A DNA stretch of 64,000 nucleotides from Pseudomonadota bacterium (lineage in GTDB: Bacteria > Bdellovibrionota > Bdellovibrionia > Bdellovibrionales > JACTMU01): the NCBI GenBank assembly GCA_014584465.1, contig JACTMU010000094.1:1-64000 (forward strand). The letters are read 5' to 3'. Positions within the stretch are counted from its first letter, which is position 1; the number at the start of each line of letters is the position of its first letter. The notes under the pieces were generated by a model. That model did no database searches and was not told the DNA's origin. It saw nothing but the letters and a program-made list of their open reading frames with translations. Below are positions 1 to 64,000 of this stretch, piece after piece. A program made the position numbers and the translations under genes.

Positions 1-243
1 CTGTTGTGTTTCATATGACAGCAACACCTTCCACCTTCGCGCAGAAGATATTGAAATGACTTAGGTTTTTTAGGCAAGTTCGATTCTACCAAAAACGGCT
101 AGAATTTGCTATACATCGTTTTAAGTCGGGAGCGTGAAATAAGGAAGCCACGTGAAAGTCGTAAGTCTTTCGTAGGTGAAAGCAAAGTAGCGGTTGGACT
201 CGGACAGTTTTTTGGGCAAAGCATTTTTTTGATGACAGGTAGT
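1..243. other. No gene recognised
   Basis: This stretch lies beyond the stop that truncates the IS3 OrfB. In that reading direction it should hold the rest of a transposase catalytic domain, but I find no DDE-type motif or long open frame on either strand. It may be decayed element sequence. Confidence 0.4.
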
Positions 244-582
244 CTATATCCGATAAAAGCTTAATTCACTTGCCAAATACTCACCACGATCTGCCAAACG
301 GGGCACGATTTGCCAAGGGGTCAAGTTGGCAAACTCAGAATTGTTGGCAACTGCCAATACTCTGGATCGTTCTTCGGCAGTCAGAGCATTGGACGGCTTG
401 GTGCTGGGTCCCTTGCGTCCATCTTCAGGCGTTGTTTCCCATCGTTCCAATGTTCGCAGCGAAAAACCCAAGATCTCACAAGCCTTCCGACGATGTGCCC
501 CCTCTGCCACAGCCTCTTCAACTAACTGCCGGCAACGTAAGCGTTCTTCAGAGCTCACTCTTCGTCCTCCCCATCGCCCCAA
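244..582 (-). pseudogene. IS3-family transposase OrfB, N-terminal fragment
   Basis: The 112 residues match the beginning of IS3-family OrfB, a helix-turn-helix segment that precedes the DDE integrase core. Visible parts are an HTH-like stretch (RRKACEILGFSLRTLERWE) and the typical ASExSFYRI ending, after which a TAG stop interrupts the frame. A complete OrfB would continue for about 180 more residues into the catalytic domain, which is absent. It would be translated by -1 frameshifting from OrfA. The start given is only the first in-frame ATG. The product cannot be an active transposase. Confidence 0.6.
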
Positions 583-583
583 A

Positions 584-1054
584 TCAAATTCGCTTTTTTT
601 TAAAAACTAAAAGTGCAGTTGCCTCCGCCAGAGCCTTGTCTTTGCGCCGAAGCTCCTTCTCTAGATCTTTGATCTTGCGCCGTTCTTCGACCCTTTCTAA
701 GCGCTCTGACGGGGTCTGCTTGCCGGAAGTCAAAGCTCCTTCAATCTGAGCCTTCCAAATCTTGATATGATCGCTGTGCAAGCCCGCTCTTCTTAAAAAC
801 TCGCCACGCTTTGTCTCAGGCAAATTCCCAAATTCAATGATGGCTTGAAGCTTTTCTGTTGCGCTACGCTCTTGCGGTCTTTTGGATAGTTCTTTCATTC
901 CAAAATCATTAGCAAATTCTTTATTCCATTGATACGAAGTTGGAGACGAAACCCCAACTTCTTCAAGAATTGTCGCAACGGGACGAGAACCACGATTCAA
1001 AAGCTTCTGAACCGCTGATTTCTTAAACTCCTGCGAAAAACCCTTCTGTATCAT
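584..1054 (-). CDS. IS3-family transposase OrfA
   Basis: The 156-residue product has an N-terminal helix-turn-helix region (KSAVQKLLNRGSRPVATILE) and a C-terminal heptad-like charged helix that ends in FKKKRI. This is the usual OrfA layout of a DNA-binding domain plus leucine-zipper-like helix. A run of eight A residues on the coding strand (594-601, followed by GCG) sits just before the stop and is a classical slippery site for -1 frameshifting into OrfB. OrfA looks intact, while its partner frame is truncated. Confidence 0.7.
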   Translation of the reverse strand: MIQKGFSQEFKKSAVQKLLNRGSRPVATILEEVGVSSPTSYQWNKEFANDFGMKELSKRPQERSATEKLQAIIEFGNLPETKRGEFLRRAGLHSDHIKIWKAQIEGALTSGKQTPSERLERVEERRKIKDLEKELRRKDKALAEATALLVFKKKRI

Positions 1055-1172
1055 TTGTCAACTTCCTTAATGGCCCCTTCAGATCAATTTCATTTCGAGG
1101 CGACATCTATCCTGACATTGGGGGTGCCCGTCAGATTAAGTGGTGACTAGCACACTAGAAGTTGTTTGTTCA

Positions 1173-2489
1173 TCACTGATTATCTTGTTCAGCCTCCGAA
1201 TGATAATTCAGCTTCTTGCCACTATAAAAGCGCCATGTTTTATGCACTATAAGGCGCGCACCATAACCAAAACTGAAATATCCCCAGACCCATTGAAAAA
1301 AAACAAAGACTCGATTCTTAAATCTCATTAGATAAACAATATGAACAAACACCCAGATAAGCCAGGCAAAAAAGCCAGTTAGCTGCAAGCTTCCAGTTCT
1401 AACAACAGCACGGGAACGGCCAATCGTAGCCATAATTCCATTATCCCAGTATTTAAAGACACCTCTGGGATGACCCAATAATTCGTTGAGAATTTGCTGA
1501 CCAACAAATCGTCCTTGTTGAATGGCCACTGGTGCGATTCCTGGCAAGATAGAGCCATCTTCTTTTCTAAAAGCAGCCACATCACCAATCGCAAATATTC
1601 TGCTATTAGCGAGAGTACTCAAGTCCTTGTTTATCATAAAGCGCCCATGACTATCTTTTTCAGATTCCGTATTTTCAGCAACGCTGGCCGGCTTAACACC
1701 TGCGGCCCAGATAATGGTTTTGCAATTGACCCAATGCTCTTGGGCTTGAAGTCCATCGAAGCTTAAATTACTAGCTCTTGTATTCTTAAGAACGGTAACA
1801 CCTAGTTCTTTGAGATCTTTCTCTGCCTGCAATGATAGTTTTTTGGGAAAAGAAGCCAACACACGGGGCCCAGCTTCAATAAGATAGACTTTTGTTTGCT
1901 TAAGGTCTGCTACTTTGTAGTCATTAACAAGAGTCTTTCTAGCCATCTCAGCTATGGCACCGGCAAGTTCAACTCCTGTAGGTCCGCCTCCAACAACTGA
2001 AAAAGTGAGGTAGGTTTCCTGTAGTTTTTTGTCGGACTCTTTTTCAGCTAATTCAAATGCAATTAGAATCCGTCTACGGATCTCTGTGGCTTGTTCAATA
2101 TTTTTCAATCCAGGCGCAATCTCTTCCCACTCATTATGGTCAAAATAAAAGTGTTTTGCTCCACAAGCGATAATTATGTAATCAAACTTTCGCCATTGCT
2201 TGTCATAAGAAACTCTAGAGTTCTTGATATCGACTGCATCTACTTCTGCCAAAACAACTCGTACATTAGGCTTTCGGCGAAAAAGTCTTCTGATCGGTAT
2301 GGCAATCTCCGACGGGTTTAATCCTGCCATTGCAACCTGATAAAGCAGTGGTTGAAACAAGTGATGATTTTTTCTATCTATAATATAGATATCCACTTTC
2401 GTTGATTTAGCTAAAACCTTTGCGGCAGAAATACCACCAAATCCTGCACCTATGATTGCGACGGTCTTTTTGTTGGTATTTTTTCTCAT
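1173..2489 (-). CDS. ndh: Type II NADH:quinone oxidoreductase
   Basis: This single-subunit, non-proton-pumping enzyme transfers electrons from NADH to the quinone pool at the inner face of the cytoplasmic membrane. The 438-residue protein has an N-terminal FAD-binding Rossmann motif (IIGAGFGGISAAKVLAK), a second dinucleotide motif (VVGGGPTGVELAGAIAEM, about residue 165), and the conserved IFAIGDVAA segment that contacts FAD. The C-terminus has hydrophobic and amphipathic segments (FFAWLIWVFVHIVYL) suited to membrane attachment. The ATG is preceded by GAGGAA. It is probably horizontally acquired, since it lies between an IS remnant and a tRNA-linked repeat. Other members of the family reduce other acceptors, so the exact substrate is inferred. 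Confidence 0.88.
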   Translation of the reverse strand: MRKNTNKKTVAIIGAGFGGISAAKVLAKSTKVDIYIIDRKNHHLFQPLLYQVAMAGLNPSEIAIPIRRLFRRKPNVRVVLAEVDAVDIKNSRVSYDKQWRKFDYIIIACGAKHFYFDHNEWEEIAPGLKNIEQATEIRRRILIAFELAEKESDKKLQETYLTFSVVGGGPTGVELAGAIAEMARKTLVNDYKVADLKQTKVYLIEAGPRVLASFPKKLSLQAEKDLKELGVTVLKNTRASNLSFDGLQAQEHWVNCKTIIWAAGVKPASVAENTESEKDSHGRFMINKDLSTLANSRIFAIGDVAAFRKEDGSILPGIAPVAIQQGRFVGQQILNELLGHPRGVFKYWDNGIMATIGRSRAVVRTGSLQLTGFFAWLIWVFVHIVYLMRFKNRVFVFFQWVWGYFSFGYGARLIVHKTWRFYSGKKLNYHSEAEQDNQ

Positions 2490-2813
2490 CTATTCCTCGT
2501 TTAAACAATAAAATCTGAGTTTGACTACGTAGAACTTTTTAAGTGGAGACAATGACGAACTTGCAAACCATTGATCTCACCTTTTTCGAACCACAATTTA
2601 CTACATTTTTCTACATTCACCTAAACTTTGGTACTAATCCTGCTTTGTTTTCGGAGTCAAAGTGTTTTCAATAGGATGCTACATCTGCTATATCAATAAC
2701 AGCTAAGTATTTATTAATTTCTACAGAAGAAAATTCATGGTGTAAGAAAAATTTAATAGGGATGCCACGTGTGGCCTCAGATATTGACCGGTAAAGGCTC
2801 CTGTGGTGCTTAA
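2490..2813. other. Intergenic, no gene seen
   Basis: This gap of 324 bp lies between the start of ndh and the end of the thioesterase gene. It is AT-rich without a credible open frame. A small GTGGT/ACCAC hairpin near 2796-2815 could end transcription of the thioesterase operon. Otherwise I see nothing. Confidence 0.3.
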
Positions 2814-3386
2814 CTACCACCTCCCATATGCAGGATGTCCCTTCTCAACAGCTACGAATTTTCCAACAAATGCTACAGTTGTTTCTCCACGACTCAATAT
2901 CTTTGCTTTGACGTCTACGCTTCGATTACTGCTGCCACTAACATTTGCAGTCATAAAGACGGGATCAAGACTCGAAGTTGGTTTAAATAGTTTGACTGAG
3001 AACTCTGCAGTTACTGTGTAGGGAAACTTCTTCGAATTACTCTGCTTATAAAGATGCCACGCTGCTGTCCAATTAGCATGACAATCAAGTAATGTTCCAA
3101 TGATTCCTCCGCACAGAATATTCGGAAAAGCTTCATACTTGGTTTTGGGTTGCCACACAGCAACACATGAAGAACCTTTAGGAAAGCTTTTAACTTGTAG
3201 GCCACTGTCATTGCTCGGGCCACATCCAAAGCAGGTATTCTTTGGGCCAAAAATATCCTGTAAAGCTAGTTCGCTATCATCAATTTGTATATTTCCTTGT
3301 GGACCTTCCATGTTTCCGCCTTCAGAGTCCCACACGGACAACTGAAGATCATCGTTAGCTTCAGGAAAGATCTCCTCCATTCTCAT
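2814..3386 (-). CDS. PaaI-like hot-dog thioesterase
   Basis: The 190-residue protein has the signature of PaaI/YbgC-type acyl-CoA thioesterases: a CFGCGxxNDSGL motif around residue 55, then a hot-dog core with GGIIGTLLDCHANW, where the Gly and Asp/Asn positions line the catalytic helix. It probably hydrolyses an acyl- or aryl-CoA thioester in the cytoplasm. The substrate is not predictable. Its start overlaps the stop of the FMN reductase by 4 bp, so the two are translationally coupled. About 45 N-terminal residues precede the domain. An internal start is possible. Confidence 0.7.
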   Translation of the reverse strand: MRMEEIFPEANDDLQLSVWDSEGGNMEGPQGNIQIDDSELALQDIFGPKNTCFGCGPSNDSGLQVKSFPKGSSCVAVWQPKTKYEAFPNILCGGIIGTLLDCHANWTAAWHLYKQSNSKKFPYTVTAEFSVKLFKPTSSLDPVFMTANVSGSSNRSVDVKAKILSRGETTVAFVGKFVAVEKGHPAYGRW

Positions 3387-4018
3387 TGGACGCCCCTTTC
3401 AGTTACTAGAATTCCTTGAGTATTCTTATCTATCTGATGAACCAATTCACTTGGTGTTAGTCGAACAGTCTTCAGTGCACTTGACCATAAAATGAGTTGG
3501 TCAACCATTTTGTGAATTTCACCAACGTGAATTGGATCTGGGTCAAAATGTCGAAAATTCTTAAAGTCTGTGGCCAATGAAAGTAACACTTGAGCGCGCA
3601 CAGTAGCGACCATTACCTCGGCCATGACCAATCGAAGTTGCTCAACTGCTCGGGCGCCACCAGCACTGCCATAACTGACAAAGCTTGCGGCTTTGTTGTG
3701 CCACTCTTGGAAAAGGAAGTCGATAGCGTTTTTCAGAGCACCTGAAATACCATGATTATATTCAGGAGTAACAAATATATAGCCATCAAACATGCGTATT
3801 TTTTTCGACCATGCTTTGGTATGAGGCTTGATATATTGTCCCAAACTGGGAGATTTTGGCTCATCAAGCAATGGGAGCTTGTAGTCTACAATGTCGACAA
3901 GTTCAATATGGATATCTTTGCGCTCTTTTGCAACCTGGTATACCCACTTCGCTACAGCCTCATTGATCCGTTTTGGCCGCGTACTACCAGTAATTATTGC
4001 AATTCGTAACATACTCAT
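3383..4018 (-). CDS. NAD(P)H-dependent FMN reductase family protein
   Basis: The 211-residue protein belongs to the flavodoxin-like FMN_red family. It opens with a beta strand and phosphate-binding loop (IAIITGSTRPKRINEAVAKW) and contains the conserved FVTPEYNHGISGALKNAIDF segment that contacts the isoalloxazine ring. Such enzymes reduce flavin or act as quinone or azo reductases. A strong GAGGAG precedes the ATG. It heads a two-gene operon with the thioesterase. Together with the neighbouring ndh this suggests redox or detoxification cargo, but that link is inference. Confidence 0.8.
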   Translation of the reverse strand: MSMLRIAIITGSTRPKRINEAVAKWVYQVAKERKDIHIELVDIVDYKLPLLDEPKSPSLGQYIKPHTKAWSKKIRMFDGYIFVTPEYNHGISGALKNAIDFLFQEWHNKAASFVSYGSAGGARAVEQLRLVMAEVMVATVRAQVLLSLATDFKNFRHFDPDPIHVGEIHKMVDQLILWSSALKTVRLTPSELVHQIDKNTQGILVTERGVQ

Positions 4019-4095
4019 TTGTTGCTCCTCATATGGATAGCCACTTCCTTAGTATGCAAGCTTCAAGCCATTCTAGTTAGGATCCTGACGCTTCT

Positions 4096-4520
4096 TGATC
4101 TGCAAGCTACTCAAACTTGAATATTAGCTAACGACAATTCTGCTTATCGACCAATCCACGAGGTTCACTAAGTGCGCGACTCATCCTTTCAAGATTGAGG
4201 GCAGAGGTTGCGACCAGGATCGACACGATCATTACGATGACACTGATAAATTCCTTCATACCTACTTCCTCCAGTAAGCCCATAATCGGGCCGTTAAAAA
4301 TGGCCCTATGAAAGTTAAAAAGGAGGAGCAAGCGAAGCAGGCAATCCGCAGAATAGGTGAAGCCAAATTGTAGCCACAATGTAGCCAACTTCCGTGATTG
4401 CGCGTGATGAAGTGTGATGTCCTTCAGCTACGGGATCTCTAAGTGATTGAAACATTTTGTCTGTAATTTTGAGTTTTTACGATTCTCGGTCACTAAATTC
4501 GTGATACAAATGGCGGAGAG
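4096..4520. repeat. Direct repeat A with copy of tRNA-Ser 3' end
   Basis: This segment is repeated in the same orientation at 9420-9841. The outer parts (about 4096-4255 and 4365-4520) are nearly identical, while the middle (about 4265-4360) has diverged. The last 10 bases, TGGCGGAGAG, equal the 3' terminus of the tRNA-Ser gene including its encoded CCA, followed here by unrelated sequence. This is expected of an attachment site left by an element that integrates into a tRNA 3' end. No integrase is seen in the window. Confidence 0.85.
4128..4259 (-). CDS. Small single-span membrane peptide
   Basis: The 43-residue peptide begins MKEFISVIVMIVSILVATS, one hydrophobic helix, followed by a polar tail (ERMSRALSEPRGLVDKQNC). 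The ATG follows GGAGGAAGTAGGT, a strong ribosome-binding site, which is why I choose this start over an upstream in-frame ATG that lacks one. It lies inside direct repeat A. The second copy of the repeat holds the same reading frame broken by a 4-base deletion. I do not recognise the family. Size and topology recall type I toxin or small stress peptides, but nothing else supports that. Confidence 0.45.
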   Translation of the reverse strand: MKEFISVIVMIVSILVATSALNLERMSRALSEPRGLVDKQNCR

Positions 4521-4892
4521 AAGTCGCTGAATTCAGAACCGAGTGCATGGCTTGGGCTTCATGACTTATCCACTTAAAACAACTCTAGATTTAGGGCTTT
4601 CCAGATTCAATGAGATTCTGTTCTCGGTGTTGGGAGCTCATGTTCTCATCCAACGAATGTTCTCGGTTGGTTCTCGCCGGGACGGCCACGTGCACGCAGT
4701 GTCCAAGGCCCCTGCCACAGTCCAAGAGGAGTTCTTCCGTTGGGGTTCCGCCCGCCGCCCGCGCCGCAGACAGCGTTGTTGCAGCGGCTCTGCAGAGGTT
4801 GGATGAAATTTCAGAAGAGAGAAGGGATTTGGGTCATTGCCCAAAATTCCGGGGGCGAGAGGGGCGCTATGCTGTCTTCCACACTTAGACCA
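4521..4892. other. GC-rich stretch without a supported gene
   Basis: Between direct repeat A and the TetR gene lies a segment whose middle (about 4665-4810) is much richer in G+C than its surroundings. Several short open frames overlap here on both strands, and none has a recognisable domain or good ribosome-binding site. It reads like a fragment of foreign DNA left inside the island. Confidence 0.4.
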
Positions 4893-5480
4893 CTAACCCA
4901 AGTAGCCCTGAATGAGACGTTCAACAGACTTAGTTGCATACCCTTTCGGAAGTAGCCCTGGCGCAGATTGTGAAAGCAGGAACGCTCCTTCCATCAATGA
5001 AATTATCCCGGCTGTAGCTTCAGCAATTTCACTTTTTGAAAATCCTTTTTCTTTAAATAGAGTTTCGAGTTCGCTTCTTATTTTCTCAACTCGCAACACA
5101 AGAGACTCCTTATATACCTTCCGCACATCTTCATGTCTGGATGCTTCTGCGGCTATCACAACCCAAGCACTGACGGCTTCAGGGGAGGCATCCTTTCCTA
5201 GGCCTAAAAGAGCCTGAATCGTAGCCGTCAGCGAAAGCTTCTTTGATTCGTTTGCCACTGATTCTATTCTCCGCATGACTGTACCTGTTAGCCATCGAAC
5301 TGTTTCCACGAGGATCTCTTGTTTTGTCTTAAAATGATAATGAATGAGGCCTGGTGACATCTTAGCTGCCTCAGCGATTTTTTGAATGCTGGCGCCAGGA
5401 TACCCCTCCTTTCCGACGATTTTAACGAAAGCTTTGACGATTTGGAGGCGCTTCTCTTCGGTATTCGATGGTCTGCCCAT
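4893..5480 (-). CDS. TetR/AcrR-family transcriptional regulator
   Basis: The 195-residue protein has an N-terminal TetR helix-turn-helix (ASIQKIAEAAKMSPGLIHYH, then FKTKQEIL) typical of the BetI-like branch, and a C-terminal all-helical ligand and dimer domain. It is transcribed divergently from the HD-coaDE-MFS operon, and a 26-base palindrome sits in the gap between them. By the usual logic of divergent TetR pairs it represses that operon, and possibly itself, until a small ligand binds. Many TetR relatives sense acyl-CoAs or similar thioesters, which would suit the CoA-related neighbours, but the ligand is unknown. Confidence 0.85.
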   Translation of the reverse strand: MGRPSNTEEKRLQIVKAFVKIVGKEGYPGASIQKIAEAAKMSPGLIHYHFKTKQEILVETVRWLTGTVMRRIESVANESKKLSLTATIQALLGLGKDASPEAVSAWVVIAAEASRHEDVRKVYKESLVLRVEKIRSELETLFKEKGFSKSEIAEATAGIISLMEGAFLLSQSAPGLLPKGYATKSVERLIQGYLG

Positions 5481-5521
5481 GAATAGACTCTACCCAAGGC
5501 CATAATTTTAAGTCAATTAAT

Positions 5522-5547
5522 AAATAGTTTGGTTAACCAACCAATTT
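5522..5547. promoter_or_regulatory. Palindromic operator, probable TetR site
   Basis: The core TTGGTTAACCAA (5529-5540) is a perfect 12-base palindrome. Extended to 26 bases, 11 of 13 pairs match. It lies between the divergent TetR gene and the operon beginning at 5580. Size and position fit a TetR-dimer operator that would block both promoters. Confidence 0.7.
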
Positions 5548-5579
5548 ATGAGATACTTAATAATGAAAGGAGGCAGTAT

Positions 5580-6533
5580 ATGGAAAAGGCGAATGCAGGC
5601 TCCACGAGGGACTTTAGATCACTTACTCCAGATGAAACTGAGTATGTTCTCGTGAAAACGACCGCAGCGGGCCCATGGGCTGAAGACCTCTTCTTCATTA
5701 TTGTAGCGAATGGCGGTCAGAACTGGGAGATTCCCAATGCCCACAGCAACGCCGTTTTCGATTGGCTCAAATCTTTCCCAAATGTTGATTGGGAATTGTC
5801 CATAAAGGCTGCAACTTGCACGGACGAGAGATGGTTTGTTTTATGGCGAAAGGACGGCGCTCCAAACTTTGACAAAGATATTCAAAACTCTCTATCGGAC
5901 AGATTGCTTAGATTTTTTGAAAATCACGTTCGGTTGCCTCGAGCTCAGTCTGAAAGTTTAGCTGCTAAAATTATTTCTTCGTTTCAAGAAAATCAACGCG
6001 CCTATCATTCACTAAGACATATCAATCAATGCTTGTGGGAACTCGACACCCTCCAAATTTCTGGGCCTGACAAACTGATCATCGAACTGGCCATCTGGTA
6101 TCACGATCTTGTCTATACGGCCGGTAATAAAAACAATGAAGCCTTAAGTGCAGACAGGTTTGAATCTGATCTCAAAGATCACTTAAGTCAGGAGACTCGG
6201 GATAAAGTCAAAAAAATGATTATTGCATCTGCTCACGTGAGCCTACCAACAGCGTTGGATGAGGCAACTCAACTCTTTCTGGACATTGATATGTCAATTC
6301 TCGGCCTCTCTTTATTTGAATTCTTGGCTTATGAATACGGAGTTCGTGAGGAGTACAAAAAAATATATTCCGGAAGATTCTTTTTTCGTCGAAAGAAGTT
6401 CCTGAAGATTCTTTTAAAGAAGCCAATTTATTTGAGCGGCCATTTTAAGAAAAAGTACGAGCAGGCTGCGGTAGGTAATATTCAGTGGCTCCTAAAACAA
6501 AGCCCTTACAAATGGATTCCTACCTTTGGATGA
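5580..6533 (+). CDS. HD-superfamily metal-dependent hydrolase with extra N-terminal domain
   Basis: I choose the ATG at 5580 because AAAGGAGG lies just before it. An upstream in-frame ATG at 5529 lies inside the operator. The 317-residue protein has two parts. Residues 1 to about 110 form a domain I do not recognise, with a possible cysteine-containing core. Residues 115 to 310 match the predicted metal-dependent HD phosphohydrolase family (COG4339 type): RAYHSLRHI (H143, H147), WYHD (H175, D176), NNEALSA (E187), H219 and LDIDMSILG (D235, D237). The catalytic His/Asp set looks complete. Its stop lies 10 bases before the CoaD-CoaE start, so they are co-transcribed. Removal of a phosphate from a CoA precursor or nucleotide is a guess from context. 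Confidence 0.72.
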   Translation: MEKANAGSTRDFRSLTPDETEYVLVKTTAAGPWAEDLFFIIVANGGQNWEIPNAHSNAVFDWLKSFPNVDWELSIKAATCTDERWFVLWRKDGAPNFDKDIQNSLSDRLLRFFENHVRLPRAQSESLAAKIISSFQENQRAYHSLRHINQCLWELDTLQISGPDKLIIELAIWYHDLVYTAGNKNNEALSADRFESDLKDHLSQETRDKVKKMIIASAHVSLPTALDEATQLFLDIDMSILGLSLFEFLAYEYGVREEYKKIYSGRFFFRRKKFLKILLKKPIYLSGHFKKKYEQAAVGNIQWLLKQSPYKWIPTFG

Positions 6534-6543
6534 TGGAGCATTT

Positions 6544-7695
6544 ATGATGAAGAAACAGTATAAGGCAATTTTCGCATTCTCTGTCGATCCAATAACCAAA
6601 GGTCATATAAATATTATCGAACGAGCCACCCAGCAGTTCTCGCCCTTACTCGTAGCCATCGGCAACAACGCCTTAAAGAAATATGTATTCACACTGGAAG
6701 AGCGCTCGACTTTAGCAAAAGAGGCAATGGCCCATCTTTCGGGCGTTGATGTGGTCCACTTCAATGGCTTGCTCACTGACCTAGCTTACGAGCACAATAT
6801 TGGAGTTATTATCAGAGGTGTTCGCACTATAAGTGATTTTGAATTCGAAAGTATTCTGTTTCAAGTTGGCATGAGCCAGCGGCGAGGAATTGAATTCTAT
6901 TTTCTTCCCACTCATCCGCAGTACAGCCATATTAGCTCAACTGCCGTTAAGGCACTTGTCGCAGAGAGTGGCATAGTAACCGACTACGTACCACTGAATG
7001 TTAAGGAAGCGCTGGAAAAGAAAATATTGGGACAAACAGTCGTTGGCATCACAGGCAACATAGGTGCTGGTAAGTCTCATTTCTGTCAAAGTCTTGTAAA
7101 TCTGAGCAGCACCTTAGGGGTACCCATTTCGCATATCGACCTCGATCAGTTGGTAAAGGATCTATTGTTTCTTGATAATTCTGAATATGCCAATCGTGCG
7201 CGAGAAAAAGTTTGTAGTTATCTTCCAAAGGAATTGTTCTCGGAAGAAGGTTTGATCAACGATAAACGCTTTTCACAGCATGCGTTTTCTGATCCAGCAG
7301 TTCTTCACCGCCTCACGAAGGATTTCCTAGAGCCCGCCTTATACAAATTACGAAAGGCTCAATCGGGTCAGCGCGGTATAGTGCTAGTTGAATCGGCGCT
7401 CTTCGCCGACCTGAAGTTGACTGAAATAGTAAATAATCGCCTAATCTTAATTGAGACTCCTGAAAGCGAGATACTTGCACGCCTTAATAAACGTGTTTAT
7501 TCGGACGAGGACATCCGTCAACGGATATCAAGCCAACTTTCAAGCTCAGAAAAAGTAGGTGTCATTGAGAGGAAAATCGCTGAGGCGAAATGGGGCAGAT
7601 GCGTAAAATTAAGTTCCCACTGCTCGCAAGACGAAGCCATTCACGCACTCAAAACTGTTATAGGTGATGGGAAGGAGCTTGGCGATGACTACTAA
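6544..7695 (+). CDS. coaD-coaE: CoaD-CoaE fusion: phosphopantetheine adenylyltransferase / dephospho-CoA kinase
   Basis: The 383-residue protein carries both final steps of CoA synthesis on one chain. Residues 1 to about 155 are CoaD: FSVDPITKGHINIIERA holds the nucleotidyltransferase TxGH signature (T18-H21), then KKYVFTLEER, RGVRTISDFEFE (R91, R94) and HISSTAVKAL (130-138, Lys where Arg is usual). Residues from about 163 are CoaE: the Walker A loop GITGNIGAGKS (168-178), then HIDLDQLVKDLL and a lid region. Together they convert 4'-phosphopantetheine plus two ATP into CoA. The domain order is that of animal CoA synthase, while bacteria normally keep two separate proteins. GGAG 6 bases upstream supports this ATG over one at 6526. 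The MFS gene overlaps its end. Confidence 0.85.
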   Translation: MMKKQYKAIFAFSVDPITKGHINIIERATQQFSPLLVAIGNNALKKYVFTLEERSTLAKEAMAHLSGVDVVHFNGLLTDLAYEHNIGVIIRGVRTISDFEFESILFQVGMSQRRGIEFYFLPTHPQYSHISSTAVKALVAESGIVTDYVPLNVKEALEKKILGQTVVGITGNIGAGKSHFCQSLVNLSSTLGVPISHIDLDQLVKDLLFLDNSEYANRAREKVCSYLPKELFSEEGLINDKRFSQHAFSDPAVLHRLTKDFLEPALYKLRKAQSGQRGIVLVESALFADLKLTEIVNNRLILIETPESEILARLNKRVYSDEDIRQRISSQLSSSEKVGVIERKIAEAKWGRCVKLSSHCSQDEAIHALKTVIGDGKELGDDY

Positions 7696-8920
7696 ATCAA
7701 AGCTCGCTTTACTGACCAGTCTTTACCTAGCGCAAGGTCTGCCATTCGGATTTTTCACTCAAGCCCTCCCTGTAATTATGCGGCAACAGGGAATGTCGTT
7801 GGAATCCATCGGATTTAGTTCCCTTCTTGCTTTACCATGGGCCCTTAAACTCTTATGGGCACCTCTCGTTGACAAACACTATTCAAATAAGATTGGCCGC
7901 AGACGGAGCTGGATTCTGCCACTGCAGTTCATGTCGATTACTTTAATGATTATCGCTGCGATGTTTGACGCTAAAAACGAATTCACCGGTCTAATTGGTT
8001 TGATTTTTATTGTTAACCTTCTCGCATCGACTCAAGACATCGCAACAGACGGTTTGGCCGTAGAACTCCTTAGTCAGAAGGAGCGCGGTTTAGGAAATGG
8101 AATTCAAGTCGCCGGATATCGCCTTGGAATGATTATTGGAGGTGGTGCGCTTCTTGTAGTTTTCGAGAAACTGGGCTGGCGTCTAGCGTTCTTTTCTATG
8201 GCTATTATCTTGGCCATAGCAACTATTCCCATTTTTTTGCATTCTGAAAAGAAAACCATACTGCCCGAATCACACGCCCAACTTCGATGGAAGGATTTCT
8301 TATCTTTTTTCAAAACCAGAGATATATGGCTTTGGATCATTGGATTGTTTTTTTACAAAAGTGGAGACGCCTTTGCTACCCAAATGCTCCGCCCTCTCCT
8401 GGTTGACATGAAATACAGCATGAGTGAAATCGGAGGTATTGTGGGCACCATCGGTTTTGGCTTTGGCTTAATTGGATCTCTGTTAGGTGGTTGGCTCGTA
8501 AATACATTAGCGAGAAGAAAATCTCTCCTTACTTTTTCTCTTCTCCAAACGGTTACGATCCTCGGTTACTTTCTCATGGCAAATAACGCAGCTAACTCTA
8601 TAGCAGTTGTTTATGCACTGAGTGCTCTAGAGCATTTTTGTGGCGGCCTTGCCACGGTGGCGATCTTCACGGTCATGATGGACAAATGCAACCCTAATAT
8701 TGCTGCAACTGACTATACTATCCAGGCATGTATCGTGGTTATCTCCACCGGAGTATTTTCTGCACTCAGCGGAATTAGCGCAAATCAGTTTGGATATGCT
8801 GGTCACTTCATTATTGCGGCGATACTTTCATTTCTGGGATTCATAGCAATTTATTTTGGATCGAAGCATCTTAGCCAGAGTTTCATCTCTTCCGGGAAGA
8901 TAGAAATACTGGAGAGTTAA
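7685..8920 (+). CDS. MFS transporter, AmpG / acetyl-CoA-transporter-like
   Basis: The 411-residue protein has about 12 transmembrane segments and begins SKLALLTSLYLAQGLPFGFF, typical of the AmpG branch of the major facilitator superfamily. That branch also contains the acetyl-CoA transporters. Family-type motifs are STQDIATDGLAVELLS and RGLGNGIQVAGYRLGMIIGG. It sits in the inner membrane and probably imports a metabolite. In its context this could be a CoA breakdown product such as a pantetheine compound, or a muropeptide as for AmpG proper. GGGAAGGAG ahead of the ATG at 7685 supports this start, which overlaps the end of the coaD-coaE gene by 11 bases. Confidence 0.75.
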   Translation: MTTKSKLALLTSLYLAQGLPFGFFTQALPVIMRQQGMSLESIGFSSLLALPWALKLLWAPLVDKHYSNKIGRRRSWILPLQFMSITLMIIAAMFDAKNEFTGLIGLIFIVNLLASTQDIATDGLAVELLSQKERGLGNGIQVAGYRLGMIIGGGALLVVFEKLGWRLAFFSMAIILAIATIPIFLHSEKKTILPESHAQLRWKDFLSFFKTRDIWLWIIGLFFYKSGDAFATQMLRPLLVDMKYSMSEIGGIVGTIGFGFGLIGSLLGGWLVNTLARRKSLLTFSLLQTVTILGYFLMANNAANSIAVVYALSALEHFCGGLATVAIFTVMMDKCNPNIAATDYTIQACIVVISTGVFSALSGISANQFGYAGHFIIAAILSFLGFIAIYFGSKHLSQSFISSGKIEILES

Positions 8921-8967
8921 TAGTCGAGCAATCCATGCTCTTCTCAATTCTCATTTAGATCCTGGGA

Positions 8968-9270
8968 TTGTTCGGGACCGAGAACAATCCAGAAGCTTTA
9001 TTGAGCTTTCAGAAGCAAAATTTAAAAAGGTGGGGGGGTGTTTTTCTAGGCACTGCAATGCTCACTGAAGAGACCCGACGTGACCTTCTGGAACTTGTAG
9101 AGGAGAGAAATGGAGTCGGCGCCACCCTGATCACTTCTCAACTTCCGGTTGGTGAATGGCATGATCATTTTGGAGGCGGACGAGTTGCCGATGCCATCTG
9201 CGACCGTCTTGTAAGAAATGCACACCGGATCGATCTATTCGGCGATACTAGGCGACCCAAAGTTGACTAA
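8968..9270 (+). pseudogene. IS21-family IstB helper ATPase, C-terminal fragment
   Basis: From about 9055 the frame reads LTEETRRDLLELVEERNG and continues with GATLITSQLPVGEWHDHFGG and ADAICDRLVRNAHRIDL. This is the conserved C-terminus of IstB, the AAA+ helper of IS21 transposition. Walker A and B are missing, so only about the last 70 residues survive. The first 25 or so residues of the open frame are unrelated sequence joined by the truncation. Confidence 0.75.
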
Positions 9271-9317
9271 AATTCGTCGATCTGTCATAACCTGAAACGA
9301 CTCTGCGTCGCTGCGCT

Positions 9318-9385
9318 CCGAAGGGTGGGCGCCATGCTCTGAAATGGGTGGGCGGAATGAGATTGAAATAGGTGGGCGGCTTCGC
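9318..9385 (+). mobile_element. IS21-type right-end multiple repeats
   Basis: Downstream of the istB fragment GGTGGGCG occurs three times, at about 24-base spacing, within GGGTGGGCGCC, GAAATGGGTGGGCGG and GAAATAGGTGGGCGG. IS21-family elements carry such multiple terminal repeats as transposase-binding sites. This marks the right end of the same remnant. No left end or istA is visible. Confidence 0.55.
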
Positions 9386-9419
9386 CGAAATACGCATCCA
9401 AGCCATCTCACGCTTCATA

Positions 9420-9841
9420 TGATCTGCAAGCTACTCAAACTTGAATATTAGCTAACGACAATTCTGCTTATCGACCAATCCACGAGGTTCACTAAGTGCG
9501 CGACTCATCCTTTCAAGAGGGCAGAGGTTCCGACCCGGATCGACACGATCATTACGATGACACTGATAATTTCCTTCATACTTACTTCCTTTCTTGTAGG
9601 TCTATATTCGGACCATCAAAAATTGTTCTTTGAAAGTTATATGGAGGAGCGAGCGAGGCTGGAAAACTGCTGAATTTGTGAAGCCAACTTGTAGCCACAA
9701 TGTAGCCAACTTCCGTGATTGCGCGTGATGAAGTGTGATGTCCTTCAGCTACGGGATCTCTAAGTGATTGAAACCTTTTGTCTGTAATATTCAGTTCTTA
9801 CGATTCTCGGTCACTAAATTCGTGATACAAATGGCGGAGAG
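9420..9841. repeat. Direct repeat B ending inside tRNA-Ser
   Basis: This is the second copy of the repeat at 4096-4520, in the same orientation. It ends within the 3' terminus of the tRNA-Ser gene. Near 9660-9720 both copies hold GTAGCCAC and GTAGCCAA motifs close together, which could be arm-type recombinase sites. It forms the tRNA-proximal boundary of the island whose distal boundary is repeat A. Confidence 0.85.
9505..9579 (-). pseudogene. Decayed copy of the small membrane peptide
   Basis: The reading frame starts MKEIISVIVMIVSI, matching the 43-residue peptide of repeat A. A deletion of four bases relative to that copy shifts the frame and stops it after 24 residues. The ribosome-binding site is also weaker (AAAGGAAG). 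Whether the short peptide is still made is unknown. Confidence 0.5.
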
Positions 9842-9921
9842 GGAGAGATTCGAACTCTCGAGACGCGTTAACGTCTGCCGGTTTTCAAGACCGGTGCTTT
9901 CAACCGCTCAGCCACCTCTCC
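9832..9921 (-). tRNA. tRNA-Ser (anticodon UGA)
   Basis: The 90-base gene has acceptor stem GGAGAGG pairing with CCTCTCC, an encoded CCA end, the anticodon loop CTTGAAA on a CCGGT/ACCGG stem (anticodon at 9885-9887), a long variable arm typical of class II tRNAs, and a TTCGAAT T-loop. It reads UCA codons. It lies next to serS and serves as the attachment site of the flanking island. Confidence 0.96.
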
Positions 9922-10084
9922 TTTAAGATGAAGCCACGGCCCGGTTGGCCTTGGGTCGATTGGCTCTTTGATGCTGAAAGGCTAATTTAAAGAGCGGAGA
10001 TCAAAGTTTCAATGAGTTTTCGTCGGGATTTATCAGGTGCGTTATGAGAGGTTTCGCAAAAATCCAGCTGATGTCTCTAGGGGT

Positions 10085-11374
10085 CTACTTCAGAATTGAA
10101 ATTCCGCCCATATAGGGCCTCAGTGCCTCTGGGACCACAACAGATCCATCCTCCTGCTGGAAGTTTTCCAAAATGGCCACCACAGTTCGACCAATCGCAA
10201 GACCTGAACCATTGAGCGTATGGACAAACCTCGGTTTGCCACCCTTAGAACGAAAACGAATGTTGGCACGGCGGGCCTGAAAATCCTCGAAGTTGGAGCA
10301 AGAACTGATCTCACGATAGACTCCCTGACCCGGCAACCAGACTTCGAGATCGTAACATTTGGCTGCGGAAAACCCAATGTCCCCAGTACATAAAGAGACC
10401 ACTCGATAGGGGAGCTCAAGAAGGGTAAGAATCTTCTCAGCATGTTGAGTTAAGAGTTCATGCTGCTCATAGGAGAGATCGGGATGGACCAAGCGCACCA
10501 ATTCAACCTTGTTGAATTGGTGTTGGCGTATGATCCCCTTGGTGTCTTGGCCATAACTGCCAGCCTCAGCACGAAAGCAGGGTGTGTATGCCGCAAAAGT
10601 TTGTGGCAAAGACTCTTCATTGAGAATCTCCTCAGCATAGAAATTTGTGACTGGAACTTCAGCTGTGGGAATCAAATGGTAATCTGAGCCAGTGAGATGG
10701 AAGACCTCATTCACAAATTTTGGAAATTGTCCCACGCCAATAAAACTTTGGCTGTTTGCAATGAAGGGCGGCATCATTTCGGTATAGCCGTGTTCACGGG
10801 TGTGCACATCAAGCATCAATGAAATCAAAGCTCTTTCAAGTCTTGCTCCTAAACCGATCAGAAAGACAAATCGAGCACCTGTGACCTTCCCAGCCCTCTT
10901 GAAGTCCAAAATTCCAAGCTTCTCACCAATCTCCCAATGCTCTTTGGGAGAGAAAGAAAAGCTCTTTGGTTCTCCCACCTTTCGGACCTGGACATTCTCT
11001 TCAGAAGATCTCCCAAATGGAACCGTTTCATGACACTTGTTGGGAAGGGTCATCAAAAGATCATGAACTCTTCGCTCGGCATCCTCTGATTTCATCTCCA
11101 AATCTTTGATAAGAGCGCTTAACTTTTGTGCCTTCTCAAAGATCTCCTTTTCGGGGAGACCCTCACGCTTGATCTTGGCCATCTCTTGACTCAATTTCTT
11201 TTGTGCGGCTCGCTCCGACTCGACCTGATGTATCCACTTTTTACGCTCTTGATTGAGTTCAAGTAACTGATCCAAGATCTTTGGATCAAATTTCCGACCC
11301 TCTAAGGTCCTCTTATAGACCTCAAAGTAGCTGGCCCCCTCGTCTCTTGCCTCTAACGCCTTAATGTCAATCAC
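10085..11374 (-). CDS. serS: Seryl-tRNA synthetase
   Basis: This 429-residue class II synthetase charges tRNA-Ser with serine. The N-terminal part (about residues 35-100) is the long antiparallel coiled coil that binds the tRNA variable arm. The C-terminal catalytic core shows the [15 protein letters not shown] segment, motif 2 ([20 protein letters not shown]), and motif 3 with the final [18 protein letters not shown]. The start is GTG (11372-11374) behind a GGGG-containing ribosome-binding site. Length and motifs are normal. It stands just beyond the tRNA-Ser gene and marks the return to core genes. Confidence 0.97.
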
Positions 11375-11394
11375 AACTGCCCCTAAGAAAAAGA

Positions 11395-11691
11395 TTACGC
11401 TCCTGGCGCAACCAATACATACATCTTTAGCAAAATGGCAACCAAAACGGCCGCCAAGTCAAACAGCAACACGCTCACATATCCCCACTTTCTCGAAACT
11501 CGTAGGAATATCCCTATTGTTATCACAATGACAAAGACGAAAATGGTCTCCTTGTAACCAACTAACTCCTTTCCGACAAGTGACAGAGTCAGTCCAACCA
11601 TAAAACCTGAAACAAGCCGTAACAGATACAAAAAGAAGCTGGTCGACCCTTTTTTCAGCTTAACCTGCATCTGATCCACTAAGTGTCCCAT
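11395..11691 (-). CDS. Small membrane protein, family unknown
   Basis: The 98-residue protein has a short basic N-terminus (QVKLKKG) and about three hydrophobic helices, ending [10 protein letters not shown]. It lies 20 bases upstream of serS in the same direction and may be co-transcribed with it. I recognise no family. It probably sits in the inner membrane. A half copy of the dispersed MITE-like element begins about 10 bases upstream of its start, so its promoter is inside or beyond that element. Confidence 0.6.
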
Positions 11692-11700
11692 GATTTCACC

Positions 11701-11801
11701 CTCCTCGAGTTAGCGCCTCTGGCTAGCCCTTCGTCGGCCCGCCTCGGTATAAGAAAAACTTATTAAAATCGATCAAAAAGCGAATTACCGGCCAGCCCCT
11801 A
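11701..11801. repeat. MITE-like element, half copy (centre plus one terminal repeat)
   Basis: It contains the element's central part (CCTCCTCGAGTTAGCGCC through CCGCCTC) and one terminal repeat running from GGTATAAG to GGCCAGCCCC. The other terminal repeat is missing. It matches the element at 27331-27467 in inverted orientation. Confidence 0.7.
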
Positions 11802-11847
11802 TTCTACTCGGTTGAGCAATGAGAACAAAAATGTTTTGTCTCTATCT

Positions 11848-14628
11848 CTACAGTTTTTCTAAATTTTGAATTCGCTTTTCTATATCAGGCTTATCCTCCG
11901 CAGTTGGGGCAAGCTGCAAATATCGACGAAAAGCGATGATGGCCTCGTCAATCTCCCCACGTGCCTCGAAGATCAAACCCAACTCTCGATAGACCTCGGC
12001 GTTCCCAGACTCCTTACCCTCTGCAACTTTTATCACCGCCAATGCTGGATCAAACTGGCCGGCGAGCCTGTAACACTGTCCGAGCTTGATGTAGACTTCT
12101 GACGCCTGAGGTCGCAACTGAATTGCTCGTTGAATCTCCGCTGCACACTTTCCATAATCTCGACTCCTCGTATAAATCTCTGCCAGGAGAAGATAGGGAT
12201 CGGCAAGGTTGGGGTTCAATCGTTTCTCAGCCTCCGCCTCACTGAGGGCTCGACCGAGATCTCCACTGAGTAGGGCCGCTCTTCCGGTATAGTAGTGGAC
12301 CAGTGGGTATTGACCGTTGATCTTTGCCACTCGCTCAAATTGTCTTATGGCTTCATGAGGTTCGTTTCGCAGCAGATAGTATTGGCCAATCAGATAAAGC
12401 GGCTCTCCGTCCGATGGATCGATCGATGCGGCCATCAAGAGAGAGTCAAGAGCGTCCGCCATCTTCTCCTGTTTCTGCTGGCTGAGTCCCAATTTCATAT
12501 AGGCCCTTTTTTCGCTCTTCTTGATCTGAACAACTTGGCGAAAGATATTCTCGGCCTCTTCATAACGCTCTTCTTCAAAATAGAGTTCTCCTAAGCTCAC
12601 CCGATAATCGATCACATAGGGAAACGAACGTATAAGTTCATTGAGATATTGAACTCCAGCATCAAATCCTTGAAGTGCTGCTGCAGACCTTGAGTACACA
12701 AGTTGAGCTTCGATGTTGCCACCATCGAGTTCGACTGCTTTTGAGGCCGCCTTGAGCGCCTCTTCGGGATTCCGATTCCCCAAATAGGACTTGGCCAAAA
12801 TGATCAGAGAATCGATATCTGAGGAGTAGAGATGAAGTGCTTTTTGAGCATACGTTGCTGCGCCACCTGCATTGCCACGTCTTAATTCCACAAGGGCAAG
12901 TCCACGAAAGATCTGATATTGATTGCTCTTCTGTCGCATTCCCTGTTTGAGAATCTTAATGGCCGAAACGTAATCGAACTTCTGTGAATGATAATCCGCA
13001 AGACGAAAATAGGCCTCGATCAAATTGGGATCAGCCACAATCGCCTTTTTAAGCCACACGATGGCTTCGCTTCCCTGATTTAAAAGCCAAAGACACGCTG
13101 CTGCCTTCATGGCCGCAAGTCCATTTTTTCGATCATGTTCGAAGGCCGCCTTATATTCTGCCTGTGCCGCTAAGTAGTCCCCTGACTTATAAAATTGATC
13201 TCCCACATAAACTCCATCTGAGACATTGGAGTCCTTCAGATCCTTAATGCCACCAAGGTCGACCGCGATTCTACGGCACTCGAGATTGCTTGAACTCAGC
13301 TTTACACAATCCAGTGCATATTGAAGTGCCTTTTTTCTCTGATTCTTGTGCACATAGATGCGAGCCAAGGAGAGAAGGGCCTGTGCCTCATCAATCGATG
13401 GAACTCTCGTACTTGCAAGTCCTGCGCTCAACAAACCTAACGCCTTTTCATAATGACGAAAATGTCTCTCTTCAAGAGTCCCTAGATCTAACTTTGCGAT
13501 CACATGCCGTGAGTTGGACTTTAGAATGTTCTCGTAAAGTGTCACTGCATAGGAGTGGTTCCCCTGAGTTACCTGGGCACGAGCCTCCACAAGATAGGTC
13601 TTGATCCAGCGATCCCAGATCTTTCTGGCCTTCTGAAGATGATCTATGGCCAGACCATACTCCTTTTCTGCCAACATCAAATCTGCTTTGATCTCAAAGA
13701 GACCTGCCACAAATGGTTCAAGCGTCGTCAATGTTTGAAGAGTGGCCTCAACTACAGATCTTGCCTCTTTGAATTTCCCTTGAGCCAGGAGATCGACCAG
13801 ATGGCAACCCGTCGCATACATTCCAACTGGATTTACGCCTTTAGCCATTTGGGCGACCTTTGAAATCGTATGAAGGTCTTTTGAGTCCTGAAAGGCGTAG
13901 GGCCAAAGCTCTCGATAGGTCAAACACAAAAAACCCATCGCCTTCTCATTCTTAGGAGAAGATTCGACCAAAGATACCAATTTGTTTTGCGCGGAGAGAT
14001 AATTGTCAAAATCATCGCGTTCGAAACTGCTCAAAGCGAGACGAAAACCCTCCTCCCACTTTTCATTGGAAACTCCCACCTTGGAGCGCCCTGGTTCAGG
14101 TCCCACAAGATGGATCTTTGCAGATCCATCTTTGGGGACTGTTGTGAAAAGGAGATAGCCCGCAATCAACAGTACGATCCCGATCAAAAAAAGTGGAGCG
14201 TAGCTCTTTTGTTTCTTTCGCTTTCGCAGCTCTTTTCTTAAGTCCTTAAGCTCGATGACTTCAGGTTCCTTGCTTTCACGTGTGACGGTCTCCGAGGTCA
14301 CCTCTTTTCTTATCTTCTTAAATTCAAAGCTGATCTCCTCTAGGGGTTTTTCAGAAGCCGGTTTTGGAGCCAGCTCCTCCTCTTTGTCTCGATCTTCAAC
14401 TTCCGAATTTGATTTTACATTAGAAGAGACACCCTCCAATGCATCAAGAAGGCGATCGTAAAATTCAGGTGCCTGAGAGATGAGGATCCAATTGTTGCCA
14501 GGAAAGAGAGAAATCTCTTCTGTCCCCTCAAAAAGTCCCTTAGAAATTCGATTCAGGATCTCTTCTGTGGAGAAAGGGCCTCGTATCTGACCCTGATCCC
14601 GTACAACCCACCTCTTTGATTCTGCCAT
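11848..14628 (-). CDS. Membrane-anchored GYF_2-like / TPR repeat protein
   Basis: The 926-residue protein has three parts. Residues 5-65 resemble a GYF_2-type domain (RWVVRDQGQIRGPFSTEEIL). A charged linker and one transmembrane helix follow at about 143-163 (LFLIGIVLLIAGYLLFTTV). The remaining 750 residues are tandem TPR-type helical repeats (for example AYMKLGLSQQKQEKMADALD and AEVYRELGLIFEARGEIDEA). With a cytoplasmic N-terminus the TPR array would lie in the periplasm as a protein-binding scaffold. The partner is unknown. It is a single-gene unit between murA and the serS region. A conserved 16-mer repeat lies just upstream of its start. Confidence 0.7.
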   Translation of the reverse strand: MAESKRWVVRDQGQIRGPFSTEEILNRISKGLFEGTEEISLFPGNNWILISQAPEFYDRLLDALEGVSSNVKSNSEVEDRDKEEELAPKPASEKPLEEISFEFKKIRKEVTSETVTRESKEPEVIELKDLRKELRKRKKQKSYAPLFLIGIVLLIAGYLLFTTVPKDGSAKIHLVGPEPGRSKVGVSNEKWEEGFRLALSSFERDDFDNYLSAQNKLVSLVESSPKNEKAMGFLCLTYRELWPYAFQDSKDLHTISKVAQMAKGVNPVGMYATGCHLVDLLAQGKFKEARSVVEATLQTLTTLEPFVAGLFEIKADLMLAEKEYGLAIDHLQKARKIWDRWIKTYLVEARAQVTQGNHSYAVTLYENILKSNSRHVIAKLDLGTLEERHFRHYEKALGLLSAGLASTRVPSIDEAQALLSLARIYVHKNQRKKALQYALDCVKLSSSNLECRRIAVDLGGIKDLKDSNVSDGVYVGDQFYKSGDYLAAQAEYKAAFEHDRKNGLAAMKAAACLWLLNQGSEAIVWLKKAIVADPNLIEAYFRLADYHSQKFDYVSAIKILKQGMRQKSNQYQIFRGLALVELRRGNAGGAATYAQKALHLYSSDIDSLIILAKSYLGNRNPEEALKAASKAVELDGGNIEAQLVYSRSAAALQGFDAGVQYLNELIRSFPYVIDYRVSLGELYFEEERYEEAENIFRQVVQIKKSEKRAYMKLGLSQQKQEKMADALDSLLMAASIDPSDGEPLYLIGQYYLLRNEPHEAIRQFERVAKINGQYPLVHYYTGRAALLSGDLGRALSEAEAEKRLNPNLADPYLLLAEIYTRSRDYGKCAAEIQRAIQLRPQASEVYIKLGQCYRLAGQFDPALAVIKVAEGKESGNAEVYRELGLIFEARGEIDEAIIAFRRYLQLAPTAEDKPDIEKRIQNLEKL

Positions 14629-14653
14629 ATTTCATTTATAACACTGAAACCAA

Positions 14654-14669
14654 GATCTGAAATTAGAAA
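14654..14669. repeat. Dispersed 16-mer repeat, copy 1
   Basis: GATCTGAAATTAGAAA occurs here between the TPR gene and murA, and identically at 33691-33706 and 53399-53414, each time in intergenic DNA. Function unknown. Confidence 0.5.
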
Positions 14670-14692
14670 TGATGGTGTTGGCCATTTTCCAT

Positions 14693-15955
14693 TCACAGCC
14701 CCAAGGGTATGCGCTCTATCTGGGCACCCAGGGCCGCAAGTTTCACCTCAAGCCCCTCATATCCTCGATCAAGATGATAGATCCGATGGACTTCAGTCTC
14801 ACCCTTGGCCACAAGTCCAGCCAGAATTAGGGAGGCACTTGCCCGTAGATCCGTGGCCATAACAGGCGCACCCGTCAAACAACCTCTTTTGCCTCTCACG
14901 ACGGCAACACGACTCTTGGGGGTGATGTCCGCATTCAGTCGAACCAACTCCTGCACGTGCATAAAACGGTTTTCAAAGACCGTCTCTGTGATCACACTCG
15001 TCCCTTCCGCTTGAGTCATAACCGCCATGAATTGGGCTTGAAGATCTGTTGGAAATCCTGGATATGGCGCCGTGGTGATATCAACTCCAACCCATCGTTC
15101 TGTGGGACTTACTGTCATCTCATTGGTGGTCGTCTGGACTTCAAAACCACTTTCAATCAGTTTGGTCGTAAGCGCATCAAGATGATCGGGACGACAATCT
15201 CGAACACTGATCCCGCCACCTGTGATCGCCCCTGCAAGAAGAAGTGTCCCAGCCTCAATTCGATCGGGCAAAATCGTGTGCTCTGAAGGTTGAAGCCTTT
15301 CAACACCCTCGATCGTAATAATACTAGAACCGATTCCATGAATCTTAGCTCCCATCTTGTTCAAGTAGAGCGCAAGATCTTCAACCTCTGGCTCCTTGGC
15401 CGCATTTTCTATGATGGTCTTTCCCTCCGCGAGGACCGCAGCCATCATTAAGTTTTCAGTTCCTCCAACGGTCGGAGAATCAAAGAGAATTCGCTCCCCT
15501 TTAAGCCTGTCACATTGACCGTAAACAAAACCCTCTTTAACTTCAATCGCCACTCCCATCGAGCTGAATCCATCGAGATGAAAGTTTATGGGGCGCGATC
15601 CAATCGCACATCCACCGGGTAAACTGACCACAGCCTTCCCCCATCTGGCCAAAAGCGGCCCTAAACACAAGATGCTTGCTCGCATCTTTCTTACTAAGTC
15701 ATAAGGTGCTTCAAACTCATCAGGATTACTTACTTTAACCTGAACTGTTCGCCCCTCTCTTTGCACTTCACATCCCAGATGTTCCAGAAGTAAGATGGTG
15801 GAATCGATGTCTTTGAGACGTGGAACATTATGAAAGACGTGTGTCCCCTCCGCGAGCAACGCAGAAAAGAGAATCGGAAGTGAAGCGTTCTTTGAACCAT
15901 GAACCGATACAGAACCATTCAACACTCTACCGCCGACAATACGCATCTTATCCAT
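14693..15955 (-). CDS. murA: UDP-N-acetylglucosamine 1-carboxyvinyltransferase
   Basis: This enzyme makes the first committed step of peptidoglycan synthesis, transferring enolpyruvate from PEP to UDP-GlcNAc in the cytoplasm. The 420-residue protein starts [20 protein letters not shown] and holds the conserved SKNA pair (K22, N23) and the mobile loop [13 protein letters not shown] with catalytic Cys116, the residue targeted by fosfomycin. Length is standard for MurA. AAAGGAG precedes the ATG. It is the last gene of the leftward set rpmE-prfA-prmC-murA, 29 bases after prmC. Confidence 0.97.
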
Positions 15956-15984
15956 AAACTGCTCCTTTCATTTGATGCTGGAGA

Positions 15985-16845
15985 TCAATTCTTTTGACCT
16001 TGGATCACTCGCTCAATCCCAGAATAGTCTTTCAGTAGCTCAACCTGAGTATAACCACAGAACTCTCTGAGATGCCTCTCCATCTCCAATCCCTGACCTG
16101 CTCCCATCTCCATGAGAAAGAGGCCCCCTCGGTTTAAGAGGTCAAAGGCAATCTGAGGCCACAATTTTAAGCAATGATATCCATCATCTTCTGAAAATAG
16201 TGCCTGATGAGGCTCAAACCTTTCCACATAAGGATCAAGAGAAGGGTCCCCACGCTTGACGTAGGGTGGATTGCAGACCACTACGTCAAACTTAGTGTTG
16301 TCAAGATGGCAGGAAAACTCCTCAACACTGCAGTGAAAAAATGAACTCCGACTTGATAACCCTAAGCGAAATGAGTTTTCCTTAGCGACATCAAGAGCAG
16401 CTTCTGAAATATCCACCGCAAAGAGTTCAGACCGTGGCATTTCAGCGATCAACGACAATCCGATGCAACCAGAACCAGCTCCAAAATCAGCCACCTTCGG
16501 TGTCTCCTTGGAGGAGACCCTCATCCATCTTAAGGCTGCTTCGACAACAATTTCACTCTCGGGACGAGGAATCAAAACATCGCTATTGACTAAAAAGATT
16601 CGATTAAAAAAATCCCTCTCTCCTACAATGTAGGCAACGGGCTCTCCTTGTTTTCTTCGATCGAGTCTCTCTTTGCAAAAATCAAATTCTTCGCGACTCA
16701 GAGTCATCTCAGATCGAGTAAAAAGGTCGACCCGGTTCACTCGCAATGTTTTAGCAAGAATCGTCTCTGCATCAACTCTGGCGGTCTCGAGTCCTCGATC
16801 TCGATACTCTCTCGTATAAAACTCTATCAGTTCACGAATGACCAC
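15985..16845 (-). CDS. prmC: Peptide chain release factor N5-glutamine methyltransferase
   Basis: PrmC (HemK) methylates the glutamine of the GGQ motif in release factors using S-adenosylmethionine. The 286-residue protein has the helical N-terminal domain, the SAM-binding loop [15 protein letters not shown], and the catalytic NPPYVKRGD motif. The start is GTG at 16845 behind AAGAAGGAGA, overlapping the end of prfA by 14 bases. This coupling to the gene for its substrate is common in bacteria and strongly supports the call. Confidence 0.96.
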
Positions 16846-17911
16846 GAGTCTCCTTCTTTAAGGCCTCACTCTGAAAATGAGCCATTAAGGGGTCGATCAA
16901 CTCATCAAAACTTCCACCCATCACCTCGTTGAGGGAGTGAATTGTGAGGCCAATGCGATGATCGGTAATGCGAGACTGTGGAAAATTATAGGTTCGAATA
17001 CGCTCTGAACGGTCCCCTGTGCCAATCTGAGCCAGCCGAGCCTGAGAGGCATCCTTCTGAACCTTCTCCTCTTCAATGGCCTGAAGGCGTGCAAAGAGCA
17101 CCTTAAGCGCTTGCTCTTTGTTGCTTTGTTGCGACTTTCCATCCTGACAAATCACGACAAGACCTGAGGGAATGTGAGTGATCCTTACAGCAGAGTCCGT
17201 TGTATTTACCGACTGGCCTCCATGACCGCTCGATCTTTGGTAATCCACGCGAACATCATTGGGATCGATCTTAACTTCAACTTCATCTGGCTCCGGCAAA
17301 ATAGCGACCGTAACGGTTGAAGTGTGAACTCGCCCCTGAGTCTCTGTCTTTGGAACACGTTGGACGCGATGAACTCCACTTTCAAACTTCATTCGGCTGA
17401 AGACCTTCTCTCCAGAGATGCTCCCGATCACCTCTTTGGCGCCTCCAACATTTCCTTCAGAAAAAGAGAGGATTCGAACCTTCCAACCTCTGGTATCTGC
17501 ATAGTGACAGTAGGCTCTGAAGAGCTGTTCGGCAAACAGACTGGCCTCGTCCCCGCCTGCACCGGCCCGAATCTCAATAATGACATCACGCTCATCATTG
17601 GGGTCTTTCGGAAGCAAGAGCAATTTCAACTCATTTTCAAGAGTCCCGACACTTTCCTGCAGTGTTGCAAGTTCCTCTTTTGCCAAAAGACGAAGCTCCT
17701 CATCACGCTCCTTTTCCAATAGTTCTTGTGAAGACTCCATCTCCTTTTGAACTTTTTTCAAAGTGCGATACTTTTCGACGATCGGTTCAAGATCGGCGAA
17801 CTCCTTCATAAGAGCCTTGTAGACCTTCTGATTGTGTGTGACCTCTGGGTCCTGAAGTCTCATTCCAACTTCACTGAAGTGAGACTCAACCTCCTCAAGT
17901 TTTGAAAACAT
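16832..17911 (-). CDS. prfA: Peptide chain release factor 1
   Basis: RF1 recognises UAA and UAG in the ribosomal A site and triggers peptide release. The 359-residue protein shows the GGQ loop ([20 protein letters not shown]) and a normal length for RF1. An N-terminal coiled-coil domain precedes the codon-recognition domain. AGGAGAG lies just before the ATG, and a nearly perfect 31-base inverted repeat lies just upstream of that. It is coupled to prmC, which methylates its GGQ glutamine. Confidence 0.97.
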
Positions 17912-17930
17912 CTCTCCTGTTGCCCCTCCA

Positions 17931-18017
17931 TATACGCGAAGCGATCGAGTTCGCCTGTTTTAGAAAGCGATCTTAGCTCACTTCCAAAAACAGGCGAACT
18001 CGATCGCTTCGGGTATA
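17931..18017. repeat. Long inverted repeat between rpmE and prfA
   Basis: Arms at 17931-17961 and 17987-18017 match in 30 of 31 positions and flank a 25-base spacer. On the transcribed (minus) strand the hairpin lies just upstream of the prfA ribosome-binding site, with no T tract after it. It is therefore not a plain intrinsic terminator. It could be an RNA processing or attenuation structure, or a mobile palindrome. Confidence 0.85.
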
Positions 18018-18112
18018 GAGCGTTGAAAAAAGTATCAAACAGCTATCCCGCTGTTCAATTCAGTCAACTTTTCAATTGTATCCTAAAAAGAGAATTTTGT
18101 GAGCAGTTTGTC

Positions 18113-18328
18113 CTATTTTTTAGGTGTCACGTTGGCGTACTTCTTTCGGAAGCGCTCAACACGCCCTTCAGTATCGACCAACTTTTGCTTCCCAGTGAAA
18201 AATGGGTGACATGATGAGCAAATTTCAACTTTCACCTGATCCTTTGTGGAACCAGTCGCAAAAGTATTCCCACAAACACAGGTGACCTGCGCTTCAGAAT
18301 TAAAGTTAGGATGCGTCCCGGATTTCAT
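18113..18328 (-). CDS. rpmE: 50S ribosomal protein L31
   Basis: This 71-residue large-subunit protein is of the zinc-binding type. It has paired cysteines in VTCVCGNTF and [12 protein letters not shown], followed by [18 protein letters not shown], all conserved in L31. It starts [10 protein letters not shown], as expected. The gene heads the group that continues to prfA, prmC and murA, and a large hairpin separates it from prfA. Confidence 0.96.
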
Positions 18329-18427
18329 GAATAGACCCCGTTTTCACTGTTAAAGTCGATAAAATAGACTCAATCCCGTACCACATCTATAAAGAGCTGT
18401 CGAGGGAAGTGTATATAATGCTTTGCA

Positions 18428-20029
18428 TTATCCTCCCATGCCGTCCAGAAATTCCTTATTGGATTTTGTGGCCTGGATCTTATTGAGTAAGAATTCCATA
18501 CTGTCGACCACATTCATCGGCGAAAGCACCTTTCGCAAAATCCAAAGACGGTTGAGCTCCTCCTTTCGCACAAGAAGGTCCTCTTTTCGTGTTCCCGATT
18601 TGTTGATATCCATGCATGGGAAGATCCTCTTCTCCATCAATTTACGATCGAGAATGATCTCAGAATTACCGGTTCCTTTGAACTCTTCAAAAATAACTTC
18701 ATCCATCCTGGAACCTGTATCAATCAGGGCTGTCGCTATGATTGTAAGGCTACCCCCCTCTTCGATATTTCGGGCCGCTCCGAAAAACCTTTTGGGCTTG
18801 TGAAGAGCGTTGGAGTCCACCCCCCCTGAAAGAATCTTTCCTGAAGGAGGCACAACTGTATTGTAAGCTCGAGCAAGTCGCGTGATGGAATCCAACAAAA
18901 TCACAACATCATGTCGATGTTCCACAAGCCGCTTGGCCCGTTCAATCACCATCTCGGCAACTTGCACGTGTCTGGTGGGGGGTTCATCAAACGTAGAGCT
19001 GATGACCTCACCCTTCACATTGCGTGACATGTCAGTCACCTCTTCGGGCCTCTCATCAATCAAAAGGATGATGAGCTTTACCTCTTTGTGATTGGTGGAG
19101 ATTGCATTGGCTATGTTTTGAAGCAAGACGGTCTTTCCAGTGCGAGGGGGCGCCACGATCAGAGCCCTTTGCCCCTTTCCTAACGGTGCCATGAGATCCA
19201 CCACACGAGTCGTATATTCCCGAGGTTCATATTCCAAATTCAACCGACTGTCGGGATAAAGCGGCGTGAGGTTATCAAAGAGAATCTTATCCTTGTGTAC
19301 GTAATTGCTCTCAAAGTTGAGCATTTCAATCTTCAGGAGTGCAAAATACCTCTCTCCATCTTTCGGCGGACGTACAGTTCCACTGACCGTATCCCCTGTT
19401 CTCAACCAAAATCGTCGAATCTGTGACGGACTGACATAGATATCATCAGGTCCAGGAAGGTAGTTGTAATCAGGCGATCGCAAAAATCCATATCCATCAG
19501 GCAAGATCTCAAGAACACCCTCTCCGTAGATGTCTCCTAATTGTGCAGCTCGTTTGAGAATCTCAAAAACGAGCTCTTGGCGACGCATTCCAACAGCATT
19601 TTCAATTTTAAGTTTACTTGCAAGTGCGGAGAGCTCTCCAATGCTCTTGGACTTCAAATCCTTTGAGCTCAACTCTCTCTTTTCTTCCTCTGTCAAATTG
19701 ATATCTGAAAGATCCACCACTTCTGCTTCCACTGAAGATCCGTCCAAACCCTCGTCATCCATAGGTCTCTGATTCGAATTATGGTAGTTTGAGTTGGAAC
19801 CCCCTTGGTTGCTGCCACCCTGCTTTCCACCACCTCCTCGATGATTCGAACGGTTCTTGTAAGGTTTTCGAAAATCACCTCGAAAATTGCGTTTTCGATC
19901 TCGAGGGTCTTTACCACCTTTGTGCTCCCGCTGACTCTGCTGGGACTCTTCACCAGAAGGCTCTGACACCTCTGCCGTACGTTTTCCCGACTCTTCTCCA
20001 CCCGATGCGTCCTGTTTCTCCTCTGACAC
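18428..20029 (-). CDS. rho: Transcription termination factor Rho with extended N-terminus
   Basis: Rho is the hexameric RNA helicase that ends transcription at unstructured C-rich RNA. The 533-residue protein is longer than the usual 420 because residues 1-100 form a low-complexity tail rich in Arg, Gly, Asn and Ser ([20 protein letters not shown], then [15 protein letters not shown]). Then come the Rho_N helix-extension domain, the RNA-binding cold-shock domain ([16 protein letters not shown]), the Walker A motif [12 protein letters not shown], Walker [17 protein letters not shown], and the Q-loop and R-loop region GALAxxKP-like ([16 protein letters not shown]). The start is GTG with AGGAGA upstream. 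Such inserted tails in other bacteria add RNA binding and can promote condensation. Confidence 0.96.
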
Positions 20030-20596
20030 AGCTAAACTTCTCCTGTTAGTAAACCAAATGTTTTATCGCTATTTGTCGAACTTCTTTAATCGTTAATGCA
20101 CACTATTTTTTGCCAAAGCGAAGTCTCTTTTGAGTCCTCCGAATGAATTTGGATCGGTTGAACTCATACTCATCCAGATTTGAACCATTCCCAAAAATCT
20201 GGTTACGAAATCTCTCTTTGTGCCTCTGTTGAATATGAAACTTAGAACTGACCTCAGATACCTCTACCGAAAATTACTTGCTATACTACTTGCCATACAA
20301 TGTATCGGATACTTCTCCGCCCTAATTAATATGTCTAGAACAATTTTGATCCAATTACACAATAGATATTAAGATAGGTCGATTCTATTTGTTTTCACAT
20401 CAATGTCAACTCTTCAGCCTGCTTTGCGTCTCAAAATAGAACAATCTCTATGGGACTAAGATCTGAGCTAGGAGCCCGCCCCCGCACTAGACGCGACGAC
20501 CCAAAACGGAACAAATGGATTGTTCCACTTTCCCCCTAAAGAAATTGGCCATTTGTCCGACAAATTAAGTAGAAGAACCAAAGGAGTCGAGGAGCT
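20030..20596. other. Long divergent intergenic region (rho / PilZ gene)
   Basis: These 567 bases hold no gene that I can support. A short inverted repeat (CCAGATTT...AAATCTGG, 20174-20202) lies in what would be the rho leader. The region must hold promoters for both rho (leftward) and the PilZ gene (rightward). A long leader would fit autoregulation of rho, as known in other bacteria. Confidence 0.4.
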
Positions 20597-20962
20597 ATGG
20601 AGATTGCCAATGAAACACCTGCCACACGCATACCCCTCATGTTGGAGATCAAGTATCGAAAGAGCTATGCAAGAACAATGGATCTCGGACAACTGAAGAA
20701 CTTGAGCGTGACCGGGGCATTTCTTGAACACTCACAACCCATGCAAGAAAATGATAAGATTCAACTTCTCTTTACGGTTGGTGGTAGAGAGCGAACGATT
20801 CTTGCTCAAATTATCTGGCGTGGACAAACCGGTTCGGGAGTTCAATTTCTCCCAAGCAACAACCGCGACATTCAAATTATTGATGATCTTATCTATTTTG
20901 TAGAATCGAAGAGAGAGGCCCGCCGCGAAATTGTGGCTGGCATTTTTAAACAGGCCTCCTAA
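20597..20962 (+). CDS. PilZ-domain protein
   Basis: The 121-residue protein matches the PilZ fold. KNLSVTGAFLE carries the conserved [D/N]xSxxG box that binds c-di-GMP, followed by the beta strands LLFTVGGRERTILAQIIWRG and GSGVQFL. The usual upstream RxxxR motif is not clear: the nearest basic cluster is KYRKSYAR. It may therefore bind c-di-GMP weakly or have become a protein-interaction module. GAGGAGCT precedes the ATG. The gene stands alone and converges on the LysM lipoprotein gene. Confidence 0.78.
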   Translation: MEIANETPATRIPLMLEIKYRKSYARTMDLGQLKNLSVTGAFLEHSQPMQENDKIQLLFTVGGRERTILAQIIWRGQTGSGVQFLPSNNRDIQIIDDLIYFVESKREARREIVAGIFKQAS

Positions 20963-20990
20963 GTCGTGCTTGAGTGCCTCAGACCCGGTT

Positions 20991-22316
20991 CTAAAATGAG
21001 GTCTCCTGGCTGAGGTCCATATTGCGTCCACGCTTCTTGCGAATGACAATGAACCCTCCAACTAAGGCCACCACGAGGACTGCTGCACCGACCATCATCC
21101 ATAGATCTTCACCTCCTTCATCCATCACCTCCACACTCTTCTTCGGTTTATCTCGCTTGAGCGGTGGCGGTGGCGGTGGTGGCGGTGGCGGTGGTGGTGC
21201 TGCGCGAACTTCTGGCTCCGGAGGTGGTGGTGGTGGCGGTGGTGGTGGGGACGGCGGCTCAATGGTCCCACTCGCAGCCACACTTGGTGCTGCCTCTCTC
21301 GAACCCGGTGGTGGTGGCGGTGGTGGTAGTGGGGACGATTCGCCTACGTCCATGTGGTCCATGTCGTCCATATCATGTCCGTTGGCCGCAAGTTCCGGAA
21401 GATCTGATCCCGAAGGAGGTTCTTCCTGTGTCATTGCGGGAACCATTGGGGAAGATGTCGCCGAACCAGGCCAATACTTCAATGATGCTGGTGCCGCTAA
21501 GGACCATTTCGATTCCACATCGTTGGTCGCCCATATCTCTTTCCAACTCTCTTTATCTCCGAGCAGCTTCTCCGAGACCGTTCTGATGTTTTCACCCGAC
21601 TTTGCCTGATAAATCTCTGGAGCTTCTCCGATGTCCTCGTAATAGACTTTCATCATACTGTTGTCATTAGGTCGGCGAGGTGAGTTGTAATAGACCTTAT
21701 CCCCTACCTTAACCCCACGACTGAGATGACTGTTCCACTTTAGAAGATCACTGGATCGCTCCTGACCGTAGATCTTCTTGCTAACTGAAGAAAGATTGTC
21801 CCCCGAGCGCGCCAAATAGACTCCGTTAAGCCAAACCCCACTTCGCTGAAAGGGAGTTGATTCAACCTTTCGGACTGGCACCCAACTCTTGGAGCTCGGC
21901 TCTGTTTCGCTGCCAACCGATGAGGGCTCTCCAATCGGGTCACTATCCACAACATCATTTCCAGTTCCACCGCTGGAAGGTGGCCACTCTTCACCCAAAC
22001 CCTGTTTTGATTCTTCTGCGCCAACTCCATCATCAAATGGGCTGGATTCGTCACTTTTTCCTAGTGTCTCATCGCCCCCATCGTCACTTCCATCGTCCCC
22101 TTCAGCAAAACTGTCTTCTCGCTCTGCTCCACTGTCCGATTCATCACTCTCGTCCGATTCGCCAACTTCATCATTTGTATCTAAATCATCTCCTGCCGCA
22201 TCCTCACTGACCGTCTCATCGCCCCCCTCTTCATCTTTTGTGGAGCTTGAACTGCAACCCGTTAACGCAAGTGTGGTAACCAATGCAACTAAGAAAAGAA
22301 ACTTTACCTTTTTCAT
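20991..22316 (-). CDS. LysM lipoprotein with polyproline tracts and C-terminal membrane helix
   Basis: The 441-residue protein starts with a lipoprotein signal (VTTLALTGC, lipidated Cys21). An acidic Asp/Glu/Ser-rich linker (22-125) is followed by two LysM-like peptidoglycan-binding modules (about 165-215, YLARSGDNLSSVSKKIYG, and about 236-270). Three polyproline runs of 7 to 12 prolines follow, then a transmembrane helix at about 408-428 (MMVGAAVLVVALVGGFIVI) with a basic tail. Lipid anchor at one end and helix at the other suggest a protein that spans the periplasm, or one anchored twice in the inner membrane. The proline runs would need EF-P for translation. Function unknown. Confidence 0.78.
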   Translation of the reverse strand: MKKVKFLFLVALVTTLALTGCSSSSTKDEEGGDETVSEDAAGDDLDTNDEVGESDESDESDSGAEREDSFAEGDDGSDDGGDETLGKSDESSPFDDGVGAEESKQGLGEEWPPSSGGTGNDVVDSDPIGEPSSVGSETEPSSKSWVPVRKVESTPFQRSGVWLNGVYLARSGDNLSSVSKKIYGQERSSDLLKWNSHLSRGVKVGDKVYYNSPRRPNDNSMMKVYYEDIGEAPEIYQAKSGENIRTVSEKLLGDKESWKEIWATNDVESKWSLAAPASLKYWPGSATSSPMVPAMTQEEPPSGSDLPELAANGHDMDDMDHMDVGESSPLPPPPPPPGSREAAPSVAASGTIEPPSPPPPPPPPPPEPEVRAAPPPPPPPPPPPPLKRDKPKKSVEVMDEGGEDLWMMVGAAVLVVALVGGFIVIRKKRGRNMDLSQETSF

Positions 22317-22475
22317 AATCTTTTCATCCCTAACTTAAGTGCTTAGAATTAATATCAATTCAAAATCGATCCTTCTTGAAAGAAGATCGCTGACGTGAAT
22401 CTTTCCTCTTTCCAAAGATTTGCTTCTCAATTACATCACAAACAATATCGTCTGGGAATATATTTATTCTCGATG

Positions 22476-22991
22476 TCAATCCTTGGTCCTGCCGCTGCCG
22501 AGAGTCCAGTTAAAAATTCTACCAACGTCGATCTGCTTGGCTAGAAACCATCCCCTGTTGACTTCCAGAGCAAACTTAGCTGGTCTTTTGCTGGAATAGA
22601 CTCTAAGTTTTTCATCGGATTTACCAAACCCTGGATCCATATCGACAAGTTCCATTAATTTCCGCTGATCATCGAAAAACCCGATTGAAAGTGGTATTTT
22701 GGTGTTCTTCATCCAAAAACGTTGAATCTTGGTCTCTTTAAAGACGAACAACATCCCTTCTGCATTTGAAAGTTTGTCTCTAAACATAAGACCACGTGCC
22801 CATTTTTCAGGAGAATCCGCTATTTCCACTTCAATGGAAGTGCCACCAATCTCAATCCATTGTCTCTTAAAGACAATTTCCTCTGCACAAACCAAATGAA
22901 ATGAAAGCAGACAACTTGAAAGGATCGTCGTCATTGAGAAAACGAACGAACTTTGCACAAAAGAAAATTGCGACCTTGAACGATCACTCAT
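22476..22991 (-). CDS. DUF192 family secreted protein
   Basis: The 171-residue protein has a hydrophobic N-terminal segment ending near LVCAEE, probably a signal peptide starting either at the first Met or at MTTILSSC. A DUF192 domain follows (ARGLMFRDKLSNAEGMLFVF, then FWMKNTKIPLSIGFFD). DUF192 proteins are small beta-rich proteins of uncertain function found outside the cytoplasm or near membranes. The start overlaps the stop of the ppx-type gene by 8 bases, so it belongs to the gatC-gatA-gatB-ppx transcription unit. Confidence 0.8.
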   Translation of the reverse strand: MSDRSRSQFSFVQSSFVFSMTTILSSCLLSFHLVCAEEIVFKRQWIEIGGTSIEVEIADSPEKWARGLMFRDKLSNAEGMLFVFKETKIQRFWMKNTKIPLSIGFFDDQRKLMELVDMDPGFGKSDEKLRVYSSKRPAKFALEVNRGWFLAKQIDVGRIFNWTLGSGRTKD

Positions 22992-23925
22992 CGTGGATCA
23001 ATCCATAACGAGCACCCAAGGTTGATACTTTGCACCCTTTAGCATGATATAAATTGAGTATCTTCAGAAGCAAAACTCCTCCAGCCACAATCACATCAGC
23101 CCGTTTTGGCTCGAGAAAGAACTCTCTTTGCCTTTGCATTAGGTCTCGTTTGCGTATCTCTTCAATAACTTTCCGTAGTTCTTGAGCTTCGACTCGAAAA
23201 CCTTCTACAAGATCGCGTTGATAAGGTGTTTTCTGAATTGCCGACGCAAGTGTCGTTGCGGTACCTGCCACTGCCACAATATCAACATCTTTTTGAACTT
23301 TAATCTTATCCAAATGTTGATTTAAAAATGATTCAATGGATTTTTCGAGCCGATCCATTTCATCATCTGGAACAGGATGGCCGGTGATCCAGTTCTCGGT
23401 CAGCCGTACAGATCCAATATCCAAGCTCAAGAGTTGGGTTTTTCCCTTTTCCCCATCATAGAATATAAACTCCGTCGAGCCTCCCCCAATGTCTATTATT
23501 ACAAAAGGGGGTTGCGCGATCTTTCCGCCTAAGACACCTTTTAGAGTGAGCCTTGCTTCTTCGTCCCCATCAATGATCTTGATCGGGATATGCAAATCTG
23601 AACCCATCTCAATCAATTCATGTCCATTACTCACATCCCGAGCCGCACTCGTTGCAACAGCCCTCACCTCTTCAACGCCTCTCTGGTCCATTTCGGCTCG
23701 AAATTCCTTCAATGCAGCTTGAGCCCTCAAAAGAGCATCCGGATGAAATCGTCGATGCTTGTCAACTCCTTGGCCCAAGCGGACGACGATCGCCTTGTCG
23801 TAAATCACCTGAAGGCTATCTTTTGTATCCAAATCCGCTATAAGACACAAAATCGAATTGGTGCCGATGTCTATCGATGCAATTCGTCTCACTCTATTCA
23901 CAAGTTCCTTTCGTTCCTTCATCAA
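22984..23925 (-). CDS. Ppx/GppA family phosphatase
   Basis: The 313-residue protein has the actin-like ATPase fold of exopolyphosphatases and guanosine pentaphosphate phosphatases: the phosphate-1 loop ASIDIGTNSILCLIAD, the catalytic region VAVATSAARDVSNG, and the phosphate-2 loop VIIDIGGGSTEFIFY. It corresponds to the short catalytic version, without the C-terminal HD domain of E. coli Ppx. It would degrade polyphosphate or pppGpp, and sequence alone cannot decide which. It overlaps gatB by about 32 bases and DUF192 by 8. Confidence 0.87.
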   Translation of the reverse strand: MMKERKELVNRVRRIASIDIGTNSILCLIADLDTKDSLQVIYDKAIVVRLGQGVDKHRRFHPDALLRAQAALKEFRAEMDQRGVEEVRAVATSAARDVSNGHELIEMGSDLHIPIKIIDGDEEARLTLKGVLGGKIAQPPFVIIDIGGGSTEFIFYDGEKGKTQLLSLDIGSVRLTENWITGHPVPDDEMDRLEKSIESFLNQHLDKIKVQKDVDIVAVAGTATTLASAIQKTPYQRDLVEGFRVEAQELRKVIEEIRKRDLMQRQREFFLEPKRADVIVAGGVLLLKILNLYHAKGCKVSTLGARYGLIHDE

Positions 23926-25348
23926 GTTGCTCCATCAAAATTTTCTGGACCATCTGAGGATCAGCCAAGCCCTTGGACTCCTTCATGATACGTCCAACAA
24001 AAAAACCCAGCACCTTGATCTTCCCTCTTCGATACTCCTCAATTTCTGTTGGATGAGCAAAAAGAACTCTTTGAATCATTTCACGAATCTGGGTATCGTC
24101 AGTAAGTTGATTGAGCTGAAATTTTTCCATTATCTGCGTAGGAGATTCGCCTGTCTCCCACATCTTCTTAAAAATATCTTTCGCAATTCTCCCAGAAATT
24201 CTCTTTGAATCAATGAGCTGGATCAACTCGCCAAGTAGCGACGGGGCAAATTTGAGATCCTTTAAATCTTTCTTTTCGTCGTTGAGTTTTCCCATGACCT
24301 CCACCATGATCCAATTGGCTGCGGCCTTGGGATTGCCACATCTATTTACTGTTTCTTGGAAATAGTCTCCACGATCACGCTCATCGGCCAAGAGGGCGGC
24401 ATCCATGTGAGACAGATCAAACTGCGATCTCCAGCGCACGATTCTTTGTGATGGCAACTCAGGAATGGTTTTTCGTTGAGCCCCTATCTGATCATCATCT
24501 ATACTTATACAAAGAAGATCTGGATCTGGGAAATACCGATAGTCTTGGGCCTCCTCTTTACTTCTCATTGATTCGGTCCTGTTTTTCTCGGAATCATAGA
24601 GACGAGTCTCTTGAATAATTTTTCGACCATGGGTCAAGCAATCAATTTGCCTCTCAATTTCATAGTTCAAAGCCTTTTCAATAAATCTAAATGAGTTAAG
24701 ATTCTTAATTTCCACCTTTGTCCCAAGTGTGCTCTCTCCTTTTCGACGAACGCTCACATTGCAATCACAACGAAGAGATCCTTCTTCTAGGTTCCCATCA
24801 CAAACGTGAGTATAGCGAAGAATTCGTCGAACTTCCTTAGCATATTCGCTAGCTTCTCGCGGCGATTTCAATTCTGGTGCAGAAACAATTTCAAGAAGTG
24901 GAACTCCGCTTCGATTGAGGTTGACGAGAGAGCTTGATGCATCATGGATCGATTTTCCAGCGTCTTCTTCCAAATGAGCCCTGGTCACGCGAACCCGTTT
25001 CAATTCATCATCTACAAAGAACTCTACACATCCATCGCTACAAAGTGGTCTATCATACTGAGAAATCTGATATCCCTTTGGCAAGTCTGGATAGAAGTAG
25101 TTCTTTCTTGCAAATAGAGAATCCTTGCAGATCGTACAGTTTAGAGCAATCCCTGTCTTCACTGCAAATTCCACCACCTTTTCATTAAGAACCGGCAGAG
25201 TTCCTGGCATACCCATACATACAGGGCAGATGTTTTCATTGTCTCCACCACCAAATTGTGCTGAACAACTACAAAATATCTTGCTCTCCGTCAAGAGTTG
25301 GGCATGAATTTCCAATCCAATGATGGGTTCAAAAATCTCAGAAGCCAT
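23894..25348 (-). CDS. gatB: Asp-tRNA(Asn)/Glu-tRNA(Gln) amidotransferase subunit B
   Basis: GatB is the kinase and tRNA-binding subunit of the GatCAB complex, which converts misacylated Glu-tRNA(Gln) and/or Asp-tRNA(Asn) to the correct form. I choose MASEIFEPIIGLEIHAQL at 25348, giving 484 residues, because a longer reading into gatA has no family similarity. The cradle domain holds CSCSAQFGG and CPVCMGMPGTLPVLN with the zinc cysteines, then YFYPDLPKGYQISQYD. The C-terminal YqeY-like domain includes ANWIMVEVMG. It overlaps gatA by 11 bases. Confidence 0.96.
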   Translation of the reverse strand: MASEIFEPIIGLEIHAQLLTESKIFCSCSAQFGGGDNENICPVCMGMPGTLPVLNEKVVEFAVKTGIALNCTICKDSLFARKNYFYPDLPKGYQISQYDRPLCSDGCVEFFVDDELKRVRVTRAHLEEDAGKSIHDASSSLVNLNRSGVPLLEIVSAPELKSPREASEYAKEVRRILRYTHVCDGNLEEGSLRCDCNVSVRRKGESTLGTKVEIKNLNSFRFIEKALNYEIERQIDCLTHGRKIIQETRLYDSEKNRTESMRSKEEAQDYRYFPDPDLLCISIDDDQIGAQRKTIPELPSQRIVRWRSQFDLSHMDAALLADERDRGDYFQETVNRCGNPKAAANWIMVEVMGKLNDEKKDLKDLKFAPSLLGELIQLIDSKRISGRIAKDIFKKMWETGESPTQIMEKFQLNQLTDDTQIREMIQRVLFAHPTEIEEYRRGKIKVLGFFVGRIMKESKGLADPQMVQKILMEQLDEGTKGTCE

Positions 25349-26801
25349 TGGGTCGACTCTTGTAAAATTGGATTTTCTCCTCGATGGCAAATCCTCCGTC
25401 AAACAGCCTCTTCTCTTCAAAATGAGGTCCGATGAGCTGAACGCCCAGAGGCAGCCCATATTGATTGAGCTTCACCGGAACAGTGATCGCAGGAAGTCCC
25501 ACCAAATTACTGACCGTGGTGAACAGATCGTTCTGATACATTTCTAATGGATCCTGGATCTTTTGACCTATCTGAAAGGCGGCCGTTGGGCTTACAGGTG
25601 CCAAGACAAATTCACATCTGCAAAACAGTTCTCTAAACTGTTCTTGCAACAGACGTCGCAATCGACAGGCCTTTTCATAATAGGCATTGTAGTAACCACT
25701 TGAAAGCGCAAAAGTGCCTAGCATAATTCTTCGACGCACTTCGCTTCCAAATCCTAAAGTTCTATTTCTGATATAGAAATCTTCAATGTTAAGTTCGTCA
25801 GCACCTTGGGCACGAAATCCAAAACGTATGCCATCATATCTCGCCAGGTTGCTTGATGCCTCACTTGTAGCTACTATATAATAGATTGGAATGGTCTTTT
25901 TTACCAGCGGCAAGGAGACTTCTACAAATTGAGCTCCAGCTTCCTGAAGAACTTTCTTCGCAATTTCAATTGTCTCTGCAGTCTCTGGATCTAAATCCTC
26001 AAAAAATTCCTTAAGTATCCCAACCTTTGTCGAACGAAGATCACTTGAGATGGAAGCGGACCACCGTGGGACACTTTGTTTTGAAGTTGTCGAATCTGAC
26101 GAATCAAATCCTGCAATGGTTTCAAGAGTGAGTGCAGAGTCGTGCACTCTTTTTGTCATTGGACCGCCCTGGTCCAAACTGGACGCGTAGGCAATCATTC
26201 CAAAACGACTGACTCTCCCATAAGTTGGCTTCATTCCGACCAATCCGCAAAAATGGGCTGGCTGACGAATGGATCCCCCCGTATCGGTTCCGAGTGAACC
26301 TAGCGCGATCCCAGCTGCAATGGCTGAAGCTGAACCTCCACTGGAGCCTCCTGGAACACGCGAAAGATCCCATGGATTACGGCAAATCCCAAAACAGGAG
26401 GTCTCGTTGCTCGATCCCATCGCAAATTCATCACACGAACTCTTTCCTAGCACCAATGCGCCTGCGGAGATAAGACGATGGACGGCGGTGGCCGTGTAGT
26501 GAGGCACGAAATTATGAAGCATCTTCGAACACGCTGTGGTTCGAAGACCCTCTGTGCAAAAGATATCTTTAATGACAAATGGCACTCCGGCCAACGGGCC
26601 CAATCTTTCCCCACGAGCGAGGCGTAGATCCAATTGATCCGCTTGGCGCAAAGCATTCTCATTGATCGTGACGACGGCATTAATTTGATCGTTGTGATCT
26701 TCAATTCGTTTTAGAAAATAGGAGACGATCTCTCGAGCACGAAACTCTTTTGAAACCAAACCATTTCGAATTTCAAAGAAATCCATAAGGTGAAGAGACA
26801 T
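25338..26801 (-). CDS. gatA: Asp-tRNA(Asn)/Glu-tRNA(Gln) amidotransferase subunit A
   Basis: GatA is the amidase subunit that releases ammonia from glutamine for the GatB active site. The 487-residue protein shows the amidase-signature Ser-cisSer-Lys triad: K78 in VPFVIKDIF, S153 in VPGGSSGGSASAIAAG and S177 in GTDTGGSIRQPA. Length is normal. The alternative start at residue 6 would be equally possible. The gene sits between gatC (34 bases upstream) and gatB (11-base overlap). This indicates that the organism uses the indirect route for Gln- and/or Asn-tRNA. Confidence 0.97.
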   Translation of the reverse strand: MSLHLMDFFEIRNGLVSKEFRAREIVSYFLKRIEDHNDQINAVVTINENALRQADQLDLRLARGERLGPLAGVPFVIKDIFCTEGLRTTACSKMLHNFVPHYTATAVHRLISAGALVLGKSSCDEFAMGSSNETSCFGICRNPWDLSRVPGGSSGGSASAIAAGIALGSLGTDTGGSIRQPAHFCGLVGMKPTYGRVSRFGMIAYASSLDQGGPMTKRVHDSALTLETIAGFDSSDSTTSKQSVPRWSASISSDLRSTKVGILKEFFEDLDPETAETIEIAKKVLQEAGAQFVEVSLPLVKKTIPIYYIVATSEASSNLARYDGIRFGFRAQGADELNIEDFYIRNRTLGFGSEVRRRIMLGTFALSSGYYNAYYEKACRLRRLLQEQFRELFCRCEFVLAPVSPTAAFQIGQKIQDPLEMYQNDLFTTVSNLVGLPAITVPVKLNQYGLPLGVQLIGPHFEEKRLFDGGFAIEEKIQFYKSRPNGF

Positions 26802-26835
26802 GATTCTCCCAAAATTGAGTGGCTATCGATCACTC

Positions 26836-27123
26836 CTAAACAAATGGAGGAACCTTAAAAAGATTCCCAACTCGCTCCAAAGTATGGCTCAAATTCATGT
26901 CGCGATCCTCTAACCCCCCACTTTGAACTCGATCCTCACGCAGGTGAATTTCTAACTCTGTCGGCGTCATCAATGGCAAAACGCCCTCTGTATCAAGTTC
27001 TGAAATGGCATTGAAATAGTCGATAATTTGGGAAAGTTCTCGACGACAACTCTCAATCTCTTCTTCCGGGAGACTCAGTCTTGCTAGGGCAGCCAATTTG
27101 ATCACATCATCTCTGGAAATCAT
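26836..27123 (-). CDS. gatC: Asp-tRNA(Asn)/Glu-tRNA(Gln) amidotransferase subunit C
   Basis: The 95-residue GatC wraps around the GatA-GatB interface and stabilises the complex. It shows the family pattern VIKLAALARLSLPEEEIE near the N-terminus and LSQIIDYFNAISELDTEGV in the middle, with a LREDRVQSGG segment afterwards. It is first in the operon. The ribosome-binding site GAGGGG is directly beside a 12-bp hairpin (27132-27164), which could control its translation. Confidence 0.93.
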   Translation of the reverse strand: MISRDDVIKLAALARLSLPEEEIESCRRELSQIIDYFNAISELDTEGVLPLMTPTELEIHLREDRVQSGGLEDRDMNLSHTLERVGNLFKVPPFV

Positions 27124-27131
27124 CGCCCCTC

Positions 27132-27164
27132 ACACAAGCAGGTTTCCATCGGACCTGCTTGTGT
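27132..27164. promoter_or_regulatory. Hairpin in the gatC leader
   Basis: ACACAAGCAGGT (27132-27143) and ACCTGCTTGTGT (27153-27164) form a perfect 12-bp stem with a 9-base loop. On the transcribed minus strand it ends just before the GAGGGG ribosome-binding site of gatC. No T tract follows, so a terminator is unlikely. Translational control or mRNA protection is possible. Confidence 0.7.
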
Positions 27165-27297
27165 CAATTGTAGCCCCATTCCGACAGAGTTGACCAGGCA
27201 TCAAAATCATTGTTCGACGCACCACAACGTATGTCGCGTCCGGCGCGAAACCTCGAGAAAAGCTTCTCACAGATGCACTTTGTGGCTAGTGTACGCT

Positions 27298-27330
27298 AAC
27301 TAGTGTCTGGCGCGAAACCTGTTTTCGAGC

Positions 27331-27335
<5 letters not shown>
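27298..27335 (+). repeat. GCGAAACC-type dispersed repeat, copy 1
   Basis: AACTAGTGTCTGGCGCGAAA followed by a short spacer and TTCGAGCGAATT. Related copies lie at 33723-33761 (minus) and 35481-35517 (plus). A partial match, GCGTCCGGCGCGAAACCTCG, lies about 50 bases upstream. It abuts the MITE-like element. Confidence 0.6.
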
Positions 27336-29602
<2,267 letters not shown>

Positions 29603-29614
29603 CTGTGCCAGGCA

Positions 29615-29809
29615 CTAAAGATGATCCACAGCGATATCTCGAGCCATGACTGTCTTTCTGCCATCAGCTTTGGCACTGTCAATGCCTCTTTCGCAAAGAG
29701 CCTCCACAGCTTTACTTAAGACATCAATGGTTTCAGAGGAGGTGTTGCACCCACCCTTTTCTTTAATGAGTTTTTTTACTTTGCTGGTAACAACTAAAAT
29801 CTCTGACAT
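29615..29809 (-). CDS. Bacterial histone-fold protein (Bd0055-like)
   Basis: The 64-residue protein reads as one histone fold: helix 1 (SKVKKLIKEKGG), long helix 2 (SSETIDVLSKAVEALCERGI and on to KADG) and helix 3 (ARDIAVDHL), with the GRKTVM loop that matches the RKT-type loop of archaeal histones. It resembles the small bacterial histones known from Bdellovibrio. It would dimerise and bind DNA as a nucleoid protein. The start at 29809 is chosen for its GGGAG ribosome-binding site. An upstream in-frame Met adds a stretch without similarity. It converges on ligA. Confidence 0.82.
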   Translation of the reverse strand: MSEILVVTSKVKKLIKEKGGCNTSSETIDVLSKAVEALCERGIDSAKADGRKTVMARDIAVDHL

Positions 29810-29944
29810 GCTCAAACTCCCATTATTGGTCCAAACGTCCACAACTTAACTCGTGGTTCAACCACTCGGTAAATTATCTTCCGACTCTCTATGTAAGTCT
29901 AGAGCTTTAGGCAAAATGCCACGTGTTGCTCTGTGTAATGCAAT

Positions 29945-31411
29945 TCAACTTACACGTCTTTTGCGGCGCGTTTTTGTCCCTCTCATCTGATGAAATGCCT
30001 CTTGAACATTGTTCTTCCCCACAAATGTTTTTACCGAGGCAATTCGCACCCCCTGCTTGCCTGGTTCAACAAGAACAAAGGTCTTTTGATCAATCGGTTG
30101 AGTGCACTCGACGTCCGTAAATGCCGGCGACCAGCAACCCGCATTGAGATGCTCGACTGCCCCAATGATTTCGTGACGAATGATGTGCGAATGTCCATAG
30201 ACGATCCGAGTCACCCCTGTAATCATGCTTGCCATCGTCAGCACTTTCTCCTTTGGCTCCATAAAGGAGGCCACTTCGGATACGATGGTCTTAGAATAGA
30301 ACACAAAAAAGGGAAAAAACATCACCATAGGAATCAAGATCCATAAATAGGATATGGCAAAAAAACTTCTGAGAGCTGTAAACACTACAAATACAAGATA
30401 GAAAATCACAAGCACCATAAAGGCCTGGTCCAACCACAATTCCCGAGCCACGAGATACGGATCGCTCTCTGCCGGTGCAGCAAACAGCGCTTTGAGTTCT
30501 CTGACCATACGAGGAGTCGCATTGGCTTTTCGCGCGATTTCTCGAACCCGATCTTCAATGGTCAGTGGATCCCTCAAGGGTGGTTTTAAGCGATCATTCA
30601 GAGATTGAATCAAAATGATCGAAGCTCCCCAAATCCAGGTCCAAACAACAAGTGGTTGAGTTCTCAAAAGATACTTTAAATAGAATTTCAAATATTCAGG
30701 AACCGTCATGAGATAGTTGCTATCCACGTGTGGATTGATCAGGCCCATTCCATTGACCATATATTGACAGGCCAGATTGCCAAAAGGAAGTCTGAGCTCC
30801 AAGTGGTTGTACTTTTGAATGAATGGGCTGATGGGATCTTGACAGACACAGTAGGGGTCATATTGATTTCCATGTTCAATGAGAGTGTCTTTATTGCTGA
30901 TGTAGAACCACTCATTAAATCTTACTCGCCCCCGCTCCTCCTCTGTGAGATTCAATCGTTCAAGGAGAGTCTGCTGGACTCCTAGAAAATGGAGTCCCAA
31001 ATCATGGTTTCCTGCCACAAAGACAATGCGATTTCCTTTTTTGACAAATTGGGAAAGCGCTCGGAAAAGCACCTCATGATCAGAGAGAATAACCTCGATC
31101 TTATAAATGGTTTTCTCTTCTTGCGCAAACAATCCTCGCCGTCTTTCAAGCCATGAAACTCGAAAGGTTGCATCATTTGGATAAACAGTGACACTGTCAA
31201 AGTCAAAGATGTCTCCATTGAGAATAAGTTCTACCGACTCGTTGCCGCCCAAACAATCCAAATAGTTTAAAAATTCGGCGAATGTCTCATCATAAAAGAA
31301 TTCTTTGGTTTTGAATTTTTTCCAGAGGGGATTTTTGGCACGAACTGGTTCTGCTTCACAGAGATGCAGATCACTTACAATCGCAGTGTAATTGGCCTTG
31401 TCAAAATCCAT
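29945..31411 (-). CDS. Metallophosphoesterase with inserted membrane segments
   Basis: The 488-residue protein has the complete calcineurin-like motif set: VSDLHL (residues 12-17), LNGDIFDF, VAGNHDLG, IEHGNQYDP and VYGHSHI near residue 420. The nearest family is the LpxH-like UDP-diacylglucosamine hydrolase branch. Unusually, about 230 residues with roughly three hydrophobic helices (VVWTWIWGASIILI, FMVLVIFYLVFVVFTAL, YLWILIPMVMFFPFFVFY) lie between the fourth and fifth motifs, so the catalytic fold is split by a membrane region. The C-terminus is very basic (GTKTRRKRRV). The substrate is unknown, perhaps a phospholipid or lipid A intermediate. Confidence 0.78.
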   Translation of the reverse strand: MDFDKANYTAIVSDLHLCEAEPVRAKNPLWKKFKTKEFFYDETFAEFLNYLDCLGGNESVELILNGDIFDFDSVTVYPNDATFRVSWLERRRGLFAQEEKTIYKIEVILSDHEVLFRALSQFVKKGNRIVFVAGNHDLGLHFLGVQQTLLERLNLTEEERGRVRFNEWFYISNKDTLIEHGNQYDPYCVCQDPISPFIQKYNHLELRLPFGNLACQYMVNGMGLINPHVDSNYLMTVPEYLKFYLKYLLRTQPLVVWTWIWGASIILIQSLNDRLKPPLRDPLTIEDRVREIARKANATPRMVRELKALFAAPAESDPYLVARELWLDQAFMVLVIFYLVFVVFTALRSFFAISYLWILIPMVMFFPFFVFYSKTIVSEVASFMEPKEKVLTMASMITGVTRIVYGHSHIIRHEIIGAVEHLNAGCWSPAFTDVECTQPIDQKTFVLVEPGKQGVRIASVKTFVGKNNVQEAFHQMRGTKTRRKRRVS

Positions 31412-31441
31412 TTGGATGACCCTGCAATCTTATGACCTCAC

Positions 31442-33640
31442 CTAAAACAGATGGTCCACAATACTCAAATAGACGGAATCCACAATGAATATTTGGGAGA
31501 AGAAACGCGACGATCCTTCCGGATAGATAGAAAGTGTGCGAAATCCGACAGGAACGTTGAAGAGAATGTAACCTCCTCCTATGGCCTGCTTCAATTCATT
31601 TACAATCTCACCTCTTGAATCAAAAAAGAGGAGATTTCGATAATCATAATTTATACCTTCCTCCAGTTGGATCGATTCAATTTCCCCTTGAAAAAATCCT
31701 GCAATAAGACCTGTCCCAGGTTCAATCGAAATTTTTCGATTCTGGAGAAGGTTCGTCAACCACTCCCGCTTGACCATGGGAAGTCTTACGACGGGAGTGC
31801 TTGTCGGCATGATATGGCGGCTTTCGATGTATTCATCAGATTCCGTTTCCAGAAATATGAGACCTCTCTTTTCAGAGAACGAATAGAAATTCACTTCCTC
31901 GTGAGCATCAACTAGGATCTCCTGATCGGCTCCAATCTCCTTGATGGCTGCCGACACTCTCTTCGTCTTCTCCATTCCATCAAACATCTCAACAGGAATC
32001 TGCCTTGTCTCAGAGAAAACCAAACGTACCGGAGTAATTGCATTTTCACGCGTAGGCACAACTTCGATGGTGCTCACCATTTGACCTTTGATTGCTTTTA
32101 AGGAGACTGCCTCATCACGTAGTCCCACAATCGCAAACTCTCCATCCACGGAGGTTTCCGAAAGCGTCGACCCTCCGGGCAGATGCCACTTGAAATAGGT
32201 TGGCCAAACGGGAGTTTCAGAGGCCACCACAATGCGTGCCCCCTCAACCGGTTGCCCCTTCTCATCTACGACTTTGCCCCAAATGATCGCTGGATAGGTG
32301 AACTCTCTTCCCACCACCTGAGGCCGATCCCAATTCAACAGGGCTTGAACCCGCTCCTCAGTAAAGAGAAGAATCGGATTTGCATCGCCACTCAAACCAA
32401 GCTGTACCGTCGGCCAGAACTTATCACTCTTTCCCTCCAGAATGAGTGAAGATCCTCCTAAATAGGCAAGCTCTTCAAAGTACCCCTCACTGTTGGCCTT
32501 CATTTGAAGCGACTGCTCTCGGCAAGAGACGATGGCCTTCGGAATTGGCCAAATGAATTGATCATAAGAATCAGCCTCAGAGATCACTCGACCTGATATG
32601 CCAAACGAAGTGGGTTTTATGATGATCTTGGGGCCTTCGATGTTCTCCAGTCCATTGTCAAATGAGGTTTGAAGATTTTGATCAAGCGCCACCTCGCCTC
32701 GACCTAAAACCTCTCCCTCTCGAGAGAGAACTTCCGCCACGAGGACCCCTTGAGGATTCTTGAGAGAGATCTCATAAGTTCCTTTTTCCACATTTACAAA
32801 TCCCTCTTCCATAAACATGTCCGTGTTGGCCTGCAATCGATGCAGCTTAAAGCGCTGACGATCTCCTATGAACGCAAGCCCATCAGATATCTCCAAAGGT
32901 CCATGAACAACGATCTTATGATTTTCAGGAGACCCTCTGGGATTTTTTTGTGAAGATTCCATAAAAGAGGGGGTTAAAGGTGCCGGCTCTTGACCACTCG
33001 GAAACCCCTTGCGAACGACTCTCTCCTGGCTCGGTCGATAAGAAACTTCCTTGGTCGGATGAACACCCGCGGATGGAACACGAAGCGGTGCTGATCCAAC
33101 AGAAACAAGATTTTGGTTGATCTTTGCAACCTCTGGAACCGGGGAGACATTTGGATGATCCCTCTGATAAAGAGCCACATTTTGAAGTTCCTCTTTGACC
33201 AACTCTTGAGTGCGCTCTTGAAGTGTCGGAGCTGATTTCAATAGTTCTTTGAGCTCCGCAGTGTCAATTTCAGCTCCTCGCAGTCTCCGCTCCATTCGCG
33301 GCGTCAGGTCAAACTCCTCGACATCTTCAATGAAATCACGAGTTGAAATTCGTATGGGCGGCAAAGTCACAATTTGATCCGACTTTCGAATGACCTCTTG
33401 GTCCGAAGAAGAAATCTCTCCTGCACGAAGAGTCACAACCACTTGGGGAGAAATTGGGTCATCCGTGTTCTCTTTTCTTGGATTGGGCAACGTCTCCAAT
33501 AGGGCCATGAAAGCGGGACTGGTTCGATCAATTTTAATCTCGATCGGTTCCTTCTTGATCCTAAAATCTTGCTCCTTACAGTGAAAAGGCGACTGAAAAA
33601 ACAAGGTCAATGCAAATAGGGAAAAAGTGTGGAACATCAT
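31442..33640 (-). CDS. Large secreted protein with carboxypeptidase-regulatory-like domains
   Basis: The 732-residue protein starts MMFHTFSLFALTLFFQSPFH, a plausible signal peptide, hence the choice of 33640 over a Met 33 bases upstream. The first 250 residues are charged and low in structure. The rest contains repeated beta-sandwich modules such as ISGRVISEADSYDQFIWPIP and IIWGKVVDEKGQPVEGARIV, the second a clear carboxypeptidase-regulatory (transthyretin-like) domain. It is probably periplasmic or on the cell surface. No catalytic domain is seen. It lies just upstream of the metallophosphoesterase on the same strand. Confidence 0.6.
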   Translation of the reverse strand: MMFHTFSLFALTLFFQSPFHCKEQDFRIKKEPIEIKIDRTSPAFMALLETLPNPRKENTDDPISPQVVVTLRAGEISSSDQEVIRKSDQIVTLPPIRISTRDFIEDVEEFDLTPRMERRLRGAEIDTAELKELLKSAPTLQERTQELVKEELQNVALYQRDHPNVSPVPEVAKINQNLVSVGSAPLRVPSAGVHPTKEVSYRPSQERVVRKGFPSGQEPAPLTPSFMESSQKNPRGSPENHKIVVHGPLEISDGLAFIGDRQRFKLHRLQANTDMFMEEGFVNVEKGTYEISLKNPQGVLVAEVLSREGEVLGRGEVALDQNLQTSFDNGLENIEGPKIIIKPTSFGISGRVISEADSYDQFIWPIPKAIVSCREQSLQMKANSEGYFEELAYLGGSSLILEGKSDKFWPTVQLGLSGDANPILLFTEERVQALLNWDRPQVVGREFTYPAIIWGKVVDEKGQPVEGARIVVASETPVWPTYFKWHLPGGSTLSETSVDGEFAIVGLRDEAVSLKAIKGQMVSTIEVVPTRENAITPVRLVFSETRQIPVEMFDGMEKTKRVSAAIKEIGADQEILVDAHEEVNFYSFSEKRGLIFLETESDEYIESRHIMPTSTPVVRLPMVKREWLTNLLQNRKISIEPGTGLIAGFFQGEIESIQLEEGINYDYRNLLFFDSRGEIVNELKQAIGGGYILFNVPVGFRTLSIYPEGSSRFFSQIFIVDSVYLSIVDHLF

Positions 33641-33690
33641 GCTATCTCTGAGTCTAAAGCATAAGAATCCCAATTCCCATCTTTGACCCA

Positions 33691-33706
33691 GATCTGAAAT
33701 TAGAAA
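33691..33706. repeat. Dispersed 16-mer repeat, copy 2
   Basis: GATCTGAAATTAGAAA, identical to the copies at 14654 and 53399. Here it lies upstream of the secreted-protein gene. Confidence 0.5.
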
Positions 33707-33722
33707 CTGGTTTAAGGCCGTG

Positions 33723-33761
33723 AAATTCGCTCGAAAGCTGGTTTTGAGCCAGACACTAGCT
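33723..33761 (-). repeat. GCGAAACC-type dispersed repeat, copy 2
   Basis: On the minus strand it reads AGCTAGTGTCTGGCTCAAAA, a short spacer and TTCGAGCGAATT. It matches the copy at 27298-27335 with a few changes. It sits just past the lipoprotein gene that ends at 33760. Confidence 0.55.
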
Positions 33762-34236
33762 AAAATGCCCGGAACTCTTCAAAAAGATTGTGCTTTACTT
33801 TTCGATCCTCAAGACTTTGGTGCATGATCTTGGCTGCGATCAATGCCAGATTTTCATCCCATTCAACCTGCTCATACGTAGCTCCAACTGCATTGGCCTG
33901 CATGATCCTACGCTCAACGGGAACTCGAATTTCAACGTCATAGGGACGACGGGCTCCTAAAATCAAAATATGAAAGTAGGCTCGCTTCTCGGGTCGAGCT
34001 CCCTCCGGCACCAAAACTTGAGGCTTTCCAGGTTCAAAATAGGCAGAGAAATACTCTCTGCCATTTGGACTTACGTGCCGCTTTCCACCTGGAAGAGAAT
34101 CTTCCACAATCTGCTTGATCTCATTGAGCGGAACATCCTTACTCTTTACAATACGACCCGACGCACATCCACTTAAGAGAATCAGAAGCGAACCCAAGAT
34201 TCGCCATCCACGAATACTCATTTGACTATTCACCAT
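33760..34236 (-). CDS. Predicted lipoprotein, family unknown
   Basis: The protein of about 158 residues has a lipoprotein signal, WRILGSLLILLSGCASGR, with lipidated Cys. The mature part is mixed alpha/beta, with EYFSAYFEPGKPQVLVPEG and RPYDVEIRVPVERR. I do not recognise a family. The start is uncertain: the ATG at 34236 has GAGG upstream, and one at 34221 would also keep the signal. The gene follows fsa closely, so both may be co-transcribed. Confidence 0.6.
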   Translation of the reverse strand: MVNSQMSIRGWRILGSLLILLSGCASGRIVKSKDVPLNEIKQIVEDSLPGGKRHVSPNGREYFSAYFEPGKPQVLVPEGARPEKRAYFHILILGARRPYDVEIRVPVERRIMQANAVGATYEQVEWDENLALIAAKIMHQSLEDRKVKHNLFEEFRAF

Positions 34237-34244
34237 GGATAGCC

Positions 34245-34892
34245 TCATGCGTGTGGCACCTTTTCCCAATCTCTTAAGAACTGTTCAATTCCCTTCTCTG
34301 TGAGTGGGTGATGAGCCAACTGCTTCATCACTTTGTATGGGATAGTCACAATATCCACACCAATCAGTGCGGACTCCAATATGTGAATAGGGTGACGAAC
34401 ACTGGCCACAATCACTTCAGTATCAAATTGATAATTCTCAAAAATCTGATGCATCTGGCCAATTAAGGAGATCCCCTCAGTGGAGACATCATCAAGACGC
34501 CCAACAAAGGGAGAAACCATGGTTGCGCCAGCTTTGGCCGCAAGAAGTGCCTGCATCGGAGAAAAGATGAGCGTCACATTGGTCTTGATTCCTTCTGCCG
34601 AAAGACGCCTGACTGTCATCAGGCCCTCTTCGCACATAGGAATCTTCACAACCACATTGTCGGCCAATTTTGCGACCTGATGAGCCTCTTTATACATCTT
34701 GTCAGACTCTAAACTCACGATCTCGGCAGAGACTGGTCCTTTGACCTCGTGACAAATGTCTGTAATTACCTCATTGAAAGACCTTCCTGTCTTTGCAATC
34801 AACGTTGGATTTGTTGTAACGCCGTCAACCCATCCCTTTTTGTTGGCCTCTCGAATCTCGTCAATATCCGCCGTATCGATAAAAAATTTCAT
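34245..34892 (-). CDS. fsa: Fructose-6-phosphate aldolase / small transaldolase
   Basis: The 215-residue protein belongs to the short transaldolase (TalC/Fsa) family. It starts [20 protein letters not shown], has the [15 protein letters not shown] segment, the Schiff-base lysine in [10 protein letters not shown] and the [20 protein letters not shown] segment. It acts in the pentose phosphate pathway or cleaves fructose 6-phosphate. Members cannot be told apart safely by eye. Its ATG overlaps the stop of the FolK-like gene (ATGA), so the two are coupled. Confidence 0.92.
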
Positions 34893-35464
34893 ACCCCATC
34901 CCTTTTGACTACGTTTTCACTGTTTGTACTGTCATATTGTTTCGATCTCAAAAAATCAAGCAACGCCTTGGCCTGACAGAAAAAGTTCACTGAGTAGTCA
35001 CCTCGATGCGCTATCTCTGAAATGGTTTGACCCACAATAGCATGATAAAAGCTAGGCCAAACGTCGAGCGCAGGAATAAGATATCGAGCCAATCGATGAA
35101 GATCTGGATGAGGAAGCGGAAACTGGGGGTCAAACTCAACCACCTGGTCAAAAGCTAACAAGGTAATCCTCACCCATCCTTGCGTTCGATTTTCAAAGAC
35201 CAAACGTAACTTCTGGATTTTCTTGGAAAACTCCTCAACACCCAAATCCGTACTCATCTTTATTGCCATGGTGAGAACAGCTTCCTCCTCATGGTGAGAA
35301 AGAGAAAACATCTTTGATCCAAAGGCCTCTCTGGCCATCCTTGCCTCATAAACAGATGAAAAAGAGGGTGTAGGGTTAAAGGGAAGGACCGCATGAACCA
35401 CTTGGCTAAGCAGCTCAAGCCCCCCTGCCTGAGAAACTTCAATAGATACGAGAGCCACGGACAT
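34889..35464 (-). CDS. Degenerate FolK (HPPK)-like protein
   Basis: The 191-residue protein resembles 6-hydroxymethyl-7,8-dihydropterin pyrophosphokinase. [10 protein letters not shown] matches the N-terminal SSxYET motif, and [20 protein letters not shown] matches the C-terminal LPHPxLHxRxFVLxPL signature. In between, where FolK has the metal-binding pair DLD, this protein reads VRITLLAF, so both catalytic aspartates are replaced. It is therefore probably not a pyrophosphokinase. It could be a regulatory or structural paralogue. GAGGAGG precedes the start, and the stop overlaps fsa. Confidence 0.6.
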
Positions 35465-35480
35465 CACAGGCCTCCTCTCT

Positions 35481-35517
35481 AACTAGTGCCTGGCGCGAAA
35501 CCTCATTTCGGCGAATT
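35481..35517 (+). repeat. GCGAAACC-type dispersed repeat, copy 3
   Basis: AACTAGTGCCTGGCGCGAAA followed by a short spacer and TTCGGCGAATT, related to copies at 27298 and 33723. It lies between dapB and the FolK-like gene. Confidence 0.55.
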
Positions 35518-35551
35518 CACGACACGACTTCGCTCCCCACCATCACGATCA

Positions 35552-36304
35552 TCATTTGGAAATGACATCGTCAATATTAAAAATTCCGGTCTTTTTCCCA
35601 ATGATCCAGCTTGCGGCCTTTAGGGCCCCACGAGCAAAAACATCACGGCTTAGGGCGTTATGCTCTATCACAATCGTCTCTTCATCTCCAAGCGCCATTA
35701 AACGATGAACTCCAAAAACTCCTCCACCACGAATGGACAACGGCTTAGGCGTGGCAGTCTTTGTGGATTTCTCTAAAATCTTTTGCAACTCCAGTGCCGT
35801 TCCACTGGGCGCATCCCTCTTGGCCCTATGGTGAATCTCTTCAATTTGAAAATCAAAATCTCCGACCTCTTCAATCGCAGCGATGAGCGGAACCATTTTT
35901 CGAAAAAAAGCCATCCCCAAACTCATGTTGGGTGACCACAAGATCGGAGCTCTTTTCGACGCCAACTTCATTTGCCGAAACTGCGTTGAACTTAATCCTG
36001 TCGTTCCAGTTACGAGTGGTGTTCTCGTCTTTTGACACCACCTCAACATCTCTGGAAATGCACTTGGCGCAGAAAAATCGACAACTACATCTACTTTCTG
36101 ATCTGTTTTGATCCGATCCCATTTGGAGAAAACAGGAGTTCTTGATCCAAATGGCGCCTCAACATCACTGTTCGATGGACGAATCGTGTGATCCACAACC
36201 CCTCGAAGTTCCATTTGGGGTTCCGTGGCCAACACCTTCACAATGGATTGCCCCATCCTCCCTAGACCTCCGGACAGGAGAAGTCCTAATCTCTTTCGAC
36301 CCAT
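35552..36304 (-). CDS. dapB: 4-hydroxy-tetrahydrodipicolinate reductase
   Basis: DapB makes the NAD(P)H-dependent second step of the lysine/diaminopimelate branch. The 250-residue protein has the nucleotide-binding motif GLGRMGQSIV, VVDFSAPSAF, and the substrate-binding signature HHRAKRDAPSGTALEL. It lies 20 bases after dapA. With dapA and dapF this forms a DAP operon that supplies both lysine and peptidoglycan cross-links. Confidence 0.96.
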   Translation of the reverse strand: MGRKRLGLLLSGGLGRMGQSIVKVLATEPQMELRGVVDHTIRPSNSDVEAPFGSRTPVFSKWDRIKTDQKVDVVVDFSAPSAFPEMLRWCQKTRTPLVTGTTGLSSTQFRQMKLASKRAPILWSPNMSLGMAFFRKMVPLIAAIEEVGDFDFQIEEIHHRAKRDAPSGTALELQKILEKSTKTATPKPLSIRGGGVFGVHRLMALGDEETIVIEHNALSRDVFARGALKAASWIIGKKTGIFNIDDVISK

Positions 36305-36324
36305 CTCTTCTTCCTCTGACGGTT

Positions 36325-37218
36325 TTAGTGCAGGATTCCCAAAGAACGAAGCTCTTGCTCTAGGAGATCCGCATGCTCCTCCCCAAGAGAAACTAAGGGT
36401 GATCGTAACTCTGCGGACTCAATAAATCCCATCAGGCGAAGCGCCATCTTTACTGGAATCGGATTTGTTTCAATGGTCAAGAGACTCAACAACTCTCTGT
36501 ATCGCTCAAACTCTTTGAGAGCTTGCCTCTTTTCATCCGCATCACCAGAGGTCATATATCTATAAAGGATCGCAATTTTAATAGGAATCAAATTAGATAT
36601 TACCGAAATCACTCCATGCCCACCCATGCCCACGAGCTGCAGCCAACTGGCATCGTCTCCACTAAAGACTTTGAAATCGGGCCCACAACGCTTGATGATC
36701 TCCTTTGCGAACTCGAGATTCCCAGTGGCCTCTTTAATTCCAATGATGCTGGGATTACGACTTAAAACCTCAATGGATTCCACATCCAACGACACTCCCG
36801 TACGGCTTGGGCAGTTGTAAAGCAGGATCGGTATGCTGCTGTTTTTGGCAATCTCAAGATAGTGGTGGATCAGACCTCGTTGAGGAGGCTTGTTGTAGTA
36901 GGGGGTTACGACCATCGCCGCATCCGCGCCCCATTTTGCAGCGGAGGAGGTGAGTTCGATGGCCTTTCTTGTGCAAAAGCTTGAAGTCCCAACAATAAGT
37001 CGAAAAGCTTCTCCTGTTTCACTACGAACAAAGCTAAAAATCTCTTGCCTTTCGCCATCTGTGAGGGTGGGAGTCTCCCCAGTCGTACCCATGAGAACAC
37101 ACCCGCTGATCCCTGCAGATTCTTGAAATTTTACAATGCGGCGCAATGATTCAAAATCGACCTCACCATTTTGAAATGGTGTCACCAGTGCTGTATAGAC
37201 GCCCTTAAAGTCACTCAC
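36325..37218 (-). CDS. dapA: 4-hydroxy-tetrahydrodipicolinate synthase
   Basis: DapA condenses pyruvate with aspartate semialdehyde. I choose the GTG at 37218 (reading VSDFKGVYTALVTPF, 297 residues) because GGGGAGG lies 7 bases upstream and the stop of dapF overlaps it by four bases. Conserved parts are VLMGTTGETPTL, VVTPYYNKPPQ with the active-site Tyr, YNCPSRTGVSL and the Schiff-base lysine in GIKEATGNL. Length is standard. Confidence 0.96.
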   Translation of the reverse strand: MSDFKGVYTALVTPFQNGEVDFESLRRIVKFQESAGISGCVLMGTTGETPTLTDGERQEIFSFVRSETGEAFRLIVGTSSFCTRKAIELTSSAAKWGADAAMVVTPYYNKPPQRGLIHHYLEIAKNSSIPILLYNCPSRTGVSLDVESIEVLSRNPSIIGIKEATGNLEFAKEIIKRCGPDFKVFSGDDASWLQLVGMGGHGVISVISNLIPIKIAILYRYMTSGDADEKRQALKEFERYRELLSLLTIETNPIPVKMALRLMGFIESAELRSPLVSLGEEHADLLEQELRSLGILH

Positions 37219-38054
37219 AGGAAAACCTCCCCTTGGAAAACAGGTCGCACACATCCACTTAAACAGACTCCCTCTTCTCTTTCAAAAGAAATCTTTAGCT
37301 CCCCACCAGGCATAGTGACACAAATCTCTCCTTTGGCATCTGGATCAAATGAACATCGCTTCCAAGCTGCCGCAATTGCGCCCGTTCCACATGCCATTGT
37401 AAAATTCTCCACGCCCCGTTCAAATGTCACGGCTTCAACTCTCCGATCACCTGAAGATTTCCAAAACGTGACATTGGCGCCAAACTCATCAAGCAACTTA
37501 TGAGATCTCAAGCTCTTTGCAAGGTTCAAATTCCTTTGGCCATCTTCGTTGGACACAAGAAGATGGGGAACGCCACTGTCCACAAGATCACAGAGGATCT
37601 TCTCGCCGTGCACTTCAAAAACCGCCTGCTTCATTAAAAGTTTTGGTTTAGGAAGCTCCACCTCATATTCATCATCCTTAATTTTTCGACCTTTCACCAA
37701 ATTCATTCCTGCACGAAAACGAATCGTACCGTATGAATCCGAATTTTGATCACACCAAAATGCAACTGCAACCCGAGCCGCATTTCCACAAGCTTCCGCC
37801 GAAGATCCATCGGAATTGAAAAAATCCCACGAAAAATCGTATCCCTCTTCTAAATTGGGATTGAGAAAGATCAAACCATCCGCCCCAACACCTTCAATAC
37901 GATCACAGACTCTTTGAGTCCATTCTTGACGATCAAGTCCTTTTGAAAACTCTGCCCATTTTTCCATCTGAGAATTCAACCTGAGATCAACCACAAGAAA
38001 ATCATTCCCAGTGGCCACATATTTAGTTACGGTCCAGCTCTTTATTTTTCGCAT
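37215..38054 (-). CDS. dapF: Diaminopimelate epimerase
   Basis: DapF interconverts LL- and meso-diaminopimelate. The 279-residue protein holds the two catalytic cysteines in SSAEACGNAARV (C89) and NFTMACGTGAIAA (C222), plus the N-terminal TGNDFLVVDL. The ATG follows AAGGAAG. It overlaps the lipoprotein gene upstream by about 32 bases and dapA downstream by 4. An LptM-like gene directly upstream of dapF recalls the arrangement in E. coli. Confidence 0.96.
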   Translation of the reverse strand: MRKIKSWTVTKYVATGNDFLVVDLRLNSQMEKWAEFSKGLDRQEWTQRVCDRIEGVGADGLIFLNPNLEEGYDFSWDFFNSDGSSAEACGNAARVAVAFWCDQNSDSYGTIRFRAGMNLVKGRKIKDDEYEVELPKPKLLMKQAVFEVHGEKILCDLVDSGVPHLLVSNEDGQRNLNLAKSLRSHKLLDEFGANVTFWKSSGDRRVEAVTFERGVENFTMACGTGAIAAAWKRCSFDPDAKGEICVTMPGGELKISFEREEGVCLSGCVRPVFQGEVFL

Positions 38055-38286
38055 CTTCCTTCTCTAGATCATCAAGGTCGTCTTTGGGTTCAATATTCTT
38101 TAATGGCGGAACTTGGGGATAGGCCAACTCCTCTGTTGCACCTTTGTATGTGGGTACACCGCGACCCAACTCTGCAGGAGTCAATGGGGGAAGTGGATCT
38201 CCTTTGACGCCACAGCCAACGACACCAAGAAGAACTGCAAACAGAGAAACTCGAACTTGATCAAAAAAAGAGATCTCTTGAATCAT
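38023..38286 (-). CDS. LptM-like small lipoprotein
   Basis: The 87-residue protein has a lipoprotein signal (SLFAVLLGVVGC) followed directly by GVKGDPLPPLTPAEL. The CGxKGxPLxxP pattern after the lipidated Cys is characteristic of LptM (YifL), which stabilises the LptD-LptE translocon in E. coli. There too the gene is just upstream of dapF. The tail is charged (DDLDDLEKEDAKNKELD), longer than in E. coli. I start at Met 38286 to give a signal peptide of normal length. An upstream Met is also in frame. Confidence 0.65.
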   Translation of the reverse strand: MIQEISFFDQVRVSLFAVLLGVVGCGVKGDPLPPLTPAELGRGVPTYKGATEELAYPQVPPLKNIEPKDDLDDLEKEDAKNKELDRN

Positions 38287-38379
38287 TGATATCCATTGAC
38301 GTGGTGAAAACCTCTCTCGGTCGATCTGCACTGGTATCCCTCGAGGTAAAATGTCCTACAAAACAAGAATGTTAAAAGA

Positions 38380-38406
38380 AAAAGGGCCTGGAGTCCAGGC
38401 CCTTTT
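38380..38406 (-). terminator. Intrinsic terminator
   Basis: AAAAGGGCCTGG and CCAGGCCCTTTT form a 12-bp GC-rich stem with a 3-base loop. On the minus strand it is followed by TTTTTCTTTT, so it ends transcription of the gene at 38433-39005. The symmetrical A and T runs would also allow it to work on the plus strand. Confidence 0.85.
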
Positions 38407-38432
38407 CAATTCGCTCTCTGTAGAGAAATCTT

Positions 38433-39005
38433 CTAAAGATCCACAAAGTCTGTAAGTTCAAGCGTTACAGTCCCCATCTGTGAAGGCTGAATGGTCTTAA
38501 TCATCCCCATGATGGGAACGACTTGTGGGTTGATCCACAGTTCACTCTCATCCCCAGAATCAAGATCTTTGATTCGAGCATAAATGCACTTGAATGTCCC
38601 TTTGGGCACAGTGATCTCTGCCTCTTTGGTTTCCACAATTTCTACATTTTGCTTTGGAATTTCTTGTTTCTGACCGTTGACGATCAACTGAAGGATTTCT
38701 CCAGTGTTTTTGTCGATCAGAATCTCTGCCTTTATGGCTTGACCCATAACACTGATATCTTGGTCTAACCAAAACCCTTCGGTGATCTCCTCGCGGACCT
38801 TCATCACCATCGTTCCCTGAATGAAACCAGCATCAAGATTGTAGCTTGCTTGCTCACCAACCTTCCAATCAAGCATCGCATTGATTCCGGCTTCAACAGC
38901 AACCTGTTTTTGAAATGCTTTTACAACGGACAGTGTAAGAGCATCCCCCGCATTCGCCAAAGCTCCAAAAGCCAAGAGCGACAACATCAGCGAAATTTTT
39001 TTCAT
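38433..39005 (-). CDS. Secreted protein, family unknown
   Basis: The 190-residue protein begins with a signal peptide MKKISLMLSLLAFGALANAG. The rest is a beta-rich single domain (WKVGEQASYNLDAGFIQGTM, ITVPKGTFKCIYARI, SELWINPQVVPIMGMIK). It has the look of periplasmic DUF3108-like or lipid-binding barrels, but I cannot assign a family. It has its own terminator downstream, so it is a single-gene unit. Confidence 0.6.
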   Translation of the reverse strand: MKKISLMLSLLAFGALANAGDALTLSVVKAFQKQVAVEAGINAMLDWKVGEQASYNLDAGFIQGTMVMKVREEITEGFWLDQDISVMGQAIKAEILIDKNTGEILQLIVNGQKQEIPKQNVEIVETKEAEITVPKGTFKCIYARIKDLDSGDESELWINPQVVPIMGMIKTIQPSQMGTVTLELTDFVDL

Positions 39006-39168
39006 TCGAACCTCCTTTAGTTTTGTTCGTAGCAGTCAATGATCTCTTGTTCGAGATCTCAGGGTTCGACCCCGCTCTGCTAAAGTTTGAATGAAATCAT
39101 CTCAGCGAAGTTTCAATAAAGTCACTGGGCCTAGGTCTAGATTTTTCTTTTGCAAAAGGTATAAAACC

Positions 39169-41481
39169 CTATTTCATTTGATTTACAAGAACTTGACGCG
39201 GCTTGCTACCGTTGGGTGGTCCAATGACGCCATCACGCTCAAACCGTTCAATCACTCTTGCCGCCCGAGGATAACCTAACCGAAATCTTCTTTGTAAATA
39301 GGATGCGCTGATCTCTTTTTGAGTTGAAACAAATGCAAGGATCTCATCGTACATCTCATCAGATCCAAAATCTTCAAAAGAGTCTTCAGATTCCGTGCTT
39401 AAATCTTTGTCTCCATCTTCTGCAATTCGCAGAGCACTCTCACTGTAAGTTGGTTCTCCTTGTTCTGCCCAAAAATGGATGATCTTCTTGACACACTCCT
39501 CTTGAATCCATGGCCCATGATGTCTCTCAGGCTTTGCAACTCCGGGTGCCAAGTAGAGCATGTCCCCTTGGGCAAGCAGTCTCTCTGCCCCACTCTCATC
39601 AAGAATGATCCGAGAATCCATTTTAGATGCCACCTTGAAGCTGATTCTTCCTGGAATGTTGGTCTTAATTAGACCCGTCACAACATCCTTTCTTGGACTC
39701 TGCATTGCCAATATAAGATGAATCCCACACGCTCGAGCCATCTGGGCTAACCTTACTACGGTATGTTCTACGTTGACCTTATCCACAGACATCAGATCCC
39801 CAAACTCCTCAACCACAACAACGATCATGGGCTGGACTGAAAAATAGTATCCCTCTCCTGGATTTGCCGCCTCCCTTTTTTTGGAGCGCTCTTCGTGTTC
39901 GATCCTTTGCTCTTTCGTCAAAGCATGAACCGTCTCGTTGAAACCCTCAAGATCCCTTGATCCGAAGAGAGACATGGATCGATATCGCTTTTCCATCTCA
40001 CGAACCGCCCATTTCAAAGCCCGAACCGCATGTTTAGGCTCACGCACTGGAGGCATGAGAAGATGAGGCACCTTTTCAAAGAGACCAAGCTCAACCTGTT
40101 TGGGATCGATCAATATCAACCTGAGGGCCTTAGGTGTATGACGACACAATAGAGCAAGGAGACTGCACACCACAAAGACGGACTTTCCTGATCCTGTGGT
40201 CCCTGCAACCAGGAGATGGGGCATTTTTCTTAGATCTACAACCCGAGTCTCACCGTTGACTCTTTTTCCAAGGGGCAAAGGCAAAGCGATACTTTTCGAC
40301 CAAAACTCCTTCGAGACGAGTATCTCCTTGAGATAAACGGATTCTCGCTGAGAGTTGGCGGTCTCAATCCCCACGACATCTCTTCCTGGTATTGGTGCAA
40401 TGATTCGAACCGATTTACTGCTCAGAGCTAAGGAGAGATCATCTGCCAAATCTGTGATCTTGCTGATTCGAACATCGGCCCGTGGTCGAAACTCATATAG
40501 AGTCACCACAGGACCTGTGCTTGCACCAACAACCTCTCCATGAACAGAAAACTGGGAAAGCTTGTCACAAAGAAGTGCAGCTCTCCCTTTTATCTCATCT
40601 TCTGAAATTCTATTTCGCACCAGAGGAGGTGCCTCAATCAAGTTCAAATCAGGAAGCTTCCACTCCTCATCGCCTCGCAATTCTTGATTGAACAGCTTGA
40701 TCGCCTGCGTCTGCTCTGTGACATCACAAGGTTTTGTTATCATCGTTGGGGAAATCTTAAGTTCTCTTTGGATCGAGTCATCACTCTTTTCCGTAGGGTC
40801 TTTGACTTTTACTGGAAAAGAGAAAGCGAAACGCTCTTTCTTAGTGATCTCTTGGCCCAAATCCAAGAGATCACTACTTTTATCTTTTGCCCACCAGTCC
40901 GTCCACCAACTCCAAGTTTTCTTTTGACTCTTCATGGCAAATTGCCAGGCGCTCAAGAGCAAGTCCGAGACCCCTTTTCCAGTATAAAGCACCGACAACA
41001 CCAAAACCAAACCCCACATCAGGAGTCCAACCCCCGTGCGATTGATGACGTTGACGAGAAGGTGAGTGATCCCATGTCCGACCACCCCTCCAATGAGAAT
41101 TTGTCCCTGATAATAGGTCTCTCCACTAAAATAGAAGGTGAGCATCGTCGAAAGGGTCAATACGAATATGGTACCCCAGATCCATTTCGCAAATCCCTTC
41201 ATTGGAGACTCCAGCCCAAAAATCAAAGACCCACCTGTCTTAAGAAAAATGAGCACGATCAACCATGAGGAAAATCCAAATGCCTGGTAGGCAAGATCCG
41301 CAATGAAACTACCAAGATACCCACAATCATTGGTTACGGCACCCCCACGTCCTATGGAGTTGAGTGAGGGATCTCGAGGGTCATAGCTAAAGAGGGCAAT
41401 TGCAAGAAAGAGACCAGCAAGAATCCACCCAATGCCGATAAGGTCCCTGCGAAATCTCTTGAGAAAAGGTGCCACTGTCAT
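39169..41481 (-). CDS. ftsK: DNA translocase FtsK
   Basis: FtsK pumps chromosome ends through the septum during division. The 770-residue protein has four to five N-terminal transmembrane helices (about residues 15-170), a short linker, the alpha/beta motor with Walker A VAGTTGSGKSVFVV and Walker B IVVVVEEFGDLM (Glu where Asp is usual), and a C-terminal gamma winged-helix domain (SYLQRRFRLGYPRAARVIER) that reads KOPS sites. The linker is much shorter than in E. coli, similar to SpoIIIE-like members. It stands alone and is divergent from queE. Confidence 0.95.
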   Translation of the reverse strand: MTVAPFLKRFRRDLIGIGWILAGLFLAIALFSYDPRDPSLNSIGRGGAVTNDCGYLGSFIADLAYQAFGFSSWLIVLIFLKTGGSLIFGLESPMKGFAKWIWGTIFVLTLSTMLTFYFSGETYYQGQILIGGVVGHGITHLLVNVINRTGVGLLMWGLVLVLSVLYTGKGVSDLLLSAWQFAMKSQKKTWSWWTDWWAKDKSSDLLDLGQEITKKERFAFSFPVKVKDPTEKSDDSIQRELKISPTMITKPCDVTEQTQAIKLFNQELRGDEEWKLPDLNLIEAPPLVRNRISEDEIKGRAALLCDKLSQFSVHGEVVGASTGPVVTLYEFRPRADVRISKITDLADDLSLALSSKSVRIIAPIPGRDVVGIETANSQRESVYLKEILVSKEFWSKSIALPLPLGKRVNGETRVVDLRKMPHLLVAGTTGSGKSVFVVCSLLALLCRHTPKALRLILIDPKQVELGLFEKVPHLLMPPVREPKHAVRALKWAVREMEKRYRSMSLFGSRDLEGFNETVHALTKEQRIEHEERSKKREAANPGEGYYFSVQPMIVVVVEEFGDLMSVDKVNVEHTVVRLAQMARACGIHLILAMQSPRKDVVTGLIKTNIPGRISFKVASKMDSRIILDESGAERLLAQGDMLYLAPGVAKPERHHGPWIQEECVKKIIHFWAEQGEPTYSESALRIAEDGDKDLSTESEDSFEDFGSDEMYDEILAFVSTQKEISASYLQRRFRLGYPRAARVIERFERDGVIGPPNGSKPRQVLVNQMK

Positions 41482-41532
41482 AAAGCCATTTTACGAAACA
41501 TCCTACCGTAAGGACAGCTAAAACCCCAATCT

Positions 41533-41560
41533 TGACATTGGTAGAGCTTTACTTAAAATG
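41533..41560 (+). promoter_or_regulatory. Sigma-70-type promoter of queE
   Basis: TTGACA (41533-41538) and TAAAAT (41555-41560) are 16 bases apart. The start point would be near 41567, downstream of the ATG at 41558, so translation must begin at 41594. Confidence 0.6.
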
Positions 41561-41593
41561 CTTCAAGAATTGTCAACTCACGGTGCCGCTCTT

Positions 41594-42244
41594 ATGATCC
41601 AAATTTATGAAATTTTTCGATCAATCCAAGGTGAGTCCACCTGTGCAGGATATGTCACGACGTTCGTCCGTTTGGTAGGTTGTAACTTGCGTTGTGACTA
41701 TTGCGACACCACTTACGCCTATTCGGGAGGAACAAGTTATTCCCTTAATGACCTTACCCAACTCCTCTTGAGCGATCCCTCTCGCTACATTTGCATTACG
41801 GGAGGAGAACCTCTTTTGCAGCCGGAGGTTTTCGATCTGATGGAGAGGCTTTGCAACGCCAACAAAAGAGTCGTTCTAGAGACCAATGGCAGTCTCTCTT
41901 GCTTAAGTGTTGATTTGCGGGTCAACCTCGTGGTTGATGTAAAAACACCAGGGAGCGGTGCTGGTCAAAGCTTTTGCGAAGAAAATCTTCACCTTCCCCA
42001 TCCTCACATCGAATACAAATTCGTCATCGGTTCCGAGGACGAATTTGATTGGGCAGAAAATTTTTGTAAGATCAACCATTTGTTTGAGCAATATGTGGTT
42101 TTATACAGCCCATCATTTGAAAAAAACTGTGAAAAATGGCTTGCAAAAAAAATTGTTGCAAAAACTTCTTTGGCAAGGTTGCATTTGCAACTGCATAAGT
42201 ATATTGGGACTGATGAATCAATAAAATATAGCCCCTCGACATAG
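41594..42244 (+). CDS. queE: 7-carboxy-7-deazaguanine synthase
   Basis: QueE is a radical SAM enzyme that makes the deazapurine core of queuosine and related bases. The 216-residue protein starts MIQIYEIFRSIQGESTCAG, has the CxxxCxxC cluster motif in GCNLRCDYCDTTYA, ICITGGEPLLQ for SAM binding, and ETNGS. The promoter overlaps an earlier in-frame ATG, so I use the ATG at 41594. Other queuosine genes are not in the window. The C-terminal third is less conserved. Confidence 0.9.
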   Translation: MIQIYEIFRSIQGESTCAGYVTTFVRLVGCNLRCDYCDTTYAYSGGTSYSLNDLTQLLLSDPSRYICITGGEPLLQPEVFDLMERLCNANKRVVLETNGSLSCLSVDLRVNLVVDVKTPGSGAGQSFCEENLHLPHPHIEYKFVIGSEDEFDWAENFCKINHLFEQYVVLYSPSFEKNCEKWLAKKIVAKTSLARLHLQLHKYIGTDESIKYSPST

Positions 42245-42327
42245 ATGGTTCGCCTTCGTCCTGGGTGGGTTATTGGCTTCTTTGAGAAGCAGGTTCTATC
42301 ATTTTCTTTTTGTTTTACAGGAGCGGT

Positions 42328-42633
42328 ATGACGTCACAAACAAACCCTACAGACAACCTTTTTGTCGCAAATTTGAGGTCTGTAAGTCTTGAGAAATTGG
42401 TAAAGCGCAAATTAGAGGTCCTCTTTCAGCAACAAAAGGAGAGTCAGGTGGAACTCACCGATCTCTACAGCCTTATCTTGGAGCAGGTTGAAAAACCACT
42501 CATTGAGCTTGCTCTGAGAACGAAGAATGGGAATCAAGTTCGAACGGCTCAAATGTTGGGCATTAATAGAAACACCTTGAAAAAAAAGATTGATACTTAC
42601 AAAATTAATCCTAGAGTTGAAGGTACGTTGTAG
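42328..42633 (+). CDS. Fis-like DNA-binding protein
   Basis: The 101-residue protein ends in a Fis-type helix-turn-helix ([22 protein letters not shown]), the same domain that closes NtrC-type regulators. The N-terminal half ([17 protein letters not shown]) would form the dimerisation helices, as in Fis. It could be a nucleoid-associated or local regulator. ACAGGAG precedes the ATG at 42328, and the upstream in-frame Met lacks such a site. The gene lies between queE and dnaB. Confidence 0.82.
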
Positions 42634-42832
42634 AGAGAGCGGGCTGAATGGCATCATCCTGCCATTCTCCTAATCAAAGGCTCTTTTCTATCGCAGACCT
42701 TATGTTATGCTTAAGGCATATCGGCCAGTCACAACAGCAGCGGAGCATCTTTGCACGAACATCCAGTTATAGCTCCGCACCTACGGTTATTGAATCAAAT
42801 GGCATCTATGGTCGTTCTATGAGGATTGAAGA

Positions 42833-44224
42833 ATGTTAAATGCTCTTGTGCCACCTCAGAATCTCGAGGCCGAACAGTCCGTGTTGGGAGGACTTCTTCT
42901 TGATCCCGATTGTTGGCACAACATCTCGGATATTGTCACCTCGTCTGATTTCTACAAGACGACTCACGGAAAGATCTTTGAGGCCATTCGACGACTTCAC
43001 CAAAATTCTCAACCTGTCGACATCATTACGGTTACCAATACCTTACGTGATGGTGGAGATCTTGACACGATAGGGGGTGCAGCCTACATCGCCGAACTCA
43101 TCAATCAAACCCCGACGACCGCTCACATTGACACTTATGCTGAGATTATTAAGGAAAAATCCTTACTTAGAAGGACGATCACCTCTTGCAATGAGATCAT
43201 TCAGAAAGCCTACAGTCAGGATATCGAGAGCATTGAGTCCTTCCTCGACCAAGCCGAATCCAAGATTTTCAATCTTGCTGAAAATAAGCGGTCGGCCAAC
43301 CTGGTCAGTGTTGGTGAAATTGTTAAGAGCAGCATTACGCGCATTGAGGAGCTCTATTCTCAAAAGATTGCCGTAACCGGAATCTCTTCTGGATTTTCGG
43401 AACTTGATGAGATGACTTCAGGGTTTCAACCGGGAGATCTCATCATTATTGCTGCCCGACCCTCAATGGGGAAGACCGCACTGAGTCTCAACATCGCCCA
43501 ACATGCCGCTTTGAGAGATAAGAAATGTGTGGCTTACTTTTCAGTTGAGATGAGCAAAGAACCCATGATGATGAGGATTCTGGCATCGGAATCAGGAATC
43601 AACTTAAGTCATCTTCGTGTAGGACATATCAATGATTCCCAGTGGCCTAAACTGATCAATACCGCAGCCAAGGTGAGTGAAGCTCAACTCTTTGTCGATG
43701 ATACCTCGGGGGTCAGTCCTTTTGAAATTAGGGCCCGCTGCCGACGTTTAAAAGCTCGTCATGGCCTCGACATGATTATGGTGGACTATCTTCAGATTAT
43801 GGACCTAAAACAGAAAGTTGAGAGTCGAGAACGCGCTGTTTCGGAGATTTCGAAAAATCTTAAATCCATTGCAAAGGAGCTCCAGGTGCCCGTCATAGCT
43901 CTTGCGCAGCTCAATCGTGGTGTTGAGGGAAGATCCGACCGTAGACCCATGCTCTCGGACCTGAGAGAATCGGGCTCCATCGAACAGGATGCGGACATCA
44001 TCATGATGATCTATCGAGAGGGCTATTATGAAAGGGAGAATCCCGATGCTGCGGCCCATGCCGAGGTCATTGTTGCCAAGCAAAGAAATGGCCCCACGGG
44101 CATTGTGAAGTTATTGTGGGACGCGCAAACCGGTAACTTTCGTAATGCTGTCCATAATCAGATGGCACCACCACCCGCAACCCCTCCGTTCCGCGGCGAA
44201 CTCAAGAATTTTGCAACGCTTTAA
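42833..44224 (+). CDS. dnaB: Replicative DNA helicase
   Basis: DnaB unwinds DNA ahead of the replication fork as a hexamer. The 463-residue protein starts MLNALVPPQNLEAEQSVLGG, typical of the N-terminal collar domain. It has Walker A IAARPSMGKTALSLN, the region MIMVDYLQIMD with Walker B, and ALAQLNRGVEGRSDRRP with the arginine finger area. No intein is visible. It runs opposite to the neighbouring rplI group, whereas many bacteria keep rplI and dnaB in one direction. Confidence 0.97.
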   Translation: MLNALVPPQNLEAEQSVLGGLLLDPDCWHNISDIVTSSDFYKTTHGKIFEAIRRLHQNSQPVDIITVTNTLRDGGDLDTIGGAAYIAELINQTPTTAHIDTYAEIIKEKSLLRRTITSCNEIIQKAYSQDIESIESFLDQAESKIFNLAENKRSANLVSVGEIVKSSITRIEELYSQKIAVTGISSGFSELDEMTSGFQPGDLIIIAARPSMGKTALSLNIAQHAALRDKKCVAYFSVEMSKEPMMMRILASESGINLSHLRVGHINDSQWPKLINTAAKVSEAQLFVDDTSGVSPFEIRARCRRLKARHGLDMIMVDYLQIMDLKQKVESRERAVSEISKNLKSIAKELQVPVIALAQLNRGVEGRSDRRPMLSDLRESGSIEQDADIIMMIYREGYYERENPDAAAHAEVIVAKQRNGPTGIVKLLWDAQTGNFRNAVHNQMAPPPATPPFRGELKNFATL

Positions 44225-44348
44225 CCCGGATCCCGGTTGAACTCTGCGGAAGTCCAGATTCAATATCCATTCGCCATTTTCTTTGAGTCACATTGAACCT
44301 ATTGGTCAAATAGGGGTGTCATCATAGTAGTTTGCAAGGAGATTGAAA

Positions 44349-44555
44349 ATGGACGCAATGGACGCGCCTCCAAATTTGATCCAAAAGATCAGTTTTGCTA
44401 CCGGATTACCTCCATACTTAGTACAGAGGGAGCTTGTAAAGCTCGTTTCCGATCATGGCCTTAACCCCAACGATCTCACCCTCGATCTTCTACGAGATAT
44501 CTTGGCAAATTATCTTCAAGACATCCTTCTCGCAGCCAAAACACAATTTGAGTAG
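44349..44555 (+). CDS. Small protein of unknown function
   Basis: The 68-residue protein starts MDAMDAPPNLIQKISFATGL and is predicted to be mostly helical (LVKLVSDHGLNPNDLTLDLL). AAGGAGA lies 6 bases before the ATG, which supports translation. No family recognised. It has no membrane segment. A MITE-like half element begins 1 base after its stop codon. Confidence 0.55.
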   Translation: MDAMDAPPNLIQKISFATGLPPYLVQRELVKLVSDHGLNPNDLTLDLLRDILANYLQDILLAAKTQFE

Positions 44556-44556
44556 G

Positions 44557-44651
44557 TAGGGGCTGTCCGGTAATTCCATTTTTGCCGATTTCTATAAGTT
44601 TTCCTTATACCTTCGTTGAGCCTCCTCGAGTTAGCGCCTCTGGCTAGCCCT
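44557..44651. repeat. MITE-like element, half copy (terminal repeat plus centre)
   Basis: It starts TAGGGGCTGTCCGGTAATTC, runs through CCTTATACC and the centre to CTGGCTAGCCC, and lacks the second terminal repeat. It fills the whole gap between the convergent small gene and rplI. Confidence 0.75.
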
Positions 44652-44653
44652 AC

Positions 44654-45106
44654 CTAGGACTCAGATTCTCGCTCAACAAGAACCTTAAGTTCTGCCTGTT
44701 GCCCCTCTCCAAACTTAACAGTAGCTAAGTGCTGCCCAAGAACCTTAATGGGTTCTTCCAAATGTATGTCTCGTTTGTCAATCGAGTAACCTAGCTCTTC
44801 CAGTTTGTTACTGATATCACCATTTGTGATAGATCCAAAAATCCTCTCAGTTTCAGCAGCTTTTACCTTAAACTGAACGGTCACGCCTCCAAGCTTCTCG
44901 ACCAAACTCATTCTTTGGGCTGCCGCCTTCTTCTTTTGAATCTGAGCCACCTTTTGAAGATGCTCCCACTCCTTCATTCGTTTTTCAGTCGCCTGTACCG
45001 CAAGCTTCCGAGGAAAGAGATAGTTTCTTGCGTACCCCATCGAGACATTCACAAGCTCTCCTATCTTTCCAACATCCTTAACATCTTTTTGTAAAATGAC
45101 CTTCAT
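44654..45106 (-). CDS. rplI: 50S ribosomal protein L9
   Basis: The 150-residue protein starts MKVILQKDVKDVGKIGELVN and continues with YARNYLFPRKLAVQAT, the L9 signature region. A central helix and C-terminal domain (IFGSITNGDISNKLEELG) follow. GGAGG precedes the ATG. It lies 10 bases after the DUF2232 gene in a ribosomal cluster with rpsF. Confidence 0.97.
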   Translation of the reverse strand: MKVILQKDVKDVGKIGELVNVSMGYARNYLFPRKLAVQATEKRMKEWEHLQKVAQIQKKKAAAQRMSLVEKLGGVTVQFKVKAAETERIFGSITNGDISNKLEELGYSIDKRDIHLEEPIKVLGQHLATVKFGEGQQAELKVLVERESES

Positions 45107-45115
45107 TTCATCCTC

Positions 45116-46036
45116 CTACAATCCCTGCAACTTTGACTTTGCTTCCCGTTTCACAAATCTCTGACGATAGTTGATCCAATAGTCTGAAAAACCAACCAAA
45201 CTGACAATCAATCCAAACTGCACAACCAATAAAAAGTACCAAAAAGTCTGCCACAAAGCTCCCACTTTGTAGGTTGAAAAAAGTGAAGCTATGACCGAAA
45301 TACCCTGAAGAAAATAGAGCACGACAAAGACATTGAGCAAATTTGCAAAAACAACTTGCCCCAAAGATCCCGCTGAAAGAAGAACACTTCCTAAAATCGA
45401 GGCCAAAGTGGCCCAAATAAAAACACTAGGAATCGAAAGCTCTCTTTTTTCTTGCGAAACAATCTCAGGATGCCCTTCAAGCATCATTTGAAGCTTCGGT
45501 CCGGCTTTAACAGCAATCGAGAGGGCTAAGACCAGCATGGCAAAGTAGGCCGATGGGATCTGTTGAAAAAGAATCTCCGGATCCAGGACCAACTTCGCAT
45601 TGGCTTTCACCATTTCATCAGAAATCTGAATGAGACCACTCTTCAATTCACTCATAAAATCGTGTTTAACAGTCTTAACCCAAAATCCCAAAAACAGAAT
45701 CGACACTCCAAAAGAGAGCATGACGGAGATGACGCCTGAGCTTAAAAGCGAAGTCCCTCGATCAAAAAACTCTCGAAAAACTCCTACCAAAAGCACAACA
45801 CTCAAAAATAGAATGCCATGGGTTACTCCAAATACTCCGGTAAAAAGAGCCCCCATAAGACCCGTCATAACCCAATAACGCATTCTGCTAGACACCGAAT
45901 AGAGTGCCCAAAGCGGAACTGACATCAACAACACCAACACGACAGCCGGCCTCGGCGCAACCCCTAAAGCCGATGCTGAGAAGAGGAGAACTCCTATGGT
46001 ACGCCAGAGCGATTGTTGCTTGGTTGCCATTTGCAT
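45116..46036 (-). CDS. DUF2232 polytopic membrane protein
   Basis: The 306-residue protein has about eight hydrophobic helices. It fits the YybS/DUF2232 family, which is often found between rpsF/rpsR and rplI. Its function is unknown. Its position in the rpsF-rplI cluster supports the family call as much as the sequence does. Confidence 0.78.
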   Translation of the reverse strand: MQMATKQQSLWRTIGVLLFSASALGVAPRPAVVLVLLMSVPLWALYSVSSRMRYWVMTGLMGALFTGVFGVTHGILFLSVVLLVGVFREFFDRGTSLLSSGVISVMLSFGVSILFLGFWVKTVKHDFMSELKSGLIQISDEMVKANAKLVLDPEILFQQIPSAYFAMLVLALSIAVKAGPKLQMMLEGHPEIVSQEKRELSIPSVFIWATLASILGSVLLSAGSLGQVVFANLLNVFVVLYFLQGISVIASLFSTYKVGALWQTFWYFLLVVQFGLIVSLVGFSDYWINYRQRFVKREAKSKLQGL

Positions 46037-46080
46037 CTCGATTTACATCATATGATGATAGGTTGGTCGAACAAGACTCA

Positions 46081-46476
46081 CTATTTAACTCGTCGCTCTT
46101 TCTTCAATTCTCGCTCTTTTTCGCGCCTCACAGAGTCCTTAAGAAGATCCTTAAATTTTTCTACCTGCGTGCCGATTTCGACATCATCTTCGAGTCGAGT
46201 GTGCATAAATCGCAATACATCCTCATTGATCCCCATTGTTCGTTCTAGTTCTGCGACAACTTTGGGGTCACCTGTAAATGTAGAGTGGAAATAGATCCCG
46301 CGTCTGCTTTTTTCAATTGGATTGGCCAGGGTCCGACTGCCCCAGCAATCGACGTGATTCACCTTTCCTTCGTACGAGTTGATAATGGACTCATTTTTTT
46401 GAAAGAGATTCTTTTGTCTCTCTTCGGGTGTGTCAGACTTTAGAATGACGACTGACTCATAGTTTCTCAATTGCAT
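46081..46476 (-). CDS. rpsF: 30S ribosomal protein S6
   Basis: The 131-residue protein starts MQLRNYESVVILKSDTPEER. Later it has DCWGSRTLANPIEKSRRGIY, typical of S6, and a long basic and acidic C-terminal tail. AAGGGAG precedes the ATG at 46476. A longer start is possible but adds no similarity. The usual partner rpsR (S18) does not follow it in this cluster. Confidence 0.94.
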   Translation of the reverse strand: MQLRNYESVVILKSDTPEERQKNLFQKNESIINSYEGKVNHVDCWGSRTLANPIEKSRRGIYFHSTFTGDPKVVAELERTMGINEDVLRFMHTRLEDDVEIGTQVEKFKDLLKDSVRREKERELKKERRVK

Positions 46477-46658
46477 TTGGTATCTCCCTTTGGTCTCAGC
46501 AGCCTTCACGACTTTCACATGAAAGCAAGGATTAAATCATGCCCTTAATGTGGGCAGCTCTTCACGGTCTGTAACGGAGCAGGATCATCCATAGCATGAG
46601 CTAGCGCACGCAGCAAGAGCTCGGTTGAAAAGAACTGAGGATAGGCTATATTTTCGCT

Positions 46659-47435
46659 ATGCCCCTAGTGATACAGGTCTATATTAAGGAAAAACAGGAA
46701 GCCAAGTACCCAGTGTATCGAGGCCTCTTGATCGGTCGAAAGAGAGGACACATTCGCATCGAAGACAGCAAGGTCTCTTCGACCCATGCCCGTGTGGACG
46801 AGGACGAATTTGGGCAGCTCGTGCTCGTGGACCTCAACTCTTCCAATGGTCTTGTGGTTAAAGGAGAGAAGGTTTCAAGAGTTGTTTTAACGCATGGAAT
46901 CATTATTTCTCTCGGTAGGGCCGAACTTCATGTGGTTTATGAAGATGAGCCGAGTCAAGGGCCCCTCTCAGACCTAGGAACGGGTCTCATCACCGAACCA
47001 CGATTTAAGATCACCTCCTCACCGGCGGAAAAGGATCTTGATGTCAAAAGAAGGCAAGATCTAAGTCTCTGGCTTCAAAAGCTCACTCTATCGACCCGAG
47101 ATAAGGTTCGACCCGTGCAACCCTTCCGCCCCCCGCTCCGCCTCGAGGTCGTCACCGGCATTCAAGTCGGTGACATTTGGACTCTTGGATATGGACCTCG
47201 CCAAGCTGGCCCCCATTCCGTGGATCTGTGCCTCCATGAACCAAAAGCACCAGACCTTTGCTTTACTCTCTCTCCCACCACGAAAGATGGCATTCTGTTT
47301 GAGACTGCCTATCCTGATCAAGTTCTCCTCAACGGTGCAAGCAAAAGATCCGAAGAGTTGATGGGCACAGAATCTGATTTGATTGCAATATTTGATACCA
47401 CCATAAGAATAAGCAGGGTTTGTGACAGCAATTAA
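46659..47435 (+). CDS. FHA-domain protein
   Basis: The 258-residue protein has an N-terminal forkhead-associated domain (about residues 18-95): LLIGRKRGHIRIEDSKVSST with the GR, SxxH (SSTHARV) and DLNSSNGLVV motifs that bind phosphothreonine. A second, less clear beta-rich domain fills residues 145-258. It may be a divergent FHA-like module. It probably reads Ser/Thr kinase signals. The stop overlaps the hydrolase gene by 14 bases. Confidence 0.82.
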   Translation: MPLVIQVYIKEKQEAKYPVYRGLLIGRKRGHIRIEDSKVSSTHARVDEDEFGQLVLVDLNSSNGLVVKGEKVSRVVLTHGIIISLGRAELHVVYEDEPSQGPLSDLGTGLITEPRFKITSSPAEKDLDVKRRQDLSLWLQKLTLSTRDKVRPVQPFRPPLRLEVVTGIQVGDIWTLGYGPRQAGPHSVDLCLHEPKAPDLCFTLSPTTKDGILFETAYPDQVLLNGASKRSEELMGTESDLIAIFDTTIRISRVCDSN

Positions 47436-48300
47436 GAAACATGTTGGCTACTTTGAAAGTTTTGATGGAACGAAACTCTATTATGAAGTTCGAGGAGAGG
47501 GCAAACCCATCATCTTATGTTATGGCATCGGTTGCCTGATCAACCATTGGGTCCATCAGTATCGATACTTTTCACAAACCTACCAAACCATTGTCTTCGA
47601 CTATCGAGGTCATCACAGATCAGATCTTCCCGAAGATCCGGGTCAGTTGACTCTTACGGCCCTAGCAAAGGACCTCAAATCGCTCGTTGACCATCTCCAC
47701 ATTGACAAGAAAGCCAGTTTTTGGGGCCATAGTTTTGGCGCCCAGGTTCTCATTCATACCTATGAACTGTTCCCTGAGATGATGGATCATATGATTTTCA
47801 TCAATGGTTTTGCAAAAGATCCTATTCGCGGCATGTTTGGTATGGATCTGGTCTCTCAATTCTTCAAATACTTTAAGCAGAGCTACGAACAATATCCTGA
47901 GATCGTCCAATACCTTTGGAAATGGGGTGTAAAAGCGCCCTTATCAATTCCCATCATGTCACTGGCGGGTGGATTCAACATCAATTTGGCAAGCTTTAAG
48001 GACATCGAGATCTATGTTCGTGGTATCGCCTCTATGGATCTTGCAGCTTTCACCGCCCTCTTTGACGAAATGCTCAACTATGATGGCTCACCAGTCCTAA
48101 AGAACATCAAAGTCCCAACACTGATCATCAGCGGACGCAAAGATAGTGTAACTCCCTTAGATCATCAAAATCACCTCCATGAAGAGATTTCAAACAGTCA
48201 AATCCAGGTGATCCCTTACGGTTCGCACTGCACTCAACTTGATCTCCCAGATTTTGTAAATTTGCGCGCGGAAAAATTTCTCAAAGAACTCAACTACTAA
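47422..48300 (+). CDS. Alpha/beta hydrolase
   Basis: The 292-residue protein has the alpha/beta hydrolase fold. The nucleophile elbow is WGHSFGAQ (Ser), the acid is in IISGRKDSVTP (Asp), and the base is in PYGSHCTQLD (His). The oxyanion region is CYGIGCLINHWVHQ. Substrate unknown: esterase, lipase and peptidase relatives share this fold. The start is GTG inside the end of the FHA gene, so the two are made together. Confidence 0.85.
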   Translation: MTAIKKHVGYFESFDGTKLYYEVRGEGKPIILCYGIGCLINHWVHQYRYFSQTYQTIVFDYRGHHRSDLPEDPGQLTLTALAKDLKSLVDHLHIDKKASFWGHSFGAQVLIHTYELFPEMMDHMIFINGFAKDPIRGMFGMDLVSQFFKYFKQSYEQYPEIVQYLWKWGVKAPLSIPIMSLAGGFNINLASFKDIEIYVRGIASMDLAAFTALFDEMLNYDGSPVLKNIKVPTLIISGRKDSVTPLDHQNHLHEEISNSQIQVIPYGSHCTQLDLPDFVNLRAEKFLKELNY

Positions 48301-49836
48301 TTAGGGTGCATAGACACATCGAAATCCAACATAGACATTGGTAAATGAGGATGCATTGGTCAAATTAAGAGAAAAGATTCCAGACGTGGTCGTGCCATTT
48401 CGATAACCACCACGAATCGTGGCTCCACCTGCCCCTCCATACCATTGACCAAATGATTGAGCACTCGTGTACCCTCCAGTGGACTGTACGTCGTTAGCTC
48501 CAACCGAACCCTCAAGTGTGGTCAGTTCTTTCCAGGTAGCAGCTGCATTCGTTGGACCTAGAGTAAAACCTGCTGTCGTATCCCAATCGACCCATTCCCA
48601 AACATTTCCAGCAAAGTCCCAGATCAATTCACCATTGGACAAGGTATGAGTCCGCCCCTGTTCCCATCCCGATCCCGCTGAGTCGCTCGAGCTCTGTTCG
48701 GTACCTGAATATCCTTGGTCATCCGTGGAGGCAGAAACCGAATAGGCGGGCGAATTGTCGGTGTGCCCTCGACGGATCAGACCACTTCCAACGCTTGCAC
48801 CCGACCAGTTGCCGGCGACTCCTTCAATGTTTCGAGCCACGGTCATCCACTGAGGGTTTGTGATCATCGAATAGCTTGCGCCCAAATTAGAACACTTGGT
48901 GAACGCGTCTGTTGCATTGATGTTCACATAAGGGGTGCTCCCGGCCTGGGCGACCGCATTGCCCGAACCATCATTTTTCATTTCATATTTAGAGACACAA
49001 AAATCGGTGGTCCCAAGTCCTCCGTCACCCGGAACAAGAATGAAATTCTCAGGGCACAGATTGGTGGTAAAGGTGTTGGTCGTTGTGCTCATGACACCAC
49101 AATCTCCCCCTCCATTGAGGCCCGAACATGATTCAATCTTCCAATAATATAGAGTTGCGGAAGCGAGCAAATCCGTGACCGTATAGCTTGTGTTGTTTGT
49201 GATGATTCCATTGACTGCTGGAGAACTAAAGAGTGAGTCGTCATCAACCCATACTTTGTAGCTATAGCTGTTAGCACCTGCAGTCCACGATAACGCCGGT
49301 TTGCGCGAATGACCGATCGCTCCTGTCGTAGGTGAAGTTAATGAAGCAGCTCCCAATTCAACGGCCAGTGTCCGCCACATTGTTCCAGTACAAACTTGGG
49401 CTGCAGTGCCCGTCCAACGAAAAGTCCCTGCGGTAGATCCATCACAGGTTGAGATTGTCGTTCCAATCTTCATTGCACCAGTTACGGTCATTGCACCATC
49501 GACTTTTGCATTTCCAACTACGTCAAGCTTAACCGATGGTGTTGCAGTTCCAATTCCTACCAGCCCTGTGTCGATCACTGTGAGAACTGAACTCCCACCA
49601 CTTTGTACTTCAAAGTCGGCCGTTGAAGTAAGATTGAAGACCAAGCTCGAGGTGTCAACCGTGACACCGGCCCCTCCATCATAAGCCGTGTCCATAGAAG
49701 TTGCCGGAGTGTTGGCTGAACAATTTATTGCACTTCCATCACTTGTACACCATTTTAAGGCCGTCAATGTCCCGACCTGGGGATCAGCTTCTGATGTCAA
49801 ATATCCTGCTGAAGCGTGATTCCCCCAACCCGACAC
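48301..49836 (-). pseudogene. Fibre-like protein, C-terminal part after a frameshift
   Basis: The 511-codon frame starts with SGWGNHASAGYLTSEADPQV, a tail-fibre repeat that clearly continues from the frame ending at 49797. Then come VGIGTATPSVKLDVVGNAKV (a trimeric coiled-fibre motif), a fibronectin-like module, and a C-terminal domain with FGE-sulfatase / C-type-lectin features (FAGNVWEWVDWD, VYVGFRCVYAP). A single-base deletion between 49797 and 49850 would explain the split. It could be a real decayed gene, an assembly error, or a switch. Confidence 0.65.
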
Positions 49837-50948
49837 TGTGTTGAGTGTCTCTTATCCGCCGCGCTCATAAAACCATCAGTTCCTGTTGTTGCAGCAACGT
49901 GAGAATGTCCACCATCCGCCTTACTATAGAAGTAGTCATATTCACTTCGACTGATCAAGCCACCTGTAACCCCAACACCGCTGGCCATGGGAATATTGAG
50001 TGTGTGCGTGTTGCCAGAAGAGCTCCATCCTGGCGCAGTGCCAGACAATCCAATTGCAAGAATTTGAGACGAACCTGTCAATCCACCCAGTGAACTTATT
50101 CCTCCACCACCTCCACCACTGGTATTGTCAGCCCCTGGCATCCATTTTCCGCTCAGAAATTTCAAGACCTGTCCCTCAGCAGGTGGTCCAGATAGATCAA
50201 CATCGGACATATCATTAAGTTCATAATCGTTTGCTTGAGGTTCCACAGTTCCAGTGCGGCCATTAAAACTCGTTACTCCTCCTGCATTTTGAACACGCTC
50301 CCATCCATTCGAACCATAGATAACCCAATCACCAGACAACCAGGTACTGGTTCCATCAATTGAGGTGCTGCCTGCATTGGAAATAATATAGAAATCCCCA
50401 GGTGAGGGACTCTCACCTGAAGTATACGATGTGCTGTCACGCAAAACAGGGAGATTCAAAGAGGCGTCCCAGCTTCCCAGATAGGTGAGCCCATCAAAAT
50501 CAGTAGCCACCCATTTTCCAAGATTTGCATTGAATCTCATAATCTGGCCATGGCCAGCTCCCATTTTCGGAAGCTCTATGGTCACCGGAGTCGGACTTGT
50601 TGTCGCGTTGGCGGATCCTAGAAGAAAGTTGTAGGTCTGTCCAATCACCAATGCTATCGTATCAATTACAATTGCTTTTAACTCGCTTGAAGTTTGGACT
50701 TGAATCTGAATTCGCGCATTTGACCCTTGAATTCTCACTTCCCTAACGTACTCTAGATTCTTGCCCCTAAATGTAAGACTTGTCCCGTCAAAGGATATGT
50801 CCTGAACAACGGGCTCAGGATAAATAACTTCATTCTGAATCGAACATGAAATAGTGAATACTAACGGAAACATCCATAAGATGATTCCTCGAACGAACCC
50901 AGTCCGTCTCCTTGAGCGCCACGATATCTCGAATTTTTCTACGCTCAC
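49797..50948 (-). pseudogene. Fibre-like lipoprotein, N-terminal part before a frameshift
   Basis: The 383-codon frame starts at GTG and has a probable lipoprotein signal (LWMFPLVFTISC). An IPT/TIG-like domain follows (PVVQDISFDGTSLTFRG), then modules common in phage tail fibres (TSFNGRTGTVEPQANDYELN, EGQVLKFLSGKWMPGAD) and a Gly-rich stretch. It ends with SAADKRHSTQCRVGG, where the protein switches out of frame. The whole protein would be about 880 residues: a surface lipoprotein fibre with a globular tip. This resembles the mosaic adhesive trimers described in Bdellovibrio. Confidence 0.65.
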
Positions 50949-51360
50949 TCGTTTAACCTCTCAAAAACGTCCACCAGAAACTGAGGATCATCTCTCTTGT
51001 TTTTAATAATGCGTCTCAGTATTTTGTCTCTTAAATTCCTTAAATCCTATCTTTAAACCTATCTCAATTTTAACAGATCAGTTAAGTCCTTCCCATGATT
51101 TCCACAGTTCGATCTCAATTTGAAACGAACAATGGCAAATACTATGACCTGTCAGTGAGATGCATGGAATTCTGATAAGCTCTCCTGTCTCAATAGAGAA
51201 CGAAGAACTCTCAATGGCCGCCAAATGAAATTCTGATCTTGACAGCCGCAGACCAATTTTATTGAAATTTTACGAGATCATTTGTGTTGTGCGATCAGTT
51301 CGTTTCGTGCCAATCACGATGAATGATTGGCACGAAACTCATAGAGACAGTTTAAAAGAA
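50949..51360. other. Intergenic, no gene seen apart from a hairpin
   Basis: This stretch of 412 bases lies between the fibre gene start and the subtilase stop, both leftward. It should hold the fibre gene's ribosome-binding and promoter regions in reverse order, but I cannot place them safely. Only the hairpin at 51302-51338 stands out. Confidence 0.35.
51302..51338. terminator. Perfect hairpin after the subtilase gene
   Basis: GTTTCGTGCCAATCA (51302-51316) and TGATTGGCACGAAAC (51324-51338) form a perfect 15-bp stem with a 7-base loop, 23 bases beyond the stop codon. No T tract follows on the minus strand, so it may rather stabilise mRNA ends or work with Rho. Confidence 0.55.
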
Positions 51361-52974
51361 CTACTCGAAAGCTAGTTTGTCGATTTCAAATCCAAAGCCG
51401 TTGACGGAGTCATCGCTTGTGAATTTGATGACAAGCACATTGCCCTCAACATGAGGCGAGAACTCATCATTGTGGTTTCCGCTTAGGACTCCCGCAGAGC
51501 GACCATTGGCATCGAGGATTTCAGCTTTATCATAACCTCTTTCTGTTTCAAATCGACTGAAGTGAACAGAAATCTTTGTGACCTCTTCACCAAGTTCAAT
51601 CCTCCACTCTTTGGTGGTGCTGTGAGGATAGGGGTGAGCTGTGGCCACTGTATAGGGCATGGACTTCCAGCCTTCGGGATCATTAGGATCTCTTGGTGCC
51701 TTGGTGTTTGTGAGTGCATAATAGGCATTTGCCATACCACCTGAAACCGACTTGGATTTCAAAGATCGAAGAGGAGATGCCGATGCAATGATTCGCTCCT
51801 TGATTTCGAGGCTGGTCAGTGTTGGCTCATTTGCAAGGAGGAGTGCTGCAATCCCTGATACGTGAGGACAGGCCATTGAGGTTCCTGACCAACTTGTATA
51901 TCCATTAGGTGTTGAACTGAAGACATCCACACCGGGTGCCCCTACATGGACTTTCGTCTTTCCATAGTTCGAGAAACTTGCAATGTCCCCTCGATTGTCC
52001 ACGGCAGCCACTGCCAAAACGTTGGGAACTTCATAACTTGCAGGATAGGTGGGACTTCGATCATTGTCGGTACCATCGTTACCCGCTGCCGCAACAAAGA
52101 GTCTACCTTCATCGTGAGTTCTTTGAATTGCCTGTTTCAGAATATCGGAATAGCCTCCGCCGCCCCAAGAGTTGCTAAGAATATGGGCTCCCATTTGGCG
52201 AGCATAGTCGATGGCCTTGATCGCATCCTCGAGTGAGCCGCTTCCCCCTGCTGAGAGAAATTTAACCCCCATGATCGAAACTTTCCAGTTAACCCCTACA
52301 AGCCCGTATCCGTCATCTCCGGATCCGCCGATTGTACCTGAAACGTGCGAGCCATGGCCATGATCGTCAGTGGGGTCACCATCTTTGTTTACAAAGTCAT
52401 AACCATGGATGTCGTCCACGTAACCATTGCCATCATCATCAACACCTCTTTGACCATTCAATTCCGCTTCGTTGACCCACATATTGTCTTTGAGGTCTCG
52501 AATCGTGGGATCCACTCCGGTGTCAATAACTGCTACGACAACTTCCTTTGAACCCGTTGAGATGTCCCACGCTTCGACGGCACCAATGTCGACACCTGCA
52601 ACACCGGACTTTTGACCCACGTTATGGAGTCCCCATAGTTCGCCAAGCTTCGGATCATTGGGAGTTGCATTGATACGATAAATGAAGTTGGGCTCGACAA
52701 TCTCAACTTCTTCAAGTTGTTCAAGTGAGGCGATCACCGAATCTCTGGTTTCGACCATTCCCCTTCGAATGACATAGAGATCTTTTGAAATTCGCTCCTT
52801 GACCTGAGTGCCTAAAATGCTGGCAACTTCACTCAATTGAAGTTGAGCCTTTGCAGGCTTCATTTTGACAACATACTCGCCTGGTACTGCTTCAGGCTCC
52901 TTGGCATATGTTGTGGTGGAGCAGAGAGCGACTCCAAGCAGAATCACCGCGAAACGACGAATCTTGCAGGACAT
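51361..52974 (-). CDS. Secreted subtilisin-like serine protease
   Basis: The 537-residue S8 protease has a signal peptide (MSCKIRRFAVILLGVALCST), an inhibitor-I9-like propeptide (about 28-100), and a catalytic domain with D151 (VAVIDTGVDP), H207 (HGHGSHVSGTIGG) and S366 (SGTSMACPHVSGIAAL). A C-terminal beta-rich domain of about 120 residues (ITKISVHFSRFETERGYDKA) resembles P-type or CUB-like domains. It would be exported and self-activated. AAGGAGG before the ATG fixes the start at 52974. The role may be prey or nutrient degradation, which is inference. Confidence 0.93.
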   Translation of the reverse strand: MSCKIRRFAVILLGVALCSTTTYAKEPEAVPGEYVVKMKPAKAQLQLSEVASILGTQVKERISKDLYVIRRGMVETRDSVIASLEQLEEVEIVEPNFIYRINATPNDPKLGELWGLHNVGQKSGVAGVDIGAVEAWDISTGSKEVVVAVIDTGVDPTIRDLKDNMWVNEAELNGQRGVDDDGNGYVDDIHGYDFVNKDGDPTDDHGHGSHVSGTIGGSGDDGYGLVGVNWKVSIMGVKFLSAGGSGSLEDAIKAIDYARQMGAHILSNSWGGGGYSDILKQAIQRTHDEGRLFVAAAGNDGTDNDRSPTYPASYEVPNVLAVAAVDNRGDIASFSNYGKTKVHVGAPGVDVFSSTPNGYTSWSGTSMACPHVSGIAALLLANEPTLTSLEIKERIIASASPLRSLKSKSVSGGMANAYYALTNTKAPRDPNDPEGWKSMPYTVATAHPYPHSTTKEWRIELGEEVTKISVHFSRFETERGYDKAEILDANGRSAGVLSGNHNDEFSPHVEGNVLVIKFTSDDSVNGFGFEIDKLAFE

Positions 52975-53500
52975 ACTTAACCTCCTTGACTTGCTTTTGT
53001 TTTTCAACTTCCCAATCATCACATCCCCTGTGCTGACAGTTTCAAAATCGTACCAAGGTAGAACTGCTTCTCCAAATGGAATTCTCACGGTGCTCTCAAA
53101 ACCAGTCCTGACAAGGGTCCTGAGCAATTCTAATTTAAGAAAATCCAATTTCTTAAATTTTAGTGTAACGCATTATTTCGATTAAACTTGAGGCTCTCTA
53201 GAGAACGATCGTTCGTTCACAAAATCTGAACAACAAATGAAGAATTTTCTTAATTCGGTAGTTATCGCTACGCGTTGGCCTGATGGTGTGGAAAACTATG
53301 TGGATAGCGTGCGGCGGTGTGGAAAACCTCTATATCTAGTGGGTATCTAAATTCTCTCTTTATATTCTCTAAACAGATTTTCCTTCAGCTTAAACCCGGA
53401 TCTGAAATTAGAAATGGGCTAAAAACCATGAAAGCCGCCACCAGAGCAGAAGTGCTCGAAAAAATAGACCTCACCGTATCACTGGGGATAGCGTTGATTG
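52975..53500. promoter_or_regulatory. Regulatory intergenic region with DnaA-like boxes
   Basis: The 526 bases between the subtilase start and the sdhB end hold a perfect 12-base palindrome GAACGATCGTTC (53203-53214). Three DnaA-box-like sites follow: TGTGGAAAA (53287), TGTGGATAG (53299) and TGTGGAAAA (53318), then an AT-rich stretch. A copy of the 16-mer repeat is at 53399. I see no gene. Confidence 0.45.
53399..53414. repeat. Dispersed 16-mer repeat, copy 3
   Basis: GATCTGAAATTAGAAA, identical to the copies at 14654 and 33691. It is followed by TGGGCTAAAAACC here. Confidence 0.5.
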
Positions 53501-54253
53501 TTATCTCCCACAGCCACAAAAGGATGATCTCATATACTCTCGACTCATCTTCGCAATGAAGTCCAATCGAATTCCTTTCGGACAGCTGGCCTCACAGGCC
53601 CCTGTGTTGCTGCAGTTACCAAACCCGAGCTCATCCATTTTATTTACCATTGCAAAGACCCTACGCACTCTCTCCACCCTTCCCTGAGGAAGGTAGGCGA
53701 GATGGGAGACCTTTGCGGCCACAAAAAGCGATGCTGAGGCATTTTTACATGCCGCCACACATGCCCCGCAGCCGATGCAGGTTGCCGCTTGAAAGGCAAG
53801 ATCGGCATCTCCTTTAGGAACTGGAATGGCATTGGCATCCTGAGCGCTTCCGGTATTGACACTGACATAGCCTCCGGCTGCGGTCACCTCATCAAATGCC
53901 GATCGATCCACAACAAGATCGCGCAAAACAGGGAAGGCCTTTGCACGAAATGGTTCGATCACAATTCGATCTCCATCTTGAAAATGGCGCATGTGAAGCT
54001 GACATGTTGTTGTAAGCTGCTCCGGCCCATGTGGTGCACCATTGATGACCATCGAACAGGCTCCGCAAATTCCCTCTCGACAATCATGATCAAAGGCGAT
54101 CGGCTCCTTCCCCTCTTTCACCAAACCAATATTGACGATGTCCAGCATCTCCAAAAAAGAGCAGTCCGGAGAAACATCTTTTGCAAGGTATTCCTCAAAG
54201 TGCCCTTGATCCTGACCATTTCTTTGACGCCAAACTCTAAGTGTTAGGTTCAC
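53501..54253 (-). CDS. sdhB: Succinate dehydrogenase / fumarate reductase iron-sulfur subunit
   Basis: The 250-residue protein carries all three clusters: the [2Fe-2S] ligands in [19 protein letters not shown] with a later Cys in LTTTCQL, and the two further clusters in [19 protein letters not shown] and [15 protein letters not shown]. It passes electrons from SdhA to SdhC. The start is GTG with GGAGGAGAG before it. It belongs to the leftward operon sdhC-sdhA-sdhB, 23 bases after sdhA. Confidence 0.95.
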
Positions 54254-54276
54254 AGCTCTCCTCCAACCCTCTCATC

Positions 54277-56190
54277 TTATTTGTAGCTTCGAGTCGCTAA
54301 CTTCACTTCGTTAAAGGCCAACTGTTCAACATGTCGTTGGGTTTGGCCCTCGCCTTTGTATTCCCAGGCAGCAACATGACAAAATTCATCGTCATTACGA
54401 ACAGCCTCGTTCTCTTTGGTTTGATACTCTTCACGAAAATGTCCACCACAGGACTCTCTTCGTTCAAGTGCATCCCGAGCCATAAGCTCCGCCAATTCCA
54501 AGAAATCAGCCACGCGAAGCGCCTTTTCAATCTCAATGTTGAGCTCGTTTTGAGTGCCAGGGATTCGGACATCTGACCAAAACTCATTACGAAGCTTTGG
54601 AATTTCTTCCAACGCTTTCTTGAGACCACTCTCGTTTCGTGACATCCCCACATATTCCCACATAATTTTCCCCAACTCTCGATGAATTTCATCGGTTGGC
54701 CGACTTCCCTTAATGTTGAGAACTCTCTTTACACGCTCTTCGGCACAATTTTTCATCTCTTTTGCGGTCCCATGGACACCATCCACCTTTGAAAAAGAGT
54801 GGTTGGCCAAATAGTTCCCCAGTGTGTAAGGAATGATGAAATAACCATCCGCCAAACCCTGCATCAAAGCCGAAGCTCCCAGACGATTGGCCCCATGATC
54901 AGAAAAATTGGCTTCACCCAGAACAAACAGGCCTGGAGTGGTGCTCATAAGATTGTAATCAACCCACAAACCACCCATCGTATAGTGAGTCGCTGGATAA
55001 ATACGCATAGGTGTCTCGTAGGGATCTTCCCCCGTAATCTTTTCGTACATCTCAAAGAGATTTCCATATTTTTCTTTAATGGTCGTCTTTCCGAGGCGAC
55101 CAATCGCCTCAGAAAAATCAAGATAGACGGAGACTTTAGTTGGCCCTACTCCTCTTTTCTCATCCACCCGAAACTTCGCCTGTCTTGAAGCCACATCACG
55201 AGGCACTAAGTTCCCAAAACTGGGGTAGATTCTTTCAAGATAGTAATCTCGCTCGCTTTCAGGAATATCTTTCGGTGTCCGCCGGTCTCCCTCTTGCTTG
55301 GGCACCCACACGCGTCCATCGTTTCTGAGTGATTCCGACATCAGCGTCAGCTTCGATTGATGATCTCCAGAAACAGGGATGCACGTTGGGTGAATTTGGG
55401 TGTAACAAGGATTTGCAAAGAAAGCGCCGCTCTTATGAACTCGCCATGCAGCCGACACATTGCTCGCCATCGCATTGGTTGAAAGATAGAAGACATTTCC
55501 ATATCCCCCTGTGCACAACAGGACAGCTTCTCCTGTGTAGCTCTCCATCTCTCCGGTAACAAGATTACGGCAGATGATCCCCCGCGCTTGCCCGTCGACA
55601 AGAACAAGATCCATCATCTCTCGCCGACTGAACATCTGAACCTTACCCAAGTGAACTTGTCTCATAAGTGCGGAATAGGCTCCCAACAAGAGCTGTTGAC
55701 CCGTCTGTCCGGCAGCATAAAATGTCCGTGATACCTGCGCTCCACCAAAAGAACGATTGTCGAGAAGCCCACCATACTCACGAGCAAATGGGACTCCTTG
55801 AGCAACACACTGATCAATGATGTGATTGGAAATTTGAGCCAACCGATAAACATTGGCCTCTCGAGCTCGAAAATCTCCCCCCTTCACAGTGTCATAGAAA
55901 AGCCGATAGATCGAATCTCCATCATTCGGGTAGTTTTTCGCTGCATTGATCCCACCTTGAGCCGCAATCGAATGGGCTCTCCTCGGAGAATCCTGAATAC
56001 AAAATATCTGAACCTGATAACCCAATTCTGCCAAACTCGCTGCAGCAGAACTTCCTGCAAGACCGGTTCCCACAACCAAGACCTTATACTTTCTCTTGTT
56101 GGCAGGATTGACCAATTTCATCTTAAATTTATGGTTATCCCATTTATCTTCGATAGCTCCTTCAGGAACTCGACCATCCAGCATTGTCAT
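54277..56190 (-). CDS. sdhA: Succinate dehydrogenase / fumarate reductase flavoprotein subunit
   Basis: The 637-residue protein has the FAD-binding motif [20 protein letters not shown], the flavinylation region [20 protein letters not shown] with the His that binds FAD, and active-site stretches such as HPTCIPVSG and [12 protein letters not shown]. It resembles the Bacillus/epsilonproteobacterial type. I start at the Met of [16 protein letters not shown] (56190), because GGAG precedes it and the longer frame runs into sdhC. sdhC ends 2 bases upstream. Confidence 0.95.
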
Positions 56191-56192
56191 AG

Positions 56193-56864
56193 CTAACTCC
56201 AAAAGAACATGTAGATTGGTTGCGAAACAAATCCAGCTGCAACGACAAATCCAACCACCTGACTTGCCAACTTGAGTTTGCAACTGATGCGAGTATCTCG
56301 AATTCCCAACGACTGAAAGGCTGATGCGAGCCCATAACTCAAATGCAAACCTAAGAGCATCACTGCAAAGGCATAGATCCCAACGTAGAGAGGTTGCTGA
56401 AAAGATTCGCGAACCAGTCGAGCCAGATCCCTCATGACAACTTCACCATAAGTGACTTCATAATAGGTCCCATATTTGAATGTAAGAATGTGAAAAACAA
56501 GAAACGCCAAGATGATCATACCATGAAAGATCATCATCTTGGATGTTGGATCGGTGGCCTTATTCCCTTTGGGCTGAACCTCATAACCAATGGGGCGAGC
56601 CATTCGATTCTCTCTTGTCAAAGATATCCCCAAAATAAGATGGACTAAAAAAAGAAAGAGCAGCCCAACTTCAGCCACATAGATCATGGGGTTGCTGATC
56701 AATGCATGGCTGTAGCGATTGTAGATCTCATCTCCCACAAGAAGCAAAAAATTTCCTGCCAAGTGAGAAAATACAAATAGGGACAATAAGATCCCCGTGA
56801 CCCCCATAAAAAACTTTCGCCCAACGGATGACATCCAAATTCTTTCTCTTTTCATCATTCCCAC
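56193..56864 (-). CDS. sdhC: Succinate dehydrogenase cytochrome b558 subunit
   Basis: The 223-residue protein has five hydrophobic helices with haem-ligand histidines such as [32 protein letters not shown] and [16 protein letters not shown]. This is the single-subunit di-haem anchor of the B. subtilis-type complex II. No sdhD follows, as expected. It anchors SdhAB in the inner membrane and reduces quinone. First gene of the operon, divergent from etfB. Confidence 0.93.
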
Positions 56865-57107
56865 TAGCCTCTTGTTGTTTATCTATCCTCAAACAGAAAT
56901 CCACAAAGACCCTGTTAGAGCTATTCCATCTCGCAGAAAAAAGTGTGGGGCTTAATATATTCCCTCATCACTGATTTGCAACATATCCTGTTCCTATTTT
57001 ATTTATGGGCGAACTCATAACGCTGTTCGTCTTTAATTCTGAGCTCAATTTATATATAGTGCTTGGCACTCTATATTTCCTGCCTTCCAGTTTGAGGAGA
57101 ACTTAAA

Positions 57108-57881
57108 ATGAAAATCTATGTTTGTGTAAAGCAGGTGCCTGACACTGAAGCCAAGATCAATGTCAAGAGTGATGGCAGTGGTATTGAAACCACCAACGTC
57201 AAATGGGTCATGAATCCCTATGACGAATATGGGGTGGAGGAGGCTCTCAAAATCAAACAGGCCAAAGGAGATCCCTGCATCGTCACCGCCATTGCGGTTG
57301 GCCCAAAAGGTCGGGTCGTGGACACTCTTCGAACAGCTTTGGCCATGGGCGCTGATGACGCAATTGTAATTGATGCGCCAGAGACATTGGATAGTTTTTC
57401 AACAGCTCAGGCCATTGCAAAATCCATTCAAGCCGAAGGCTCTTTTGATCTCATCTTTACTGGAAAATTGGCCATCGATGACAATGGTTCTGCCGTGAGT
57501 CAACAGATTGCCCATTTTCTTGGCATCCCCCATGTGACTGTGGTCTCGAAGATGACTCTTAAAGATGGATCCGTAGAGGTTGAAAGAGACACCGAGGGTG
57601 GAACTAAAGAGGTTGTTGAGATGAATCTCCCCGGTCTTGTGGCGGCAAACAAAGGGTTGAACATGCCAAGATATGCAAGCCTTCCAGGAATTATGAAGGC
57701 AAAGAAAAAGGCTGTTAAGGAACTCTCCTATGATTCCTTGGGAATAGAGCCTCCACGAATTCAATTTAAGAGTTTTCAGCCGCCACCAGAGAACCCCGCA
57801 ATTAAAATGATCTCGGGCGATGTGTCGACTCAATGCGTAGAACTTGTTCGTCTTTTGCGTGAAGAGGTTAAGGTCATTTAA
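57108..57881 (+). CDS. etfB: Electron transfer flavoprotein beta subunit
   Basis: The 257-residue protein starts MKIYVCVKQVPDTEAKINVK and has the AMP-binding region (AALAMGADDAIVID-like TALAMGADDAIVID) and DLIFTGKLAIDDNGSAVSQQ. EtfB and EtfA form a heterodimer that takes electrons from acyl-CoA dehydrogenases and passes them to the quinone pool. GAGGAG precedes the ATG. It is 26 bases ahead of etfA. Confidence 0.95.
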   Translation: MKIYVCVKQVPDTEAKINVKSDGSGIETTNVKWVMNPYDEYGVEEALKIKQAKGDPCIVTAIAVGPKGRVVDTLRTALAMGADDAIVIDAPETLDSFSTAQAIAKSIQAEGSFDLIFTGKLAIDDNGSAVSQQIAHFLGIPHVTVVSKMTLKDGSVEVERDTEGGTKEVVEMNLPGLVAANKGLNMPRYASLPGIMKAKKKAVKELSYDSLGIEPPRIQFKSFQPPPENPAIKMISGDVSTQCVELVRLLREEVKVI

Positions 57882-57907
57882 GAATCATTTGAAGAGGAGA
57901 TGTTGTG

Positions 57908-58870
57908 ATGAGCCAAATCTTGGTGTTTTCAGAATTTATAAAAGGATCCGTGAAAAAAGGTGCTCTTGAGCTGCTCACTGCTGCGCGCGGTTCAACAGAC
58001 AGTATTTCGGCGCTCATTTTAGGTTCGGGTGCAAAGGAGGTGGCTCCCCAGCTCGGACATTTTGGGGCGAAGAAGGTCTTTTTTTCAAACGACTCCTGTT
58101 TTGAAAAATACAACCCTGAACTTTTTGAAACGGCCCTTGGTCACGTCATCGACCAGGTTCAGCCAAAGATCATTTTGGCGACCTCCACAGCTCTGGCAAG
58201 GGATCTCTTCCCGCGAGTTGCTGCTCGATACAAATGTGGAGTTGCAAGCGACTGCACAACGTTGTCCCTTCAGGGAGAAAATGTTCAGGTTCGTAAGCCA
58301 CTCTATTCAGGAAAGGCCTCTGCGGAAGTTCAATTTCAAGATGGTTCTATGAAGATCATTTTGATGAGGCCCAACCAACTCCCTGTGGGTCCATCCGATC
58401 CTGACTCAACATGTGAGCTTATCGAGATCCCCTCCCCTAAGATGGATCTAAAATCCGTCGTAAAAGAGGTTGTACGCGGTGCCAGTGAAAAGTTGGATCT
58501 TACCGAAGCCAACATCATCGTTTCCGGTGGCCGAGGAATGAAGGAGGCAGCTCATTTTAAGCTCCTTGAGGATCTGGCAGACGTTTTGGGCGCCACCGTT
58601 GGAGCATCGCGAGCCGTTGTGGATGCTGGCTGGGTTTCTCATTCACTGCAGGTTGGACAAACGGGAAAGACTGTTGCACCAACGCTCTATATTGCCTGCG
58701 GAATTTCAGGTGCCATTCAACACTTGGCTGGAATGAGTGCAAGTAAGGTGATTGTAGCCATCAACAAAGATCCAGAGGCTCCTATTTTTAAGAAGGCAAC
58801 CTACGGAATTGTAGGTGATGCCATCGAAATCCTTCCTAAGCTGACAGAAGAGTTTCGGAAAGTTCTTTGA
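57908..58870 (+). CDS. etfA: Electron transfer flavoprotein alpha subunit
   Basis: The 320-residue protein ends with the FAD-binding domain: IIVSGGRGMKEAAHFKLLED, VGASRAVVDAGWVSHSLQVG, GQTGKTVAPTLYIACGISGA and AINKDPEAPIFKKATYGIVG. These are all strongly conserved in EtfA. GAAGAGGAG lies 9 bases before the ATG, and a GTG three bases earlier could also be used. Together with etfB it supports fatty-acid or amino-acid oxidation. Confidence 0.95.
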   Translation: MSQILVFSEFIKGSVKKGALELLTAARGSTDSISALILGSGAKEVAPQLGHFGAKKVFFSNDSCFEKYNPELFETALGHVIDQVQPKIILATSTALARDLFPRVAARYKCGVASDCTTLSLQGENVQVRKPLYSGKASAEVQFQDGSMKIILMRPNQLPVGPSDPDSTCELIEIPSPKMDLKSVVKEVVRGASEKLDLTEANIIVSGGRGMKEAAHFKLLEDLADVLGATVGASRAVVDAGWVSHSLQVGQTGKTVAPTLYIACGISGAIQHLAGMSASKVIVAINKDPEAPIFKKATYGIVGDAIEILPKLTEEFRKVL

Positions 58871-58885
58871 TAGGTTCCTACACCT

Positions 58886-59551
58886 TTGACAAGCCTTAAG
58901 TCCTATTTCAAGTCCTGGACTGTTTGGATTCTTTATCGGACTCTTTCTCGAACTTGGAGGTTCACTCTCGTAGAACCTCCAGAGCTTGTCCCCTACATCG
59001 ATAAGGGGTGTGGAGCGATCTTTGCTCATTGGCATGGTGACGAACTTGTTCTTCTGCCTCTCATTCGCCGTTATACGATCGCCACCATGACCTCGACAAG
59101 CAAAGATGGCGAAATCATGGATATGGTGATCCGACGATTTGGTGGAGCGACCTCTCGAGGCTCCTCAACCCGAGGTGCTGTGAGCGCACTTAAGGGGCTC
59201 GTGCGCCTGACACGAAAAGATCACAACGCAAGCATGGCTGTGGATGGGCCCAAGGGACCCATCTACCAAGTCAAACCGGGAGTCTTTGAACTCTCTCGGC
59301 TGGGATCACTTTCAATATTTGCAGGTGGAGTTTCATGTGATCGCGCCTTTCATTTTCCTCGCTCATGGAATAAGACCTTTTTACCCAAACCCTTCGCGAA
59401 AGTTGCGGTGGTCTGGAGGTTGGCTCGCACACCCATTTCAAAAGAGGATGATCCGCGAAGCGAGGAACTTCTTCGAGCTCTCAAGGATCAACTAGACAGT
59501 GCAAAGCAACATGCTTCAAAAATTATTGCTCCGTGTAAGGGTGGGTGCTAG
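58886..59551 (+). CDS. DUF374-type lysophospholipid acyltransferase family protein
   Basis: The 221-residue protein matches the DUF374 family of the LPLAT superfamily. IFAHWHGDELVLLPLI carries the HxxxxD-like acyltransferase motif, TMTSTSKDGEIMDMVIRRFG, RGSSTRGAVSALKGLVR, and SMAVDGPKGPIYQVKPG. It probably acylates a lipid, possibly lipid A. The start is TTG, as no ATG or GTG lies nearby in frame. It lies 15 bases after etfA and may be in the same transcript. Confidence 0.85.
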   Translation: MTSLKSYFKSWTVWILYRTLSRTWRFTLVEPPELVPYIDKGCGAIFAHWHGDELVLLPLIRRYTIATMTSTSKDGEIMDMVIRRFGGATSRGSSTRGAVSALKGLVRLTRKDHNASMAVDGPKGPIYQVKPGVFELSRLGSLSIFAGGVSCDRAFHFPRSWNKTFLPKPFAKVAVVWRLARTPISKEDDPRSEELLRALKDQLDSAKQHASKIIAPCKGGC

Positions 59552-59614
59552 CCTCATGAGATGATAGGTGACTCAACATGTAGAATCTTCTGGTTAGACT
59601 CCTCGAGGTGGTTT

Positions 59615-60424
59615 ATGTCTTTAAGATTATTGGTTTTGCTTCTCCCTCTGTACAGCTCCTCCCTATTTGCTGCTCCACAAGACGTACTTGCCGTCATAGA
59701 TGGCCGAAAAATCACACAGGAAGATTTCGACCTTCGCTACAATGAGGTTGTCTCAAAGACGATCAACGCTCCGACTAAGGAGCAGTTCCTTGAAGATCTC
59801 ATTCGTTACGAAATGGGTTTGCAGGAGGCCAGAAAGCGCAACCTTATCAATGACCCAATTGTTAAGGAGCGGATCAATCAGGAGATCTACAAAGGCCTAA
59901 TTGAGAGAGATCTCTCTGGAAAAATTGAGAAGATTGAGGTCGTTGAAAAGGAGATGAAAGCCTATTATCGTGACAATCCTCAGATCCGAACCAGTCACAT
60001 TCTCATCCAGCTTAAGCCTAACCCCAATGACGAAGAGCGAAAGGCTGCATTTAAGAGGGCTCAGGAGATCTACAAGGAAGTTAAAGGAAGTAAGCGTCCC
60101 TTCAAAGATCTCGTTCGACTCTACACAGATGACACCTTCAACAAAGATAATGGTGGTGATGTAGGTTGGCAAAGTCGTGTCACTCTAGTCCCAAACTATT
60201 ACGATGCTGCACTGAAATTGAAAACAAATGAACTGTCTGGTCTGATTGAAACTCAATTTGGCTTTCATATTATTCAATTAACTGGTAAGCGACCCTATGA
60301 AGATGCAGACAAGGCCCAGATCCGAGCGGCGGTTTACGATGAAAAACGTAAAGATATTTTTAATGACTACTTTGCAAATCTTAGAAAGAAGTACAAAATC
60401 AAGGTTCTTAAAAAGCCAAAGTGA
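59615..60424 (+). CDS. Periplasmic parvulin-type peptidyl-prolyl isomerase
   Basis: The 269-residue protein has a signal peptide (MSLRLLVLLLPLYSSSLFAA), a SurA-N-like helical part (VLAVIDGRKITQEDFDLRYN), and a parvulin domain at about 135-235 (IRTSHILIQLKPN, GGDVGWQSRVTLVP, IETQFGFHIIQLTGKRP). It would assist folding of exported proteins. GAGGTGG precedes this Met. It is the first of three foldase genes in a row. Confidence 0.9.
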   Translation: MSLRLLVLLLPLYSSSLFAAPQDVLAVIDGRKITQEDFDLRYNEVVSKTINAPTKEQFLEDLIRYEMGLQEARKRNLINDPIVKERINQEIYKGLIERDLSGKIEKIEVVEKEMKAYYRDNPQIRTSHILIQLKPNPNDEERKAAFKRAQEIYKEVKGSKRPFKDLVRLYTDDTFNKDNGGDVGWQSRVTLVPNYYDAALKLKTNELSGLIETQFGFHIIQLTGKRPYEDADKAQIRAAVYDEKRKDIFNDYFANLRKKYKIKVLKKPK

Positions 60425-60425
60425 T

Positions 60426-61430
60426 TTGGCCCTCTTTTTGAACTCTTTTTTCCGCCAGTTTCTCTTGCTCTCGCCGTTCATTCTGACGCTGATGACTCTC
60501 TTTACCTCTGTGAGTTGCTTTCGAAGAGATCCAAAACCAACAGAGCAAGTTGTGGTTCAGATCAATGAGGCCCAACTCACGCTTAAGGAGTTTGGACAAC
60601 TTCTAGCTCAGGCCGTGAAGTCCTACGATGCGATCACCGCTAAAGATCCAGCGACTCTTTCGAGAGTCAAAGAGGAGATCCTCAATGACTTCATTGTCTC
60701 AGAAATCATCAAGCAATGGGCAAAGACAAATGGCGTCACTGTCTCTTTCCAAGAGACTGAAGATGAAGTTAAGAGAATGCGTGGGGGGTACCCAAACGAT
60801 CTTACATTTCGTGACGCGCTTGCTTCTGAGGGAGTTTCCATTGAATCCTGGAAAAAGAGAATCCATTTCTCTTTGCTCCAAAGAAAGGTTTTTGAACAGA
60901 TCAAGAAATCACTACCTTCTCCAACTGAGGAGGAGCTTCGCTCTTACTACACCAGTCAACCTGAGTTCTTTGATCGTAAACCCGAGGTTCGCCTGCAGCA
61001 GATCGTCGTAAAGAAGAAATCCGATGCCCAATACATATTCGAACAGATCAAAAAGGGTGGTGATTTTGGCTCTCTTGCCAAACAATACTCAATTGCCCCT
61101 GAATCAGAGAATCTTGGAGTTACCGATTGGATTGAAAAGGGCTCTCTTGACGTTTTTGAAATTGCCTTTACTCTTCCTATTGGGCAGTTGAGCAAGATCC
61201 TCAAAAGTCCCTATGGATTTCATATCTATAAGGTGGTAGAACGTAAGCCCGGTGGAAAGCTCTCTTTTGAACAGGGTCGCGAAAGTGCAAAATCACATCT
61301 CCTGAATATTCGAGAGCAAGGAGCTTTCACGGGATGGTTAGAAACTCAGGCAAGGTCGTCGAAGATTTCCCGTGATGAAAAATTGATTGATTCGATAAAG
61401 ATTGAGACCCTGGGACCATCTGAAAAGTAG
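60426..61430 (+). CDS. SurA-like parvulin lipoprotein
   Basis: The 334-residue protein has a hydrophobic signal ending in LMTLFTSVSC, a probable lipobox. A helical chaperone part (VVVQINEAQLTLKEFGQLLA) and one parvulin domain (VRLQQIVVKKKSD, LGVTDWIEKGSLDVFE, KSPYGFHIYKVVERKPGG) follow. I start at TTG 60426 because the reading frame upstream overlaps the previous gene without similarity. The start remains uncertain. As a lipoprotein it would stay at a membrane, unlike SurA itself. Confidence 0.82.
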   Translation: MALFLNSFFRQFLLLSPFILTLMTLFTSVSCFRRDPKPTEQVVVQINEAQLTLKEFGQLLAQAVKSYDAITAKDPATLSRVKEEILNDFIVSEIIKQWAKTNGVTVSFQETEDEVKRMRGGYPNDLTFRDALASEGVSIESWKKRIHFSLLQRKVFEQIKKSLPSPTEEELRSYYTSQPEFFDRKPEVRLQQIVVKKKSDAQYIFEQIKKGGDFGSLAKQYSIAPESENLGVTDWIEKGSLDVFEIAFTLPIGQLSKILKSPYGFHIYKVVERKPGGKLSFEQGRESAKSHLLNIREQGAFTGWLETQARSSKISRDEKLIDSIKIETLGPSEK

Positions 61431-61472
61431 TGGCTTTAGCAAACGTTTTTGACCACCATACAATAGGAGCAA

Positions 61473-62423
61473 ATGATGAGATCGCTTCTTCTTTTACTAC
61501 TCATTGCATTCTGGAACATCTCTCACGCGGTCATTATTGAACGTGTGGTTGCCATTGTGGATAACGACATCATTACACTTTCAGATATTGATGCTCAAAG
61601 AAATAAATTGAAGCAGGGCAAACTGATCGATGACATTCTTAAGCCAAATCCGACCATTTTGCTCTCAAATGAAGATCGTCTTCTTGAATTTATGATCCAA
61701 GAAAAAATATTGGACAATGAGGTTCGAAAAAATAATCTTTCGATCACGATTGAGCGAGTCGAACAGGAAATTAGAACGATCGCCAAACAGAACCAGGTCG
61801 ATCGAAATCAATTGAAGCAGGCGTTGGCCAATGAAGGGGTCTCCTTTTCAGAATATCAAGACTTTATAAAGACACGCCTTGAGCGCCAATCACTGATTGA
61901 ACGTGAAGTTGCCTCTAAAATAAAAATAAGTGAAGATGACATTGTCGCCTATTACGTTTCAAAGAGAGGAAATCTCTCGAAAGACACTTTTGAGTACACT
62001 CTAGCCCACATCCTTTTTCTCTCAAAGAAAGAGGGCCCCGAGAAGGCTCGTGAGCGCGCTGAATTGGTCTTTGCAAAACTTCGCGAGGGGCACTCTTTTG
62101 AAGATCTTGCTTCCCAGTACAGCGAAGATCCCAACTTTACTTCTGGAGGTCTTTTGGGCACCTTCAAAGCCGGGGAGATATTGAAAGAACTTGAGACATC
62201 GGCAACCAAACTCGAAGTCAATCAATATTCAGAGATCGTTCCGAGCAAAATTGGGTTTCACATACTTAAACTTCTTAAGAAACGAATCATCGACGATCCG
62301 CAATTCTTAAAAGAGAAGACTGCAATTCATGCAACCCTATTTCAGCAATCGTTTGAAAAACAGCTCTCCTCCTGGATGACCAACAAAAGACAAGATACCT
62401 TTGTACGGATCAATCCAAAGTGA
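61473..62423 (+). CDS. surA: SurA-like periplasmic chaperone / PPIase
   Basis: The 316-residue protein has a signal peptide (MMRSLLLLLLIAFWNISHA), then VIIERVVAIVDNDIITLSDI, the hallmark N-terminus of SurA, helical chaperone segments, and one parvulin domain (YTLAHILFLSKK, GGLLGTFKAGEIL, PSKIGFHILKLLKK). E. coli SurA has two parvulin domains. It delivers outer membrane proteins to BAM. pdxA overlaps its stop by 4 bases. This surA-pdxA order is shared with E. coli and supports the name. Confidence 0.88.
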   Translation: MMRSLLLLLLIAFWNISHAVIIERVVAIVDNDIITLSDIDAQRNKLKQGKLIDDILKPNPTILLSNEDRLLEFMIQEKILDNEVRKNNLSITIERVEQEIRTIAKQNQVDRNQLKQALANEGVSFSEYQDFIKTRLERQSLIEREVASKIKISEDDIVAYYVSKRGNLSKDTFEYTLAHILFLSKKEGPEKARERAELVFAKLREGHSFEDLASQYSEDPNFTSGGLLGTFKAGEILKELETSATKLEVNQYSEIVPSKIGFHILKLLKKRIIDDPQFLKEKTAIHATLFQQSFEKQLSSWMTNKRQDTFVRINPK

Positions 62424-63376
62424 CACGTCCGATTCGCATATCCATCACAACTGGAGACGTGGACGGGATTGGCAGTGAGATTGCAGCAAGAGCCCTAGCT
62501 AAACTCAAACCTCAAAAAAACGTCCACTTCTTTCTTTGGAGATCTCCTCTTTGCCCAAAGAGTCATCTCAAAGTGATGGATCGTTCTTTCAAGAGAATCA
62601 GTGTTGCAAGTTGGTCCGAAGCTTTGGCTGTAAGGTCTTCCTCAGAACGCGAACTCATCGATATCAACTCATCATTGCAACCACCCCATTGGGTTGAGAT
62701 CTCGGCCAAGGCCGCCATGTTTGGACACCTTGATGCCATTGTGACTGCCCCGTTATCTAAGACCTCCATTCATGATGCTGGATTTAAGGATGTCGGCCAT
62801 ACTGACATGTTAAGGCGCATCTCCAAGCAGGAACTTTTTATGGCCTTTATCGGCAAGGAGTTTCCTGTTCTTTTGGTGACGGATCATATTGGACTTTCAA
62901 AGGTTCCTAAGGTTTTAAATGAGAAACTTCTTACGCAAGCACTGAATTGCTCCATAGAACTTCAAAAGATGTTGCCCGGCAAAGGTAAACGCTTACCTAT
63001 TGCACTTTTAGGATTGAATCCCCATTGCGGAGAAGAGGGAATCATCGCAGACGAAGAGCGCTCCTATTTTCATAAGGTCATCTCCAATTTCAATGAGAGT
63101 CGGACGGTCGTCAAAGGCCCACTGGCCCCAGACACGGCCTTTTGTAAAGAGAACTGGAAACGCTACTCAATCTTTGTTGCGCCATACCACGATGTCGGTT
63201 TGGCCCCCTTCAAGTTGGTGCATGGACAAAACGAAGGCGTCCATGTGACAATGGGGCTTCCATTTGTTAGAACAAGTGTAACCCACGGGACCGCAAAGGA
63301 TCTTTTTAAGAAAAATAAGGCGAAGTACGGCTCTATGTATGATGCCTTAAAGTGGGCTATTTTACTTTGCAAATAG
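62420..63376 (+). CDS. pdxA: 4-hydroxythreonine-4-phosphate dehydrogenase
   Basis: PdxA oxidises 4-phosphohydroxy-threonine in pyridoxal phosphate synthesis. The 318-residue protein has ISITTGDVDGIGSEIAARAL, DVGHTDML with a metal His, LNPHCGEEG, the metal site in APYHDVGLAPFKLVHG, and GLPFVRTSVTHGTAKDL. It starts with GTG in a 4-base overlap with surA. It differs at a few otherwise common positions (DVDG for DPAG, DVG for DQG), which might indicate slight divergence. Confidence 0.92.
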   Translation: MTRPIRISITTGDVDGIGSEIAARALAKLKPQKNVHFFLWRSPLCPKSHLKVMDRSFKRISVASWSEALAVRSSSERELIDINSSLQPPHWVEISAKAAMFGHLDAIVTAPLSKTSIHDAGFKDVGHTDMLRRISKQELFMAFIGKEFPVLLVTDHIGLSKVPKVLNEKLLTQALNCSIELQKMLPGKGKRLPIALLGLNPHCGEEGIIADEERSYFHKVISNFNESRTVVKGPLAPDTAFCKENWKRYSIFVAPYHDVGLAPFKLVHGQNEGVHVTMGLPFVRTSVTHGTAKDLFKKNKAKYGSMYDALKWAILLCK

Positions 63377-63384
63377 GAGTTTCG

Positions 63385-64000
63385 ATGATGAATTCAGTTA
63401 TTTTTCGTGAGTACGATATTCGTGGCATCTACGAAAGAGATTTTGATGAATCCTTCGCAACCAACTTGGGACGCGCCTATGTCTCCTACGTTCGAAAACA
63501 CCTCTCAATTGAGCATCCCACGGTCGCTTTAGGGTATGATGCTCGACGATCAAGCCCCTCCCTTGAAAAGGCTCTAGCTCGAGGTATCGTAGAAAGTGGT
63601 GGGAACGTTTACCACTTAGGATTGGTAACCACCCCTCTCTCCTATTTTGCGACATTTTTTGTGAGCGAAGTTCAAGGTGCCATTATGGTCACTGGAAGCC
63701 ACAATCCTCCTGATTACAATGGCTTTAAGATCTCCGTTGGAAAATCGACGATCTTTGGCAATGCCATTCAAGAACTTCGTACCATTATTGAAAAAAAGGA
63801 TTTCATCTCCTCCTCCACGCCAGGAAAAGAACAGAACTACGACATTTTTCCTAAATATCTCAAACGTTACCAAGAGGAGTTTGGTCAGATTACCCCCATC
63901 AAAGTGGTGCTTGATTGCGGTAATGGTGCTGCAGGATGTATTGCTCGAAGACTTTACGAAGCCGTGGGATTAAAACCCACGATTCTCTTTGAGGAGCCCG
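63385..64000 (+). CDS. manB: Phosphomannomutase/phosphoglucomutase, partial
   Basis: The gene starts MMNSVIFREYDIRGIYERDF behind AGGAG and runs off the window. The 205 residues seen include FREYDIRG, ALGYDARRSSPSLEKALARG, and the active-site serine loop VTGSHNPPDYNGFK, then LDCGNGAAG. This is domain I and part of domain II of the alpha-D-phosphohexomutase family, of the bifunctional PMM/PGM (ManB/AlgC) type. It would supply mannose-1-phosphate or glucose-1-phosphate for surface polysaccharides. Confidence 0.9.
   Translation, partial: MMNSVIFREYDIRGIYERDFDESFATNLGRAYVSYVRKHLSIEHPTVALGYDARRSSPSLEKALARGIVESGGNVYHLGLVTTPLSYFATFFVSEVQGAIMVTGSHNPPDYNGFKISVGKSTIFGNAIQELRTIIEKKDFISSSTPGKEQNYDIFPKYLKRYQEEFGQITPIKVVLDCGNGAAGCIARRLYEAVGLKPTILFEEP

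What the first reader, a model, noticed from the sequence alone, without database searches (positions are those of the whole stretch)
5522..8920. TetR-controlled cassette: HD hydrolase, CoaD-CoaE fusion, AmpG/AT-1-like transporter
Seen: three tightly spaced or overlapping genes behind a palindromic operator, divergent from a TetR gene, all between tRNA-linked direct repeats. Known: CoaD and CoaE make CoA from 4'-phosphopantetheine, and the MFS branch of AmpG also contains acetyl-CoA transporters. Inferred: the cassette imports a CoA breakdown product, trims it with the HD hydrolase and rebuilds CoA in two steps on one enzyme, induced by a thioester or precursor. In a predator this could salvage prey cofactor, bypassing CoaA-CoaC.
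Basis: partly seen in the sequence, partly recalled or inferred. Interest (0 to 1): 0.78.

Follow-up and report, generated by a model that had tools for sequence, protein, structure and literature searches.

The report
CoA synthase coupled to HD phosphohydrolase
A bacterium of a predatory lineage carries an extra, fused enzyme for the last two steps of coenzyme A synthesis in one operon with a phosphate-cutting HD enzyme, and the same two partners occur side by side or joined in one protein in unrelated bacteria, archaea and phages, which points to an undescribed partner of the CoA pathway.

Summary
In detail: TetR, a palindromic operator, an HD protein, a CoaD-CoaE fusion and an AmpG/AT-1-type MFS gene lie between 92%-identical direct repeats that reach into tRNA-Ser. 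The four-gene set was not seen elsewhere; the fusion is absent from 368 other genomes of the phylum. Its core does recur. Scans blind to HD found 18 cellular and 10 viral CoaD-CoaE fusions; HD is fused or adjacent in 11 and 5. Forms include CoaD-CoaE-HD single proteins (Spirochaetes, Clostridia), HD overlapping downstream (DPANN archaea) or upstream (Bacteroidetes, phages), and CoaD-HD or HD-CoaD proteins in phages. The fusion is the only CoaD and CoaE in most of these genomes; four DPANN genomes with it show no CoaBC, which suits 4'-phosphopantetheine salvage. The window HD belongs to a Bdellovibrionota TetR-HD pair with a conserved operator, so its pairing with CoaDE arose independently. HD is a PDE-like metallohydrolase by fold; its substrate is unknown, and two archaea with the pair show no ACP. 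The salvage story is partly supported: the host has CoaBC, CoaD and CoaE, and the MFS relatives sit beside GDPD genes, not CoA genes.

The parts
4085..4520 (.). left copy of a ~430-bp direct repeat
   Evidence: 92% identical (397/431 aligned bases) to 9407-9841
4893..5480 (-). TetR-family repressor (195 aa), divergent from the operon
   Evidence: PF00440 45 bits, BetI-like C-terminal half PF13977 33.8 bits; TetR divergent from HD in five relatives
5524..5549 (.). palindromic operator, TTTGGTT-AACC-AACCAAT core
   Evidence: inverted repeat; related inverted repeats at the same place in four relatives
5580..6533 (+). HD phosphohydrolase (317 aa): N-terminal ~95 aa of unknown fold, then an HD/PDE-like domain
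   Evidence: phrog_19425 'phosphohydrolase' E 4.8e-24; Y47 H48 H52 H80 D81 E92 S95 D142 E163 (numbering of the domain) invariant in 50 relatives; domain model pLDDT 94.8, best PDB matches are PDE catalytic domains
6544..7695 (+). CoaD-CoaE fusion (383 aa): phosphopantetheine adenylyltransferase + dephospho-CoA kinase
   Evidence: TIGR01510 and PF01121 over cut-off; PDB matches to PPAT and DPCK; conserved motifs in alignment A3
7685..8920 (+). MFS transporter of the AmpG / RhtX / AT-1 group
   Evidence: PF07690 136 bits, PF13000 98.6 bits; TIGR00901 254 and TIGR02718 234 bits, both below cut-off
8968..9270 (+). remnant of an IS21 helper ATPase gene (istB), last third only
   Evidence: PF01695 48.5 bits, profile 163-233 of 238
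9407..9841 (.). right copy of the direct repeat, ending 10 bases inside tRNA-Ser
9832..9921 (-). tRNA-Ser (TGA)
   Evidence: ARAGORN

Best explanation
The locus is a TetR-repressed operon, probably assembled by horizontal transfer, that carries a second, fused CoA synthase (CoaD-CoaE: 4'-phosphopantetheine to dephospho-CoA to CoA) together with an HD metallo-phosphohydrolase that works on a small molecule of the same end-pathway. Shown: gene content, intact frames, operator, and repeated physical coupling of HD with CoaD/CoaE in unrelated lineages. Inferred: HD hydrolyses a CoA-type compound next to CoaD. I think it most likely feeds or cleans CoaD's substrate pool: either it releases 4'-phosphopantetheine from CoA or a related phosphodiester for re-synthesis (about 0.4), or it dephosphorylates surplus or damaged 4'-phosphopantetheine (about 0.25). 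The MFS protein probably moves a phosphorylated or amphiphilic metabolite; its place in a CoA route is unproven. The TetR-HD pair is native to Bdellovibrionota; CoaDE came from outside and lies between HD and the MFS gene.
For: HD-blind scans found 18 cellular fusions and 10 distinct viral ones; HD is fused or adjacent in 11 and 5, and HD usually is a single copy per genome. Orders differ: CoaD-CoaE-HD in one frame (L059, L068, L103, L100), HD overlapping downstream (L060, L062, L073, L089, L094), upstream (L058, L067, L051, L176, L224), CoaD-HD (L155, L179, L202) and HD-CoaD (L192, L207, L236) in one frame. The window HD nests with Bdellovibrionota TetR-HD proteins (supports 100/84, 98/89, 99/96), away from the other CoaDE-linked HDs except one viral CoaD-HD row (L202) on a long branch, so the pairing arose more than once. 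The fusion is the only CoaD over cut-off in 15 of 18 genomes and the only CoaE over cut-off in 15 of 18; CoaBC not detected in G152, G153, G157, G158. HD model: pLDDT 94.8, matches PDE catalytic domains.
Against: No substrate is known for this HD family. Seven of 18 cellular fusions have no neighbouring HD, and L060 and L076 are near-identical fusions of which only L060 has HD, so HD is dispensable. Most viral HD loci (51 of 66) and the Bdellovibrionota TetR-HD pairs have no CoaD or CoaE nearby. The window genome needs no second CoaD or CoaE. The window CoaDE is on a long branch (1.66), so altered specificity is possible. Many compared genomes are draft MAGs, so absences are provisional.
Confidence: 0.72

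Rival explanations
1. HD is an acyl-carrier-protein hydrolase like E. coli AcpH: it frees 4'-phosphopantetheine from holo-ACP and CoaDE rebuilds CoA from it (prosthetic-group recycling).
For: AcpH is an HD-family phosphodiesterase that releases phosphopantetheine (PMC8557913); the HD model resembles phosphodiesterases; the product would be CoaD's substrate.
Against: No detectable profile similarity to E. coli AcpH (hhalign probability 0.2%). Two archaea with HD overlapping CoaDE (G153, G158) show no ACP and no PPTase hit, with the caveat that both are small draft MAGs.
Confidence: 0.12
2. HD is a directed-overflow or damage-control phosphatase that removes phosphate from surplus or oxidised 4'-phosphopantetheine, the role proposed for the DUF89 domain of PANK4.
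For: A known phosphatase fused to a CoA-pathway protein acts on exactly CoaD's substrate (PMC9352595); HD is fused to CoaD alone in some phages, pointing to CoaD's substrate or product; HD is dispensable, as expected of a repair enzyme.
Against: Different protein family; the HD model resembles phosphodiesterases rather than monoesterases; destroying 4'-phosphopantetheine makes little sense in archaea with no CoaBC that must salvage it.
Confidence: 0.25
3. Prey-cofactor salvage: the MFS protein imports a CoA breakdown product, HD trims it and CoaDE rebuilds CoA.
For: Gene content; CoaDE is the only CoaD/CoaE in four DPANN genomes without CoaBC (G153 has one further sub-cut-off CoaE-like hit); uptake of 4'-phosphopantetheine or pantetheine exists in other organisms (PMC12406275).
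Against: Four-gene set seen once; the host has CoaBC, CoaD and CoaE; MFS relatives sit with GDPD, suggesting another substrate; no MFS gene was noted beside the other CoaDE fusions read (part of that output was cut).
Confidence: 0.2
4. A chance assembly: unrelated genes brought between repeats by IS activity, with HD acting on ordinary nucleotides.
For: IS21 remnant and repeats flank the locus; HD proteins of this family stand alone in most viral loci and in Bdellovibrionota, sometimes beside NrdB-like or NadM-like genes (by eye).
Against: HD-CoaDE pairing recurs in unrelated lineages with several architectures, including in-frame fusions; tight spacing and overlap here.
Confidence: 0.1

Closest known systems
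Eukaryotic bifunctional CoA synthase (COASY, PPAT-DPCK)
   Same: PPAT and DPCK in one chain, catalysing the last two steps (PMC12406275, PMC6650551)
   Different: Here the PPAT half is bacterial CoaD by TIGR01510 and PDB matches, and an HD domain or gene is often attached. That the eukaryotic PPAT is of the archaeal type is my own knowledge, not tested.
Archaeal PPAT-arCOG04076 fusions (PMC6650551)
   Same: PPAT fused to a dephospho-CoA kinase in archaea
   Different: There the kinase is a non-homologous GTP-dependent family; the DPANN fusions here use bacterial-type CoaE (PF01121)
Separate bacterial CoaD and CoaE
   Same: Same families, conserved CoaD motifs
   Different: Fused; most members have a FSGDPIT.GH-type N-terminal motif instead of GSFDP; coupled to HD
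PANK4 (pantothenate kinase-DUF89)
   Same: A CoA-pathway protein carrying a metal-dependent metabolite phosphatase (PMC9352595)
   Different: Unrelated hydrolase family and a different pathway step
Viral coaD/coaE auxiliary metabolic genes (PMC11097641)
   Same: coaD and coaE reported among the abundant genes of snow viruses
   Different: In the passages read, no CoaD-CoaE fusion and no HD partner is mentioned

Membership tests
Bacterial CoaD (PPAT) | matches TIGR01510 over its cut-off | tested here: met
   134.8 vs 103.3 bits
Bacterial CoaD (PPAT) | conserved motifs (S.DP...GH, K, RG.R, SS) kept | tested here: met
   invariant columns of A3 include S13 D15 P16 G20 H21 K45 G92 R94 S131 S132, in the window row and in the host's own CoaD
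Bacterial CoaE (DPCK) | PF01121 over cut-off, P-loop present | tested here: met
   58.8 vs 27 bits; GITGNIGAGKS
Bacterial CoaE (DPCK) | TIGR00152 equivalog cut-off | tested here: not met
   48.7 vs 65.55 bits
Bacterial CoaD and CoaE | enzyme activity | not testable with these tools
   indirect only: sole CoaD and CoaE over cut-off in most genomes that carry a fusion
HD / PDE superfamily | HD metal-site motif and fold | tested here: met
   invariant YH, H, HD, D in 50 relatives; best fold matches are PDE catalytic domains, prob 1.00, E about 0.007, TMq up to 0.64
HD / PDE superfamily | PF01966 (HD) match of the window protein | tested here: not met
   no match for the window row; 2 of 9 relatives match weakly
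AcpH (ACP phosphodiesterase) | sequence/profile similarity to E. coli AcpH | tested here: not met
   hhalign probability 0.2%
AmpG muropeptide transporter | TIGR00901 cut-off | tested here: not met
   254 vs 350 bits
AT-1 (Acatn) family | PF13000 gathering score | tested here: met
   98.6 vs 23.7 bits, N-terminal part only
BetI repressor | TIGR03384 cut-off | tested here: not met
   72.3 vs 201.3 bits
tRNA-integrated genomic island | repeat at the tRNA 3' end on both sides | tested here: met
   direct repeats, right copy reaching 10 bases into tRNA-Ser
tRNA-integrated genomic island | own integrase in the segment | tested here: not met
   none among the proteins scanned; only an istB remnant

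The most novel reading that the evidence does not exclude
The HD protein is an undescribed enzyme of CoA metabolism, recruited several times to CoaD or CoaE by operon, overlap or fusion in bacteria, DPANN archaea and phages: in effect a trifunctional CoA synthase-hydrolase that recycles or proofreads CoA at the 4'-phosphopantetheine step.
Probability: 0.45. Interest if true: 0.82.

Novelty: new variant of a known kind. Interest (0 to 1): 0.66.

Why it matters
If right, an HD family with no known substrate gets a testable role in CoA metabolism, prokaryotes have their own bifunctional and trifunctional CoA synthases, and CoaBC-less DPANN archaea and phages get a concrete route from 4'-phosphopantetheine to CoA. 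The fused proteins (for example L068, 581 aa) make the substrate question a simple biochemical assay.

Tried and rejected
AcpH membership of HD: rejected on profile comparison and weakened by archaea without detectable ACP. Viral origin of the window fusion: unsupported; its branch is long and its place unresolved. Whole-cassette recurrence: none of the other 368 genomes of the phylum has the fusion. The first viral scan with the single fusion protein found nothing; the first linker pattern had a typing error in a spacer and missed the window itself, then was corrected. The genome pattern also hit many ABC and other P-loop proteins, removed by reading the frames. The model of the full HD protein left the N-terminal ~95 residues at low confidence. 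MFS in viral contigs: none. COG4339 is not mentioned in the held papers.

Full report
What is there. Between two 92%-identical direct repeats (4085-4520, 9407-9841), the second ending 10 bases inside tRNA-Ser, lie a TetR gene on the minus strand (4893-5480) and, diverging from it, HD (5580-6533), a CoaD-CoaE fusion (6544-7695) and an MFS gene (7685-8920). HD and the fusion are 10 bp apart; the fusion and the MFS gene overlap by 11 bp. An IS21 istB remnant follows (8968-9270). A palindrome with core TTTGGTT-AACC-AACCAAT lies in the divergent intergenic stretch.

Native part. In the same class, 7 of 143 other genomes have an HD homologue (one a partial match), most of them full-length with the same N-terminal extension. 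In five of them (L013-L017) a TetR gene diverges from it, and in four the inverted repeat ATTGGTT-N4-AACCAAT or a close variant sits at the TetR start. CoaDE is not beside any of them. The window HD falls inside this group. So TetR-HD is a regulated pair of this lineage. The MFS gene also has relatives in the class (12 other genomes, up to 48% identity); in all five neighbourhoods read, a GDPD gene lies close by, which points to a phosphodiester-type or other substrate and not obviously to CoA.

Foreign part. The fusion is in none of the other 368 genomes of the phylum searched. The window genome has canonical CoaD (C61), CoaE (C66) and CoaBC (C33), so the fusion is an addition.

Recurrence. 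A DNA pattern across the CoaD-CoaE junction, blind to HD, gave 18 true fusions in about 85,000 species genomes: Clostridiales, Bacteroidetes, Spirochaetes, Phycisphaerae, Woesearchaeota, Pacearchaeota, Micrarchaeota. HD is fused or adjacent in 11. Viral scans gave 10 distinct fusions by HD-blind routes, 5 with HD next to them. From the other side, 15 of 66 viral HD loci have CoaD or CoaE within about 6 kb, including single proteins CoaD-HD (L155, L179/L180, L202) and HD-CoaD (L192, L207; also L236 from the CoaDE scan) and a CoaD/HD/CoaE triple of overlapping genes (L193). A random neighbour would be HD in well under 1% of cases (my estimate, from about one HD copy per genome). The different orders and the HD tree (several deep branches weakly supported) mean that the link was made repeatedly, which is stronger evidence of joint function than one inherited operon.

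Function of the fusion. It is the only CoaD over cut-off in 15 of the 18 genomes (one of these, G160, has a second, sub-cut-off CoaD-like gene next to an HD gene) and the only CoaE over cut-off in 15, so it should do both reactions there unless genes are missing from the drafts. Four DPANN genomes (G152, G153, G157, G158) have no CoaBC hit, as expected of 4'-phosphopantetheine or pantetheine salvage. The archaeal DPCK paper notes that its kinase family is missing in some DPANN members thought to depend on hosts (PMC6650551).

Function of HD. The domain model is confident (pLDDT 94.8) and matches class I phosphodiesterase catalytic domains best, although with modest E-values (about 0.007). Histidine, aspartate and glutamate positions typical of an HD metal site are invariant in 50 relatives. 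AcpH-type ACP hydrolysis is unlikely as a general role: no profile similarity, and two archaea with HD overlapping CoaDE show no ACP or PPTase (draft genomes). What remains is a small-molecule substrate near CoaD: CoA or a phosphodiester giving 4'-phosphopantetheine, or 4'-phosphopantetheine itself (compare PANK4; PMC9352595). The sequence evidence cannot choose between these.

Verdict. Observation confirmed; interpretation partly supported. The passages read in one virome paper report coaD and coaE as viral genes without an HD partner (PMC11097641); I found no paper describing the HD link in the searches made, which cover open-licence papers only.

Noticed in passing
window 8968-9270: C-terminal remnant of an IS21 istB gene next to the operon, inside the repeats.
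   Followed up: partly
window 4540-4880: GC-rich stretch (GC 0.53 in the 4500-4999 block against about 0.43-0.45 around) without a convincing gene, possibly mobile-element debris.
   Followed up: no
L250-L254: In related genomes the MFS relative lies close to a GDPD (glycerophosphodiester phosphodiesterase) gene in 5 of 5 neighbourhoods.
   Followed up: yes
L187, L206, L205, L219: Viral HD genes of the same family beside what look like ribonucleotide reductase NrdB, or a metallophosphoesterase and a NadM-like adenylyltransferase (by eye), so the family may have several substrates.
   Followed up: no
L060 and L076: Two near-identical spirochaete fusions, one with HD overlapping downstream and one without any HD hit in the genome.
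   Followed up: partly
L004 (P. silesiensis pPL1) and L052 (viral contig): A plasmid CoaDE and a viral CoaDE are close relatives (short branches, 100/100), suggesting exchange between megaplasmid and phage; the HD of the plasmid lies about 456 kb away.
   Followed up: no
window 5580-5864: The N-terminal ~95 residues of the HD protein form a region shared with Bdellovibrionota relatives but without a Pfam match or a confident model.
   Followed up: partly

Follow-up and report, generated by a model that had tools for sequence, protein, structure and literature searches.

The 64,000-nucleotide stretch of DNA analyzed here (the window) contains a short open reading frame that a first-pass annotation described as a single-domain bacterial histone. 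This raises the question of whether the frame encodes such a protein and how the protein may act on DNA. The frame runs on the minus strand from 29809 to 29615 and encodes the 64-residue product MSEILVVTSKVKKLIKEKGGCNTSSETIDVLSKAVEALCERGIDSAKADGRKTVMARDIAVDHL, with the ATG at 29809 and the stop codon at 29617–29615. A Shine-Dalgarno-like GGGAG site (29817–29821, minus strand) is located 7 nt 5' of the ATG, and GGAG-type sites also precede most of the orthologues examined. An upstream in-frame GTG, which would give an ORF of 75 residues, is an unlikely start, since the similarity to orthologues begins at M1. Scans at the histone gene found no terminator and a single promoter-like site, at chance level. 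The reading frame, the cysteines C21 and C39, and the GRKT loop (residues 50–53) are all as the annotation had given them.

The search of genome contigs for orthologues retained 80 loci, the majority of which carry a Bdellovibrionales or Bdellovibrionaceae label. They provide 76 distinct intact orthologues, and 66 of the 80 loci encode exactly 64 residues. The mean pS of 0.77 against a mean pN of 0.15 (66 orthologues) indicates purifying selection on the histone gene, and the true contrast is larger because pS is near saturation. Judged from its sequence, the frame is a genuine gene and not a chance ORF, because it matches the structures of the B. bacteriovorus histone at a phmmer E-value of 8e-29, has this number of distinct intact orthologues, and is under purifying selection.

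The closest known system is HBb (Bd0055) of Bdellovibrio bacteriovorus (PDB 8FVX, 8FW7, 8CMP, 9EZZ, 9F0E). A phmmer search against the PDB placed this histone on top (8fvx, 7.7e-29; 8cmp, together with 9ezz and 9f0e, 8.7e-29), and the next match, 9f2c, which according to its title is HTkC of Thermococcus, had an E-value of 3e-6. In the complete B. bacteriovorus kdesi genome (L028), the orthologue has the same residue as the window histone at 51 of 64 positions. The 13 substitutions from HBb to the window histone are mostly conservative (A2S, V4I, Q20G, M21C, A25S, I35V, Q37A, L40E, K41R, V43I, E44D, V60A and I61V), and the window histone is slightly less basic, with a calculated pI of 7.8 versus 8.9. 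The two proteins have in common their length, fold, DNA-contact and clamp residues, dimer core, C39, lack of tetramer residues, and gene neighborhood. The "bacterial dimer" category of α3 histones was defined by sequence clustering (PMC11390915); the window protein is placed in the HBb group by the identity and phmmer E-value given above, and not by a repetition of that clustering. We conclude that the gene encodes an orthologue of HBb and is a "bacterial dimer" α3 histone, which probably bends DNA as a homodimeric major nucleoid protein. It thus adds one more orthologue of a protein with solved structures and a published function. The general family models miss the gene narrowly or widely (Pfam PF00808, 21.3 bits versus a cut-off of 21.4; NCBIfam archaea_histone, 30.2 versus a cut-off of 50). 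These sub-threshold matches reflect the models and not the protein, and automatic annotation may therefore overlook the gene.

The annotation had proposed a complete Bdellovibrio-type histone fold, a claim exposed to any structure prediction that lacked one. AlphaFold2, which was run on the monomer only, found the fold. The five models vary (pLDDT 58.6–85.6), and the best of them, with a pLDDT of 85.6 and a pTM of 0.62, contains helices at residues 2–19 and 25–48 and a three-residue helix at 56–58. It is therefore a single histone fold with a short α2 and a truncated α3. The top five Foldseek matches are all HBb chains (E-values of 4e-7 to 4e-6), and the next match is at 1e-2. The VIA comparison of the histone model with 8fvx gave a Z-score of 8.4 and an rmsd of 1.3 over 59 residues.

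HBb binds the minor groove through T8, S9, K10, K12, K16, N22, T23, S24, A25, K52, T53 and R57, and bends DNA (PMC11317129). All these side chains are identical in the window histone except for A25S, the sole change among the DNA-contacting positions given for HBb. The RKTxxxD motif (R51, K52, T53 and D58), the RD clamp (R51/D58/D49), the α1 lysines K10, K12 and K16, and the dimer core are also present. HBb is the most abundant protein in the nucleoid fraction of B. bacteriovorus, its deletion was not achieved, and it lacks the archaeal tetramer residues (PMC10627809). By analogy, the window histone is most likely an abundant, sequence-independent, homodimeric DNA-bending nucleoid protein, and it would likewise be needed for growth. 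The long middle helix would form the contact between the two copies. At the minor grooves, the DNA backbone would be gripped by the first part of helix 1 (T8, S9, K10, K12 and K16), by loop 1 (N22, T23 and S24), and by loop 2 with helix 3 (K52, T53 and R57), without sequence preference. The dimer would bend the DNA and not wrap it in the manner of a tetramer, probably as a major nucleoid protein alongside HU/IHF. The 13 substitutions, including A25S, and the lower pI could alter the affinity for DNA.

The same contact residues were initially read in another way. The crystal structure of Bd0055 and FRET measurements were interpreted as a straight nucleohistone filament (PMC10627809), and the window histone, which has the same residues, could in principle coat DNA edge-on in such a dense filament without bending it. 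However, later crystal forms of HBb, solution data, and simulation favor bending (PMC11317129), which makes the filament improbable. The sequence cannot tell the two modes apart, and we follow the later work in preferring bending. Wrapping by a face-to-face (FtF) tetramer, as formed by HLp of Leptospira, is very unlikely, even though HLp and HTkC follow HBb in the structural comparison (Z-scores of 6.5–6.6) and both have an α3 fold with a short helix 2, as does the window histone. The identity to HLp and HTkC is 35–45%, compared to 78–81% to HBb. HBb forms dimers exclusively, and the conserved interface residues in the C-terminal end of α2, loop 2, and α3 through which FtF histones tetramerize are missing from bacterial dimers (PMC11390915). 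A nucleosomal histone of the archaeal or eukaryotic type, which wraps DNA as a tetramer, is rejected, as the window histone has A48, S45 and V61 where archaeal tetramers have H, F and L (Bd0055 numbering), and α3 is three residues long. The ZZ histones (Bd3044 type) have the same α3 histone domain preceded by an N-terminal C4/C2H2 zinc-finger domain; the 64-residue window protein consists of the histone fold alone, so that it does not belong to this class.

The cysteines were suggested by the first-pass annotation to allow redox effects, and the orthologues do not support this. C39 (codon at 29693–29695) is close to invariant, with cysteine in 75 of the 76 distinct orthologues and leucine in one, and the ZZ paralogues that were read have a cysteine at the equivalent position. 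We regard it as very unlikely that the protein is a redox sensor whose DNA binding or oligomeric state is switched by C21 and C39. Position 21 is cysteine in only 45 orthologues and methionine (27, as in B. bacteriovorus HBb), phenylalanine (3) or tyrosine (1) in the remaining 31 of 76, while C39 is retained regardless, so that there is no conserved pair. Furthermore, the antiparallel α2 helices are centered near residue 35, and the C39 side chains would probably be too distant from each other for an intradimer disulfide. Leucine replaces C39 in the most distant orthologue (Bacteriovoracaceae) and in some other distant ones, as expected for a core packing site; the sequences read from outside the order have either cysteine or leucine. 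Since C39 stays whatever residue is at position 21 and becomes leucine in distant relatives, the data suggest a small buried packing residue more than a member of a redox pair. Its near-invariance is still a little unusual. We can only speculate, with great doubt, that C39, which the ZZ paralogue also has, acts chemically, through modification of its thiol or by binding a metal, and in this way adjusts chromatin in the predatory cycle; C21 would then be a second thiol close to the DNA, specific to the lineage.

The surroundings of the gene are conserved together with it. Downstream and convergent is ligA (27479–29602, plus strand), named from its sequence as the NAD-dependent DNA ligase, and 12 nt separate the stop codons of the two genes. 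Upstream, on the strand of the histone gene, is a metallophosphoesterase-like gene (29945–31411, minus strand), also named from sequence. In the 80 fetched loci, ligA is downstream and convergent in 75, at most 400 bases away in 54. In 50 of them, including B. bacteriovorus, the metallophosphoesterase gene precedes the histone gene in the same orientation; short contigs limit both counts. The gatC and gatA genes follow ligA in the relatives as in the window, and the order metallophosphoesterase–histone–ligA–gatC–gatA is common to the window and the B. bacteriovorus locus L028. Farther upstream, a fast-evolving 743-residue protein (31442–33673, minus strand; 20–31% identity) is encoded, which precedes the histone gene in 43 of the 80 loci. 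The metagenome-assembled contig CALQIT020000112.1 (L057), titled "Streptomyces griseus", carries a Bdellovibrio-type metallophosphoesterase–histone–ligA–gatA cluster, and the label or the bin is therefore probably wrong.

Histones are rare across bacteria, occurring in 1.86% of genomes (PMC10627809). The annotation's statement of their rarity thus holds overall and fails locally, as the histone is near-universal in this order: 59 of 60 genomes, the window's own included, contain a match, and 58 contain a close orthologue. One genome (G030, 790 contigs) has a ZZ-like match only, and the single genome without a histone match is 57% complete. Throughout the phylum, 169 of 192 genomes contain some relative of the histone, and the sequences read from outside the order have at most 62% identity to it. 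Across the order, including a family without another genome among the sampled relatives, both the HBb histone and its position next to ligA have been retained, and this retention supports a core role in chromatin. The predominance of Bdellovibrionales and Bdellovibrionaceae among the matches agrees with the proposed placement of the DNA in the order of Bdellovibrio.

The genome also encodes other candidate nucleoid proteins. Three HU/IHF-family genes score above the cut-off. A second histone domain is located at C62:14730–14903, outside the window and inside a frame of 176–183 residues. In its N-terminal part, this frame has the pattern C-x2-C ... C-x4-C ... C-x3-C ... H-x5-H, and this block can be aligned with ZZ-type paralogues from relatives. 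The 176-residue protein (L002:1147–1677, plus strand; G000:C62), with a ZZ-type zinc finger and a C-terminal α3 histone domain, belongs by its sequence pattern to the ZZ histones, which are known from B. bacteriovorus (PMC11390915). Both its zinc-finger and histone parts fall below the Pfam cut-off. The search of the genomes of the order revealed no extra short singlet histone in the window's own genome. Some other genomes of the order encode one in addition to the HBb orthologue, in frames of 72–91 residues with 37–44% identity to the window histone (G017:C4:101111, G033:C33:11375, G048:C85:6461 and G009:C47:74385).
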